From NCBI GenBank assembly GCA_037974965.1, contig JBBPFI010000009.1, forward strand, positions 620,001 to 684,000: a DNA stretch of 64,000 nt, written 5' to 3'. The position numbers were made by a program, and so were the translations under genes. The notes below the pieces were generated by a model. The model was given only the letters and a program-made list of their open reading frames with translations. It was not told the DNA's origin and did no database searches. This DNA is from Dacryopinax spathularia. Its lineage: Eukaryota > Basidiomycota > Dacrymycetes > Dacrymycetales > Dacrymycetaceae. Shown here in pieces: positions 1-64,000 of this stretch (within the stretch, counting starts at the first letter, position 1; every line of letters begins with the position of its first letter).

Positions 1-3000
1 GGTGGTATATGACTGCGATGGTGTAGTGTAGTGTTGCAGAGTCGTTGAGCAGAGCAGAGCAGTGACCGGCGTCTCCCTCTGCGCAAGCTGAATGAGTCGA
101 TGATGCACTGCGGTCCACTTACGTGCGTGTGCGTACCGTATGGGCTTGCCGTGCGGGTAACGGCCGCCGGGTTTGGTTGGATTTGCCGGTGTGGTGTGTG
201 AGGCGGGTTGATGTGCTAGCGCCGCCACGGTACTCAGCCGCCTTGGAGCAGGATGGGTGGGGAGGAGGGGGACCGGTTGAGCGGGTCGAGGCGGATAGAG
301 AGGGAGCGTGTGGTGCACAGGATGCTTGTTCACCCTCAGCCCTCGGAAGGTGTTGGGCGGGAAGTAAGGAAGGGGGAGGGGAAGGGGATGCTGATGCAAG
401 CAAGCGAATGGGTGAGAAGCCGAGGAGGAGAGCAGAAGGGCGGTGGGACGACCGTCCGTCCGGTTGAAGGAAGGAGGAAGGGGAAGGAGGGGGGAGTGCT
501 GTGAGATGGCAGATCGCTGTGCGGTGCTGTGTGGGCGGCTGAGGGGAGAAGCAATAGTCGGGCGAGGGGACGTGAATGTGAGAGTGAGTGACTGAGAGGG
601 AGCAGCAGTAGCAACAGCAGAGAGAGGGTGGAGTGCGGGTGAGTGGGTGTGCGACTGCTCGCCCTGACCCTCGTCCGTCTTCGTTTGGCAACCGTTCTCC
701 TGCCACGCTCACACGGCTCGTTTCGTCCAAGGTCAAGCACGTATGCTGTAGTCAAAGGGGAGGGCAAAAGGAGAGCGAGCGTTCGTTCGGAGCAGACGGC
801 GACGATGGCAGTCAGTCAGTCAGTCAGTGGGCAGAAAGCGGTGCACCCGCCCAACTCACTCACACAGAGGACGATGGACCCCCTCCCGATGAACGAGGCG
901 GTGCACAGCAAACACACTCACACACCATCCCGACCCTTCCTGCATCTTACATCGCTTCTTGCCCGCACGCATATGGGTCGTTGCTCGCAGGAATCTTACA
1001 GTCACTAGTAGTAGGACGGTTATCAATGATTGTGATTGATTGTTTATTGCGCATTATCCGTTTTCCTGCTCTAACCTCGCCCTTGTGCCTCACATACATA
1101 AATAGTGTCAACAGTACAATTCCGCCGCCGAGTCCTCACCTCACAGCCCCAGCTGAGCCCTGGTTCCTAGCCCATTACCACCACCACCTGCACTGCCAAA
1201 AAGAAAGCGCCAGCAGTCCAACCACCAAATCATTCATCTCCAAAAAGGACGGCTTCGGGCGTACATCCGCCGACGTCCAGCGCACCTGTCGACTCCAGCA
1301 GCAAAGCAGCGATCATGAAGACCGACGGGCGATCCCAGCGCTCCCGCAACGAACGCCGACCGCGCAATCCCTTGCACCGCCTCGTTTGCTTCCGCCTCTG
1401 TGGACGTACAGCCCCGCACGCACGCACGAATACGCCGGGCCCTGGGTCTTCTTACTTCTTCTAAGTAAGGTTGAGTGCATGGTCCAATCGTCGCAGGGCC
1501 AGGGAGCGCCGGGTTCCTTGCTCTCTCCACAGCGATGATTCCGGTTATTGAACCGCTCGAGGGCACTCGGGACTGACAATAGCCCCACTGTGCTGCTGAT
1601 ACTCTACGTAGTGGCCGAAAGAGCGCCGACCCCACCCCGTCCAACGCCGGCTAGATAAGATCCCTTCCCTCCCTTCCTTCCATCCTATCCTTCCGGAGGA
1701 GCGTCCAGACCCGGTCTACGCCCCAAAAGCTGCGCAGCGCAACTCATAAGCGCCCGCGCCTCCTCAGCAACTTGATGCCCCGGGACGATTTATGTTGCCT
1801 GACCACTCAGCAGTGCCGCCCCAACGACTCGAGTCTTCCACGAGAAAAAAATTACGCATCTAGCGCGTGTGGGTGTGGATGGTGGTTCATGCGAAGGTGG
1901 GTTGACAGCTCATAACCGGCGTTGCTCTCCTCCTTGTCTCTAGAAGCACCTTCTTTACGCGTGTGCGAGTGCCGGGGTTGGCAAGGATGGAGAGGACCCG
2001 AGATGCTCCGTACCGCCGGCTGGGGTTGACGACCTAGACTTTCACCTCGTGGGACTAAGAGATCTGTTTGGGTTGTTTGGGCTGGTCGTGTTGCTAACGC
2101 TTTATGTTGTGGCGGGGTGAGAACGAGGGTTTTCCAGGGCGATTTGGGAACCAATATCAAATGTTCGTCGATGCAAGTCAGAGAAATACCAACCCTGATA
2201 TAATGATGCCTTGATTCGACTGAGAATGAGACGTACGTCGCTTCATTTCCCGCTCCAAACATCCCAACCAGCTCCAACTACCATTTCTCGAAGAGAGCCA
2301 GCCAGCAAACCCATCGCTGCTCAGCGACAACTGAGCGAAGACTACTGCCTCCGGAGCCGATCTCGGAACCGCATCCCCGCTCAGGGTCCTCCGCCCCCGA
2401 AAGGGTGCACTAACTTGCAGGATGACCTCACCAACCCCGCGTCATCCACCTTCCCTCAGCACAACCTCCAAGCGCCTGAAACCGCGTCAATAGATTCCTC
2501 CACGCGTCCATCTAACGATGTCTTACCCCTTGCCACCGGCTCATTCAATTCTTACAAACACCTCTTTTTTTCTCTGTGGGCGCTTAAGCTGTGGACAGAA
2601 GAGAGACCGGCTGTTGCTGAGGGCCGGAACTTTCTTGGTCAGTTGGTCTGGATTTGAAGTCCCTCACTTGGTGTTCAGGAGTTGGAGCGATCCCCATGCC
2701 CTCACATTCATTTCTATCAAAAAAGGGTAGAGGGGGATCAGGTGGCTCAAGGCGGTGCGACTTCCCTGAGCAGCGATATTTTCTCATGCTCTTCTAAGTG
2801 GTAAGCGGGCGCTCGAGCTTGTTTTTCTGTTTTCGTATTGGTTGTGGGCGTGGGTGGCTAATTGGTGTTTGTGGTAGGAAATATTCGATCGGGTGAATGG
2901 ATGAATATGAAGGCTGATTAGTGAAGTGCGAAATGAGGCTTTTTCGCCTGGCTGTGCACTGACGCGCATACCCGGTCGAAGCTGAGGTATGTACACAGAA

Positions 3001-5237
3001 TACTCCGAAGTTCTCCAGCTCAATTTAGGAGGGTGCTGTACCTCATAATGCTCATCTTTCCGAGCCTCTGCGATCACGGTCGAGCTTGACAGATCGTCCG
3101 CAACCCTCGGATCTCTGGGGAGATCTTGATCTTGACCGACACCTTTTCTCACTCAGCACCGCTCGACCCTGGGACCCTTCGTCCCCAGTGCCCAAGTCTT
3201 CAAGGTCCGGAAAAACGGCGATACCATACCGACCTCTGCCTTCTCATCATCCAGGCCCTCATTCTCCGAGTCTGCAAAGTCCAAGTCATGCCAAGCTCTG
3301 ATCAGAAACAAGGCCGATCTGCAAACTTGTTCCCGATCTGATCGGTCCCCACCCCCTCTGGCCAAATGGCCAAATCATCAAGATTGACCACAAACCGAGG
3401 CAAGGACCTCTATCCCGGTCCGGGCGACCCTTGTCATCCGCCCGACCTTGTTCTTCTTCTGTCGGCGTAATAATCTTGGCATGTCGGCCGTAAGCAGAAA
3501 GCTTGAGCAAGCTCGAGCGGGAAACGTTTCAGGTTGGGATGGCGGTGCTCTCCTGGCGCGCGGCGAATGCCAGACCGAGCTGTCTTGACCGCCCACATTG
3601 GTGGAGGTTGGTTGGAGACGCGAATAAGAGAGCGCATGGTGTTTGTATGGGATTGGTCAGGCTCAGCTAATATTTCTAACACTTGGGAGTGTGCAGGACT
3701 TCCAGAGCGCGAGGTATTATTGATACACGATAAGTTACGGAGATACGGAGCCGAGAGGTGTTTCGCCACAAGCGCCCGTCCCCGCCCTCACCTACCCGAA
3801 ACATCGTTGCTACCGGCTATCAAGTCATCTTCTGAACGGGCGCTCATCAGCCTGATCTTGGATCACGCGAGTCCGTGAGAATCTCGAGCTCAAAGTAGCT
3901 AGGAAACGTACGTAACCGCTCTGTATTCTGTTGTTTGAGGCTTGGAGTGGCTATTGAATTGGAATGTCGCGGAACCCGGAAACCGTTACGAGAGAAATGG
4001 GGTATCTAACCGGTTACTGAATCGTTGTTGGGTCTTCACATGGGCTTGGGCATCGCAATACAAAGACTGCGAGAATTCTCGTTGTGACGGCACTTGACCT
4101 TGAGAAGACATCTTCTCATGCCATATGAGCAGGCTTCGGACGAATGGCGGAGCCATTCAGTGATCCAGTGGGCCGGATCGAAACGGATCACATGACCGCC
4201 GGGCATTCGGTTGAAATGGAGCGCGTGGAAGTAACTTTGATCGCACTACGGTGGCCTATGCTTCGACATGCTTCTTTGGTAGCATGAAGGTAACCTTCAG
4301 ATTACCTCGACCTCTATGGCCGAGGAATCCCAGGGCAGTGCAAGATGACCAAATCATGAGTGCTTCCAAACCAATGCAGCTTTGATCGGCCTATTAACCT
4401 ACTGATCGAACCCTCCGTCATAGCCCGTGACCGCTACTAGCATGCTTCTTTTCCGAAAATGACTCCTGATGCGGGCTGTAAACCCGGTAACGTGAGTGTT
4501 GAAATCGAGCCCAAACCCATCAGCACATGTTCAAGCGGTGACGCACTACCGTCTACCCCGCCTTCTTTCCGCATTACTGGACCAATGCCGTGAGGTTGAT
4601 TGCCAGCGAGATCTACAGCGCATATCTTCGTCCACTTGGCTGAACAGCTCAAGCGGTTTTCACAGTTTTCGAGGCTTCTTTTCCGAGGTCGAGTACTTAA
4701 AGTCCTGGAAAATCAGATAGGCGCGGCTATAACGTCCGAATGTCGGGTGACCGATGTTGATATCCATCCTCTAACAATGATTGGAAGTTGTTGTCTGTGC
4801 CTGTTCCGTATGAACCATACACGTCAGAACCGTACTGGGCTCAGTTGCCTTCTATCGCCGATCTTGTGATGGTATGGCATGCGGTTTGCGGCAAGCAAAC
4901 ACCGCTCGAGATCTTCCTTCTCGACCCATGTTTCCCCATGAGCAATCACCCTGACACTCCTGCTGCTGAGTCGACAGCATTGAGCGACTCGCACAGGTGG
5001 AGGACACAATGATACCGCTGACGCCCTTCACAGGAATGTACACAATGGTGCACGACTCGGATCAGGGTCAGACGGTATCGTTTCGTGTGCAAATGTCATA
5101 TTCTACAGACTAGAGATTGTACGTGACACTCGTGAACCCGAAACATCGTGCTCATAACGGTAGAGAGAAATAAAAGACAATAGTCTCTGTATAGCATACG
5201 CCTAAATCGCAAATGTCGATCAACGACAGCTTGGAAA
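1..5237. other. Gene-poor left flank
   Basis: I see no supported gene in these 5.2 kb. Open frames occur on both strands but are short, low in complexity, and lack recognisable domains or a consistent splice pattern. From about 250 to 900 the minus strand is strongly pyrimidine-rich, with runs of CTCTC and CACTCA. This resembles the leader or promoter of basidiomycete genes, so a gene transcribed leftwards may start beyond position 1; that is an inference. The rest, 1.7-5.2 kb, has ordinary composition and no clear repeat. Confidence 0.5.
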
Positions 5238-8200
5238 TCATGCAGCCACCAAAGTACGCCTTCTGACGGCCTTTGGCAAGACGTCTTCAACTGGATCTTC
5301 GTTCTCCTTGTCCTCGACGCTTTGCAACGTGTTTGAGGACGCACGCATACTGGACCCGAACCCTGTGCGTGTGGGTATGCTACCTGAAGAGAGCCGCCTG
5401 TGCACGGCCGACGGCATACTGGTCCGCCTACTTGTCGGAGCTGCGGCTGGCTTCAGGTCGCTGGCGTGCGGCTTCGGGAGGGCAGCTGACGCCGTCGATG
5501 CTGGAGTCGGAGTGGCAAGAATCGAGGAGCGTCGGCTCGCACGAGTGGTCTCAGCGGTCGGAGGAACCTTAAGAGCAGAAGTCTTAAGCGGTTCGAAAGC
5601 TCCCAAAGTGGTGCGGCGATCCTTGCCCTCCCTGCTCGGAGCACGCGCGGCTGGAGTGCTGAAGGGCAGCGATTCTCGAGAAGCCGGACGGACAGTGCGG
5701 ATTGTAGCAGGCGTATTTCCACCGGCAACTCCCTTTACACCGAATTTCCGCTTGAGCTGAGAACCATGTTAGACGACGAAGGGCTATTGAGAGTAAGATC
5801 AGCTTACCAGATCCAACTCCTGCTGCTTCGCTTCCAAAGCGAGGTTCAGACCCTCCTTGTCCTCCTTGATCTCATCCCTCGTCTTCTTAAGCCGCTCGAC
5901 CTCAAGCTCCTTGTCCCGCATATGAGTCTGAAGATCATGCAGCTGCTTCCTCATGCCTGAATTCTCGTCCTTAAGCACCTGGAGCTGTGACTTCCAGCCG
6001 TCCATATCGAGGTCTTCCATAGCTTTCCGGCGGATCATGTCGTTCTTTGCCTGCTCGGCCTCCTCAGCCCGTCGGACGGCTTCGTCCAGCTTGCGAGCCT
6101 GGATGGCGAGCTCGCGCTCGTAATCCCGTTTGAGCTGGGCCATCTCGCCGCGAAGAACGTCGTTCTCCTTCTCGTTCTGCATGATACGCATGGTCGTGGA
6201 GGCCAAGTCCTCGTCTTGCTCGTGGACGAGTTTTTCGAGTCGCTCCCGGGCCGCAGTGGCTTCTTCACGCTCGTGGATGACAGCCTGGCTCGCGTCCTGC
6301 AGGGCGTCGTACGCTTCTTGGACGTTCTGGAGCTCATGATGCTCCTCTTCATACTGCTCACGTAGCTGAGCAAGCTCGGATTTGACGTCCTCAAGTTCCT
6401 CCTGCGCCGCACTAAGCGCTGTAGCGAGCTACCAGAAAGCATTAGTCCAACCGAACTGCCGTGGGGAAAACATAAACGCACTTCATCCTTCTCCCCCTCA
6501 AGTCTCGCCTTAGCAGCCCAAGCCTCACTCAACTTGGCCGCAAGCTCATGTTTCTGCTCCCTACTCTCCACCTCCCGTTGCTGCCTCTCAGCCTGGAACC
6601 GCTGCAAGTCCGCCAGGATCGCCTTCTTATCCCTTTCAAGTTGCTGGATCTTATCAGTAGCCTTCTCAGCCCCGGCCCACTGGGCTTGGACTTCGGCGTC
6701 GAGCATGCCTATCTTTTGCTGGGCGCTATTGAGCGCAGCGGTCTGCTCGCGCAGCTTTTGGGAGTAGTCGGCCAGCTGTTTCTCTTTCTCGTCGAGCTGG
6801 CGTTGTAGCTCTTCCTGCACCGCAGCAGAAGGAGAAGCAGAAGCAGCGGGGAAAGTAGGACTAGCCCTCGGCGTAGAGTCCCTCAATTCCCTCTCCCTCT
6901 CAAGCGCAGCAGCCAACTCCTCCCTCAACGCGCCGATCTCCTCCTCTTTCTGCTGAACGACTTCCTCCTGCGCTCGCTGCTCATTTAGCGCTTCCTGGAT
7001 CTCCTCCACTTCCCTGAGCAGAGATGCCCTCTCCCTCTCAGAGCGAAGCTGGACCTCCTGCACATCTTGCTCCAATACCACCCGTCTCGCTGCATCTTCC
7101 CTCATCCTCTCTTCAGCCTCCCTAAGCGCTCTAGACAGTCGTTCCACTTCTCTCCTCAGCTCCTCTTCTTTCTCCCCCGTACTCCCTCCCTCCAGGCGCA
7201 GGAAACTCTCCCTCAAAGACTGCTGGTCCGAGCTAACCAACTCCCTAAGATCGGCCACAAGGCCAGAAACGGCATGCTTAATCTCCTCCCTCTCCTCCTG
7301 ACCCTGCAAGTCGAAGAACAGGGGACTCTGCTCCCTCAGATCCAGCATCATCTGCCGTCCGTGGGAGGAGGCAGGGGAGAAGATACTGTCCCCCAACTGC
7401 GACTCCACGTTAGAATGGGAAGAAGCGGACGAGGCGCGTGCGTCGAGTTGAAGGGAAGAGATGGCGCTGAATGACGATTCGGAGCTGGTGGACGAAGCGA
7501 GGCTCTTGATTCCTTGCCTACTCCCGCTGGCATCCGCGCTGGGGAGGAGACGAGAAGCGGGCGAAGGCGTACCGGGCAAGCTACCGCTGTCCCACCTGAA
7601 TTTCCCCGGTAACATCAAGCTTTTCTCGCCCAGCGTGGTGTTGTACGCCGCGTTCGCTGCTGCCAGAGCAGAAGAAGATGAGGGGGAGGGAGAAGGGGAA
7701 GCGCCAGGCAGGTCCCATTCCCACCTGAATTTTCCCGGTAGCGCTAAGCTCTTGTCGGGGGATGGGGTGGTGTGCTCGCGGGAGGTGGAGATGGCAGCTA
7801 TGATGCCCTGCATGGGCTGGGCGGTGCGGGAGAACACTCTGCTGCTACCTGTGATGTTGGGGTTGGTGGTGGTGGTGGTGGTGGTGGTGGTGGGGGAAGT
7901 GTCGTGGAGGATGCTACTGCCTTCGATTGGGGCTTGAGCTTGGGAGGCATCGGGGGAACGGGCGGGTTGGCGGCCAAGACCCAGGGACTGCATACTCGCT
8001 GCTCTCCTCATGGCTGGGCTCTCTCCCTCCTCCCCTCCGTCTCCTTGTGCATGCCCCTGTGCCTGCGCGAGGACTGAGGGAGAGGCCTGAGAGGGAGAGA
8101 CGGCCAACCGAACGGGGGAAGGAAGCTCCCCTGACCAGTCTGCAACAGAGAGGTAGGCAGTCGCGTCCGGTGTAGAGGCTAACGGGCTTGGGAAAGGCGA

Positions 8201-10505
8201 CTGACCCCGGGCGGGCGTACGGGCCGCAGAGACGGAGCTAGGAGCTGGGGAGTAGGCGGGGGTGGGTGAGGGGCGAGGTTGCAGGAAGGACGGCGAGCTT
8301 GTGTTGCTGGTTAGGTTATTAACGTGCTCGCTGATGTCTGCTCTTGTGAGGGTATGGTGCTCCTGCTGCTCGAGCGCTTGGGAGTGGGTGGGTGGGGCGG
8401 CTTCGTCTGGGTTGGTTATGATGAGCGCTTCCCCCTCTCCGAGCTGAAGACCGGAGTAGGACAGGACTGAGGCATGCTTCCCCGCAGAAGTAGACGCAGC
8501 AGTGGCCAAGCGAGCAATAGACCGCTCAACAGAAGGCGACTCGAACATAGACACACACGCCGACCGTATCCCCTCTTCCGCCTCCTCCATTCCGGGCGAT
8601 ACGGCCGTTGACCCCGCCCTGTTCCATTCCTGACCATGAGGCGTGGAGGACGCTCCAGAAGTATTCGTATTCGACCCCGTTATCAGGGCCGCCGGGTTGG
8701 GGCTCGTGCCGAGTGAGCTGGGTCGCCGAGCAGCGGGACTAACGACTTCCCAAGGCGGCACCACCATCCCCCCCTCTCCACTCCCATCCGCACTCCCATC
8801 CGCACTCAGATCCCCCATCCCACTCCCACTCCCCTCCCCTCCTCCACGCACCCCAGCGGCCCTTAACGCCCTAGACAAATCCAAAGCGTTCAAGTTCGTA
8901 CACTCCAGATCCACCCCTCCGGAGGAGTGGGACAGACTGTTTTCTCCTGATCCTATTGGCGAGGAATGGAGGGAGAGGGAGGAGCTGTCAAACAAAGGCT
9001 GGGTTTGGGGTGTTAGGATTGGAGGGGGGAGCGTGCCTGCTCTGCTGGATTGGGCTGATATGGGCGTGTGGGTTTGGTGGTGAGGGGAAGGGGAGGGACG
9101 GGCAGGGGTGATCGTTATCGCCGGTGTTGCCTGGATTGCTGAGGCAGGGGTGGAAGGCTTGACGGGAGTGACAGCTCTCGCTGGTGTGCCCGAGAAGGAA
9201 GGAGTGGCCGACGCAGACACTGCACCGCTAGCCGGAGTGCCCGAGAAAGGCGAGCCCGACCCCGACCCCGAGTGCGGAGTCAAGAGGGGCGTCCCCTCCC
9301 TCTCGAACCCCGTCCCGCTCACACTAACGTCCATCAAGCTCTCTTCCCTCATGCTCATACTTAGCAATCTATCCACGCTCAGATCTTCTATGCGGCTAGT
9401 CGTCATGCTCCCTTCCCCTGCCTCGTCGTCGCTCATCATCTGCAGGCTTAGGCTGACATTTGCTGCTGATGAGCTGGTGGAGGAAGTGAGGGAGGTGTTG
9501 GGGGAGATTATGCGGAAGGCGGAGTGGCCGTTAAAGCGGACGGACTGGCCCGTGCCGGGCGTTTGGGGTGGGCGGAGGATCGAGCGGGGGGGTTGGGGGA
9601 TGCTTGGTGGTGCCGAGGGGAGTGCTGGGGCTGGCGTGGCGGCGGTGATGTTGGTATTGGACTGGGAGAAGGAAGGGAAGATGTTGGACGGCGTTGAGGG
9701 GAGAGGGATGAGACGGGCGGAGAGGTTTGCGGGTGGGGAGGAGGGCGGGGTGGTACTTTGCGCTGCTCATATCGTTGTTAGCATGATAGCAGGGGAAGAG
9801 GAGGGAGGAGGACATACAAGGAACAGCAGTGCGACTGCGCTCAAAAGTCTGGTTCAGGATCCTGCTCGCCTTTTCTGCGGCGGGACTCTCCATCCCCATC
9901 ATCTCGCCCATCTTCTGCCCAGGCGTTCCAGTAAAGGAACTGAAGTTCGATGCTGAAGGAGAGACCGGGAGAGGCACGCTTGCAGGGCTGGGTAGAGGGA
10001 CGTTCTCCTTCCCAATCCCTGCGCTCTCCTTGTCGGGAGACTTGTTCTTCCTTGGACTGATGCTCAGGGAGCGAAGGAGCGACATGCTGCGTTTATGCTT
10101 CGTGCTGTTTCGCGATCCTGAGGTCGAGGGTGTATTGGTGGATTTGTCAGGGCTGCGGAGGTTGGGATTACTGCTACTCTTGCGTGGCGAGTTGGTGCTG
10201 GTATCGCTCTTCGCCGGTGTCGCTGAGTGCGTCTGTGCGCCCGGAGCTGCCCGAGCAGGGAAAGTGAAAGTGGCGAGACTGTCGAGCGCTTCGGACTGTT
10301 TACCGCGCTTCACGTCCGAATTCAGGTCAGAGACATCCGCTCGATCGTTGGCTATTTTGATGTCGTCGGTGAGACATCCGACAGACGAGGCATATCAGAA
10401 CGTACCTTTCTGGGGCGTACCTGGTTCACTCTCCCCCTCTTCTTCCTCGTCGGCGTCGGGGACGAAGCTTGAAAAAGGGTTTATCTTGCTCCAAAAGGGT
10501 GCCAT
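5238..10505 (-). CDS. Large coiled-coil protein, possibly spindle-pole or cytoskeletal
   Basis: Five exons (10505-10406, 10351-9818, 9762-6482, 6428-5808, 5756-5238) give 1,684 residues. The start is the ATG of MAPFWSKINPF, just upstream of an acidic stretch. Residues 35-1020 are mostly disordered and rich in Ser, Pro and Thr. They include a KENVPLPSP stretch near 149 and a basic motif, RSILRPPQTPGTGQSVRFNG, near 266. Residues about 1025-1510 form a long coiled coil with a break around the third intron. A basic Ser-rich tail contains a second KEN (DKENEDP). LPGKFRW occurs twice in the disordered part. The layout resembles fungal spindle-pole-body or microtubule-organising coiled-coil proteins such as the Cut12 class, but I cannot name the family. 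A GGT tract encodes a poly-threonine run. The gene is divergent from the dehydratase gene at 10949. Confidence 0.8.
7865..7891. repeat. GGT trinucleotide microsatellite
   Basis: About nine GGT units lie in exon 3 of the coiled-coil gene and are read on the minus strand as a run of threonine (ACC). The run follows a DTSP sequence in the disordered region and probably varies in length between strains. Confidence 0.85.
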
Positions 10506-10948
10506 CCCTCTCTCTTTTTGCTTGCTGTCTTGACTGTCGACTGTTGAGAGGGATGTTGACCTTTCCCCTGCCTGGGCAGGGAGTTGGTTGCAAGCGTTGG
10601 ACGCGGGGTGGACGCGTCTGCTTCCGTGAAGTAAAACGTGACCTGCCTTTGTCTCTCACGTGACTATCTCCCGCAGAGAGCGAGCGCCCTGGATCGGGAT
10701 ATTCGGCTTGCTGGAATGAGAGCCGTTTGTAATCCGACTCGGAATTACTGAAATGGGCGCTTATTATTTCTACTGAGGGCCTGTGCCTCTGATTGATATT
10801 GATATTGATGCGTGGTCTGACGAGCGCTCGTTGGGGTACCGGAACTTGGGCTCGTGACTCCTCTTGAACGTCCACGTTGCCCTCCTCCTCCTCTCCTTGT
10901 CCTCCTCCTCCTTGCACTCCGTGCTTGTCCGTGAACTGGTATCGAACG
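10506..10948. promoter_or_regulatory. Shared divergent intergenic region
   Basis: These 443 bases separate the start codons of the coiled-coil gene (minus strand) and the first serine/threonine dehydratase (plus strand), so both promoters must lie here. I see no certain TATA box. The part next to 10949 is rich in CCTCC/CTCCT, typical of a pyrimidine-rich leader. Confidence 0.5.
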
Positions 10949-12413
10949 ATGGCCCCCCCTGACCCGCCCAACCTCCCCCCACCGCTCTACACCCTCACCC
11001 CCCTCATCCCCTCCCCCGCCCTCTCCGCCCGTCTCCGCGCCCGCGTCTTCCTGAAACTCGAGTCCCTCCAGCCCTCCCAATCCTTCAAACATCGCGGGAT
11101 CTCCCTATTCGCCCAGACGGCCCTTTCTACACATGGGAAGGGTGTGCATCTCGTAGCGGCCAGCGGGGGGAATGCGGGCTTGGCGGTGGCGGTGTGTGCG
11201 AGGGAGATGGGGGTGAGGTGCACGGTTTTTGTTCCTGCTGCGGCTGGAGGGGTGAGGGCTGTTCTGGAGAGGGAGGGGGCGGAGGTTGTGGTGGGTGGGG
11301 AAGCGTATGTCGATGCGCTCAGAGAGGCAGAGGCGTTGGTGGCAAGCTCACCAGATGCGTGCGTCCCCTTTCCCCTTTCTTCCTTCCTCTGCCCGTGCTT
11401 CGTGGCTTTCGGCACCGCTGCTGCGAGGGACGGCAAGGCATGCTAATGAGATTGTAACAGCGTGCTAGTGCCAGCCTACGACAACCCCCTCCTCTGGCGC
11501 GGTCACAGCACCCTAATCCACGAAATCGCCTCCCAGCTCCCCCCTCTCCTCTCCTCCTCCTCATCCTCCTCTCCCGACTCCTCTTCCGCCGGGCCCAAAG
11601 TGCCAAGCGCGATCCTCTGCTCCGTCGGCGGCGGCGGCCTAATAGGCGGCGTCCTAACCGGCGTGCGCGACCTCGGGTGGCACGACACCACAGTAGTAGG
11701 GCTCGAAACAGTAGGAAGCGAATGTTTTCATCTCTCAATGCTTCAGAACCCTTCTTTCTGCACTCCGGAAGAGAGGCCGGAGCTGGGGGAGGGTGTGAAA
11801 GTGTGGGAAGATGAGGATGAGCGGGAGGGGGGGAGGGTGAGGCTGGTGACGCTGCCGAGGATTACGAGTCGGGCGGCGAGTTTGGGCGCTAGTAGTCCGG
11901 CTGCGGGGGTGGTGAGGCTCGCTTTGGAACGGGGGAGGTTGAAGGAAGGGAAGGGAGGGGTGAGGTGCGTGAGTGTTAGGGATGAGATGAGTATGGCTGC
12001 TGGGTTGTTGTTCCTCGGTTCGTCCATTTCCGACCATCTCCTGTCCCCTGTCTCCTAGCTTCCTTCTCCCCCCTTGGGCACTATCAAGGGGGCACTATTG
12101 CGAGGAGCGGGAGCGGAGCAAGACGCGAAAGACAGCAGGCTGACAACGCACCGCAGAAGAACACAAGATGCTCACGGAACTCGCATGCTCCACAACCCTC
12201 GTCCCTGCCTACTCCAAGCCCCTCTTCGACCACATCCTCCCGCCCGTACCCGGCGAAGACCCCACGGAACGCATAATCATATTTATCGTCTGTGGAGGGG
12301 TGAAGATAAGTCTGAAGGAAGTGGAGGAGTATGAGCGTGTTGTTAGGGAGGATAGGGAGGGGAGCTGGGCTGTGGTGGATGGGAGGAGGTGGGTGCATCC
12401 GGAGGGGCTGTGA
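10949..12413 (+). CDS. L-serine/L-threonine dehydratase, PLP type II (copy 1)
   Basis: Three exons (10949-11358, 11461-12017, 12157-12413) encode 407 residues. The enzyme deaminates serine to pyruvate, or threonine to 2-oxobutyrate, in the cytosol, as do yeast Cha1 and animal serine dehydratase. The PLP lysine is K47 in SFKHRG. SGGNAG follows as the substrate loop, and SVGGGGL is the phosphate-binding glycine loop. The C-terminal FIVCGGVKIS matches the conserved cysteine segment of the family. No ACT regulatory domain is present, which fits a catabolic rather than a biosynthetic deaminase. A low-complexity Ser-rich insert (LLSSSSSSSPDSSSAG) interrupts the middle. It is a paralogue of the gene at 18424, with which it shares two intron positions while lacking three others. 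Confidence 0.9.
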
Positions 12414-12636
12414 TCGCCTTACCTACAGGGAACGAATATGGCGTCGCGGGAAGGAGGTGGGGAGCGGGGGCTGTGGAACAGGGGGTGGAAGGAGGGAAGG
12501 AGGGATGGAAGGACGGGGCGTAATTGGATAGATTACAGTGCTTAACGAACCGATCTAGTCGCCATCTAACCCAGGACCTAGAATAAAATACATTTACCTC
12601 TCCCTCTCCCCGTCGTCTGATGCTCAGCAGCGGGGA

Positions 12637-15600
12637 TCAACCATGGGCGCGCATAGGGCGGGTCGGTCCCCTCTGGACCAAATGCGGTGGCAGCTGGAAC
12701 GGTCCTCCAGCCCGACTACCACTTCCCCCCGCAGCCCCAGGCGCACCAGGCATCCTCCCTAACAGATGGTCGGGGATATTCATGGTCTCCTCCCTCCCTC
12801 TCCCCCTCCCCTCCCCTTGCCCCTGACTTTGACCCTGCATCAGCCCCCGCTGCCGCTCCATCTCCCTCTCCCCAGCCTCCCACTCCTCCCACGCCGCCTC
12901 CGAGTCACTCTCCCACTCCTCCTGCTCTCCCTCTTCTCCCTCTTTCGCGTACCCCACCTCTGCCTCCTCCGGAGCTTCCACAGCCTGCTGCTGCTGGCGC
13001 TGCTGCAGAGTCCTGCTCTCAATTTCCTTGCGCTTCTCCTTGCGCACCATTACGCCGCCTTCGTACGCCTTACAAGCCCATTTCACGTACCCGACGTCTT
13101 CCCACCTGGAGCGCATGACCAGCCGATGGTGCAGCAGCTCCACATCCCTGAACAATAGTACAGGTGGGACCGCATCATCGGCCTCCAACTGCGTACGATC
13201 CGCTTGCGGCGCCTTGAGAAGAGGCTTGAACACCAGTGCTTCCTTCACCGGCGGCGCAGGGACCTTGACAGCCTGCGGCGGGAACCGGCGCATAAACACC
13301 CTCACGAGCGAGAGGCTCTCATCGAGCATATCGTTCAGCGCCGTAATCCTCACCATCGCCGACCAGCATCTTTCCGCCACGCGCGCAGCCGCCGAGCCAG
13401 GGCGAGACCTGTCCTCGTCCGACGCCAAAATGCCCAGCTCGGCGGGCACGTTGCGCGAAAGTAGACCCTTGTTGTTCTGCCCTAGCCAGGCGAGCCAGTC
13501 CATCCATACTCTCCGGGCAAAATCGAGCGCTTTGGAGCGTTCTTCTTTCTTCGGGTAGGCGCATCGTTCCAGTGCATATAGATACGTCCTTGCGTTAGGC
13601 AGATAAGATTTGTTGGAAAGCTGGCGGTGGTACTCCGCCATGGCGTTGTCCAGCGAGGCGTGCGCCCAGAAGACGGACTGGAACGAGTTCCAGAGTCTGG
13701 TGGAGGGGACGACGTCCCGGAAGAGGAGCTGGTCTCGCTCGGCTTTTGGGAGACGCTCGGAGGCGCGCTTGCGTTCTTCGAGGATACGGGCCATGAGCGC
13801 TTCGACTTCCCGCAGGACTTCGCCATGACTCTGCGGGACTATGGGGGTGAAGGCGTGTTTTTGCACTTGGACGGGCACGCGTGCGTCTTTCCCTGCTTGC
13901 TCTCCCCCGTCGGCGTCGGTCTTCACTTCCTCGAGAGTGGGAGGCGAAGGCTGGGACTGCTGGTCCACGACCTTGACAGCACCCCGGACATACGGCACCC
14001 GATACGCCGCATACGTCTGAAAAACGCTGCTCATCAACTCCTCGTCCGGCAAGACCCCGCCTCTCTCCGCATCCCTCAGCAGCTCCGCTAAGATCCACCT
14101 CGCCCTCGCCAAGTCCCCAAGCCGCTTCGCGCTCTCAAGAATGGCGGTGTACGTGCCCCTATCTGGCCGGAGGCCGCAGGACGGTTCGTCCCTGTAGCGC
14201 TGGATCATTTCCTGCAAGAGCCGGAACGCTTCGTGCGCTGTCCTCTTCTTGCGTGCGAGAACGAGGATGAGCGCGTTGTAGGCCTCCGTAGTGGGTGCAT
14301 GGCCAGCATCGACAGTCATCTCGATAAACAAGTCCTGCGCCCTCTCCGGCTGAGTCGGCACGTCCATCGCGCACGCCCTGATCATCTCGCTATACAAATG
14401 CGCAGACGGAGTCGGATGCGCCACATATCGCATATGCGCAAACAGGTCCCACGCGAGTGCTCTGTCCCGTGTGGCGCCGATGCCTTTACGCCGGAGGAGA
14501 CCGGAGATTACGTGCGTGTACGTGTCGAGCGAGGCGGGCGTGTTGAGCGCTTCGAGTTGATGGAGTTGGGTGATGGACTCGGCGAGTTGGCCCGCGTGGG
14601 CGAAGGCTTTGATCAGGTAGTCTTGGGGTATTTTCGCTTCTTCGGGAAGCGCTGGGTATGCTGTCAGGTCTGGGCAGGATAAGGGAAAGAGTGGAGCTCA
14701 CTTTTGTTGATATATGCGGTCAGGTCTTGCGTCTCGTGGATCCGCCCTTGGCGGGCGAAGGAATCGAGCACTTCGTGTCTCAGTGAATCGGTGATTGGGT
14801 ATCCAGAAAACTGCGTTTGATCAGTCTCTGCTACTTGTGCCACGATGGGGATGATGCGCTCACCCTCATAAGATGGAAAATCTCCTTCACACTCTCCTTA
14901 TCGCCATACCACACCGCCGCCGCCAGCAGAACACTCCACTCCTCCTTCGTCGCCACCGGCAGCCTAATAGGCGGGGGTACGGCGTCCTTCGGAATAGTAC
15001 CATCTTTTGAACCATGCGACTCGGCCACGAGCGTACGGATCCGCTGGAGTGCCACGGGGTAGGACTTGCGCAGCTCGCGACGGACGGCTTGCTCGCCTTT
15101 TCGCAGGATGGCGGCTTCTTCTTCTGCTGACATGGGGACGGTGCCGACGAGGGGGAAATGTTCCATGAAGAGGTCGAGCCGGGAATCGGGCGCGATAGAG
15201 GTGGGGAGGGCGTTGCTTCCTTGTGGGCCTGCTCGGTGTCAGACCACTGGAACTACTGCATCAAAAAAAAAGCAAGTTGCTCACCAGACGCCTCCAACAA
15301 CCTCTGATAAAGCTTCCTAACCACCTCGAACCCCTTCAACCCCACCGGCTCCTCCTTAGGCGGAGGGATACTCTTCTCAGCCTTCTCGATCGCCTCCCCC
15401 GCACTAGCCAACAGAGCCTCATAAACCCGCTCATAGTCCTCCTCCGTATACTCCGGCAAGTCCCTCGTCAACGCCTCGGCCGCTTCCTGCTTCGCGAGCA
15501 GCTCGAGCTGCAGTTCCCTCTGCAGGTCCGCACGGTGTTTTGCGCTTTCTGCACGGCGGGCTTGGATGATCGGACGTTCTGCGAGCGCCTTTTTGGCAGC

Positions 15601-15810
15601 GCGCTTTTCGCGGCGTTTGCGAAGGATGGTGCGTTCTTGTCGGTTTCTGCGGCCTAGTGCAACGGCAGAGGCCGAAAACTGCCTGCTGGGACCAGCGACT
15701 GCTGTTACCTGAGCGGCCAGCAGCGCCGGCCTGGCGAGATCGACAGTAGCGCGTCGACAAGCATTACAAGCCAAGAAAGAAGGCACAGCGGCCAAAGGAG
15801 TCCTTAGCAT
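12637..15810 (-). CDS. Mitochondrial pentatricopeptide-repeat (PPR) protein
   Basis: Four exons (15810-15285, 15228-14864, 14810-14702, 14660-12637) give 1,007 residues. The N-terminus (MLRTPLAAVPSF onward) is basic and free of acidic residues for about 50 residues, as expected for a mitochondrial targeting peptide. A charged helical region follows. Residues about 330-560 contain degenerate PPR helices, such as PTTEAYNALILVLARKK and LRPDRGTYTAILESAKRLG. Fungal proteins of this type bind mitochondrial RNA for processing, stability or translation; the target here cannot be read from sequence. The C-terminus is acidic, then Gly/Arg/Gln-rich. It is divergent from RFT1 with 307 bases between starts. 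Confidence 0.82.
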
Positions 15811-16117
15811 GGCTGTTACAAGCGAGGAATGGGGGAAGGGAGGACGGGCAGAGGATGGGAGGGATGGGAGGAATGAAAGGGGACGACCAAATTTGGCCGC
15901 GTTTTTCGTTTGCCAGCAACGGCCGGTGGCGCCGTTAGTCACAACACAGCCACAAGAAGCACAGTGTCAGGGTCCATGTGAGTGGGCGCTTCTCGCGTTG
16001 AGCGCGCGTTCCACGTTCGCGCGTCACAGCTGCAACCCTCTCCTCATCGACTTAACTCCTTCCTAGGCTGGCTGATAGGAGAGACTAAGGCAGCGAAGCC
16101 GGCTCGCTCTTCGACCG
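15811..16117. promoter_or_regulatory. Shared divergent intergenic region (PPR gene / RFT1)
   Basis: These 307 bases hold the promoters of two oppositely transcribed genes. A purine-rich block lies at 15821-15880 (pyrimidine-rich for the PPR gene). I see no clear TATA element. Confidence 0.4.
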
Positions 16118-17985
16118 ATGTCCAACGCCCACCGGGCCCAAACGGACAACCTAAGCCGAGCGACCCTCCTCTCCGCCTCACTAGCCACAGCCTCCTCACT
16201 CGTCCTCCTCCAGCTCCTCTCCCGGCTCGTCACTTTCATCCTCAACCAAGCATTAGTCCGGCTCGCCCCGCCCGAAGTGTTCGGCACCGCTAGTGTTCAA
16301 TTCGACTTATTGCTCGCGACGATCTTGTTCTTGTCGAGGGAAGGGGTGAGGAATGCGCTGTTGAGGGCTAATGAGGGGCAGGCTACGCCTGGAGGGGAGG
16401 GAGGGGTGGGTTCGGAGGAGGGAAAGAGGAAAGCGGATCAGGTGGCTAATGTCGCTCTCCTGCCTGTGTATGCGGGGCTGCCGCTGGCGGTGGGGACCTC
16501 ACTCGTATATCTGTATACCACCACAGCGGAGACGCGACAACAGCCGTTCTTTATCACTTCTGTCTGGCTCTACGCTCTTGGCGCATTTCTGGTCCTCCTG
16601 GCCGAACCGCTCCACATACGAGCGGTCAACGAACTGCGCATGGGTGTCCGGGTCCGTGCAGAGGGCACGGGCGTGGTGGCGAACAGCATCGCCACTTTCC
16701 TCGTTATGTTCCTCGGCGGTCCTCGGTTTGCTCTGGCGGCGTTTGCGGTCGGGAAAGTGGTTTACGGGATCACACTGCTCGCTGTCTATATCTGGGAGTA
16801 TCGGGCTGAGTCGCCCTTTTACTCGCTCTGGCCTAAGAAGACGACGGAGAAAGTGCACGGCAAGTGCGTACCCCCTCCCTCTGCCCCTCTGCAGGATGCT
16901 GCTAACCATATGAGAACAGCACCCGAACGAGGTACTTCGACCCCCATCTCCTCCGCCTCTCACTAGCAATGTCCGGCCAGGGAGTGGTCAAGCATTTCCT
17001 CACCGAGGGAGACTCGTTGATCCTTTCCCGCGTCAGCTCGCTGAAGGATCAGGGAGGGTACGCAGTAGCGAACAACTACGGTGCGTCCGCTTTAATGGTT
17101 CCGTCTCTTGAGTACCATAACAGCTGTCCCGCACAGGCTCACTCGTCGCACGTATCGTCTTCCTCCCAATGGAGGAAACGTCCCGGCTGTTCTTCTCCAA
17201 AACCCTCTCTTCGCCCGACTCCCCCGCTGCTCAGTCAGCCGACTCCTTGCAATCCGCCGCTGACGTCCTCACCACCCTGTTGCTGTTCGACACCCACCTA
17301 GCGCTCTTCTTCCTCTCCCTCGGCCCACCCCTAGTCCCCACCCTCCTCACGTTCCTCCTCCCCCGACGCTACCTCTCCACCTCAGCCCCGCAAGTCCTCG
17401 CAGCCTACAGCCTCTACCTCCCCACCATGGCCTATAACGGGATCCTCGAATCCTTCTTCGCCTCCACAGCCGAGCAGCCCGACCTGCAAGCTCAAGCTCA
17501 AGCGATGCTTGGGTTTAGCGCTGCGTTCTTGTTGGCCGCGTTGGGGTTTATGCGCGGGTTGGGGTGGGGGGAGGTGGGGTTGGTTTATGCTAATACGCTG
17601 AATCTTGCTCTGCGGGCGCTTTATAGTTGGACGTACATCAGGCGATATTTCCGGCAACGCGGGCAAGCGGGGCTCGTCAGCCTGAAGCGAGCAAGTCCGC
17701 CGCTGGCGGTCTGGATCATTTTTGCACTGGCGGCTCTGGTGGTCCGGGTGAGTCAGCAGAGGATGCAAGATTCCCTCCAGGGAAGTCTACTGCATATTGC
17801 AGTGGGGGTGGCGTGCGGCCTAGTTTGTTTAGCTGTCTGGTGAGTCTTTTGTTTCTGTGAAATGATGTGCGAAATGAGGCTGACTCCATCCCGCGCTGCC
17901 GTGGGGACGCGTACGTAGCACCGGCACGCAGCGCGCAGCAATGGGGAACATCATTTCCCTCGTCAGGAAGAAGAAAGAGCAATAG
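16118..17985 (+). CDS. RFT1: RFT1, ER membrane protein of N-glycan lipid-linked oligosaccharide assembly
   Basis: Exons 16118-16863, 16920-17080, 17137-17839 and probably 17919-17985 give 558 residues, close to the usual length of the family. RFT1 acts in the ER membrane in the Man5GlcNAc2-PP-dolichol translocation step of N-glycosylation; whether it is itself the flippase is debated. Around a dozen hydrophobic segments are visible. Conserved parts include LSREGVRNALLR near the N-terminus, SGQGVVKHFLTEGD and FLPMEETSR. Without the last exon the frame would stop at 17841-17843, but that stop lies across a perfect GTGAGT donor. Splicing to the acceptor at 17916-17918 adds a tail ending in KKKEQ, which places lysines at -3 and -4 like a dilysine ER-retrieval signal. 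The last exon is inferred. Confidence 0.92.
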
Positions 17986-18423
17986 AGCGTCCGACGGCCT
18001 ATGGACATTGTCACGAGTACCATAAACACTACCGAGATAGATAATGCACATGTTTCTGCACAGAGCAGAGCGAAGAAGATAACGGTCCCCTCTCGAGAGG
18101 GTGATAAAATACCTAACCATGCCAAGAATAATATCGTACCCTATCAGTAGTCCCTTATAAGGGAAGCCAAACGAGTCAGACCCTATCGCAAGCGCCCATG
18201 CCAAGCCTAAACCCGCGTACATGCGTACATTACCTGCAAGGTCGCCGGCCGGGGAGAGGGATGCCAAGCTCCAGTCCTTTCCGCCCCACCGTGATTTCCC
18301 CGACTAGACTAGACCAGACTACACTGGGCGATATCTTACTACCACTGCTAGACGGCTTGATACCACCCGACCACCAGCTGCACTAGACTGTCCCGAGGAG
18401 TAAAGAGGAGAGAGAGAGAGAGC
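17986..18423. other. Intergenic region between RFT1 and dehydratase copy 2
   Basis: These 438 bases hold the 3' end of RFT1 and the promoter of the second dehydratase. A run of GA dinucleotides (18410-18421) sits immediately before the ATG at 18424. The hydrophobic minus-strand frame here has no homology I recognise. Confidence 0.5.
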
Positions 18424-19948
18424 ATGGGCCTCCGCCGTCGGCTTACTTCCCGACCTTCCACCCCCACCCGCGCGCACTCACACCGCTCTGAGCCGCTGCA
18501 TACGGATATCGACACCGAAAAGCCTCTCTACATAAAAACGCCCCTGCTGTGGTCGCCCAAGATCTCCGAGAGGCTGGGGTGTGATGTCTACCTTAAGCTA
18601 GAGGTGCGCCTACTTTTCTCCTCGCCTGCTTAGGGCTATGATGGGGAGGGACTGATGATGTCTCTTGGTGTGGGGGTAGAACTTGCAACCACCACAGTCG
18701 TTCAAGTATCGCGGTATCTCGCTCTTTGCCCAAAGGGCACTGGAGGAACACGGTCCGAGCGTGCATCTGATCTCAGCGTCGAGCGGGAATGCAGGTCTCG
18801 CACTGGCCTACACGTCCCGACAGCTAGGGGTGAGGTGTTCGGTGTATATCCCCGCTCCGGCGGTGAAGATCCGGCAAGCCCTTGAGCGGGAGGGCGCTGA
18901 AGTGGTTGTAGGTGGGGAGGAGTATATTGATGCGCTGAACGCAGCTAAGAAGGCGTTCGAGAGCGAGAAACATGCGTGAGTCGGCGCACGTTCTCCGTCC
19001 ACTTGCTGGCTAGTGCTCATGAGAGGATGTGGTGAATAGGGTGTTGGTGCCTTCATACGGTACGACCTTCATCAGATAGCTGGAAGGTTGAGGAACGCTG
19101 ACTTTTGAGGGGATTATAGATGATCCGATTATCTGGGAAGGACATTCGTCCATGGTACATGAGATTAAGAGGCAGCTGCCGTCTGGTGATAGGCCAGCAG
19201 CGATCTTCTGCGCTGTTGGTGGTGGTGGGCTTCTGGGCGGGATCTTGCAGGGCTGCACCGACGTCGGCTGGCCGGACGGTACGTGCCTGAGCTCCTACAA
19301 TATTCGCATCGGCTGATCTGAGTTACGGCTTTTAGTGACGATCGTCGGCTGTGAGACCGTCGGCTCCAACTGTTTTCACCGAACAATGGTCGCCAACACC
19401 ACCTTTGCGAGCGAAAAGGGTAAAACACCCATCATACCCGCCTCGCTCGCACAGGGCGTAACGTTGCACACCGACGGATCCGTTAAGATCGCTTCGCTCG
19501 ACAAGCTGTCTTCGCGCGCTGCCTCGTTGGGCGCGACGGCGCCTTCGACTAGAGTGGTTGCGACGGCGCTGAAGAGGGGGAGGATGTGTTGCGTTTCGGT
19601 GCCGGATCAGCTGGGGATGGAGGCGTGTGGGTTGTTTGCCGGTACGCTCGTTCCCCTATTTCCAGACAGGCGGCAGGCTGAACGAGAGTAGATGAGCATA
19701 AGATGCTCGTAGAACTGGCATGCGCGACCGCCCTCGTCCCAGCGTACAACCCCGAACTGTTTCGCGCCATCCTGCCCCGACAGCCGATGATGGAGAACGA
19801 CAGGAATACACCACGCCCAGTCGTGTTCGTTATTTGTGGAGGGGCGAAGATCTCAGTGCACGAAGTGGAGGAGTACGAGCGGATCGGGGCGAAGGAGGCG
19901 TCGCATAACCGGTTCGCATTTATAGATCGCACGAAGACGCTTTGGTAG
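18424..19948 (+). CDS. L-serine/L-threonine dehydratase, PLP type II (copy 2)
   Basis: Six exons (18424-18603, 18680-18975, 19040-19059, 19120-19278, 19336-19641, 19692-19948) encode 405 residues. The PLP lysine is K69 in SFKYRG, followed by SSGNAG, VGGGGLLGG and the C-terminal FVICGGAKIS. It carries an N-terminal extension of about 22 residues relative to copy 1, basic at its start. The third exon is only 20 bases. Two intron positions match copy 1 exactly (before VLVP and before EHKM). The three others occur only here, so copy 1 has probably lost introns. Copy 2 lacks the Ser-rich insert of copy 1. The duplicates are separated by the PPR gene and RFT1. Whether they differ in substrate or regulation is unknown. 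Confidence 0.9.
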
Positions 19949-20032
19949 ACTTTGTTTTGATTACCCGATAGATACACCAATACTGAGACAAAAGGCCGAA
20001 GCGGAAATACTGTACACGCGCATATGGGGAGA

Positions 20033-21244
20033 TCATACTGGAGAAACGCCGGCCATTGAGCCGCCTGCAGACGCCTCCTTCTCTTCGTCGTGACCTCGTT
20101 CCAGTTCTTCCGCTTGTCGAGTTGGCATCGATACGTGGAAGCTGCTGGAGTGACTTTCCGAGGCGGCGGCTTGGTCTGACGGAAGACCTGAAAGCTGAGA
20201 GATGCCGAGTCCAATGCGGACGATAACAAGCGAGAAGGATATTCCCTGTATATCGCTGTGAGGTTACGCAGACCTGGCGAGACTACTGAGCAACGTACAA
20301 GCATGCTGTTCAGCTGAAACCTCTTTAGTAAGCCGATCCATGGCGTCTTTCGATAGAGGACTCACAATATCCACAAGAATATTCGAAAGAAGCCCTTCGG
20401 CGACATGTATCGTGATAGCGTACGCAATCAAGGTGATCAAATACAATGCACCCGATTCCAAGATGATCGTAGCGACGGTCTGGAACGCCTTCTCCTCCGG
20501 CCTCGACCTCGCAACATGGGCTCGCCAGATCCGCCAGACGATCATGGCTGTCGTTAGGATCGTCTGGGTGAGGGAGATGGCGATGAACGTCCAGTCGGAG
20601 GTGGAGACGACTTCTAGTGTTTCTGGGGTGCTTAGGGTCACTTGTTGCAGACGACCGATGGTTATGCCCATGAAGACTGTATGCTTTGTCAGTGTCGGGA
20701 ACGAAGCGACCTCGTGGAAGTAATACCAGCCGATGTCACCCAAAGCGCGATGTTGGGTAGCACAAAGATAATGCGCCGGTTGTACACGATCCAGCAGCGG
20801 TAGATCTGTATGTCATCAGCGAGGATGAGATGAAGTTCCATCCAGGAAGGGAAGCGACTGACTAGGAGGAAGTCAGCAAGCACAACGTTCACCCCAATGA
20901 GCGCGGCATGAGCCATGTACTTTGGCAGTGATAGCTCCGCAAAGTATATGGCTGCCTCGATTTTCGTTGGAGATCCTATGAACCCATCCAGGATACGCGA
21001 GAAAGACAGGGCGATGACCACCGTCTCAAGGATGAACATCAAGATGGACAAGACGATGAGGACGACATTCTTTCGCCGTGAGCCGCGCTGAAAGACAAGA
21101 ACGTAGATGGTGAGGATGAAGAGAGTGACATGTGCCCCTGCACCGACATCAGCAAGCCATTGACGGACACCTGAGGGTATCCATACCATAGAAAATGGTG
21201 GACAGGAAAATCCCGTACAGCATGCAAGTGTTGAGATCGTACAT
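20033..21244 (-). CDS. Multi-pass membrane protein of an agaricomycete family
   Basis: Six exons (21244-21187, 21137-20863, 20805-20727, 20676-20366, 20313-20299, 20245-20033) give 316 residues with about seven hydrophobic helices. Landmarks are LYGIFLSTIFYG in helix 1, IYRCWIVYNRR after helix 3, and FSLVIVRIGLG in the last helix. This arrangement is typical of a large, uncharacterised agaricomycete family that resembles receptors in topology; function is unknown. The fifth exon is only 15 bases (LNSML); leaving it out loses five residues and bypassing both flanking introns brings stops. The tail is hydrophilic and acidic, without a retention signal. It ends tail-to-tail with dehydratase copy 2, 84 bases away. 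Confidence 0.8.
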
Positions 21245-21759
21245 TGTTGCAAGACCTCTAACTGAATGGGTTGAGGGTACCGTGAGACATGCTCAGGCAG
21301 CCTCCCCCTCTAATAAGACGGGGAAACCGTTTTACGCTGAGAAATTGTCGGAGTTCTGAGAAGAAAATAGTATATGACGAAGCTTTGATGATCTGATGGA
21401 TGCTAGATAACGATGAGCCAAGCTGGGGCAGGAAGCTAAAAACAGCTTTTCGTACCTGCCGCTTATCCGGGCTAAAGTAATTAGCTGATGAGATGGGGGG
21501 TTATTCATGGAGCATCAGAAAAACTTGTGCTGGGCGACCAGCGGAACCGACAACTTGTGATACCAGCATCGTGCACTTTCTCGCCTTGTCCGATGGGTGC
21601 ATGTGTAAGTTGAGGGTAGCTTGCCTTCTGCCGCGGGTTGAGCGCACAGCCGGTCTTCTTAAGGCATGTTTGCGCGTGCGGATCAATCATGGTCGCTAAC
21701 GAATGACAAGGCCTGCTGCGTTAGCTCATCGACATTACCTTTCTTGTAAGCAAACGACC
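21245..21759. other. Intergenic region
   Basis: These 515 bases lie between two divergent start codons (membrane protein on the minus strand, DUF7053-like protein on the plus strand). I find no gene or repeat here. It must include both promoters. Confidence 0.5.
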
Positions 21760-22257
21760 ATGTTCACGACTACCCACACCACTACGATGACGAGAGTTAT
21801 GCCCTTTCCAATGGAATCAGTGCTCCGTGTACTGCATTCACCAAAAGAGCTTATGCTGCTCACCCCTGGTGTCGTGTCCGCCACGCAGTCACCAACCGAT
21901 CCGTCTCTCTGGACGTTCGAAACGGAGTCCTCTCATCTTTGCGGCTTATACACATCAAGTGCTCGTTACGACACGACCTATGCGCCGACCGAGGATGGAT
22001 CCACGTTTCACGTCACGGCTGCTCTGGGCGTGAGCACGTCTGGCAAGTGGACGTGCAAGGAGGTCCAGCCACTCGAGCATGCAGCAGCAGACGTCTCTGC
22101 CGCGGCACCAAAGTGGACAGAGGTGACGGAGACTGCGACTATCGTCGGTCCATCATTTCTTATGGGCTTGATCGTTTCAATACGGAAGAAGAGCCATGAG
22201 GTGCTCATCGTGAGGATAGAGGAACGGATTAGGGCTGATGAGGCAAAGCAGTCGTAG
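21760..22257 (+). CDS. DUF7053-like small protein (START/cyclase-like fold)
   Basis: A single exon gives 165 residues. I chose the ATG of MFTTTHTTTMTRVMPFP, because upstream in-frame codons do not fit the family. The pattern of an early TTTH stretch, a PMESVLRVLHSPKELMLLTP helix and then alternating beta strands (LWTFETESSHL, TFHVTAALG) resembles fungal DUF7053 proteins, which are related in fold to polyketide cyclases and START-like lipid-binding proteins. Substrate and role are unknown. A hydrophobic stretch (GPSFLMGLIV) near the C-terminus could line a cavity. Confidence 0.7.
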   Translation: MFTTTHTTTMTRVMPFPMESVLRVLHSPKELMLLTPGVVSATQSPTDPSLWTFETESSHLCGLYTSSARYDTTYAPTEDGSTFHVTAALGVSTSGKWTCKEVQPLEHAAADVSAAAPKWTEVTETATIVGPSFLMGLIVSIRKKSHEVLIVRIEERIRADEAKQS

Positions 22258-22502
22258 CATTGGGCGATCTCGAGTAGGAAATACGCATCCACAGCCGCTG
22301 TATTGGTCGGGGTAGACGACATCGGGAGAGATAGACATTCAATTCAATCACTGACGGACTTCATCAGTGATGGATCTCACGGTCATCATGCCTTGGTCAC
22401 GTGACGCGGCGTGTCCTTGAGGAATGTCATTACAGACTCACGCGTCGTCCGCGTGTCCTCATCTCAGTCACTCTATCTTCCGTTCACCCAGCTGCGACGA
22501 CA

Positions 22503-23645
22503 ATGTCCTCTTCTCCGCTTCAGCGAAACCAGAGACCAATAAAACGTACCTACGGATCTTCGAATCGTCTAAAGAGCTTTCCATTATCATCACCAAGATC
22601 AACAGCATCATGGACACCATCATCTCCACCGCCGTCGAGTCCAACACCGTTACCAGGGAAGGAGAACAAACCAAGGACCGACAGAACCATCTCTTATGAT
22701 ATCAAGCAATCTACACTACTTAGTCAGCTGAGCGCCAAGAGAAAGGCATCCGCGCTATACGATGAAATACCGGGAGCGAGCAAGACGTTAGAATCCTTCT
22801 TTACGACTTCGTCTATACGGCCTGCTAAGAAGCCGAAGCTTGCGTCGATCCCAGCATGTAACAAGAAAACTGAACATACACAATCGCTGGTGCAAATGCA
22901 TCTGGCTCTGTCCTCAAAGCCAATCGTTCGTACTTGCTCAGTCTGCAATCTCAGCTACACTATCGGCACACCGGAAGACGAGGAATTACACAAGAAACAT
23001 CACGCCCGCGTACTGGCAGGAGTAGAATGGACGAAAGGTGAAGAGACGGCGAAAGGAGTTGAGGTCATTGAGGAGAGTGTTGTGGTTGGCAAGGGGAAGG
23101 AGAAGGGCAAGGGGCGAATACTGGCTTTCGAGGGCCGGTGCACTGGACGATTGAGGACAAAGCTGGATACGCTGCTCGAGACGGTCAATACGGAGCTTAC
23201 AGCGCCTTCATTATCGGACAACGCTCTGGCATCGTCGAAGATCTTCATATTCGTGTTGCCAACCGGCACAACCACCAAGGAGAGGATAGTGGGCTGCGTT
23301 GCCGCACAAAGGATCGAGACGGCTATGCGTGTCGTCAACAAAACCGTTGAGGATGGCTCGGGAGACGGAAAGGCGGTTATGATTGACAGCGATGACGGTG
23401 GCCTCTTCTGCGACCCCACACCTCTGCCAACGCCTCTGGGCATCTCGCGACTATGGACCTCAGCGCAACATCGGAAGAAAGGCATCGCAACGCTGCTCCT
23501 GAACGCGGCGTGCAGGCGGACGATCTACAGCTGCGAACTTGATCCGACAAAGGGGCAGGTCGCCTTCAGCCAGCCGACTAATAGTGGGAGAGCGGTCATG
23601 ATGCGGTGGGGTAGGGGAGGTTGCCGAATCTTTACGGAAAGTTGA
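22503..23645 (+). CDS. ECO1: ECO1, cohesin Smc3 N-acetyltransferase
   Basis: A single exon gives 380 residues. Eco1/ESCO proteins acetylate Smc3 during S phase to establish sister-chromatid cohesion. The N-terminal 110 residues are basic and disordered. A degenerate PCNA-interacting motif (KTLESFF, residues 94-100) is present. The zinc finger follows: C145-x2-C148 and histidines at 163-167. The acetyltransferase domain has its signature near the C-terminus: GISRLWTSAQHRKKGIA with the acetyl-CoA loop, then CELDPTKGQVAFSQPT and GRAVMMRWG. The start at 22503 gives a good context; an upstream in-frame start would only add unconserved residues. Confidence 0.93.
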   Translation: MSSSPLQRNQRPIKRTYGSSNRLKSFPLSSPRSTASWTPSSPPPSSPTPLPGKENKPRTDRTISYDIKQSTLLSQLSAKRKASALYDEIPGASKTLESFFTTSSIRPAKKPKLASIPACNKKTEHTQSLVQMHLALSSKPIVRTCSVCNLSYTIGTPEDEELHKKHHARVLAGVEWTKGEETAKGVEVIEESVVVGKGKEKGKGRILAFEGRCTGRLRTKLDTLLETVNTELTAPSLSDNALASSKIFIFVLPTGTTTKERIVGCVAAQRIETAMRVVNKTVEDGSGDGKAVMIDSDDGGLFCDPTPLPTPLGISRLWTSAQHRKKGIATLLLNAACRRTIYSCELDPTKGQVAFSQPTNSGRAVMMRWGRGGCRIFTES

Positions 23646-23928
23646 CATGATGATCTTATGACAAATCAAGACGCAGGTAGTTAGACTACGATGTATGCTA
23701 TTCTAGCGTTTTCGCTGTGCAACCACAGTTCAGAGGATAAAACATGACATTTGCAGGGTCTGATGGCGTGATATGCTGGGTTGTATGGAGGGTGATGAAA
23801 ACAATGCGATGTGAGTATAGGAAGATATGCAAGGAGGAATGACTCTGGGAAGACGCATCAAGACGCCACATCTAGAGCGGACAGGAAACTGAGAACAACA
23901 ACCGTTATCGTACACGACTATCCGGGCT

Positions 23929-25212
23929 TCACTTTTGGTTTGCTGAGGGCACATAATCCCTGGTAAGATCGATTCCAGTGTCCTTGAGATGGGTATTGGT
24001 GATCTTGATACGACGATTGGGCTTGGCGGCACCCTTCTTGCCCCTCTTCCGGATCCCTCCGGAAAACTTGGGTGCAATTTCGACGGATGCTGTCTGCTGA
24101 CCAACTATGAAATGCGTCAGTCGAAGTGTCACCGACTAGGCAACATGGTGCATACAGCTTTGGAGTTGGGACATGATGAGGTCTTCGTCAGGTACCCGCT
24201 GTGCATGCCAGATATCTTGGAACTCTGCCAGGAAATCAGCATTGGTACGGTGCGCATCAGGTGAGATCTCACCCTTATCGACGGGTGCTCCTCCCTGATC
24301 AGGCGGTACCTCGTTGAAGAAGACCATCTTGGGGGTATTGTCCTTGGTCGTTCGGGTGACAATGATGTCACCCCTAGCCGCCAACTCCTCTATGGCGGGC
24401 AACGCTGATGGCCAGGATTCGCGAATGACCTTGACGGACATGCCACCGCCGCGTTTGTAGTGACGGGTGATCTCCGTCAGAAGTTGCTCTTTGTTGCGGA
24501 TATTGAAGTCGGGCTATTGCATTGTCAGCTGCTAAGGCAACATATGCTGCCTTCTAACGGACCTTGTAAGAATAGGTATTTGTCTTGGTATCGTGGATGA
24601 CTCGGTCATGTTGCAGAAAAAGTTCGTAGAGCTCCTTATTGGTGTCTAGGGGTATATTGGATTGGATGGATAAGTCTTCGAGACGAATAGGATTGCCGTG
24701 GTCCTGTCAAGCAACCGCTCTGTCAGCACACAGCAAGCAACACCGGATCGCCCAATCATACCTTCAGCGCTCGTACGGCATACACCAGCTGGGTATTGAT
24801 GTGGGATCCTACACCGGTATCCGCCGGTTGAGAAAACACCACGTCTTATGCGCGAAGAAGTATCAGCATGCGGCGCCAATAGCATGGACGCCGAAAGAGG
24901 CGAACCTGTCTTTGGCCTCTGCTTCTTCTTTTTTGGCCTGCCTGCATCCTCAGCATCACTGGAGTAGGCGGACGAGGCTGCTGAGCTCGTCGCGGTTGCT
25001 ATCGAAGTACTGGGTGGCCATACTGCGCTGGCTTTTGGGGTAGAAGTGCCTGACGGTGGTGCAGATGCACTCGGAGTGGACGGTTTCGACCCAGTGCCGT
25101 TCTTTTGGCCGACGTGCGACTCCTTTCTCCTTACTGTGAACCCAGGAGCAAACGTTCGTGCTTGCTGCTGCTTTGCATTGTTTTGAAGTGTGTGCCTCAG
25201 AAGGTTTGACAT
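23929..25212 (-). CDS. TFA2: TFA2, TFIIE beta subunit
   Basis: Five exons (25212-24906, 24844-24762, 24703-24563, 24513-24156, 24104-23929) give 354 residues. TFIIE-beta works with TFIIE-alpha to recruit TFIIH and open promoters for RNA polymerase II. The N-terminus is Ser/Thr/Pro-rich and ends in a lysine patch (RPKKKKQRPK). Two winged-helix segments follow: the first includes GSHINTQLVYAVRALKDHG, the second KEQLLTEITRHYKRGGGMSV and ARGDIIVTRTTKD. The C-terminus is strongly basic (GGIRKRGKKGAAKPNRRIK) and ends with the conserved ITNTHLKDTGIDLTRDY. The last intron, 24105-24155, has a clear CTGAC branch site and joins QSF to GQQ. Confidence 0.92.
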
Positions 25213-25642
25213 GGTCGTCAGAGCACAACGGTCAGCTCAGTGAGCAGGACGAGTGGCGTCTATGATACGGCCAATGCAGTGGACCCCGGATCATGACGCG
25301 GGACTTATGACACCGCTATTGTCTACTTGACACCAGTGAATCGATGTGACGACTACTGTACCCGTCAAGTTTGGCCAAGATCGCCAATGTAAACTCCGCC
25401 GGTAGTGCAGCGAATGTATTCGGATCGATCCGCAATCTCGGCCGATCTGAACGCAGAATTCTGTTTAGTGCATAAAGTACACGCCAGGCAGAAGGTCTCC
25501 TCGGCGGCCAGGATCGTCACAGTCCAGAATGGGAACCCGCGAAGACTTCCGCAAAAAGTCGAATAATAGTTCATTACAGATGCTACAGAAAGACGCTGCT
25601 TTGGTCTCCAGACCACCAGTCATTGAGCTCAAGGTTCAGTTT
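25213..25642. other. Intergenic region
   Basis: These 430 bases lie upstream of TFA2 and downstream of the complex I subunit gene. No gene or repeat is visible. Confidence 0.5.
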
Positions 25643-26139
25643 CTATGATGACCATGGTGACACCGCCAAGCCGTCCTTTCCTGGACAGACAGTTAGCACA
25701 GTTGGTGTTGTCGGTCCATAATATGGCGTACCAGTATAGAAAGCGTCCAGGAAGCCTTTCGCATAAGCTCCACGCTTCTCTATAGGACCCATGATGAACG
25801 CTAGCAATTGCGACCTCATCTTCCAGGTGTTCATGATTTCTTGGTATTCCTGTCTGCCCTTCAGGATCAGCACGTCAATGACCTTCAGGTCGGTGATGTG
25901 CTTGTTCCGCTCGAACTCTTGTCGGAATCGCATGCGGAGGAGAGAAGGTGGAACATCGAGACCGTAGAGATCGCAGATCTCCGGTGCCTGCTTGACGATC
26001 AGTGCCCGTTGTTGGGATGTGCATGCATGCGTACTGCTCGGTAGAAATCGCGGTATAATGTGACGACGTCGGCACGAGCTGCGGCCAACGACGTGTGCGT
26101 TACGGCCCGCTTGGCGAGCCGTGCTGGAATAGTGGTCAT
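25643..26139 (-). CDS. NDUFA6: Complex I accessory LYR subunit (NDUFA6 / B14 type)
   Basis: Three exons (26139-26035, 25987-25732, 25680-25643) encode 132 residues. NDUFA6 is an LYR-motif subunit of the peripheral arm of mitochondrial NADH:ubiquinone oxidoreductase and binds the acyl carrier protein. The LYR tripeptide is at residues 28-30 (VTLYRDFYR). It is followed by the conserved FRQEFERNKHITDLKVIDVL and KGRQEYQEIMNTWK. Length matches the fungal family (about 115-135). The last intron places only the final 12 codons in exon 3. The gene is divergent from the large PPR-like gene, with 268 bases between starts. Confidence 0.92.
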
Positions 26140-26407
26140 CGCGCCGGACGAGCGAACGGAGGAGGAGGGCTGCAGCTACAGTGGTTGTTGCTCAAGGCCG
26201 GGGTTGGACGGGTTCCACTTTCGTCAGAATACTTCCGCAGAAGTGGGACCCTTCATTGCAGCTGAAATGCTAGTCGAAATATCGCACTCTCCCTTCAAGC
26301 AGTAAAGCCTGCACAAACTATTCATCCTGTAAGTGAAATGTTCAGAGAAACGTTCTGATACTGATGGTGCATGTAGAAGTCTCAGATGGGATGATGCCCC
26401 ATTGCGA

Positions 26408-29400
26408 ATGCTACGATTGTCAGCATCTCGCCGATGCTTCTCCCAGCACAAGCAGATCTGCCCTGCTCGGATTCCTAAGAGACCGCCCAGCTCCTCGTGC
26501 TCCCCTGAAGGCAGGATACGACGTACAATTATCACATCCGCTTCGGAGAGCGGTACACACGAAAGCATACACAACGAGGATGTTGAAACCAATAACGCTA
26601 CTAAAGGACCCGGAGCACCCTACAACGACCCGAGCGCCTTCACAGCGGAAACGCCGGCTAATCCGGGACGCACGAGTGGAGATGGTCGACGTCAGCCGCG
26701 CACGAAGGGAGATGGAGCGAATGAGACTACGCGTCCAATTGAGGATGAGCCTCTACGAGGTATCGCACCGCATATGGTCAATCCGATGGCGCGCGGACCG
26801 AATAGCGGGATCCGACAGAGGCTCGATATACCCTACATGAGACCTGTCCGATACGGGCCTCAGTTCATCAACGTCGTGAGGAAGCGAAGCCGACGGCTGG
26901 ATCAGACAGAGAGGCAAGGCAGACGTCACCGCCAGTATCGGCCACATCTTGCCCATGTCAAGGATGTCATAGTCGCCTCCGCCAACGCATTGCTTTCTTC
27001 TGGGAAGATGGTCCCTCGTGCACCGCAGCTGTACGATTTCTCAACCATCTGGCAACATATTGTCGACCAGGCTCTCTGGGATGAGGGAGTCAAAGAGTAT
27101 GGGGCTACGCCGACGGACCTGCTTCGATGGAGGAACGCATTGGCTTGTCGATCACTATTCGAGAGCCTGCCGCATCTATTCCCCTCGCTGGAAAGCAAGC
27201 AACAACTGTATTATGGCCAACAACAAAAGCCATGTCCGCCACCTGGATGGCTACTCCACCTCTTGCTGCTATATCGCACGCATACACCCCAAGATGTCGC
27301 CGGCGGTCTACGTCTTGCGGTGTCTACGCTGAGCAACCCGCACGTCTTTCTTCTTGAGAAATGGAAATTAGGCCTGATTGCGCTTCGCCAAATATGCGCA
27401 TACAACCTCACCACGCTCGTCCATGACTGCATTACTTTCCTTCTGCTGCACCCCATACCCACAAGGAATCGGCGAGTAGCCGTCCCTCCTCCACAACAAG
27501 AAGCGGATGTTCCCAAGCCGATTGAGGGGGAAGAAGGGCAGTCTGGCAATGCCGACGACGAACCGGATGATATCCAGAAGGCTATTACGCACCAAGCTGC
27601 CGCTGGTGGATTACCCCTAAAGCAAGCATATACCCAGATGAAGTTCTTCTTGATCATCGAAGCCCTGCGACAACTACCGCCGAGCGAAGTCTACCTTACT
27701 GAGCTGATGCGTGTACTGAAACGACACGAGGAAGCTGGCTTCCCGCTCACTGGATTCTTGCTCAACTGGATCACTTCGGCCAGTCGGGAATACGGGAATG
27801 AAGAACTTGTAGTCCACATAGTCCGAAGGATGCACAAGGACGGATTGCGACCCAATTTGACGAATTTGACATTCTTCCTGGGGGTGCTCTCGGAAAGCGG
27901 AAATCTCGAAGCTGTGGAGAAGATTCTCCTCTCAATTACGGACATCGTGCTGGGCACGAAACCGGGCGATTCGTCGTCCCCTTCACTACCAGAACGTCTG
28001 GAACAGCTTTCAACAGTAGATCCCGCTCAGTGGGCAAGCCTTTCGAAATCTTTGGCTGCCTACGTGGGTGCCGTCAAGTCATCGCCTGGCGTCATCGACC
28101 TCATACAACGGCTGAGATCGAATACGCCTGAATGGGAAAAACCCGGCTTTCTGTGGAGGGCGGTGTTAGAGGCAATCAGCCATCACAAAGCAACCAACCT
28201 GGACAAGCACCTATTGGAAGGGAATAGTCCGGCCCGGCATGGGATGGCAGCGTCCAAATTCGGTTCCCCCGAACTGATACGAGTGATGCGGGCTAATCGC
28301 CATGCCCTGGTTTCCGTCATGGCGCAGCTCCTGAGGAACCATCAGCCCAGGGTGGCCATTTCGCTTTGGGGCCGTGTTCATCGCCATCTGGAGGTGGTAG
28401 ACGCGCATGTGTTGTCTGTCCTCATCCGCACTCTGGAACGTATGCGACGCTTTGATGTGGCCTTCGGTGTCTTGTGTAAAATTGCCGGTTCTCCAGTTCA
28501 CCCGCACATTCAGCATGCTGTTGACTCCTTGTGGCCCTGGGACAGCGTATCCTTCCGGCTAGACGATGTTGTCTTCAATTCTCTGATGACAGACCTTGGT
28601 AAAGCTAAGCGATACGATGTCGTATGGCAACTATGGAGCGCAATGGGTACGCACTTCGGGGTGCGACCAACGAGCGCAACCGTCTCAGCTCTTCTTACTG
28701 CTGCCAACTACTCGGACGTCTTGCCGTCATTCTCCAGCGAGTTCGCCGTCTTTCGAAACAGACTACCTTTCGCACATGCTCGTACGGACCCGATCCCCAC
28801 TCCCGCCGACATCGCCGATACCATCATTGCCGGTCTGACCAAGGAGTTCTGGGATGGACAGCCACCATGGCGCACTGCACAGAACATCTTCAAAGAAATC
28901 CTGTTCAGCAACTTTCCCGGTTTGAAGGATGTCAAATCACCAGTCAGCGACCCGAAGAGCGCTTTCCGCCTGTTCCCCAGTCGACGACAAAGCGTCAAGC
29001 GAGAGGAGCTGACCACCGAAGAGACATTCCCGCATCTGCGGCTACAAGGCGAGATCCCAGGTACGCTGCGTTGGCCAGACGTGTATCCAACTGCAGAGGC
29101 CTTCGGCTTCTACATCTCCCTGCTGGGGCGACAGAATCTTCCCCAGGAAATCCCGCTCACGCTAGCATGGATGAAAGCATTGAATATCAAACCCCTTCGG
29201 CGCTCGCTCACACTTGCGATGATGTTTTATGACGATATCGGTGCTCCGCCACCTATGCTCGACCGCCTGATCGATCAAGGTGGAGGAAATTCTGGAGAGC
29301 TAAGACGCTGGATCGAGGATTGGGTTGGGCCGAAGGCTACGCCTCGTCCCGAGGAAGTCATTCGGCGGAAGCAGGCACATCTTATGGGTGGATGGAGCTG

Positions 29401-29602
29401 GTATTTTGAGGACAGGGCACGCATGAAACAGGAGAAAGAGGCGCAGCAGAACGCTCAAGCGAGCAATATGGAGGACGGTTCTGCTGAGGAGAGCACCCGG
29501 GAGGAGGGCAGGGAAGATGGTGTTGAGAAAAGCACGCTAGAGAGGAGCATCACAGAACACCCCGACAAGGAAACACCTTTCAAGTCACCATTGAACGTGT
29601 AA
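26408..29602 (+). CDS. Large PPR-like mitochondrial protein
   Basis: One long exon gives 1,064 residues from the ATG of MLRLSASRRCFSQHKQICPA, a basic amphipathic start typical of mitochondrial import; further upstream in-frame codons precede this without such a signal. After a disordered charged region to about residue 185 the protein is mostly helical, with scattered PPR-like pairs, for example LRPNLTNLTFFLGVLSESGN and YDVVWQLWSAMG followed by RPTSATVSALLTAAN. A highly acidic tail (Glu/Asp) closes it. I infer an RNA-binding role in mitochondrial gene expression; no specific target or catalytic domain is visible. The absence of introns over 3.2 kb contrasts with its neighbours. Confidence 0.78.
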   Translation: MLRLSASRRCFSQHKQICPARIPKRPPSSSCSPEGRIRRTIITSASESGTHESIHNEDVETNNATKGPGAPYNDPSAFTAETPANPGRTSGDGRRQPRTKGDGANETTRPIEDEPLRGIAPHMVNPMARGPNSGIRQRLDIPYMRPVRYGPQFINVVRKRSRRLDQTERQGRRHRQYRPHLAHVKDVIVASANALLSSGKMVPRAPQLYDFSTIWQHIVDQALWDEGVKEYGATPTDLLRWRNALACRSLFESLPHLFPSLESKQQLYYGQQQKPCPPPGWLLHLLLLYRTHTPQDVAGGLRLAVSTLSNPHVFLLEKWKLGLIALRQICAYNLTTLVHDCITFLLLHPIPTRNRRVAVPPPQQEADVPKPIEGEEGQSGNADDEPDDIQKAITHQAAAGGLPLKQAYTQMKFFLIIEALRQLPPSEVYLTELMRVLKRHEEAGFPLTGFLLNWITSASREYGNEELVVHIVRRMHKDGLRPNLTNLTFFLGVLSESGNLEAVEKILLSITDIVLGTKPGDSSSPSLPERLEQLSTVDPAQWASLSKSLAAYVGAVKSSPGVIDLIQRLRSNTPEWEKPGFLWRAVLEAISHHKATNLDKHLLEGNSPARHGMAASKFGSPELIRVMRANRHALVSVMAQLLRNHQPRVAISLWGRVHRHLEVVDAHVLSVLIRTLERMRRFDVAFGVLCKIAGSPVHPHIQHAVDSLWPWDSVSFRLDDVVFNSLMTDLGKAKRYDVVWQLWSAMGTHFGVRPTSATVSALLTAANYSDVLPSFSSEFAVFRNRLPFAHARTDPIPTPADIADTIIAGLTKEFWDGQPPWRTAQNIFKEILFSNFPGLKDVKSPVSDPKSAFRLFPSRRQSVKREELTTEETFPHLRLQGEIPGTLRWPDVYPTAEAFGFYISLLGRQNLPQEIPLTLAWMKALNIKPLRRSLTLAMMFYDDIGAPPPMLDRLIDQGGGNSGELRRWIEDWVGPKATPRPEEVIRRKQAHLMGGWSWYFEDRARMKQEKEAQQNAQASNMEDGSAEESTREEGREDGVEKSTLERSITEHPDKETPFKSPLNV

Positions 29603-29654
29603 CAGGATATGCTCATCATGACCTAGACTTGTACATTACAGCACATTAATGCAT

Positions 29655-30420
29655 CTAACGCTTCTGCTTGGAAGCAGCCTGCTTAGCAGCGAGTTCTGCT
29701 TCCCTAGCAGCGGCCTCCGCTTTCCTCTGTGCAGCAGCCTGCTCACGCTCCTTCCTGATCTGAGCAAGTCGCGCAAGATCCGCCTTGGCCTGGTCGGTCT
29801 TTCCGGCTTCATGTAGCTGAGCAGAGAATGAGCACCGACGGTGTCAATCATAGCAAAATAACGGCACAAACCTTCCAATACCGCTCCTTCGCCTCCTTTT
29901 TCTCCTTCTCCTCCCGCTCCCGCCTACTGAGCTGGACCGGCGCGGCTGCACCCACATTCGCCAACTTGGTATTCCTCGCAGCAGCACGATTCGGGTTGAC
30001 GAGCATCGGGTCGTCAACTTCCTCTTCAGACTCCTCCTCCTCGCCTTCAGCGATAGCGGTAGCCTTTGCCACCGGCTTGGCAGGTTTACCAGCCTTCTTC
30101 TGCGCTCTCCGCTCAGCTCGAGTGAGCTCCTGTCCGGCAGAGCCAGAGGCGAGCGGTCCGGGCTGGGGTGCGACGCCAGTATCCTCCTCCTCGTCGCTCT
30201 CCTCCTCTTCCTCCTCTTCCTCTTCAGAAGAGTCGTCGTCCTCATCGTCTTGTTTCCTAGCAGACCTGATGTGCTGTCACTAAAGGTCATCACACAAAGA
30301 GGATACAAAGTACCATTTGGAAGGCGTGCTCTCAAAGTCGGCTTCTATCGGTTGCAGATCGCGCGAAAAGTTGCGTCCACCACCACGCTTCGTTTTGAAC
30401 TTGCCGGATCCGCGGACCAT
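29655..30420 (-). CDS. PDAP1: PDAP1 / 28-kDa heat- and acid-stable phosphoprotein
   Basis: Three exons (30420-30314, 30265-29872, 29816-29655) give 220 residues. The N-terminus MVRGSGKFKTKRGGGRNFS is characteristic. A long acidic stretch follows, then the conserved core DDPMLVNPNRAAARNTKLAN and LSRREREEKEKKEAKERYWKL, and a basic Ala/Lys-rich helix. Family members are small, mostly disordered proteins described in ribosome-associated or growth-related settings; the molecular role is not well established. The gene is divergent from the AT-hook gene, with 313 bases between starts. Confidence 0.9.
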
Positions 30421-30733
30421 ATCGCTCTTTGTCTTGTAGGTGAAGGCGGTGGAGAGAGGGGCGGTGATTGATCTGCCGGATGCCAGATAGTAGATGGAAA
30501 CGAGGCTGAGTGACGATGACTCCTGAAATGCCAGAGTTGCCACTGGGCAGGCTTGCAATGCATGAGGCAAAAGCCTCCGTAAGCTCACGTGACCGCTTTG
30601 ACAAAGCATGTGACCAGTCTCGAGCGCGTCGTTACTGCGCGTCGACGTCCATTGTACAAGCGTTCGCCGTCAACTTGGAAAGATACGCACACGGACGCCA
30701 ACTTTCTAGTCTTGGATCATTCATTGTTTCTTC
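30421..30733. promoter_or_regulatory. Shared divergent intergenic region (PDAP1 / AT-hook gene)
   Basis: These 313 bases carry both promoters. CACGTGAC occurs at 30587-30594, a CACGTG E-box type palindrome; whether it is used is unknown. Confidence 0.4.
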
Positions 30734-32544
30734 ATGGCTACCGCTGTATCTGCAGTGGCCTTGAAGGCTGCCCGGGATGCCCGCAAGAAGGCCCGCCGAC
30801 GGGACCGTGGCGGAATCTTCCAACCTCTCGAGAAGAACGCCATGCTCGAACTGCTCATGGCAAGGAGGAAGTCGGGAAGGCTACCTGTGCCGGCCACTCC
30901 ACCTGAAGATGAGGACGAGGATGAGGAGGAAGAGAAGAAGGACGATGTGCAGAGTGACGAGCTATCGGATAGTGGCGTCTGGGATGATGAGGACTTGCTT
31001 AGGAACAGGAGACAGGTAAGAGGGGTGGGACCAAAATTCCGGGTTCTCAGCTAAGGGCATCTCTATAGCGCGAGCTGGCGGACGAGTACAGCTCTCCCGT
31101 AAAGGTTTTTCAGACTCGACGCTGCGCAACGGAACAGGACAGCAGACCGAGCACGTCGGCACCGACCACATCTGACCCGATTGCCTTTGAACCGATTACT
31201 TCTGAACTATCTACCTTCGAACCATTCATGCCTGAGCCATTCACATCCGACGCATTCACCTCTGAGCCATTCTCCTGCGAAGCGATAACCTCAGATTCCG
31301 TTACCTCTGGATGGCCAACTTCGGAGCCGAACTGGGAACCTCCAGTACGTGAACCCAGCCCTCCCGTGGTCATCCAGAAACATCAGCATCCGCCTGCCAT
31401 CACACAGCCACGCTTTCCGCGCGATATCCCAACCATAGACTTTGCATCGCAAAACATTCGTAAAATAAAACCGCAAAAACCCATACCATCAAGCTCGAAG
31501 ACGAAGGTGCATACATCTTCCGAGAGGGACGGCCTCACAAAGAGAATCCGCCAGCCATCGCCCATCCTCGAAGACGTACGGTCGAACACGGATGATCGAT
31601 CACTCGTGAAGAATGCCTCTCTCAAGAGAAAGCGTCAGCCGTCTCCCATCCCCGAAGACATGTCGCACTCAGACATTGAGGTCGATACGATCTTGGCGGC
31701 TGTCGAAGACGATGATCCTGGTCCGACTCCGATGAAGAGGCAAAGAGTAGCGTCCCGGGTCTACTCCCCAACCAGCACGGTCTTGTACGCATTACAGGGT
31801 TGTCCTATGGCGTTGTACTGGCTAATATCGCACCAGCGACGACCGTCTTCCATCGGCCGACGAAGATGATCATGTAGCTCCCAACAAGAAGGTGTCAAAG
31901 CTTTCTCCTATCAACAACAAACATCAACACAAGACGAATAACAAGAAACGGAAGAGTAGCTCATCGAGCGACAGCACCCCTCCCCTGCCCAAGAAACGAC
32001 GCCGCAGTCCTGAACGATGGCAGAATGAGCCAGAGTATGCGCCGAATTATGACGACGATGACTCGCTCCGGGACGAACCGTCTCTCCTCGTGCCCACGAA
32101 AGAAGACAGTCCCCGTCCACGGCAGAAACGGAGACAAGCGCATACATCTCATGACCCCGAAGAGTCCCCTAAACCCCCGGTCAAGCGAGTATTCAGGAAG
32201 AAGGTCATCCCCATTATCGTAGTCCAACCGTTAGGACCAGAGAGAAAGCCACGAGTCCGGCTTACGCCCGGAAAGAAGTCAGGACGAAAGCGGGGAAGAC
32301 CACCAAAGTCTCGCCACAGGGATTCTGATGATGAGGACAAGGTAAGTCCTGCATGTATGCGCGTCGATAGCTTCTCACCCGGGGCCAGGAAAACGTTGGA
32401 CCAAGCGAGCCGAAACGGAAACGGAAGTTGGGGAAGATCCCAGAGGCGGTTTGGGAGCTTGCAACGAAGGGTAACAGGCGTCATACGATTTTTGTACAAC
32501 CCGCTGCGGACCTGTCGAAGGATGAACTGAATATCCTGGTGTAG
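30734..32544 (+). CDS. Disordered nuclear protein with an AT-hook
   Basis: Four exons (30734-31015, 31069-31784, 31837-32341, 32389-32544) give 552 residues. The first 35 residues are basic and Ala-rich (ALKAARDARKKARRRDRGG), followed by an acidic run. Residues about 130-175 are built of degenerate pentapeptides of the type [ST]-E-P-F-T. KRKRQPSPIPED and KKRRRSPERW are candidate nuclear localisation signals. KKSGRKRGRPPK (about 478-489) is a classic AT-hook that binds the minor groove of AT-rich DNA. No enzyme domain is visible, and I do not recognise the family. The last 50 residues look more structured (GKIPEAVWELATKGNRR). Confidence 0.72.
31180..31318. repeat. 15-base minisatellite coding for pentapeptides
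   Basis: About nine imperfect 15-base units read as FEPIT, SELST, FEPFM, PEPFT, SDAFT, SEPFS, CEAIT, SDSVT, SGWPT in exon 2 of the AT-hook gene. The units have diverged in sequence but keep phase. Confidence 0.75.
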
Positions 32545-32761
32545 ACATATCTTATGTAACAGACGCGCGACACACTTCACAACCGGATACCTTAATGTGC
32601 ACATTCTTAGCCAACAGTATAGATTACTCGAGCTAAATCAACAATCAGGAAACTAGCATGTATAGAAAGTCTTTATAGCTTCGCAGGAAAGGAACTAGAA
32701 TTGAAGGTGAAGGGAACGATTTTTTGGGTGGACACGCAACTTTCCGGACACCTGTGACAGT

Positions 32762-33858
32762 TCAGTTGTCGTACGGAGGGGTCATGGCAGCGTCGCGAGG
32801 ATCAGGCTTGACAACATCCTCCTTAACGTCACCGTTGACCTTCCTGTCCGCCTCCCTGTCGTCACGGCGGGAATCGCCATTGGTGTCCTTCTCGCGGTCC
32901 TTGCGATCGTCGCGATCGCGATCTCTGTCACGGCGATCGTCCCTATCATCGCGCCTGTCATCACGGCCGCGATCGCGGTCCCGGTCCCTCTCATCCCTAT
33001 CCCTGCCCCGATCACGCCTATCATCGTCCCTATCTCTATCGCGCCTGTCGCGGTCACGGTCGCGATCGTCATCCCTGCGACGAGGGGGAGAACGCGAGCG
33101 AGAACGACGTCTGTCACGGTCATCGTCCCTGCGGCGAGGAGGCGAGCGATCGCGCCGCCCCCGGTCATCCAGACGCCAGATGGCGGAGGGAGGGTTCTTT
33201 GCCCACTGGACAGTGATACGGCGGTCGTCAATGCGGGCCCCGTGCCTAATGGCTTTCGTCAGTGGGTTCCAACGCGAAGAAACCAGACCAGCGTACATGT
33301 CATAGTAAGCATCCTCGGCATCGCGTTCGTATCTGAACTCCACAAAGGCATACCTATCGAAGCGATATCGGTGGTGAGTTCTCGTTCGGATTCGCTTGTC
33401 GCGGACGAAAGGTTGAACGTGAATCGAAATCTATACTAAACTCGAACTCGAACTCGCGCTCGCGCTCGTGCTTGTATCGTTCGTAGACACATGGGTTGTG
33501 TGACGACTCGATCGGACTCGAACTCGACTGTCTCTTTTCGCCGCGAGGCAAATGGAGCGGGTTGCTCGGGATGCAGGATGTTGGGAAGCGAACATGTTGA
33601 AACGAATATCGCGACTCTGCAAAGAAGTGGTGTATTGCTTCAGAGACTGATACTCACGGGTTGGCATTGGGATTGCGAGTCGCTGGGACGTCGCATCGAA
33701 CCAGAGGACCGTATCTGACGAGGCAACGAAGTCAGACCCCGCAGAGATTATAACATGTGCACGTATACGAACCTTTCAAACTCATACGCAAGGTCCTTCG
33801 CCCGCGTATGGGATGAGAACCCGCTAACGAAGAGAATACGAGGCATCCCGCGCGGCAT
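32762..33858 (-). CDS. RRM protein with RS/RD-rich tail (SR-type splicing factor)
   Basis: Four exons (33858-33773, 33714-33658, 33353-33297, 33245-32762) encode 227 residues. An N-terminal RNA recognition motif is present: RNP2 is RILFVSGF (residues 6-13) and RNP1 is in the YAFVEF segment (49-54), followed by DMHGARIDDRRITVQWAK. The C-terminal half is a dense RD/RS dipeptide domain with two SPPRRRDDDRD repeats, ending in an acidic and Lys-rich stretch. Such proteins bind pre-mRNA and help select splice sites. The second intron is unusually long here (304 bases) and contains CTCGAA/CTCGCG repeats. The start could also be the internal MPRILFV. The gene is divergent from UTP10. Confidence 0.88.
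33354..33657 (-). other. Long intron with short repeats in the SR-type gene
   Basis: This 304-base intron is about six times the usual size in this window. Positions 33437-33475 are a simple array of CGAACT/CGCGCT-type hexamers. Both splice sites are canonical and the flanking exons join in frame through the RRM. SR genes often autoregulate through long or poison introns, so retention or alternative splicing here is possible but unproven. Confidence 0.5.
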
Positions 33859-34162
33859 TTTTGCTAGTAACTATAGTTGAGGAGAAGAAGGGACAAGCCA
33901 GAGGATGTTAACGGTGTCGAGGAAGGACGGCGTCGGAGGTCAACGTGAGTCGAGCGGCGGGGAACCTTCCAGTGGCAATCTTGACGGAATCTGAATGAGT
34001 CGGAATCAAATGCAAACTCTAGCACCGCTATTTGCCTCCACGGATGCATCGGGCTTGACAATCATCTTCGCGAAGCAACCAAAATTTGGGACCCTGTGAT
34101 TTTCTTGCTTTACTATCGGCCCTTTCGCTGGGTCTCCTATACCTCCTCGAATTTGGGGCAAA
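33859..34162. promoter_or_regulatory. Shared divergent intergenic region (SR-type gene / UTP10)
   Basis: These 304 bases contain both promoters for two RNA-related genes. I see no unambiguous TATA box. Confidence 0.4.
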
Positions 34163-37100
34163 ATGGCTTCTGCTCTCGCTCAGCAACTTCAGCAGACAGC
34201 CTCTCTGAACGCGGCGCTCTTCAAAAATGCCGCAAATCGCATCAACAAACGCGATTCATACCTATTTACCCCGCAAGAAGCATCGAGGCACGACTCGGAG
34301 TCCATCCATGGTTTTGCCTACAATGCCTTCTTGCAGCTGGAGTCTCTGGATCCAAGATTCGGTGACTACGAAGATGATCTGTTCTCCGAGGCCGTCAAGA
34401 TGCAGGATCGTACTCTCCTGAATCCAGCTGACAATGAAAAGCTGAATGCCACGCTGGACTCTTTTCTCCGCTTGCTCTCCGGTCATCTTTTCATTGAAGC
34501 AAGCAGCCGAGTCCTGGAATGGCTTGTGAGGCACTTCCGGATCCACGAATTCAATGTTGACAGCACTGTGGCTTGCTTTCTGCCATATCATGACTCGCCG
34601 CTTTTCGTCCGGATTTTGGCGATACTCCATCTCAGAGACTACAAAGGGCCAATCAACTGGGCTTTTCTTGGACCGTTCAAGAAGATCCAGCAGCCATTGC
34701 CAAGAGAAGCTCTCCTTGAGGCATTGCAGAAAGACTTCGAGTTGCTCCGCTTCGTGGTGGAGATGCTACCGAAGGCACTGAAAGAACACAGCGCACATCG
34801 AGCGTTAATCAACTTCTACATCGTTACACTGCTTGCCTTCATCAAGAAGCAAAAGGCGCTAGACGAGAACCTATCTGCTGTCCTCCTTCCAGCATTTTCG
34901 CAAATTCTGGAACACGGAGATACCGACGCTACGGTACGTAACACCTCGGATATCTCTCGGTGTACTCTGATTCGTAGCACAGTTGGGCGCGTACATGCTC
35001 CTCGTTTCTGTCTCGCGAAAGACCCGCCTCACGGCAAAGGCCCTGAAGGTTCTTCTGACGAACGTTGCGAAGTCCTTCCGACCCGACGTGGGGGCCGCTC
35101 ACCTCATCTCCGCCCTCATTGCCATCTCCGGTTCACAAGAGGAGCTCGATACTGTCTCGAAAAAGACGGTTGCGGCTCTAGCAGATATCGCCGAAATCGA
35201 AGTGTGGCTTACAGAATGCTGCAACATACTTGGCTCTGAAGTACTCCTCCGGCCCCTCGTTACGGAGATGGCTGCTCAAGTGGAGGACGCCAAGGTCGCT
35301 GCTACCTTAGCTGCTTTGCTCAGGAGCAGCAAGTTGCCCGAACCGGTGACTTCGCATGCATGCCTAGTGGTCGCTCGCCTTCTCGCAGAAACGGCGAACG
35401 AAGATGCATCTCTGAAATCAATTCAGGTCAAGGAACTCGGTGCATTGCTTCGGCAGAGACACCCCGAGCACTTCGCCGCTGCAGTTCAATCCCTGAAAGC
35501 TGCTGAAGACGCGTCGTCCATTCAAGCACTAGAAAGCGTTGTTGCGAAGCTCACCGTGGCAGATCATGATGCCATTGATGGAGAAGATTCGTACATTCTT
35601 GGCGCTTACAGCGCCGACACCGCTGTTCGTGTTTCCAGCACTCGACGTATTCTCGAATCATTCGCCAATAAAGAGGATCTGGGCCCCGACACCCTTTCTT
35701 CTTTGTGCACTGCTCTACTGGCTCGAGTTGCGGATAAGGATGTGGAGGTCCTCCAGGTACTGTACGGCGAAGCCGAGAAATTGCTGGACGCAGTATCGGT
35801 CGACGATATCTTCACCGCTATCAAGCAAGCGACGTCGCTCGATCTTGCGCGAAGAGCTCTGAACGCCCATCTGAACTTCGTCGCCAAGGAGCTGGTAAAA
35901 CAATATCCGCAGTTCGCCGATCGTGCCCTCCTGGAAATCTTCTTTCCGCATCTGCTGTTCACGAAGTCGCACAACCGGACGACAGCATCCGTGTGGGAGA
36001 TTCTGTTGGAAAGCGATCTGGCACAGTTACCCCTGCTGCGTGGCAATGCCGACTTGGTCAGGAGCGCAATTGGCTCATCCGAGGGCGATGATATGAAGCA
36101 CGAGAGACTGTCTGAACTCAATCTGTCTGTCGCGGGCAAGATTGCTGGTAAGTCCAATTGAAGATCTTTGTCGCAACGATCATAACATGCTCACATATCG
36201 ACTCAGACAACATCGTTGTTTCTGATCACTACAAGCCTCTCACCCAAGGGTTCCTGCAACATCTTTCCAGCCCTGTCAAATACGCCGAGCTCTTGGCGGG
36301 ATTGGTCATGAGAGCTCTCGTTGCTCGCGTGTCCGGCGAACATCAAGTTGACTTGGGTCAGAGCTTGCTGGAGCTCATGGGCAATGAACCGCTGTTTGCG
36401 GTAGGAGAGGCCGTTACATGTGTACGCATTTTGCCCTGGTCTTAGCCGTCATGAACTCAGTGAGTTGTACAGAATCTAGCCGAGGACGTGTATGCCCGAC
36501 CGCAAGCGGCCCGTACTGCGCGACAGCTGCGCATTGAGCTCGTGCGCGGTGTGGGCAGAACTGGACGACCTCTTAACGTCAAACTTGACTTCTTATGTGA
36601 GGCTGAAACCGTAGGTCATAGTATGACCCCTCAGCAGTTTGCTGATGAAAACGTCCAGGTTGTTGAGGAAGACACCAGAGGCCTGCGATACGTCACATTG
36701 TGCAGGATGGTCTACCGCCTGGCTAGTCAGGACGGACTTGCTTCCCCAGCCCGTACTCAATGCCTCAGGGATCTGTTAATGTCCCTTCAAGACAGTGGGC
36801 TCACATTCCTGGCTGGTATTGGGGCTAGCACATCGTACCCCTCAGAAACGCGAGCAAGCGCGTTGGAGCATGGGCGTGCATTCTTCTCGGCGCACAACGC
36901 CTCGGAGCTCACCGACTATCAAGTGATTCTGCCCTCTTTGCTCGTCGCCCTTGGTGATCCATCAAGTGTAGTCCGAGCCGCCGCTGTGAAATGCCTCCGT
37001 AGTCTGGCACAGCTTTACGAAGCAGGAAAGAAGGCCAAGGCAATCTACGCGCTCGATCTCGTGTATGGCCGTGCTTCCTCGCAGCTCCAATATTTGGAGT

Positions 37101-40100
37101 TCAGCGACGTGACACAGTACATTCAGCTTCTGCTTCAACATGGCGATGAACTCCTGCTGGATGGCTCAACCCTTCCCAAGATTCATGCCTTCCTGGCGAA
37201 GGAGAAGGGCGAAGCCAAGAAACTGGCCATGTTCAAGGAGAAAGCTTTATACTTCTTGCTCTCGCATGTTGCGGCCTGGCGGTCAAAGTTTGGGAGGGAA
37301 AGCATTCTCCGATCTCTCTCCAGCGTGCATTCTCCTGTGAAACTGGAGTTGCTACTACCTTTGTTGCAAGAGGCACTCGACTCCTTAAAGGACAGCAACG
37401 AATCTGCTCTCTCCGACGTGCAGGGCCTCTCAAATGCATCATGTGGGCTTCTCGTGAAGATCTTCGACAGTACGGCTGTGCCCGCTCTCAACGACCCAAG
37501 CGACAACAGTTTTGTCGCCCTGAAAGCATGCGTTTCCGCTCCACTGGAAAAAGGTTCGTTCACATACTGCATTTCTGCAAGGACGAGTAACTAACCGAGC
37601 CCTTAGATATGGGCAAGTCGATATACGATTCTGCTCTTGGCGCACTCAAGGCAGTATTCAGGGGTCTGACGAAGGAACGGCAGCTGGATCTTCTCGAGCA
37701 CTGTTTGCATACTATCGCACTCGCAGAGCAGGTGAGCAAGACCAGCGCGAAACGCGCCGGAGCTGACATGAGTGGCAGGCTCGCTCCGCTTTAAAACAAG
37801 TCTTCTCCGAATTATTGGACGCTCCCGCACTTGCAGCCGATTTGATCAAGAGCGTGCGTCCGGCGGAGGAGACAGTGGAGCGCTCTGCCAAACGTGCCAA
37901 AATTGACAGCTCGTATGTCTTTTCATGAAATTCTTTTCAAATTCTGACAACGCTGCAGCACAAATGACACGAATGCGATCGTTCTCCGACGCTTGTCTCT
38001 ACTTATTGAGATCGTCTCCAGCAAGGCTCTTCCAGGAGATATCAACCTCATTGTCGTTCTCCTGGAAACTCTTGGTATGCTAATGAATGAATCTTCGCTA
38101 TCCAATATGGACGTGGATTATACCGAGCAGCTCATTCTTTTGGCCATCATGAACAATGCAGCTGCGGTACCTGTGCGTGTGGGTTGTCTACCTTCCGCGC
38201 CATGCTGAACTCTTGGATAGATCGACAGCTCGCATGCGCCGAATAACCTTAGAATTGATATTATTGTCGATCTTATACGATGTGAGTGGAAGCTCTTGTT
38301 TGGATGTTCGCGACGTTGACCGTGGCCTGCCCAGCGACTGGCAACCCGCAGACATCGCGTCAAGCGCTTCTGACTGTGGGAAGTTTGGCTCGCTTATCTC
38401 GCGAATCTGTTCTCCACAACGTTATGCCAATCTTCATGTTCATGGGGTCAAGTGTCTTCCAGAACGATGACGCTTACACATTCAGCGTGATATCCAAGGT
38501 AGGCAGGCCTCTCATGCGTAGTGGATTCTGGTTGATGAAGGAACCGCAGACGATTGACAGCATCGTACCCGTAATGGCTGCTTCCCTCAAGCAACAGCAC
38601 ACAACGAGACTCGACTTGTACCTGCGTACGTTACAGCGGCCTATATGGGGTGAGGATGCGTACTGATGGATTCGGACAGGTTCGCGCGAATTCCTCCGCG
38701 TTTTTACCGACGCGTCCATGCATATCCCGCGCCACCGTCGGTCCAAGTTCTTCATCCATTTGGTAGATGTTCTTGGTCCTCAAGAGTTCTTGGCGCCTAT
38801 CTGCATGTTACTCGTCGATAATGTTGCGTTCCGCGTCGTCAAACAAAAGCCGGTTGACGTCCCCGGCTCCTTCGCTGTTCCTCTCGCTTGCCTGCAGAAG
38901 CGAACGCTCTCTGAACGGGTTTCGGTAAGGACGAGTTTTGATTACGTTTCGTACTACTCGTCTGAAGCTTCCTCTAGGTCCTCCTGGAAATACTAGATGA
39001 ATGCCAACGCCTGTGCCAGAAACTTGATCATCCCCAGCATTCGGAACCGACAAGTTTCTTGGATATGTCGAAGTAAATCCTTTCTCTGTGATATCGAAGT
39101 CAATTTTGCTCATTCGACCTCCAGATCCATTGACTCGCACGAACGTGCTCCGAAACCTGAAGTAGTGATAACAAGGCAAATCCAGGCCCTACTACTCTTC
39201 GTTGGTACAGGGACCGAGCTGCTTCGACTTCCTCAAGCGTCCGATGACGCCGGCCTTGAGCTGCCCATGCAGCAATTTGTCTCACAACTCCTGAAGCTTA
39301 CTGTGGATCCTACGCAAGGGAAGCGAGACAAGATAATCTCGACAACTGCGCTCGGGGCCCTCGACAAGTCTATGAATGTAGTTTCTGTGCCAACTTTTGC
39401 ACATGCAGTTGGCAGTATGCTGCAGACGGATGACGCAGTGGTGAGACCTGTTTATGGCTTTCTTTCCGCGGCTAATTGCTTGCCTCGTTGCGTAGCTTCA
39501 GTCAGCTGCCGTTGCATTGCTTGGGCGACTAAACAACATCACTGCGAAGGCCCGCAGAGGCATTGCCAATTTGATGGTCCATATTATCGCACGCCTTGTT
39601 GGCTTGATTACGCAGTCCGAAAACGACTCTACAACGACAAATGGCCTGCGTGCGTTGGAGACGATCGCGCGTACCACCATGGCTGGGGAGGAGAATGCCT
39701 TGGCTCAGGCCATGGGACCCCTGATTCAGTTTGCCTCAGAAAAGCAAGGACGACATCAGCTACTCGTGTTGAACATACTGGATCTACTGACGTACGCCCT
39801 ATTCTTCTTGCATTATGGGCTTATGCTGAAGTGTACTTATAGGGATAAACTCGGACCGCGTCTTCTTCCGAATCTCCTGTCAGTCATTGAGCTATGCGGC
39901 GCGATCACAACAGGCTCGGATGACGACGAGCTCCGTGTCAAAGCTTTCGGTGTTTTGGCCGATGTGCTCAAAGAACTGCCGAGCTTCATTGGCTCTTACC
40001 TTCCCCGCGTTTTGGACATCGCATTGGACGTCACGCGCCCACTTCCTGACGCCGTGGAGTCATCGCGACAAGCGCTCCTTCGTGCGGTCGCCAAACACAG

Positions 40101-41118
40101 CAAAGGGAGCACACTGCTTCCTGTCCTCCAAAAGACTTGGCAGGGACAGGCAGCGGGCAAAGTAGCGTCGCTCAGATTCCTCAGCATGTTCCTCCAGCTT
40201 CTCACACGATCTCTCCGCGCTGCCGAGCGAGGGGAAGTGATGGCCGAGTTGCGACCGCTTTTCAAGCTCTTTTTGGAGGTGTTTGACATCCGATGCACGC
40301 AGTATCCAGAAGCGGTGCCTGCTGAATTCCATGCTACGGAAGGCATGGCATTAAACGCTTTCCTTCAGCTGGTCGTCAAGCTCAATGAGAGTACATTCAA
40401 GCCGCTCTTCAGGAGGCTGTATGACTGGCATCTCGAGGGTGGAAAGAGCGGGCGGGGAGTAGTCTTCTACCGGCTATTTGGAGCGTTGCTGGATCAGCTC
40501 AAGGTCATCATCACACCTTATATGGCCATTCTGTTCGATCGCACAGTCGAGTTACTCAGGGACTATGCTTCTGGCAAAGCCGGGAGCGGCGAGCTTTGGG
40601 TGGAAGTATTGGACGTACTGAAGAAATCATTCCAGTATGACGAAGGAGGTAAATCTTTCACCTTTCCTCCCCGTCCATGGCTTAATCTGTTTTTCATAGC
40701 CTTCTGGAGGGATAACACTATGACAAAGATCATGACTCCTTTGGTCGATCAGATCGATGTGTCCGCTCGCATTGTGATGCCCAGCTACTCCAACACTACA
40801 GCTTCCGATGCGCTGTCCTCTTGCCTGGCTATGTTCTGCAAGGCGGCCAGTGACGATACTGCCAAAGCGTTCAACGTCGCTGTGTGGATGAAGGCACGTT
40901 CCGACAGCGTCGAGACAAAGCTGACGATGCTCGCGTGCGCGCAAGCCATTTGGAAGCGGGACGGTGAGCGACTTTCGGGAGCCGGCTATGCCGCAGAGAC
41001 CGTGCCATTCCTCGTCGAGTGCCTGGAGGACGAGAGCGAGGCAGTGGAAAATGAGGCAAGGGCCTTCCAAAAGCAACTCACCAAGCTTGTGGGGCCACTT
41101 GATGCTCTCATCGACTAG
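34163..41118 (+). CDS. UTP10: UTP10 (HEATR1), small-subunit processome HEAT-repeat protein
   Basis: Sixteen exons give 2,063 residues: 34163-34933, 34983-36147, 36207-36421, 36473-37553, 37607-37731, 37779-37912, 37959-38172, 38221-38281, 38335-38498, 38541-38625, 38680-38924, 38978-39072, 39125-39440, 39496-39791, 39843-40648, 40700-41118. Utp10 is a t-UTP subunit of the U3 processome in the nucleolus and is needed for pre-18S processing and, in yeast, for rDNA transcription. The N-terminus (SALAQQLQQTASLNAALF) and FLPYHDSPLFVRIL are diagnostic. The body is helical HEAT repeats. The C-terminal part carries the BP28CT region (KSFQYDEG, then AFWRDNTMTKIMTPLVDQI). Every junction keeps frame and most introns have CTGAC/CTAAC branch sites. 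Confidence 0.94.
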
Positions 41119-41540
41119 ACAGTGCTTAGCTCAATCAGAACCCTATTGTGTGGCCTTCCTTCTTTCCTTAAGGAGACTGAATATTGATACCGATCATCGG
41201 GTTCTTGGTCCCTTTACGCGCCCACGGACTCCACTTGTCCTAGCACTCGTGTCACAATATAGCGCAGGTGAAGTGCGCTAGTGCGCTAGCGGAACTTGCC
41301 CCTTTGCCACCTGCGTTTGTGCCGCGCTTTGACTGTATCATACCGTACTGCTGAGATATGTCTCAAACCGCAGCCTCCAGCTGTCACAAGCATGGACGGT
41401 AGAGGCCCTGCGGAAGCCTACTGAGGCCGGGCAAATATTGATTGGTCTCAAGGCCAGGGATGGACGTTCGACCAACGAACTTGAGCGAGATAACATCCAA
41501 TTGCCCATGTAAGGGAAAACAACACCACTCTAAAATCTAT
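41119..41540. other. Convergent intergenic region between UTP10 and MET10
   Basis: These 422 bases lie between two 3' ends. They should hold both polyadenylation regions; nothing else is seen. Confidence 0.5.
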
Positions 41541-44500
41541 CTAATAGACCTCAAGGACATACCTCTCCTCCTCCTTAAGCGCCTCAATATACTCCTCCGC
41601 CTCCTTCCTCTCCATATGCCCGTACTCGGTGAGCGACTTGACAAGCGCCTCATACACGTCCGGCACGGGCCATGTCGGACCGCAGAGGTAGAACACGCCC
41701 TTGTCGTCGCCCGCGAGCATGCGGGAAAGCATCGGACCGTCGTTTTGCATCTTGTGCTGGATATAGACCTTCTTGTTCGTGTCGCGGGAGAAGGCAAGGC
41801 CGGCATGGGTGATGACGCCGTCACGGATCTATATCAAACTCATCAGCACGAGTTGCAACACATCTGAAAAAAAAGGGAAACTCACGTAAGCCTCTATTTC
41901 CTCGCCATAAAGGTACTCCTGCGAACGATGACGCGACCCGAAGTAGTAGATCAACGGCCCAACAGGAATATTCTGCGCCGCTTGCCAAGCCCGATGCTGC
42001 ATGAACGCCCTGAACGGCGCTGCGCCCGTACCCAAGCCAGCCATGATAATGGGCTGCATGTCATTGGGCGGGAGCTTCATAACGGAGGGCTTGATGGAGA
42101 CGGTGACCTTCTGGCCCTCTTTCAGCCCCGCAAGATAGCGGGTGCATTGACCATATCTAGGCGAACCGGAGGGAGTGACCCAGTCAACGGTGACGACCAA
42201 AAGGTCTACGCGGTCCCCGACGGCCGCTTGGGAAGAGGCGATCGAGTAATGCCTTGGCTTGATGAACCCTACGAGCTCGACAAGCTCCTCGATGCTCGGA
42301 TGAGCAGAGGGGTACATCCGGAGCACATCGGCAAAAGTGACCGTGTCGACCTCGCTGAGCTTCTTGAACGTCGACGAGCCCTCGGCGGAGGAGATGAACC
42401 TGAGCGCCATGGAGTCCGCCCTCTCCTTCGCCAGCGGCGAAAGAGCAGCATAGAACGCCTTGGGCGGCTTGCCGAACAAGTCCACCACCTGCTGGAGAGT
42501 CTGGAAGACCGTCCGGGTGTGCCGCGCACCCCGGGCGCCTTCGGGCAGGGGGACGGAGATCACTTGGTTGGGGTCGACACCGTACCATTTACAGAAATCG
42601 AGCACTTCTTGCTCGTCGTTCCACCCATGGACGCCGAGCGCTTCGCCGATCGCGTACTTCAGGCCTGTGCCGGCCGTGTCGAACTCGAGGTGGAAGACGT
42701 TCCGGTCGTACGTCATCGGTGTCAACCGCCTATTAACAGTGCACGTCACGAGATACGTCCTGTCCTCCGTCTCCGGATGGAGGGCCGGGATTTGCTCGGT
42801 CGGGTCTGCCACAGGAGGCACTAAGGAGGCCTCACGGAAAGCAAGCAGTTTGGCAGCTGCGTGCCAGGATGAGACTCTCGGAACCGATGCGGTCGAAGGA
42901 GGCGGGAGAGCGGAAGTGGCAATAGTGTTAAACTCGAACGACTTGAGCGGTTTTTCCGGCTTGTCCTCCTTAACTTCTGGCTCATGTGCGGGGAGCACAA
43001 CTTCGCGCAAGTGGCGCCAAGCGGACTGGCAGACGTCAGGCAGCGGGACGCCAGCGACGAAGGATCCGTAGATCGCCCTGACTACTCGCTCGACAGCTTG
43101 TTCCCCACCAGCCCCAACGAGGTACAGTCTCAAGAACGCCAGCAGCTGGAGGACAGTCTCCAGTTCATCGTGTGCCTCTTGCGCGCCCTGCTCGGACGAG
43201 ACCAGGGAGTCGGCCGCGCCCTTCAGGTCGAACGTGTACAGTCTGAGTGACTTCTCTTCCACTTGCTTGTGCGCTTCGTGTGGCAGGCTAGCGGCGAGTT
43301 CCTCAGCGGACCAAGCACAGTTCACGAGCACCTGTCCGCCCTGACGGGCAGAGGAGAAGACGGCGTGCGTCTTTAGGAGGCCAGGCTCGGTGATGGCGAC
43401 AAAGTCCGCTCCTCCTTGTTCGACGGGGAAAAGCGTGTCGAATGGTGCCAGTGCTGCGGGACCCTCTGCGGTGGGTTTGTGTAGCAGCAGCCGGTGCAGT
43501 GCGAGCCCGCCAGCATGGGAGAACGCGTCCAGCGAACTGAGCAAGCGGGCGGAGACGCCCGAGCTGAGCAGGAAAGTATGTGCGATCGTCTCTGCCAACC
43601 TCGAACTCGGAGCAGTATAGAACGCAAGCTTCTTCGGTTGTTGTTGTTGTTGTTTGGCCTGTACTGGCGTAGGCGCAGGTGCAGCCACATCCGGCTCGAA
43701 TGCGGAAAGGAGGTCAGCGGGGCGGGCGGTGTACTCCACCAGTTGGGAGGGCAGGAGGGCGACCCCCTGGACGGAGGGACCGTCGGCGTACCATACGGAG
43801 CGGGAGACGTCGTCGTACAGCAGTCCTGTCTCCCCGGGCTCTGTGGCATGTTCGAAGATATGAAGATGCTTGACCGTCTTCGGGAGCGCGGCGCAGAAGG
43901 CCACTTCGTCCCACGGTCTCAGGACTCTCACTACGAGCAGTCCCAGCCCGGGAGCGCGGGCTACGAGGGGCTTAAGCGCTTGAGCGAGCGGGGTGTTCAG
44001 GAGTACGAAGACATGCTCGGCGGTGGAGGAACCGTGGTAGTCGAACCACCCTAGACCGGTGCGATCGAGCGCCGTCTGCAGGGAGAGGCCGCGCTCAGAG
44101 GCGAGCGAGCTAGGCTGAGGGAGGGCAGTGAGCTCACGGGCGGAGGAATGGTGGTCGAATATATGGATCGTGTGCTGCTGGAGCGCGTACGAGGCGGCTG
44201 CGAGAGTCGCTGTCTCGCTAGGGGTGGAAGAGAGCACGACGGCGATATTCTCGTTCGTTGGTGAAAGTTCGCGGAGGGCGGTGTTGATCGCCGCTAGGGA
44301 GGGCGTGAGCGCTCCGTCGGGCGTAGCGACCACACCGGGGACATGAATGACCAGCCGATTCTCCTGCGCCGGAGGGGGCAGGAGCGCCAGTTGATGGCTC
44401 ATCAGTGCCAACCCGGCTGGGCTGACAAATGCGCTCAAGACGCCCGCGTTCCCTGCATAGGCACTCGTACTCGCTCCTCCTTGCGCGTACCCCAGCCTGC

Positions 44501-44858
44501 CTAGGAGCATAAGACCTGCTCCGGCGCGGGACTGCATTTCCCAGCCTTTTGCGGCTGCTTTGCCTTCCCTTGACCATGCGAGGGCGGACTGGCCAAAGCC
44601 GTGCAGGAGGGAGTCGTCGTATATGAAGACATGGTTGCTCAGCGAGGCAGCGAGGGCTTCAACAGCATGCGAGGCGGTAGTGGGGATCGACTGTTCCTTT
44701 TCGCCGTGGGGAGGCGGGCTGACGGGGAGAGGAAGAGAAGGTTTGAGGAGGGAAGTGTCGAGGAGATGTTTGTGTGCTGGTACGGGGGATGGCAGGCCAG
44801 GTGTGAGAGTAGTGGCCGCTGAGAGCGGTGGGGTGTCGTTATCGCTGCTGACTGACAT
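41541..44858 (-). CDS. MET10: MET10, assimilatory sulfite reductase flavoprotein (alpha) subunit
   Basis: Two exons (44858-41886, 41828-41541) encode 1,086 residues, slightly longer than yeast Met10. With the haem-bearing beta subunit (Met5), it reduces sulfite to sulfide using NADPH in the sulfate assimilation pathway. The N-terminal half (to about 560) resembles pyruvate:ferredoxin-type domains, without a clear catalytic site. The C-terminal half is a ferredoxin-NADP reductase module: an FAD-binding insertion, RHYSIASS near 868, MAGLGTGAAPFRAF near 943, and FGSRHRSQEYLYGEE near 970. It ends with the usual KEEERYVLEVY. An FMN/flavodoxin domain is absent, as in yeast Met10. The beta subunit gene is not in this window. 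Confidence 0.94.
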
Positions 44859-45503
44859 TATTGTCGTCTAGTTCAAGTCGTTCTTCTCCGTGAAAAGTCT
44901 AGGGGTATGTCGGAGAGTCTTGCACACTTCAACCTCGAACTGAGTCGAGCAGTAGAAGTAGAAGAGAGTGAAGTAGGAGTAGGAGTTGCAGCCCTACTAC
45001 CCCATCCCATAGCAGCAGTAGTCGCTGTCATAATTTCCACCTCACTCATTCGCCTATGTGCGGGAGTAGATCACGCAATCTCACAGCAACGGCCCACTCG
45101 AGGGACCAGAGCAGGGCAGCACGCAATCCGCTAACGACGCATGAAAAACACAAACGGGCGCTCCGATAATAATGTTACTCCGGGTGGCGCTCGGCTAGAC
45201 GCGGAGTCGGGAGACCCTGAGAGGGAGTGTGGCGGTGTTGAGGAGAGGTGGAGGATAAGGTAAGCAACGGCCAGGCTGGCCGGGCTTCCGATGCAAGTAG
45301 GCTAGGAAGATCAACGAAGTGTTCATTAAATTGTTAACAACCAGTCAAACAGGACATAGGAGCAAGAAAGCGTGAACGTCGTAACAGCGTTCGTGGGTGC
45401 ATATACAAAACAGGTTTACACGCAGCGCGTCGATCAGCGCAAACAATGTCCTTCATCATCATCATCTTCACAATCATCTGAGAGTCCATATTCGTATCAA
45501 AGG
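44859..45503. other. Intergenic region upstream of MET10
   Basis: These 645 bases hold the MET10 promoter and the 3' region of the deacetylase gene. I do not see a clear repeat or ORF. ATCATCATCATC at 45457-45468 is a short simple repeat. Confidence 0.45.
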
Positions 45504-46690
45504 TCATATCGGTTCATCGATCAGATCGATCCCTCCTTCAGCAGTACCACGAGTCCTTGCACTGTCATCAGCATCGAGTCCCAAATCATAAGACGAAGAA
45601 GGGATACGCACATCCCAGCTCCCCGGCTGGCTCGTCCACTGATAAGGCTGCCACCAGCCCATACAGTCCGCCACCGTCCCAAACGTATACCCCGCATCGC
45701 TCAGTTTCTGGATCGCGTAGGGTAAGACCTCGTCCGCTGTGGACTGGTACGTCTCGTGGTTTAGCGCTAGGATGGAGCCTTGGTGCCAAGAGACGGCGTT
45801 GTCGTATTGTTCTTCCGAGTACCAGACGGGCTCGCCCATGCTGTCACCGGTGTCGAGGTCCCATGTTACCACTAGTTCACTCACATATCAGCCCAGTTGT
45901 TCGACTGATAGCGGGCAAATGAGAGCGCGAGCAGGGAAGAGACATACCGGTCATCCCGTGATTAGCGGCGATCTGGAGCACATCATCATTGTACGAGCCG
46001 TACGGCTGATCGGGACGATATCGTTATCAGTTCCGAGTTCCCAAGAACACAGAAGAAGGGGGACGAACCGGGCGGAAGAAAGCCGGTTGGGCACCGATGA
46101 TCTTCTGGATTGCCTCTGTTCGCGCGATCATCAGCTGCCATCTCTCATCTCTCGGATCAAGAGGAATAGGAACAGGGACGTACGTTCAACTCGGGTGAAC
46201 TCGTTGTCGATCTACACCGAACTCGTCAGTACTGAACTCTGATGAATCGGTGAGAGAGGAGGGGCAGACGCACATCGTCCCATGACAGAGTGGTCAGATC
46301 GGGATGATCCCACGTATGACTCCCGATCTGGTGTCCGCTCCAATACGCGTTCTGGAGACTCCCCGCCTGGTCGTATATACAATCCCAGTTGTTCCCATTC
46401 ACGAAGAACGTGCCCTTGATCCCCCAGTTATTGAGCGTGTTGACGATATCCTGTTCGTAGATGTACGGCCCGTCGTCGAAGGTCAGGGCGACCATGTTGT
46501 CCACTGCGCAGGAGGTGTAGAGCGTTGCCTCGCCCCGCTTGTCCGCGCCGGGCATGGCGGACCGTTTGGTGAGGGGGATCGAGACGGGCTTGCCGAGGTT
46601 GATGCGCTTGGCTTTCATGTGCTGGACGGGGCTGGCGTGAGCGGCGAGGGCAGCGAGCAGCAAGCCGATGATAGCAGACGAGGTATGCAT
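45504..46690 (-). CDS. Secreted polysaccharide (chitin) deacetylase, CE4 family
   Basis: Five exons (46690-46274, 46211-46184, 46115-46069, 46005-45948, 45871-45504) encode 305 residues. A signal peptide is visible (hydrophobic IIGLLLAALAAHA, cleavage near residue 20), with a KR dipeptide at 51-52 suggesting Kex2-type processing. NodB-fold motifs are in order: TFDDGP (70-75, base and metal-binding Asp), SHTWDH (124-129, metal-binding His pair), RPPYGSYN (163-170), VTWDLDTGD, and LALNHE near the end. The enzyme probably removes acetyl groups from chitin or chitooligosaccharides in the wall or outside the cell. No chitin-binding module and no GPI signal are present. The small exons of 28, 47 and 58 bases are unusual but all join in phase. 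Confidence 0.92.
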
Positions 46691-46803
46691 TGTCGACGTC
46701 GTTGAATATCGTTACTTGCGGTTGGTACCGGGGCGAGAATGCCAAGGGATGAGGGTGGGCAAGCCTTGCTCTCCTTTCCCGCTCGCAGAGGGAGAGGGAC
46801 AAG

Positions 46804-46811
46804 CATTTATA
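46804..46811 (-). promoter_or_regulatory. TATA box of the deacetylase gene
   Basis: On the minus strand the sequence reads TATAAATG, 114 bases upstream of the ATG at 46690. Its position fits a core promoter. Most other genes in this window lack such an element, so this gene may be more strongly regulated. Confidence 0.5.
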
Positions 46812-48347
46812 TGCCAACGCCCTCCGGACGTCTCGGCACGCCATCCGCCCTTCATCTCCCGCTCTCCCACATCGTGCAGCTGAAGATCACGCCGAGCCGA
46901 ATAGGACGCGGACTGTCCTGTTCCTGCCATCACCCGCTCATGAGGCCCCACAACTGCCTTTCAAAGCCCTTGGACAGACGGGGCGAAGCCATGCGGGTAG
47001 GCGGGCGGGGCAGGCTGGTCCTGGTGTCCGGTCCTCCGCAAGACACGGCTTGTTTTGCCCGCAGGACCAAGAGGGTACATGCTGACTACGGTAGTGCCTT
47101 CCAAATCCGGGTGCAGATGATGTTCGGCGGGGAAGGGAAAGAAGCTGCCTTTTCCGAGCAGAGGGGCAGGCGGTTCGCCCTTGATGCCGGCAGCACTGGG
47201 CCTGGTGTCATCAGCCTTGTGAACAAAGAGGGGCAAGCGTGCGAGTCGCTCGGAGTCAAGGGCTTGCTGTTGAACCCTTGCACTGCCGCCCCTTCCCCTT
47301 CCGCTCTTCTTCAAGCGGGCTTCTCTTCGGTGGGAAGAAGGAAGGAAGACGACAGGCTGGCGGGAGCGTCATGTGCCGCCGAAGAGAATCTACAGTGCAT
47401 GCCGCCCGGCCTCCCGAGTAATTTCATAACACCCCAGCCCTCGAAGCAATAAACAAGAGAGGCTGAGAGGAAAATACCCTACGTCAGGCAAGGCTTGCCC
47501 TTATGCTCGGCACTCTCCGGCAACGACAGCCTTCCCCCGTCGGTAAAAGCTCTCTGCTCACCATAGCCCGGGGTCCCACATAGCGCTCCAGGCTAGCTCC
47601 CCATTGCTACCGCGTGCTACAGGGGGGACCCCAGGCTATATACCCTGCCGCGTGGCTATGAGGGCTATGGGTGCTATAGGCCCATCTGCTCCACGGACTT
47701 GATTTTGTGAGCAAAGCAAATATATGCATCTCCGTAGCTAAAAAACCTATCAGTCATTGTCTAATACTCCATACGCTTTCAACACAATCATTTTCTAGGT
47801 GATTGGAAGGAAAATTGACTGAAGTGGCCATTTCAGCATGTTTGTCCAGCCGTTCAACGCATGGGGGAGGACCGCTGAGACGCGCGCCCCAGGGCCCCTG
47901 AAGACCTGCGTGCTCCTGAACCCATTCACCCTGTGCACACCACTCCCCCAAGCAGCGCCGCAGCAAGTACGAAGAGTCATTAGGATACGTGATCAGCCCT
48001 TCTTCTGCTTTTATGTCTCTCCACATGGGCGTTCTTTGCGCTACGCGAACGCATCCGGATCAGCCGCTCCGTGCCCTGTTGTGTACTCGCCCAAGCCCTA
48101 CGCCGAGACACGATAGTCGTCGAGGGGATGTCGTCGTTGACGAGCAGGATGGTCATCCACAATCTGTCCACGAAGGTGCGTGTGCTTTGCATCAACTGAG
48201 ATTCGATTGCTACATCTGCGACACGTAGATAGAGGTTCAGTCACTTTCGGCGCTTATCGTCAAGCACTCTCGCGAAGGCCCTCCCGTCCGCCGGACGAAT
48301 CCGACCAAATAGCAAGTACCGGCGCCATCAACCCGAGTACCTCGTCA
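46812..48347. other. Intergenic region with a GC-rich inverted motif
   Basis: No gene is supported in these 1.5 kb. At 47570-47636, CCGGGGTCCC and, about 50 bases further, GGGACCCC form an inverted pair within a GGCTAT/TATAGG-rich stretch that could fold into a hairpin. The long plus-strand frame from 46739 is probably incidental. Confidence 0.45.
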
Positions 48348-49877
48348 ATGGAGCCAACTAGCTATGTAGAGCTCGAAAGCCATACCGGTCACCGACGAAA
48401 TGAGGATCAGTTACGACCGCAACCTCAGCAATTAGTGGCTGGCCCTGCATCCGGGGGTGAAATACGGGCTGACGAGACAGAGACATCGCTTAGGAGCGAT
48501 GTCACGGTATCTGCCAAGCGATACAGAGTAGGACAACCGAACCTTGTCACAACGTTCCTTTCACTAACTACTGTCTAGGAAGAGTCAGGTCCTTCCATTC
48601 TGGAATCGTCTCCGAATGGATCTATTGCAAAGCGCCCTCGTCTTGGAGGAGCACCCCGCGAGATCACGGTCCCCAGTAATCCTGAAGGTTCGTGTTACGT
48701 TAATCGCCCGATGGATTCGTTCTCTCATTCTCGTTAGAGACAAAGCCGAGCGAAATGGCATCGACACAGGCGAGTTCCTCGGGCTTCTCGAAACACTGCG
48801 CTGTCTGACGCATCGTCTTCCAGGATTGCCAACGTTTGACATCATCAAAGTCTAAACAGCTTTCGTCCTATCCTCATGAGATGCAATGGACACTTCAGTG
48901 TGGAAAGAAGTGGTATCGCATTTTTCTTCTCTCCAAGAACATGTACCCGAAGTTCAAAGAGGAGGAATATTTCATCACCGAGTCCGCTCGTCGCGCAAAC
49001 GTGGAAGCCATGCAGCAGGTTCCTGTGAAGCCTTGCATCGATTTTGACCGATTTCCGGGACAACGCCTTCTTGTGGGTTCATTGTCGCTTATCCCTGTAC
49101 ACTCACCTATTATCAGATCCGGGACACCGCTTACTGGTTACGCGGTCGATTCAAGGACAAGGTGAAGAAAATCGTCACGGATGGGTACTCGACGCTCTTC
49201 ATATTGCATGATAGAGCCGAAGCACTCCTGCAACGTTTGGCAGTGGAGGATAACCCGCTGAGAAGGGCCTCTCTTGCTCAAGAAGAGTCGGACGTGCGAA
49301 AGAGGTTTAGGAAAGGCATCGAAAGACTCCTTCAAAATTCTCATTTTACCTACCGCGACTTCGACTGCTTAAAGGTATGCGTTGCCATTGAAGGTGTTCA
49401 TAGTAGTAACATTTGGTTTTAGAAACACTCTCCTTGCTCTGGGCAGTTCCTCCATGGAGCGGTGCTGAGGCTGATGGCTACCATGAGCTGCGGTACTGGT
49501 GATGCAGTAGACCAAGCCGAGTTTTTTGATCCGCTGCCGATGTCGCTTGCAGCATTCTCCGCAGCATCGGTGCGTTCCTACTCTTTATGGGGACGTTTGA
49601 CTTACGAGCTATCAGATACACGATGCGTTGGCCTGTTTCCGGACTGGAAGCTTTATGAAACCGAAGTATTGTAGGCTAGAAGCGATGTATGAGACAATGT
49701 TGGAGTTATTGGCTTCGATGAAGCATGAGAATGCTAAGGACTTCGAGGCGTTGTTGAGGCAATGGAGAGACGTTCATATGTACGTTTCGCGATCTTAGAC
49801 GTTCCTTATTCTGAAACCCGTCTAGGGCAAAGGCTCAAAAAGACAAAGCGAATCGTCACGGACTCAATCCTTTATGA
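48348..49877 (+). CDS. Uncharacterised protein, probably fungal-specific
   Basis: Eight exons (48348-48527, 48579-48687, 48738-48802, 48860-49072, 49117-49374, 49423-49569, 49616-49779, 49826-49877) encode 395 residues. The N-terminal 120 residues are polar, with basic patches (SAKRYR, AKRPRLGG) that may direct it to the nucleus. The rest is a compact helical domain with WTLQCGKKWYRIFLLSKNMY, IRDTAYWLRGRFKDKVKKIV and, near the end, ALLRQWRDVHMAKAQKDK. No catalytic or binding motif is recognised. The intron at 48803-48859 has a weak GTCTGA donor; without it there is an in-frame stop, so this splice should be checked first. Related proteins probably exist in agaricomycetes, but that is from general impression only. 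Confidence 0.62.
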
Positions 49878-50556
49878 CGGATTTCCAGAGTTGCTCTTGT
49901 GCTGTACTCCGCAGGATATTGGATATGTACTCACCCAGACCCGCTTCCGTTTATGGTGTGAATTATGTATAGAAAAGAGAAGGGTGGCCTGCGTCATCAT
50001 TCAGAGCAAGAACTTGGGGATGGCTGCGGTGATTCGGGTATTGGCCAACTTTGAAGTGACTATGTAGTTGAAGTCCAGAAGATGCTCGATGTGCGCCTCA
50101 CTTGTGACTCCCGCTAGATGGGAACGAGGACCCCGCGCGTCGGCCAGTCTGTCCGATCTGCAAGATCTGCACGGGTCAGTTCGGACAACGCTTGCCTTGC
50201 ACCAGATCTGACCAATATGTACTCCGGCGTAGAGAAAGAGACAAGTCGTACAGCAAAACGTCGCACGGGAAAAGGTCCGATCGGACCTCTCACGTCCGAA
50301 ACCCCTGAATCGCCTGCACGGTACCGCGAGGCTCGAGCTTCGATAGGACCGCCCTCTTTGGCATCGTGCAAACCGCTTGGATTACTACTTGCTTGGCTTC
50401 CTACAGCATGGTCACGTAAATTAGATTGCCCTATGTGTGCACATAGCAAGTCCACCGCTCTAAGTGCTGCGCACGAGTTGGGTCACTTGGCAGCAGGTCC
50501 GCTGGAAGCATGTAAAAGCCCCACGGCAAACGCACACAATCAGCTGGCATCGAGAC
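49878..50556. other. Non-coding stretch left of the tandem repeat
   Basis: No gene is supported. The words TCCGATC and TTCGGAC recur at 50145-50300, similar to the TCGGACAA core of the adjacent repeat array, and may be older remnants of the same sequence family. Confidence 0.35.
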
Positions 50557-50970
50557 AAATCGGACAATCTTGGTAAAATCTGACAATCTTGGTAAAATCG
50601 GACAATCTTGGCCTGGCCGAATGACATCAAACCATGATCCTTCGTGACATGCCATAGCAGAGGATATGCTCAGTAGGCTACCGAACGAGAAATCGGACAA
50701 CCTTGGCAAATCGGACAATCTTGGCGTGGCCGAATAACATCAAACCATGATCCTTCGTGACAGCCATACAGTGACAAAGGATTATACTGACAGGCTACAG
50801 AATACGAAATCAGACAATCTAGGTAAAATCGGACAAATCGTAGCTCGGCCGAGTCACATCAAACCATGATCCTTCGTGACGGCTCACATGCCATAGCAGA
50901 GGATTTGCTGATAAGCTACCGACCGAGAAATCGGACAATCTTGCTAAAATCGGACAATCTTGGAGGTGTT
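50557..50970. repeat. Tandem repeat of about 120 bases, three full copies plus a partial one
   Basis: Units begin at 50557, 50690, 50807 and 50928 with AAATCGGACAATCTTGG or a close variant. Each full unit continues through a short spacer, ATCAAACCATGATCCTTCGTGAC and GCCATAGCAGAGGAT or a variant, then GGCTACCGA. Inside a unit the GGACAATCTTGG word is itself repeated one or two times. No coding frame follows the period. The copies differ by substitutions and small indels, so the array is not recent. Confidence 0.85.
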
Positions 50971-51694
50971 CGAAATACGAGGCTGCGCTGCATGAGGTAT
51001 GCGCTGTGTGAGTTCGCTGTGCATGAGGTACTGTAGGCACAATCAGAAGTTTGCCGTACACGAAGCTTGGGAGGCCCGAGCCCTGCACCAGAGGAGGCTT
51101 GATGTGTATTGCGTATCCGCCGTTGCAGGGTACACCGTTTAGTAGGGTATACCGTTCGCGGTTGAGATGGCGGCCTGGTCGAGGCACGCACATGCTGAAC
51201 AAAGAGTCTGTGCTGGACGAAGAGATCGATCCGCGAGCTATGTGCCGTACCGACAGCCAAGGCATTAGCGGTGAGAGGTACCGGCCTTCAGGATTTGCGG
51301 TGCGCGGCGCGCGCCAAACGAAGTGGACCGCTTGAAACGACATGATATAGGGGCGATTGCGAGCGACAGCAGATGTGAATGAGATGTGCAGAGAGACCAG
51401 TTGCGCAGTGTGGGGAGGATGGGCCGCGGCACGAGACAAACCGTCCACAGGATGAATTGAAGCAGACCAGGCATAGAGATCATATAAGTGCGGGTATCAA
51501 GGTATTGCTTCTGATGAGGAGAACCAGGACGCGTCTGCATGACAATAAGAGTATGTCGCATTGCAGTCGTACCCTACGCAGAGGCCGCTGGGTTCTGGAT
51601 TCAGGAATCGACCTAAGAGGAAGTCAGGTGTATGCTCAGGTAAGAAAGCAGGGGCTGAGGAAGACATTCGCACACCAGTGTGATTGACGCTCTC
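50971..51694. other. Region without a recognised gene
   Basis: Short frames only; no domain, repeat or consistent splice pattern was seen in these 724 bases. Confidence 0.4.
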
Positions 51695-52150
51695 TAGCTT
51701 CTCCCCATCTTGGTGACAGCCGTCTTCTCCTGGAAGGGAAGCACTTGACGCTGCTTGAGGGTTTCAACGATTCCCTTTTCTTGCTCGCGGTCCCAGTCTG
51801 CATTGTCGGGAATTCTGCCTTGGTAAGCAAAGCGGTAACAATTAGTCGTCGTAAGGATGTCGGTACCACATCAGATTTGCGATCATTGTATGCACATCCA
51901 TTTGCAGGGCGCCGCGGTCAGAGCTGATATGAGGATCTGGCCGCTTTCTTGAAGATGTAGTGGTGGTCCTGGTGGAAAAATACGGATCAGATGAAGCAAG
52001 AGGAGGAGAAGGAAATGACGGCGAAGGACATGCGGTAGGTAAAGGAGAAGGAGGTACAGGAAATGAGGAGATAGGGGGAGATGGAGGTGATTGATATGAA
52101 GCACAACCCACGATGAGAAAGAACCGAGAAGGCCGCGCGAAAGAAGTCAT
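51695..52150 (-). CDS. Possible small two-exon protein gene
   Basis: The last exon is persuasive: a frame ending at the stop 51695-51697 reads YQGRIPDNADWDREQEKG then TLKQRQVLPFQEKTAV, with normal amino-acid balance. A likely first exon starts at 52150 with a hydrophobic, signal-like segment (RFFLIVGCASY) followed by a Pro/Ser-rich stretch. An intron around 51833-51880 with donor GTACCG and acceptor CCAAG is suspected, but I could not make the two halves join in phase with confidence. Function is unknown, and the family is not recognised. Confidence 0.3.
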
Positions 52151-52377
52151 TCCTGCTCAGCCTCTCAAGTACGCAGTCACCTTCCTCCCACACCCAAGGA
52201 GACTAGTACAGCGCAAACATAACGACGGGAAAGGATCTTTTACCATTCGGAAGCGGTTCGTGTTGCATAGAGACGGTAGCTAGAGATGCTACGGAATGTA
52301 GTTAGTGATGAAGAACCTAGCGCGTTTGAAAACTCACAAAAGAGATTAGAAGCAGCAATAGTCCAGAGAGAATCCCT

Positions 52378-52694
52378 TTACAGCAGATCATTCTCCTCCC
52401 CCTCGCCCCCCTCCCCCTGGGTCTCCGCCTCCCCCGCTCGCCGCAAAACTCCCGACTTGCGTCTGATCGCGATGACCAGATCGATGATCTCCGCCACTGC
52501 GAGGAGGCCCACCTTGATCGCTGTGATCAAACGGTTGACCTGCTTTGCGTAGTGCAATAGGCTAGACAACGAAGGGACCAGTCCCCAAACGAACTGATAA
52601 AAGGTAAGTAAAGCTGATGAACAAGACCTATACTTACCTTAAAGTACCACACAGTGGCCCTGAATGGGTTGGCGAACGTTCCGAAGAGCTGCAT
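52378..52694 (-). CDS. Small amphipathic/membrane-type protein, or 3' end of a longer gene
   Basis: Two exons joined in frame, 52694-52638 and 52593-52378, encode 90 residues starting with MQLFGTFANPFRATVWYF. They continue through LITAIKVGLLAVAEIIDLVI, a probable transmembrane or membrane-lying helix, and end in an acidic tail. Strong splice donors upstream (near 52884 and 52956) and a hydrophobic pyrimidine-rich frame to 53190 suggest that further 5' exons may exist; I could not settle them. The acidic tail after a single helix suggests a tail-anchored type protein, but this is inference. Confidence 0.4.
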
Positions 52695-53512
52695 TAAGGT
52701 GGTCGCGAGTTGAAGGAGGAGAGAAGTCCGCAGGAGCGTTCAAGGGTGTACGAGTCGGCCGTGCTGGACCAGGCAATGGCTACGGAAAGCGAGGGAGTCA
52801 GTTTGCATACAGTTCGGCGAATTATGGTTTTCGTAGCTGATTACGTGTCAGTAAAGGAATTTGAGGAGTTGAGATGGAAGGGACTTACGAATCTGGGTGG
52901 CGACTTGGAGCTGGCGAGCGAGATTGAAGGGGGGAGGGAGAGGGAACTTACCAGCTACGCCGTCGAAGGGGGAAAGCCGTGTTCGTAAAGCAGGAAAGCT
53001 GCGCCTGACTACGGTGGGGGTTCTCGTGTAGCAGCGTGGCTAGAATACCTGCAGAGTGATTATCAAACCGGTCACACCAGGACGGAAGGTGAGGCGAGAG
53101 AAGATGAGGAGGAAGAAAATGGGGATGAAGACGAAGAAGACGGAGAGGAGGGAGCTGAAGGAAACGCATGTAGAGCATGACTGGGCAAAGAGAACGTGGA
53201 CCTAAGTCGCTCCACATTCGTCACATCGAGCTCCTTCGTCGTCCTCTTCTTCCTGAGCTGGTCCTAGTTGTTTCCCAGCTGACATATCGTACTCACCGCC
53301 TTGGCGTCGGAGTATGAAATGAAGAGCCCAGCAGACTGCCTTGCAAAAGTGCGTATAACACAAGAAGGGTAAGAGGGGCGTTATTCACCACTTCGAGCCA
53401 TTCGAACAAGTTAGATTGAGTGATGCCCTAGAACTACCTAATCTCTGTAGCACTGGTCAGTAACCGCGTGTCACATACACACAAAAGGACTCACAATAAT
53501 AACGATTTTATT

Positions 53513-55026
53513 TCATTTCCCGAGGAGCCTCTTACCCCACTGCCAAATCGCATGCGCCGCAAACTTCAGGTCCTCGTAGGCACTGGGGATGGGTCTATTG
53601 ATGTCCTCGCAGTCTTCCAGCGCTTGCCTGAGACGCCCGAGCCCCACGAAGACGAGAACTACACCGGCGCAGAAGAAACCGAAACCCTGGACGAGCTTCT
53701 TGAGGCCGTTACTCGCCGTGGAGCCCGTTATAAGGGGAATCTGTACAACGGTGAATACGTTCAGGCCGGTCGAGCAAGAAAAAACATACCTTTTCAGCCC
53801 CGACTCCACGAGTCCGCAGGCTCCTGCGCTTGATGACCTTCTGAGCAGGCTGGCCGGCTCCGAAAGGAGTGGCAACCCTCGCAACGCGGCCCACAGCGGC
53901 GGTGGGCACAGTACGACTCAGGCGAGGGGCCGAACGAAGACCAATAGCTTTGGCAACAGGTGGCGGGCGGCGAACATCTTGCTAATTGTTCTTGCTGTTG
54001 CCTCTATTGCTGTTGTTCCTGCGGAGTGGTCAGGACGATAAAGGAGGAACGAAGATCGGGACTCACCTGCTCATGGCGGACCACGTCGGGTTGTGGAGGA
54101 CCGGTCCACGTCACCGTACACGCGTCGCAGCTCGCAGCAGCGCAAGTCGTCCGATCGGATGTATCGGGGGATAACTCCCCCGACTGGTGGTGCCGGCCAC
54201 GATCGTCAGGTAGATACCACGGCTGGCAGGTGGTTAAGCAACATGGCGCCCACCAAACCATGCTGTTTTCTGACTCTGGAGGCGGTCCGGGGCAGTACGG
54301 GCGATATAGGCAGCGCGGGTCGTCCTTCTGCGCGAAAACGGTAAAGCGGTGTTGACTCCTGTGCCCACATGCATCTGGAGTGGTCAAAGGGGTCGAATTC
54401 GACCCTTTCTTCACCTTCGCGCCTGCCGTAGGCGTCGTATCAGGCCTTGAGGTCGATCCAGGCCGTTTTGCGCTCCTGGTCGGACATATCTTGTCCCAAC
54501 GGTCGATGGCACCTTCAAAAAGGGCATTCCCAATCTGCTCGACCGAGAAGGGCACGTACTGGTGCCCATCTTGGCGTCTCTTGCACAGGCTGGGGAGGTC
54601 GTGATACCTCATCCCCTGCTTGCACTCGTGCTCGTACAGGTGAAGGTGCCCCTGTCCGATCGTCCCTCATGGTTGACTTCTGTCAAGTAGGTTAGCATCG
54701 ATATCAATACGATTGCTATGTAGCGTACCTTGGGCCCTCTCCTTGCCCTTGTCCTTCAGATCACCGCCTGATTCGCTGGCTCCTGGCTCCCCACGAGGCG
54801 AAGATCGGGTTACACGCGGAGCGGCGCGAAAGCCTGTCTTCCAGGTTGCGAACGTCTCATATAAGTCGAGTTAGCTCGTTCAAGACACCTGCGAACTAAT
54901 CGGCGTACCTTTCGCCTCACTCGCAGCTAATAAAACACGTTTCTTGAGGAAGGGAGTAAAAGTTGAGCGTTCAGACAAGCACAGCGCGAAGTCAAGTGTG
55001 GATTTAGTGAGCGACCGAAAGTTCAT
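53513..55026 (-). CDS. Unknown protein: Cys/His-containing central part and C-terminal membrane helix
   Basis: Five exons (55026-54909, 54833-54729, 54665-54067, 53981-53790, 53740-53513) give 413 residues, all joining in phase. The N-terminus (MNFRSLTKSTLDFALCLSER) is basic and could be a mitochondrial signal. The middle is rich in Cys, Pro and His (HECKQGMRYHDLPSLCK, WWAPCCLTTCQPWY, CDACTVTW). Near the C-terminus lies one hydrophobic helix (FGFFCAGVVLVFVGLG), followed by LRQALEDCEDINRPIPSAYE and a stop. A GTAAGA donor overlaps the last codons, so further exons downstream to about 53200 are possible; one such continuation would end near 53203. The family is not recognised. Confidence 0.48.
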
Positions 55027-56649
55027 TCCCTATGGCCGGTGAAGGTGCTCGCTCGCTTCTCTCAAAGGAATCGATGGCTGAAGGTGTGGGGCAGGTAGTA
55101 GGCGGTCGCTGTCGAAAGTTGTAAGAGGTGAAAGCACGAGGGGGAAAGACGTGAAGGACGCCTTGAGGGCTTGCGGTTGTCGAACCCGATTTACTCTCGC
55201 TGACCTCTTGAACGAGGCCAACTACGGTAAACCGGGCGCCGGAGTCCTTGGTGGTCGTGGGGCTTGAGGTGGTCGGTCGTGGTTGTCGATGAGTGTCAGT
55301 ACGTTTAAGAGCCGCGTTGCTAGGGGACCTCGCATTCTGTACTGGAATTCTTGGCAGGGTATGCGCGTTCAAGTCCGCTTCGAACGGCAGCCTTCGACGC
55401 GTACCTCCCCTTCAGCTAGTTGTCTGCAGTCGGGCTCGATTGGAGTTCGATACGCATGGGTAGCGGGTCACCATGGGCTATCACTGGTGGTGGATGAGGA
55501 TAAGACACGCAGGATCTCATAGTAAGCACCCATTGTATAGTACTCCAGGAGGCGATATTCTGACTTGCTAAGGAGATGCCTATACCGCGCAGGCAACCCA
55601 ACAAGCGGGATTCGGCGTCTTTTCTGGGACATGGCGAATAATTCAATCGCCGGACATATCGCGTCAGAAGGACCGACCGCCTACGGTGCCTCTCAACGGC
55701 TATTGCTTCGCGACGTACTAGCAGTTTGACTCCAGCCCGTCGGTACAGTAGTCCGGTCGTCCTCACTACAGCCAACACGAAGCTGATGTTCCACTCCGGA
55801 ATGTCTGCCAGCGTATCATCAGCATGCTCGCGATGATCCGCATCGTGTGCCTCTTCCGACTTTCTTTGGTTAGTATCTGCCCCTTTGAAGTCGTCGCAGC
55901 TCGCCCGTGTCGCCCACGGCTCCTCCCGTAGACCGACTCTCCCCGAAGGAATCAGCCAGGAAGGCGTGAGCCAAAATGGTGCGGCAAAGTCTCATACCCA
56001 GGACCGAAGAGGTTCGGGTGGCTCTGGGGAGCGCTGCGGCATGCTAAGTGGAGCGTCAAAGAGTGCTGCTTCCACGAAGCACCTCCCACGTTCTCGGTTC
56101 TTGGTTTAACCGCATCCGTGACCAAGAGGACTTGAGTGGGCGGGAATAGAGCATCGCCGTGGACACACGCGAACCCAGAGGATAAGAGAGCCGATATGAC
56201 CGTACCGCCGCCGGGCTTCTGTGGCACGCTAGTCCGTGCCGTGCCCTTCCCTGAGTCTCTCGGTGAGGATCGGATTCTCGTATCTTTCTGCGTTCCGATC
56301 TCCTTTCCTGTCTGATTTCTCTGTAGCCAAACCCTGTTGATCGACAATCTGGACCACGCTCTCTATCTTCCGCCTCAGATCCTCTTGTGCACCACCCTCC
56401 CTCTCCTGACTCTCCTTGTCGCGATGTACTGTTTTATGGGCGCTAGGCTTTGCAATACAGACAGGGCCTTATACTTTGGTCTGGAGGGCCGTATGGAATG
56501 ACATTCTTCAGGACTCGCCTTGCGGCAAACCGAGGATCATCCACGTCCGAAGTTGGGTCACAAATTTCAATGAGGTTGCGACCTAGTGGAGATATGTGAT
56601 ACAGAGGAACGCACTTGGTCACTACTGAAATGTCCTTTGAAATCGCGCC
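55027..56649. other. Region without a supported gene
   Basis: These 1.6 kb contain Ser/Pro/Thr-rich frames on the minus strand (55004-55372, 55416-55778), but none has a recognisable domain or clean splice pattern. The gene at 53513-55026 could have upstream exons here. Confidence 0.35.
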
Positions 56650-59108
56650 TCAGTCAGCCAATGTCTCAATGAAGCCGTCAAACTGCTTCGACTTCCCACC
56701 CGGCTCCCCGGCCTCGATCGAGTGATTAGGAGAGCTCTGATGAGTCTCGCGGCCACGGTCATTTGTCAGTATAGATTGATAAAGCGCTACCGCAAACTTA
56801 TAGGCGGCCGCCGGCTTCATTCCAAACAGCGCCGTCTGAAAAGCGATCCCGTGAGTTCCGTCGGTATTGAAGACCGTCGACTCCCCGAAGCTGGCAGAGA
56901 AAGAACAATGGGCGCAAGCCTTCTTCGCGCACACAGCAACAGGCAGTGCTGTCTGTCAATGTTCAGCGCAACGCCATTCGGTAACGGCCAAAATGACTCA
57001 CTCGCAAGCGATTAGATAGTACGGCGTACTTCTTCACTTGCTCGAACAACTGGCAGCGCAAGTCCAGATGAGCGCACCGGCTAGCATCCTTACATACATT
57101 CTTCTGCGGAGCGCGTGCATGCCGGATGAGCCCCATAAGAATAGATTCACAGTGCAGATGGACCCGATAGCCGCTTGTCTTGCTGTGTTCTTGAAAGTAA
57201 CTATATTCCGACTCTGAATAACGAGAGCGCCGGCTCACGTCGGGCTCCATAAGTTTCTTGACAAAGGTGTGCGCCAATTCGTACTCCTCCGGCTTCAGCG
57301 TGAAATTGGGCAGTCCATGAGGGCTGAATGTGAACGTGACAGGGTTCCATGGTGAATCGCTTTCCGGCTTAAACAGTTGTCGGCAAACCGTAGGGGCGAA
57401 ATGAACGGCACAGAGGTTGAGAAGCAGTGACTTAAGAACGAGACCCGCGTCGGTGACGTGCTCGTCTTCCTCGACATCTTCTCTCGCGGATTGGAGATCT
57501 TCCACGACGTCCTCGGCGTCGTCAACACCAAAGAACGTAGCTTGGTCGGTCCCGAAGGGAACATCGCCAGGACGAAGACGCACAGTGCCTGGACGACCTT
57601 TGATGTCGACACCGGGGTCAACTTCCTCAACTGTTTTTCGCTTCAGTATCGATCGCTCGGGTTGCGGTAAGGGCTTACGCAGCTTTCTAGCCAGTCCGTA
57701 AGCTTGTTGTCCCAGAAGAGCGCGTAAGATAGAGGGCAAGCGATGCCCTGGGGAAGGCTGGCTCGGTGGCTCGGTAAAGAATGAGGAGAGCGCCTCAAGG
57801 TATCCGCTCAGGCGGATTATCGCTAGATTGAAGTCGGCCTTCGAGAGTGGAGCAATACCGGTGTCATGACGATAAATGCGAGCGTTCGTTTCCCGGATGT
57901 TGTGCAATAAGTATGCCAGAAGGGCTGCCCATACGTGAGAGTTCTGTGTCGTAAGATGGACCCAAAGCGGTCTTGTCGGGAGCCTCAGCTCGCTCCAATT
58001 AGGTAGCGCATTGGGTGGAAAGAGGGAAAGGGCTAGGCTTCCGTCTGTCGTGAGTTTCTTGATCAGATCGTCCATTGCTGGGTAATCCGTCATGTCCACT
58101 GGAATGGACTCTTCTGCTGCATCGTCCAGAGACATCGTGGTCGTCTTCACGCCGGAAGGCTTCAGAAGCGCGTACTCCCGCAAGATATCCAGGAACGATC
58201 TTCGAAACAGGCGATCGACCGATCCCACACGGTCGTGGATCTTCTTGGTAAGATTGCGGTAGAGAAATTTTCGTAGGTCACTGCACCATCCACTGATCAG
58301 CCAAGCCATATTTGTCAGTATAGCACTAATACACATACCCCACGTCGATCTGGGGAGTTTGCAACAGATCTAACCACTGCGTTGTGTAGAGAGCTGCAGT
58401 TGAGGCACGTGCAGCGCGGATACTATTGCAAATAGTGAGATTTACGGTCCGTCTTCAGCGTTCGGCTTACTCCGAAGTAATGGTAGAGATGAGGGCACGG
58501 TGCTCTATATCAGAGAGCCGTGTGACCTTGTCGACCACCCAATGACTGCTGGATCGGTTGAGGGACTGGGCAACAGAGTTTCGAGCAATCAGCAGCAGGG
58601 GGCCGGGCGCGCATCCGTGCACCTCGGGAGGCTCAGTGTTGTACGCGCGAGTGAAGTTCCGTAATGAAAGGTTGCTCTCATTCGGCAGATCACTTGGAGG
58701 AGAAACGTCCTTTGAAAAATCGGGAAACCCGCCCACTGCTACAGCAGGAATACCGGCCGTCTCGTCTGGCGTACTGCCCCACCACAAGGTTAGGCTAAGT
58801 GCCTTCATCGCGCGAACGAGGGAGTTCTTCTCTGAGCGATCAGCAAACGTGCTCTCCGTAAGCTGAGCATGTTTGTTCCCCAATATGCCCCAGATAACGC
58901 TCAACAGAAAGGCTAGGCGATCGGGCTTCTCATGCCAATTTGGAAAGTCGGATTGTATCGAGCTGGGCGGCAGCGGTCCGACAGGCGACTGTTGAGGTGT
59001 TCCCAAGGCGCCACTACTCGTCTGAGCACTGGCGTAGATGACATCTGCAGCTGCATGCGCAGGTACCGGGATTTGACTCCTCGAGCTACTAGTAGCAGGG
59101 TCAGACAT
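56650..59108 (-). CDS. Deaminase-like protein with a HxE...CxxC zinc signature
   Basis: Four exons (59108-58471, 58422-58339, 58292-57002, 56952-56650) encode 771 residues, starting at MSDPATSSSRSQ. Most of the protein is helical and of unknown fold, with an acidic stretch near 500. At the C-terminus, HCE (H621, E623) lies in YRVHLHCESILMGLI, and C684-x2-C687 in CAKKACAHCSF. The spacing and order match the metal site of the cytidine-deaminase superfamily: histidine and two cysteines bind zinc, and glutamate shuttles protons. Fungi carry large families of predicted nucleotide or nucleic-acid deaminases of the OTT_1508-like group with such C-terminal domains, mostly uncharacterised; I place this one there by motif only. 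The gene appears intact. The start could lie upstream at 59228 (MHPQTPG). Confidence 0.68.
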
Positions 59109-59499
59109 GGAGGGGGTGCGCCAGACGACAGAAGATGAGCGCCGCGGTTGACAGACGATACGAGGGAGGTGGTCGACGTCTTTGTTGCAGGACACGCGCG
59201 TACCTAGACCTGGAGTTTGCGGGTGCATCCGTGCTTCTGCACAGCCGACAAAGATATGTTCATCTGAAAATGGGTGTTATCTAAGCACACAACGCCCAGT
59301 CTCGGCCCGCTTGGCCAGATGCCTCTGTAGAGTGCGCGTTCCCCTTGCGAATCACCGATTGTATGCTCGCCAAAGACGGACAACCAGTATTCGCCGCCCA
59401 TGTTCGGGGGCGTAGTTAAGCCGGGCTCATTAATCGGACAATATCCTGCATAAGCGCACATCGACAAACCCTGTGAAATTGCATAAATAATCATGGCAA
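59109..59499. other. Region between the deaminase-like gene and the BMS1 relic
   Basis: No gene is supported here. A minus-strand frame reaching 59204 runs on from the BMS1 relic but no longer matches that protein. Confidence 0.4.
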
Positions 59500-60720
59500 A
59501 TAGACTATCCCGCAACATCAGGCGATCTAGGGAAATCGGTCAACCTTTGAAAGATCGCATTTATCCATACCCCATCCTTGTCGTACGCGTTGCACCTCCC
59601 ACATCGCCCATTGGCTTCGCTAAGCTCGCGACGCTTTTGACTTTCTGCCGTCGGAAGTGGACATGGGTCTTCGCATCGAGTCATGCCCTTGATATTGAAA
59701 TAGCCAGCTCCAGAGATATGATGCCCGTGGAAGGTTTCATATTCGTCCCACGGAAGTAACCGTATAATGTAATGATGCGATCGCACTTCGCCTCGAGCCG
59801 TATCCGCTCGCGGGGCGTTAGGTCCTCCGTACGATCGGCGAGCGATTATGGATGAGTATTACGGAACACAAGTGGGCGGAACTTCGTCACGTTCGTAAAT
59901 CGGCTCAGACTCTGGATTTCCTGATCGGGATAGCAGCCATTCAGAACTCCGGCCGTAGAAGACCTTTGCGATTTGATAGATCTCCGTCCAGAGCAGTTTT
60001 GGTCGGCTTCTTGGAGGCCTACAACGTGGCAGGTTTCTTGATCAGATCGAGGTGTGTAGGGACGCCAAGCACAATCGGAAAACCGTGCGACTGCAGGATA
60101 TGAGGAATTCGAAGGGTTCTAAAGGAAATATCAGAAAGTGTTAGGGGAGACGCACGAGAGTGAGAGATCTGCACACCATTTCGAAGCCAAAGAAATTATC
60201 AATCGTGAGCAAGACGAGATCAATAATCTTGCTTCTGTTGATCATGGACTTGAGGTCATTGTTGCCTCCGATAAATGTCAGACGACGGGTTTTGCCTATC
60301 TGCGCTGTCAGGTAAGAGTCGGCAGATCTTCATAGTACGATGCGCACCACGGACGACCATCGTAGAACCACCGATGTTTGATCCGAGGCTAGATTTGCCC
60401 ACTTCCAGCGGTACGGCAACGGTGACTAGGGGAGGCTGTGCCCGGGGGACAGAATGCTGTTGACCAGAGGTACATGAAGTCGTGTTTAATCGAGTTTCGA
60501 CTTTCCTCTGGCCTTGCCTACCAGCATTTCAGCCTGATTTGCGTGCAAAAGCCTGGGAACGATGAGCTGAAACAGTTGCGTCTGTCGACGACTGAGCACA
60601 CCATCTTGTTGAAACTCTTCTCGTGCTTCTTCTTTCCGGCTTTCTTTCCAGCCTTCACGGGGCTGGGCCTTCCTGTGAGCCTTTTGAGAACGTTCTTCTA
60701 TGGGTTTGAATACCAGGAAC
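59500..60720 (-). pseudogene. BMS1: Decayed N-terminal fragment of BMS1, ribosome-biogenesis GTPase
   Basis: Scattered across frames on the minus strand, in the right order, are pieces of Bms1, the nucleolar GTPase of 40S assembly. These are the HRKAQ-type basic N-terminus (near 60680), TRLHVPLVN (60485), a degenerate P-loop VGKSSL (60395), RRLTFIGGNNDLKSMI then LVLLTIDNFFGFEM (60285-60190), ILQSHGFPIVLGVPTHLDLI (60090-60040), VLNGCYPDQEIQSLSRF (59955), KFRPLVFRNTHP, EDLTPRERIRL then ITLYGY.RGTNM (59870-59750), and DPCPLPTAESQKRRELSE (59660). Introns are still recognisable, at about 60341-60293 and 60187-60121, so this was copied as DNA, not as mRNA. Several stops and frame changes break it, and the C-terminal two thirds are absent. 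It abuts the DUG2 relic in the same direction. Confidence 0.85.
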
Positions 60721-60774
60721 CAGGAGAGGTGATAGCTCTCAGTGTGAGAGTAGCTACTATTCGCCAGCGAAGGG

Positions 60775-63200
60775 GTCCGGACGGACACTTTCGTCCGGAC
60801 AGAATGGGGGATGACGGTCGAATTGTTCGGTCCTGAGCCGGCGAGGATATGGATGCCGAGGGAAGGCTCCCGCCATCGTGCGCGGAGGTTGGCGGCGGGC
60901 ATGCCGGTGATTAGGGAGAGGCGGCCGTAGGACTCGAGTTCGGCCTGTGTCGCTGGTCGCACATTTTCGTCTGTGTGGACATCAGCCGCAGGTCCAGCTG
61001 CAAGTATAGAGGGGACTTACATAACCCAGGATTTGAGACTTTATCTCCCGAAGACAGTCTAGCCAATAACTGCACCATACGGATACCCTAGTCAGCCGGT
61101 TATAAGACGGAAAGGGTTCGACCACGTACATATCAACCATTGTCTCCCTCACAGCGCCACCATCAACACCAGAACGCAGATCGGGCTGATCGCTCCTCAT
61201 CTCCAACGAAACATGTATAACTCCGCTCAACCTGTAAGTCAAGCACGGTGTGTCCTCTCCAATCCAGCACGAGTTGCTGGCCCAGCGGTGAGTGGCGTGA
61301 TCACAGGAAGATAGGCGAAGCAGGCAGGGCAGGTGGGAAGGAAGCGGGAGAAAATGCACCTAACAAGAATCGCGTCCACCCTACCGATCTGCTCCTTATA
61401 CCTCTGCGAGGCATCCCCAAAGCCTTCACTCCCGGCCTCCTCTGCGCCCTCGATGAGCAAAATTACAACCGCACCCAGCAGTCGTTTCGCGAGTAACTTT
61501 GATACGGCTATAGCGACGGCCATGATAGGTCCTCTGTTGTCCGTTACGTCTCCGCCGTACAAGTAGCCGTTCCGCCCCGTCAGGGAGAAAGGGGGAGACT
61601 CCCAACCGTAAGGTCGAGCGGCGATGACGTCGTAGTGGCCGTAGAAGAGGACCAGGGGCTTGGCAACAGAGGACTTGGCGGTACCTTGGAACGCGGCGTA
61701 GACGACGGGGTTGCGGCCTGGTTTGCTGGGTAGCTGGCAACAATGAGCTCAGCCACTCTGATACTACTGAGCAGAAAGAACGCACACCACATGAGCCTCG
61801 GCGCCCAACTGGGTGAAAATTCGCTTGAGGAACAACGCCGTCTGCCTGCAGTCCTCCCTGCTGGCATGGTTGCTCACAGATGGGAAGGCGGAAAAGTCCG
61901 TGAACGCCGCGACCAGGTCGTCAGCCTCCACATCCGGCCCAGTCCTGACGGAGCTGGCAAACGAGGATGGCTTCAGCTCAGGCGGCTTCTCAATCTCCCA
62001 TAGCTGTGATGACAGTCACCGCTTGAGTAGAGATAGGAGGGAGGAGCGGGCGAACCTTCATCGTGGTCTCTTTAAGCGCCCGTCACCAACTGATCGTGCT
62101 CGTCTCCCTCCCCTGCTGGAGCACACCGAGAAGCGACGATTATGGCGGAAAGAACACTGCCTTCGTGCGCTGCCCAGAATGCTGTTTGCTCGAATGAGCC
62201 GTTCCACCGCTGTTCCCTTGATCAATATACGTTCGTCAACTGAGCATCAAGAGCGGCGGACCTGGATGTACCCATTTGCCGAAGCGGCATACAGGTCGCT
62301 CCCCAGCAGCGTCAAGGCGAGGACATCTTCATTCTGATGCAGCCACGGTTAGACGATGTCATCCAGCGGGCGTAGAGCACGCACCTCCTGCGCGATAATA
62401 GTCCGTATGACCGCCCCAGTCTCAAGATCCCAAACCTTGATATACCCGCTCTGACAGCCAGCATAGACCGTATCCTCCCTGACAGCGAGGGAAAGCAAAC
62501 CTCCGCTCGTTCCCGCAAGCGTAGTGCGGAGCGTCAGACCGTTCGGCGTGCAGTTTCATATCTGTGCATGCGTCAACAACTGTCTAGGACGCGGTGCAAG
62601 GAGGCTGAGAACCGAAGCAGAAGAGGGGAATAGCGAGGGGAATGATAGTAGGGAAGAGTGCAAGGAAAAGGCAGCGCACCTTAACATCCTCATCCCCACT
62701 CCCCGTCCCCAGCCCGACCCCGCCCCCCTCCCCCGCATCCGCATGCCAATGAACAAGCGCCACAGCATACACATACCCCCAATGCGCACTCGGTACAATG
62801 TTCCCCCTCGGCACCTGCAGGACCTACCAGTCCGCTTGGACGTGCACCGTTTCGGGCACGGGGACGGTTGTCAGGCCGGTGTCTTCGAGTCGGGCGGCGT
62901 GGACGAACCGTGGGGAGGAGTTGAAGAATTTGTGCGGTTGGCGGTGGGGCGTGGGTGCGCCCGTGCTCGTGCCTGTACCCGATCCCGGGCCGGGGGTGCG
63001 GGTGGAAGGGGGGGGGGGGGGGGGAGGGGGGAGGGGGGGGAGGGAGCATGGGTGTTGGCGGCGGCGGCGGCAGTGGTGGTGTTGTCGGAAGAGGTAGGCG
63101 GCAGCAAGCGACAGTTGGCGAAAGAGTAGAACTGGATGGACGCGTCCTAACAGCCGAAATAGAGTACAGACTGAGTAGCGTTCACGAGTAGACGTCAAGC
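60775..63200 (-). pseudogene. DUG2: Decayed, truncated copy of DUG2 (WD40 plus M20 peptidase)
   Basis: Dug2 pairs with Dug3 in cytosolic glutathione breakdown. From right to left, WD40 pieces appear: VLYFGC and DASIQFYSF, PSAHWGYVYAVALVHWHAD, TVYAGCQSGYIKVWDLETG, DLYAASANGYIQ, RWNGSFEQTAFWAAHEGSV. The M20 peptidase follows: VLFYGHYDVIAARPYGWESP (metal His and Asp), GGDVTDNRGP, IEGAEEAGSEGFGD (catalytic Glu), LVSNSCWIGEDTPCLTYRL and AGSGPNNSTVIPHS. Introns are otherwise in place. Lesions: TAG at 63147-63149 where FGC-x-D should have Gln; TGA at 62556-62558 where K-I-x-N should have the WD40 Trp; and a frame change across a long G run near 63008-63040. The frame stays recognisable only to VSVRT near 60780. 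The last 200 or so residues of the peptidase are missing and BMS1 relic sequence follows. An N-terminal start may lie near 63500 but is not clear. Confidence 0.82.
63008..63041. repeat. Long G homopolymer tract
   Basis: A run of 17 G, then A, 6 G, A, 8 G, A lies in the DUG2 relic. The reading frame on either side of it differs. Tracts like this are prone to slippage and to sequencing error. Confidence 0.85.
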
Positions 63201-63559
63201 ACGGGAAGGAGGAGGTATATGGGCGTTAAGCTCTCTGTGGACCAAACCTGTGAGATCTGTCAGATGCTGCTCCTTGCTCGGACAAAGGGGGGAAAGCACA
63301 GAGGAGCGGGGGGAGGAAGAAAGGCGGGGAGGAGGAGGCGAGGCGACTAGAGGGCAGAGGGAAAGGGGGCAAGACGGAGGGGGAGGAAGGGAGAGAGCCC
63401 CAAAGCGTGGAGTTTACTCACCCGCACCGTACTGTACGGCGAGCAACATGCGGACTTGCCACTCCATGATTGAATCACATTTTGAATCTCCTCTCCGAGC
63501 TCTACAAGGACTTCGATCTGGTGGCTTGGATGATAGGTAGGCAACAGAGCGTCTATACT

Positions 63560-64000
63560 CATGATTCAAGGGCTTCGCGTGGAGCAAAACACTTTTTCCC
63601 TTTTTCACTCCCTTGAAACTCCCTACTTCACCCACTTCAGGCACTTCGATGCGGGTGCACGCAAGTTTCCAGGGCGAGTGTGCCGAAGAGGCGGAATATT
63701 GCGATGAGGCATACTGAGTTGCATGGTACAGTGCCTCCGAAAGGTGGTGGAAAGTACGCAAGTACCTCCCTTCGATCATCAGGGCTTACTACCAACTCCG
63801 AGTCTGCTTCCTTTCCCAGCCCACCGATCACAAGGACGACTTCGACCATTGCGTGCGTCACACGAGCCATGTCCCACCCCCACCCTCGACTTTCTCTCAT
63901 GCCGACCTCTTTCAGGAGGTTGGCGATGGTGAAAGCTCGGCAAGCAGGCGTAGACAAACCGGGCGGACGCAGAGCGGCCCAGCCCTTTCGTTCACCCAAA
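63560..64000 (-). CDS. Possible exon of a gene entering from the right edge
   Basis: From the right edge to about 63794 the minus strand has an open frame with balanced composition (AFTIANLLKEVGMRESRGWG, THAMVEVVLVIGGLGKEAD), followed by a weak GTAGTA donor. If real, it is a piece of a gene whose start lies outside the window. No family is recognised. Nothing else is seen between 63200 and 63790 apart from a pyrimidine-rich stretch on the minus strand at 63270-63400. Confidence 0.28.

Follow-up and report, generated by a model that had tools for sequence, protein, structure and literature searches.

A dead DUG2 duplicate beside a BMS1 fragment in Dacryopinax spathularia, with an intact DUG2 elsewhere in the genome

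Results

DUG2 and BMS1 fragments share a locus on scaffold 9

We analysed 64,000 nucleotides of scaffold 9 (contig JBBPFI010000009.1, positions 620,001 to 684,000; hereafter the window) from Dacryopinax spathularia, an edible jelly fungus of the class Dacrymycetes. Using blastn and an exon map, we delimited a DUG2 pseudogene fragment on the minus strand (60776..63438), which comprises exons 3-11 and the beginning of exon 12 from a 14-exon gene, with its introns retained. Searching the entire genome (29.2 Mb, 24 contigs) at the DNA level placed DUG2 at three sites: the window, scaffold 2:2538081-2540753 (83%) and scaffold 12:1002015-1004618 (81%). In pairwise blastn comparisons, the window fragment was 82.9% identical to the scaffold 2 copy over 2717 columns (E = 0) and 80.6% identical to the scaffold 12 copy over 2702 columns, while the latter two shared 87.4% over 3603 columns. 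DNA searches of the genome with all three loci yielded no further copy among the best-scoring candidates; when one WD40 exon was searched as protein, a fourth, weak match turned up on contig C5 (40% over 40 residues, E 0.004).

The DUG2 homology stops abruptly at 60776, within exon 12, and both fragment ends give way to other sequence, so that exons 1-2 and 13-14 are missing, together with the end of exon 12. The preliminary description had placed the copy at 60775..63200 and had noted a truncated 3' end; that truncation holds, but homology reaches up to 63438 and the 5' end is gone as well. The M20 part still matches in its raw frame (scaffold 9 681365-681649; 41.2 bits, cut-off 24.6), and a WD40 exon piece (62388-62555) matched no Pfam family on its own.

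Only 25 bp away, on the same strand, lies a decayed 5' piece of BMS1, a ribosome-biogenesis GTPase (59558..60750; 78.5% identical to scaffold 2:2584881-2586132 in 1268 aligned columns). Its identity was taken from the scaffold 2 copy, which matches the ribosome assembly structures 7mq9 (E 4.7e-79) and 5jpq (2.9e-74) and carries an AARP2CN domain. Elsewhere in the window, the segment 50756-51600 has a 99% copy at scaffold 9:697139-697985 and partial copies at scaffold 9:708179 and 775289, and is thus a recent local repeat. The segment 53084-55286, with 65-76% matches on contigs C14, C8, C7, C12, C2, C9 and C10 (C2, C9 and C12 being scaffolds 2, 9 and 12), is an old repeat or a gene family near the fragments.

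The window copy is disabled at multiple sites

Codon alignment to the intact copy revealed three in-frame stops on the minus strand: TAG at 63147..63149 and TAG at 62824..62826, both in exon 4 at glutamine positions, and TGA at 62556..62558 in exon 5 at a tryptophan. The first and last of these had been singled out beforehand as falling on an expected Gln and Trp, which the alignment confirmed; the stop at 62824..62826 had been missed, and the earlier total of two was therefore too low. The frame is also shifted three times, by a 22-base deletion in exon 4 (site 63182..63187), by a 29-base net insertion relative to the intact copy, again in exon 4, and by a 1-base insertion in exon 7 (62072..62078), all on the minus strand. 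The second of these events takes in the G-run (63008-63044; a C-run on the coding strand) to which a frame change had already been ascribed, correctly, with the insertion site at ~63021-63055 (feature 63008..63055, minus strand). The exact length of the G-run in the window copy could be off. Finally, the acceptor of exon 11 reads AT (61077..61078, minus strand), where both other copies have AG.

In total, the window copy carries 3 nonsense codons, 3 frame-shifting indels and 1 lost acceptor and lacks both ends, and no open frame runs through both DUG2 domains. Given these lost ends and the nonsense and frame-shifting changes, it should yield no working peptidase, and the proposal that this DUG2 copy is inactivated is borne out.

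All nine introns of exons 3-12 are present and alignable in the window copy, with GT donors in 9/9 and AG acceptors in 8/9. As introns were retained, the duplicate was made at the DNA level, and a processed pseudogene arising by retroposition was ruled out. With 17/18 donor and acceptor dinucleotides kept, the copy may still be partly transcribed and spliced. RIP, too, was rejected as the origin of the stops, because private C>T changes in the window copy showed no CpA bias (CpA 11/285, CpT 21/293, CpG 14/347, CpC 15/394).

Scaffold 12 carries a second broken copy

The scaffold 12 DUG2 copy is likewise broken: in the compared stretch, three codons are nonsense and four exon indels shift the frame, and homology starts within exon 2. 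It too is accompanied by BMS1, here in two pieces, one at 995834-997094 (94%) and one at 1000602-1001854 (93%); the latter shares 5 bases with the DUG2 piece, which runs from 1001850. On scaffold 2, DUG2 is followed by BMS1 on the + strand, ~44 kb apart. The window shows the scaffold 2 order minus the middle, whereas scaffold 12 has the opposite order, BMS1 first; a tandem duplication or a circular intermediate could have produced a joint of the scaffold 12 type. Beyond the DUG2 and BMS1 pieces, no shared sequence was found among scaffold 2 2534000-2549000 and 2579000-2591500, scaffold 12 990000-1012000 and scaffold 9 620001-686400.

A degenerate tandem array (scaffold 12:995371-995833; period 15, ~30 copies) abuts the start of the first scaffold 12 BMS1 piece exactly, and ~3.5 kb of other DNA (scaffold 12:997095-1000601) stands in place of the middle of this BMS1 copy. 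An APH-family kinase-like frame (PF01636) was seen at scaffold 12:997238-997999.

An intact DUG2 is present on scaffold 2

The scaffold 2 gene spans 2537616-2541247 and has 14 exons, a single 888-codon frame, 12 GT-AG introns and one GC-AG intron, with exon borders that are our own reading of splice signals and frame. Its product has WD40 repeats (PF00400, 73.6 bits, cut-off 27) followed by an M20 peptidase (PF01546, 82.1 bits, cut-off 24.6) with its dimerisation domain (PF07687, 34.7 bits, cut-off 21). The best solved relatives by sequence are a cytosolic non-specific dipeptidase, a carnosinase-type dipeptidase and yeast DUG1 (4g1p). We take the gene to be DUG2 from this domain layout, which is that of fungal Dug2p.

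The GC-AG intron is the last one (2541096-2541151); it starts with GCGCGT, which agrees poorly with the usual donor of such introns, and ends with AG. By eye, the broken scaffold 12 copy has GTGCGT at the corresponding place. Retention of this intron would remove the last 31 residues of the predicted protein, including a DQAHL stretch that we assume to hold a metal-binding histidine. The only intact DUG2 found thus carries a GC-AG intron; the gene is probably expressed, correctly spliced and active. Exon 5 (scaffold 2:2538953-2539129, 177 bases) holds 19/57 of the private exon changes of this gene, above its share, and gene conversion between DUG2 copies is a possible cause.

Partners of the Dug route are encoded in the genome

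DUG1-3 form a fungus-specific glutathione pathway, according to a published account (PMC9012958). The preliminary description had warned that loss of DUG2 would mean loss of this route unless another copy existed, and had proposed searching the rest of the genome for a full-length DUG2 and for DUG3; such a search found both, on scaffold 2 and on contig C1, respectively. DUG3 is represented by a class II amidotransferase frame (a 334-residue stop-to-stop frame) that reaches the cut-offs of PF13230 (37.6 bits, cut-off 23) and PF13522, with a possible MCRW start exon upstream, seen by eye. Loss of DUG3 was ruled out because this PF13522 match reaches the PF13230 cut-off when its frame is scanned, and the match-less genome scan with PF13230 was therefore a miss of the scan; a search with PF00117 was uninformative for DUG3. 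A genome search found no second copy of the DUG3 locus at the DNA level.

A DUG1-like gene is indicated by an M20 exon on contig C10, which, as that one exon, matches cytosolic dipeptidase and DUG1 structures. Contig C3 carries a match to ChaC, which we take to be another glutathione-degrading family. Two similar genes, presumably of the glutamine-fructose-6-phosphate transaminase-like kind, lie ~14 kb apart on opposite strands at scaffold 2:1682466 and 1696623. The DUG3-like gene is the predicted candidate partner in a Dug2-Dug3 glutathione-cleaving complex. Since a complete and constrained scaffold 2 DUG2, DUG3 and a DUG1-like gene are all present, the cell has very probably retained the Dug route, and the predicted loss was not borne out.

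Substitutions suggest different selective histories

We compared the three DUG2 copies in an alignment of exons 3-12 with 2564 ungapped sites (641/641/640/642 at codon positions 1/2/3 and in introns). Private substitutions in these classes numbered 4/2/51/49 for scaffold 2, 44/28/83/76 for the window and 21/16/52/73 for scaffold 12, and 33 sites differ in all three copies. The window copy thus has 231 private substitutions, 72 of them at the 1282 sites of positions 1 and 2. On scaffold 2, private changes fall at 6/1282 sites of positions 1 and 2 compared with 100/1282 sites of position 3 and introns (Fisher p ~8e-24). For the part compared (exons 3 to 12), this scarcity indicates that the scaffold 2 DUG2 was under selection for nearly all of its history, and strong purifying selection is the reading that the pattern supports.

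We then classed changes in the 633 codons that are gap-free in all three copies, dropping codons that have gaps or contain a long insertion. Nonsynonymous, synonymous and stop changes numbered 6:51:0 (scaffold 2), 69:78:3 (window) and 36:50:3 (scaffold 12). Relative to a neutral N/S of 2.22 from the intron spectrum, these give rough ratios of 0.053, 0.40 and 0.325, respectively. Change that was neutral throughout was rejected on both the window branch (binomial p 3e-8) and the scaffold 12 branch (p 4e-7), and part of each branch therefore passed under selection, at the present or at a source locus. This suggests that both dead copies were partly constrained in the past. Under a simple mixture, the dead part makes up 37% (24-53%) of the window branch and, for scaffold 12, 30% (17-49%) of the branch.

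The BMS1 pieces show little or no such bias. On scaffold 12, private changes fall at 12/574 sites of positions 1-2 and 10/402 elsewhere (p 0.67), and in the window at 73/574 and 68/402 (p 0.08). Within the window locus, changes at positions 1 and 2 are more frequent in BMS1 (73/574) than in DUG2 (72/1282; p 5e-7).

Private substitutions in adjoining pieces of two genes, here a DUG2 with past selection and a BMS1 piece that was dead, or close to it, from the outset, may allow the death of a duplicate to be dated. On scaffold 12, the BMS1 branch (0.0225 per site; 0.014-0.034) overlaps the DUG2 dead time (0.029; 0.017-0.048). This agrees with the idea that the arrival of BMS1 killed this DUG2 by removing its first exon, but is no proof of it. 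In the window, BMS1 (0.127 at positions 1-2; 0.101-0.157) and the DUG2 dead time (0.046; 0.030-0.066) disagree, suggesting that DUG2 either stayed alive longer than the BMS1 piece or was added later from a source under constraint. Clock split depths per neutral site are similar for DUG2 and BMS1 in the window (0.106 and 0.098) and unlike on scaffold 12 (0.088 and 0.027). All dates are rough and clock arguments weak, because only three unrooted sequences are available and neutral-site rates differ between DUG2 and BMS1 (100/1282 vs 12/402 on scaffold 2, p 5e-4; 159/1282 vs 68/402 in the window, p 0.024).

Discussion

We consider it highly probable, from sequence comparison, that the window DUG2 is a dead duplicate whose intact parent is on scaffold 2. 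The duplicate would have arisen by copying of genomic DNA, beside a dead 5' BMS1 piece, and would since have been stripped of both ends and have accumulated nonsense and frame-shifting changes. For part of its history, here or at its source locus, it was probably a working gene. As a tentative and rather doubtful extension, the lineage may have had three working DUG2 copies (or have received them from diverged relatives) with a single DUG3, two copies dying in succession and the scaffold 12 copy at about the time when a duplicate of BMS1 came to lie across its promoter and first exon.

Could sequencing or assembly errors explain the stops, the G-run and the truncation in what is really a working gene, as had been considered at the outset? 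Long G homopolymers are error-prone, and the window copy contains one. According to the published assembly report, the isolate has an estimated heterozygosity of ~5.1%, which makes haplotype mixing conceivable, and purging left one haplotype shown (PMC11066560). Errors would, however, have to account for 231 private substitutions at 2564 sites, including 72 at the 1282 sites of codon positions 1 and 2, and for the other sequence that replaces both fragment ends. The same report describes HiFi reads at ~319x with Omni-C, assembled with Hifiasm, purge_dups and YaHS (PMC11066560), a depth at which assembly error is a poor explanation; we judge it exceedingly improbable. A transposon that captures genes, such as a Helitron or Pack-type element, might have moved the fragments: pieces of two genes ~44 kb apart on scaffold 2 occur together at two other places, repeated DNA lies ~2-9 kb from the window fragments, and the repeat table in the assembly report lists 22 rolling-circle elements (20,551 bp; PMC11066560). 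Yet genome searches with the fragment loci found no repeated sequence directly flanking them, and transposable elements make up just 1.62% of the genome by the same account (PMC11066560), leaving such transport unlikely.

Two other readings concern function. In one, the Dug route is lost because each of the three DUG2 copies is dead or close to it, the scaffold 2 gene failing at its GC-donor last intron. The GCGCGT donor, against GTGCGT in the broken scaffold 12 copy, speaks for this, but the 6/1282 against 100/1282 private changes in exons 3-12 and the presence of DUG3 in the genome make it very improbable. The discovery of an intact DUG2 thus removes a false claim of pathway loss. The other reading accepts the dead duplicate and its intact parent but holds that the window and scaffold 12 copies have been non-functional since they were copied, their partial codon constraint reflecting the rooting or a donor since lost (in the form of a fourth copy, in the other nucleus or in a related species). 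This is quite conceivable, if less probable than a working past: three tips leave the root unplaced, the reported heterozygosity is high (PMC11066560), and the different neutral-site rates of DUG2 and BMS1 weaken clock arguments. Against it stand the rejection of all-neutral change on both private branches and the excess of position 1 and 2 changes in BMS1 over DUG2 at the same locus, although a lost donor is compatible with both results.

Our literature searches found no paper on DUG2 pseudogenes in fungi, and among papers on duplicated gene fragments, pseudogenes and purifying selection in basidiomycetes, none concerned DUG2 by its title or the start of its abstract. Compared with fungal DUG2 (Dug2p, the partner of Dug3p with WD40 repeats and an M20 peptidase), the window piece aligns to scaffold 2 exons 3-12, but has lost exons 1-2 and everything from within exon 12 onwards, and is damaged at seven more places. 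With disabling changes and a conserved relative elsewhere in the genome, it bears the marks of a duplicated (non-processed) pseudogene, which it resembles in its kept introns, stops, frame shifts, truncation and intact relative. It differs in the adjoining BMS1 piece, and the dead scaffold 12 copy has pieces of both genes in reversed order; the window locus is thus a duplicate pseudogene of the ordinary kind, although its two-gene layout is somewhat unusual.
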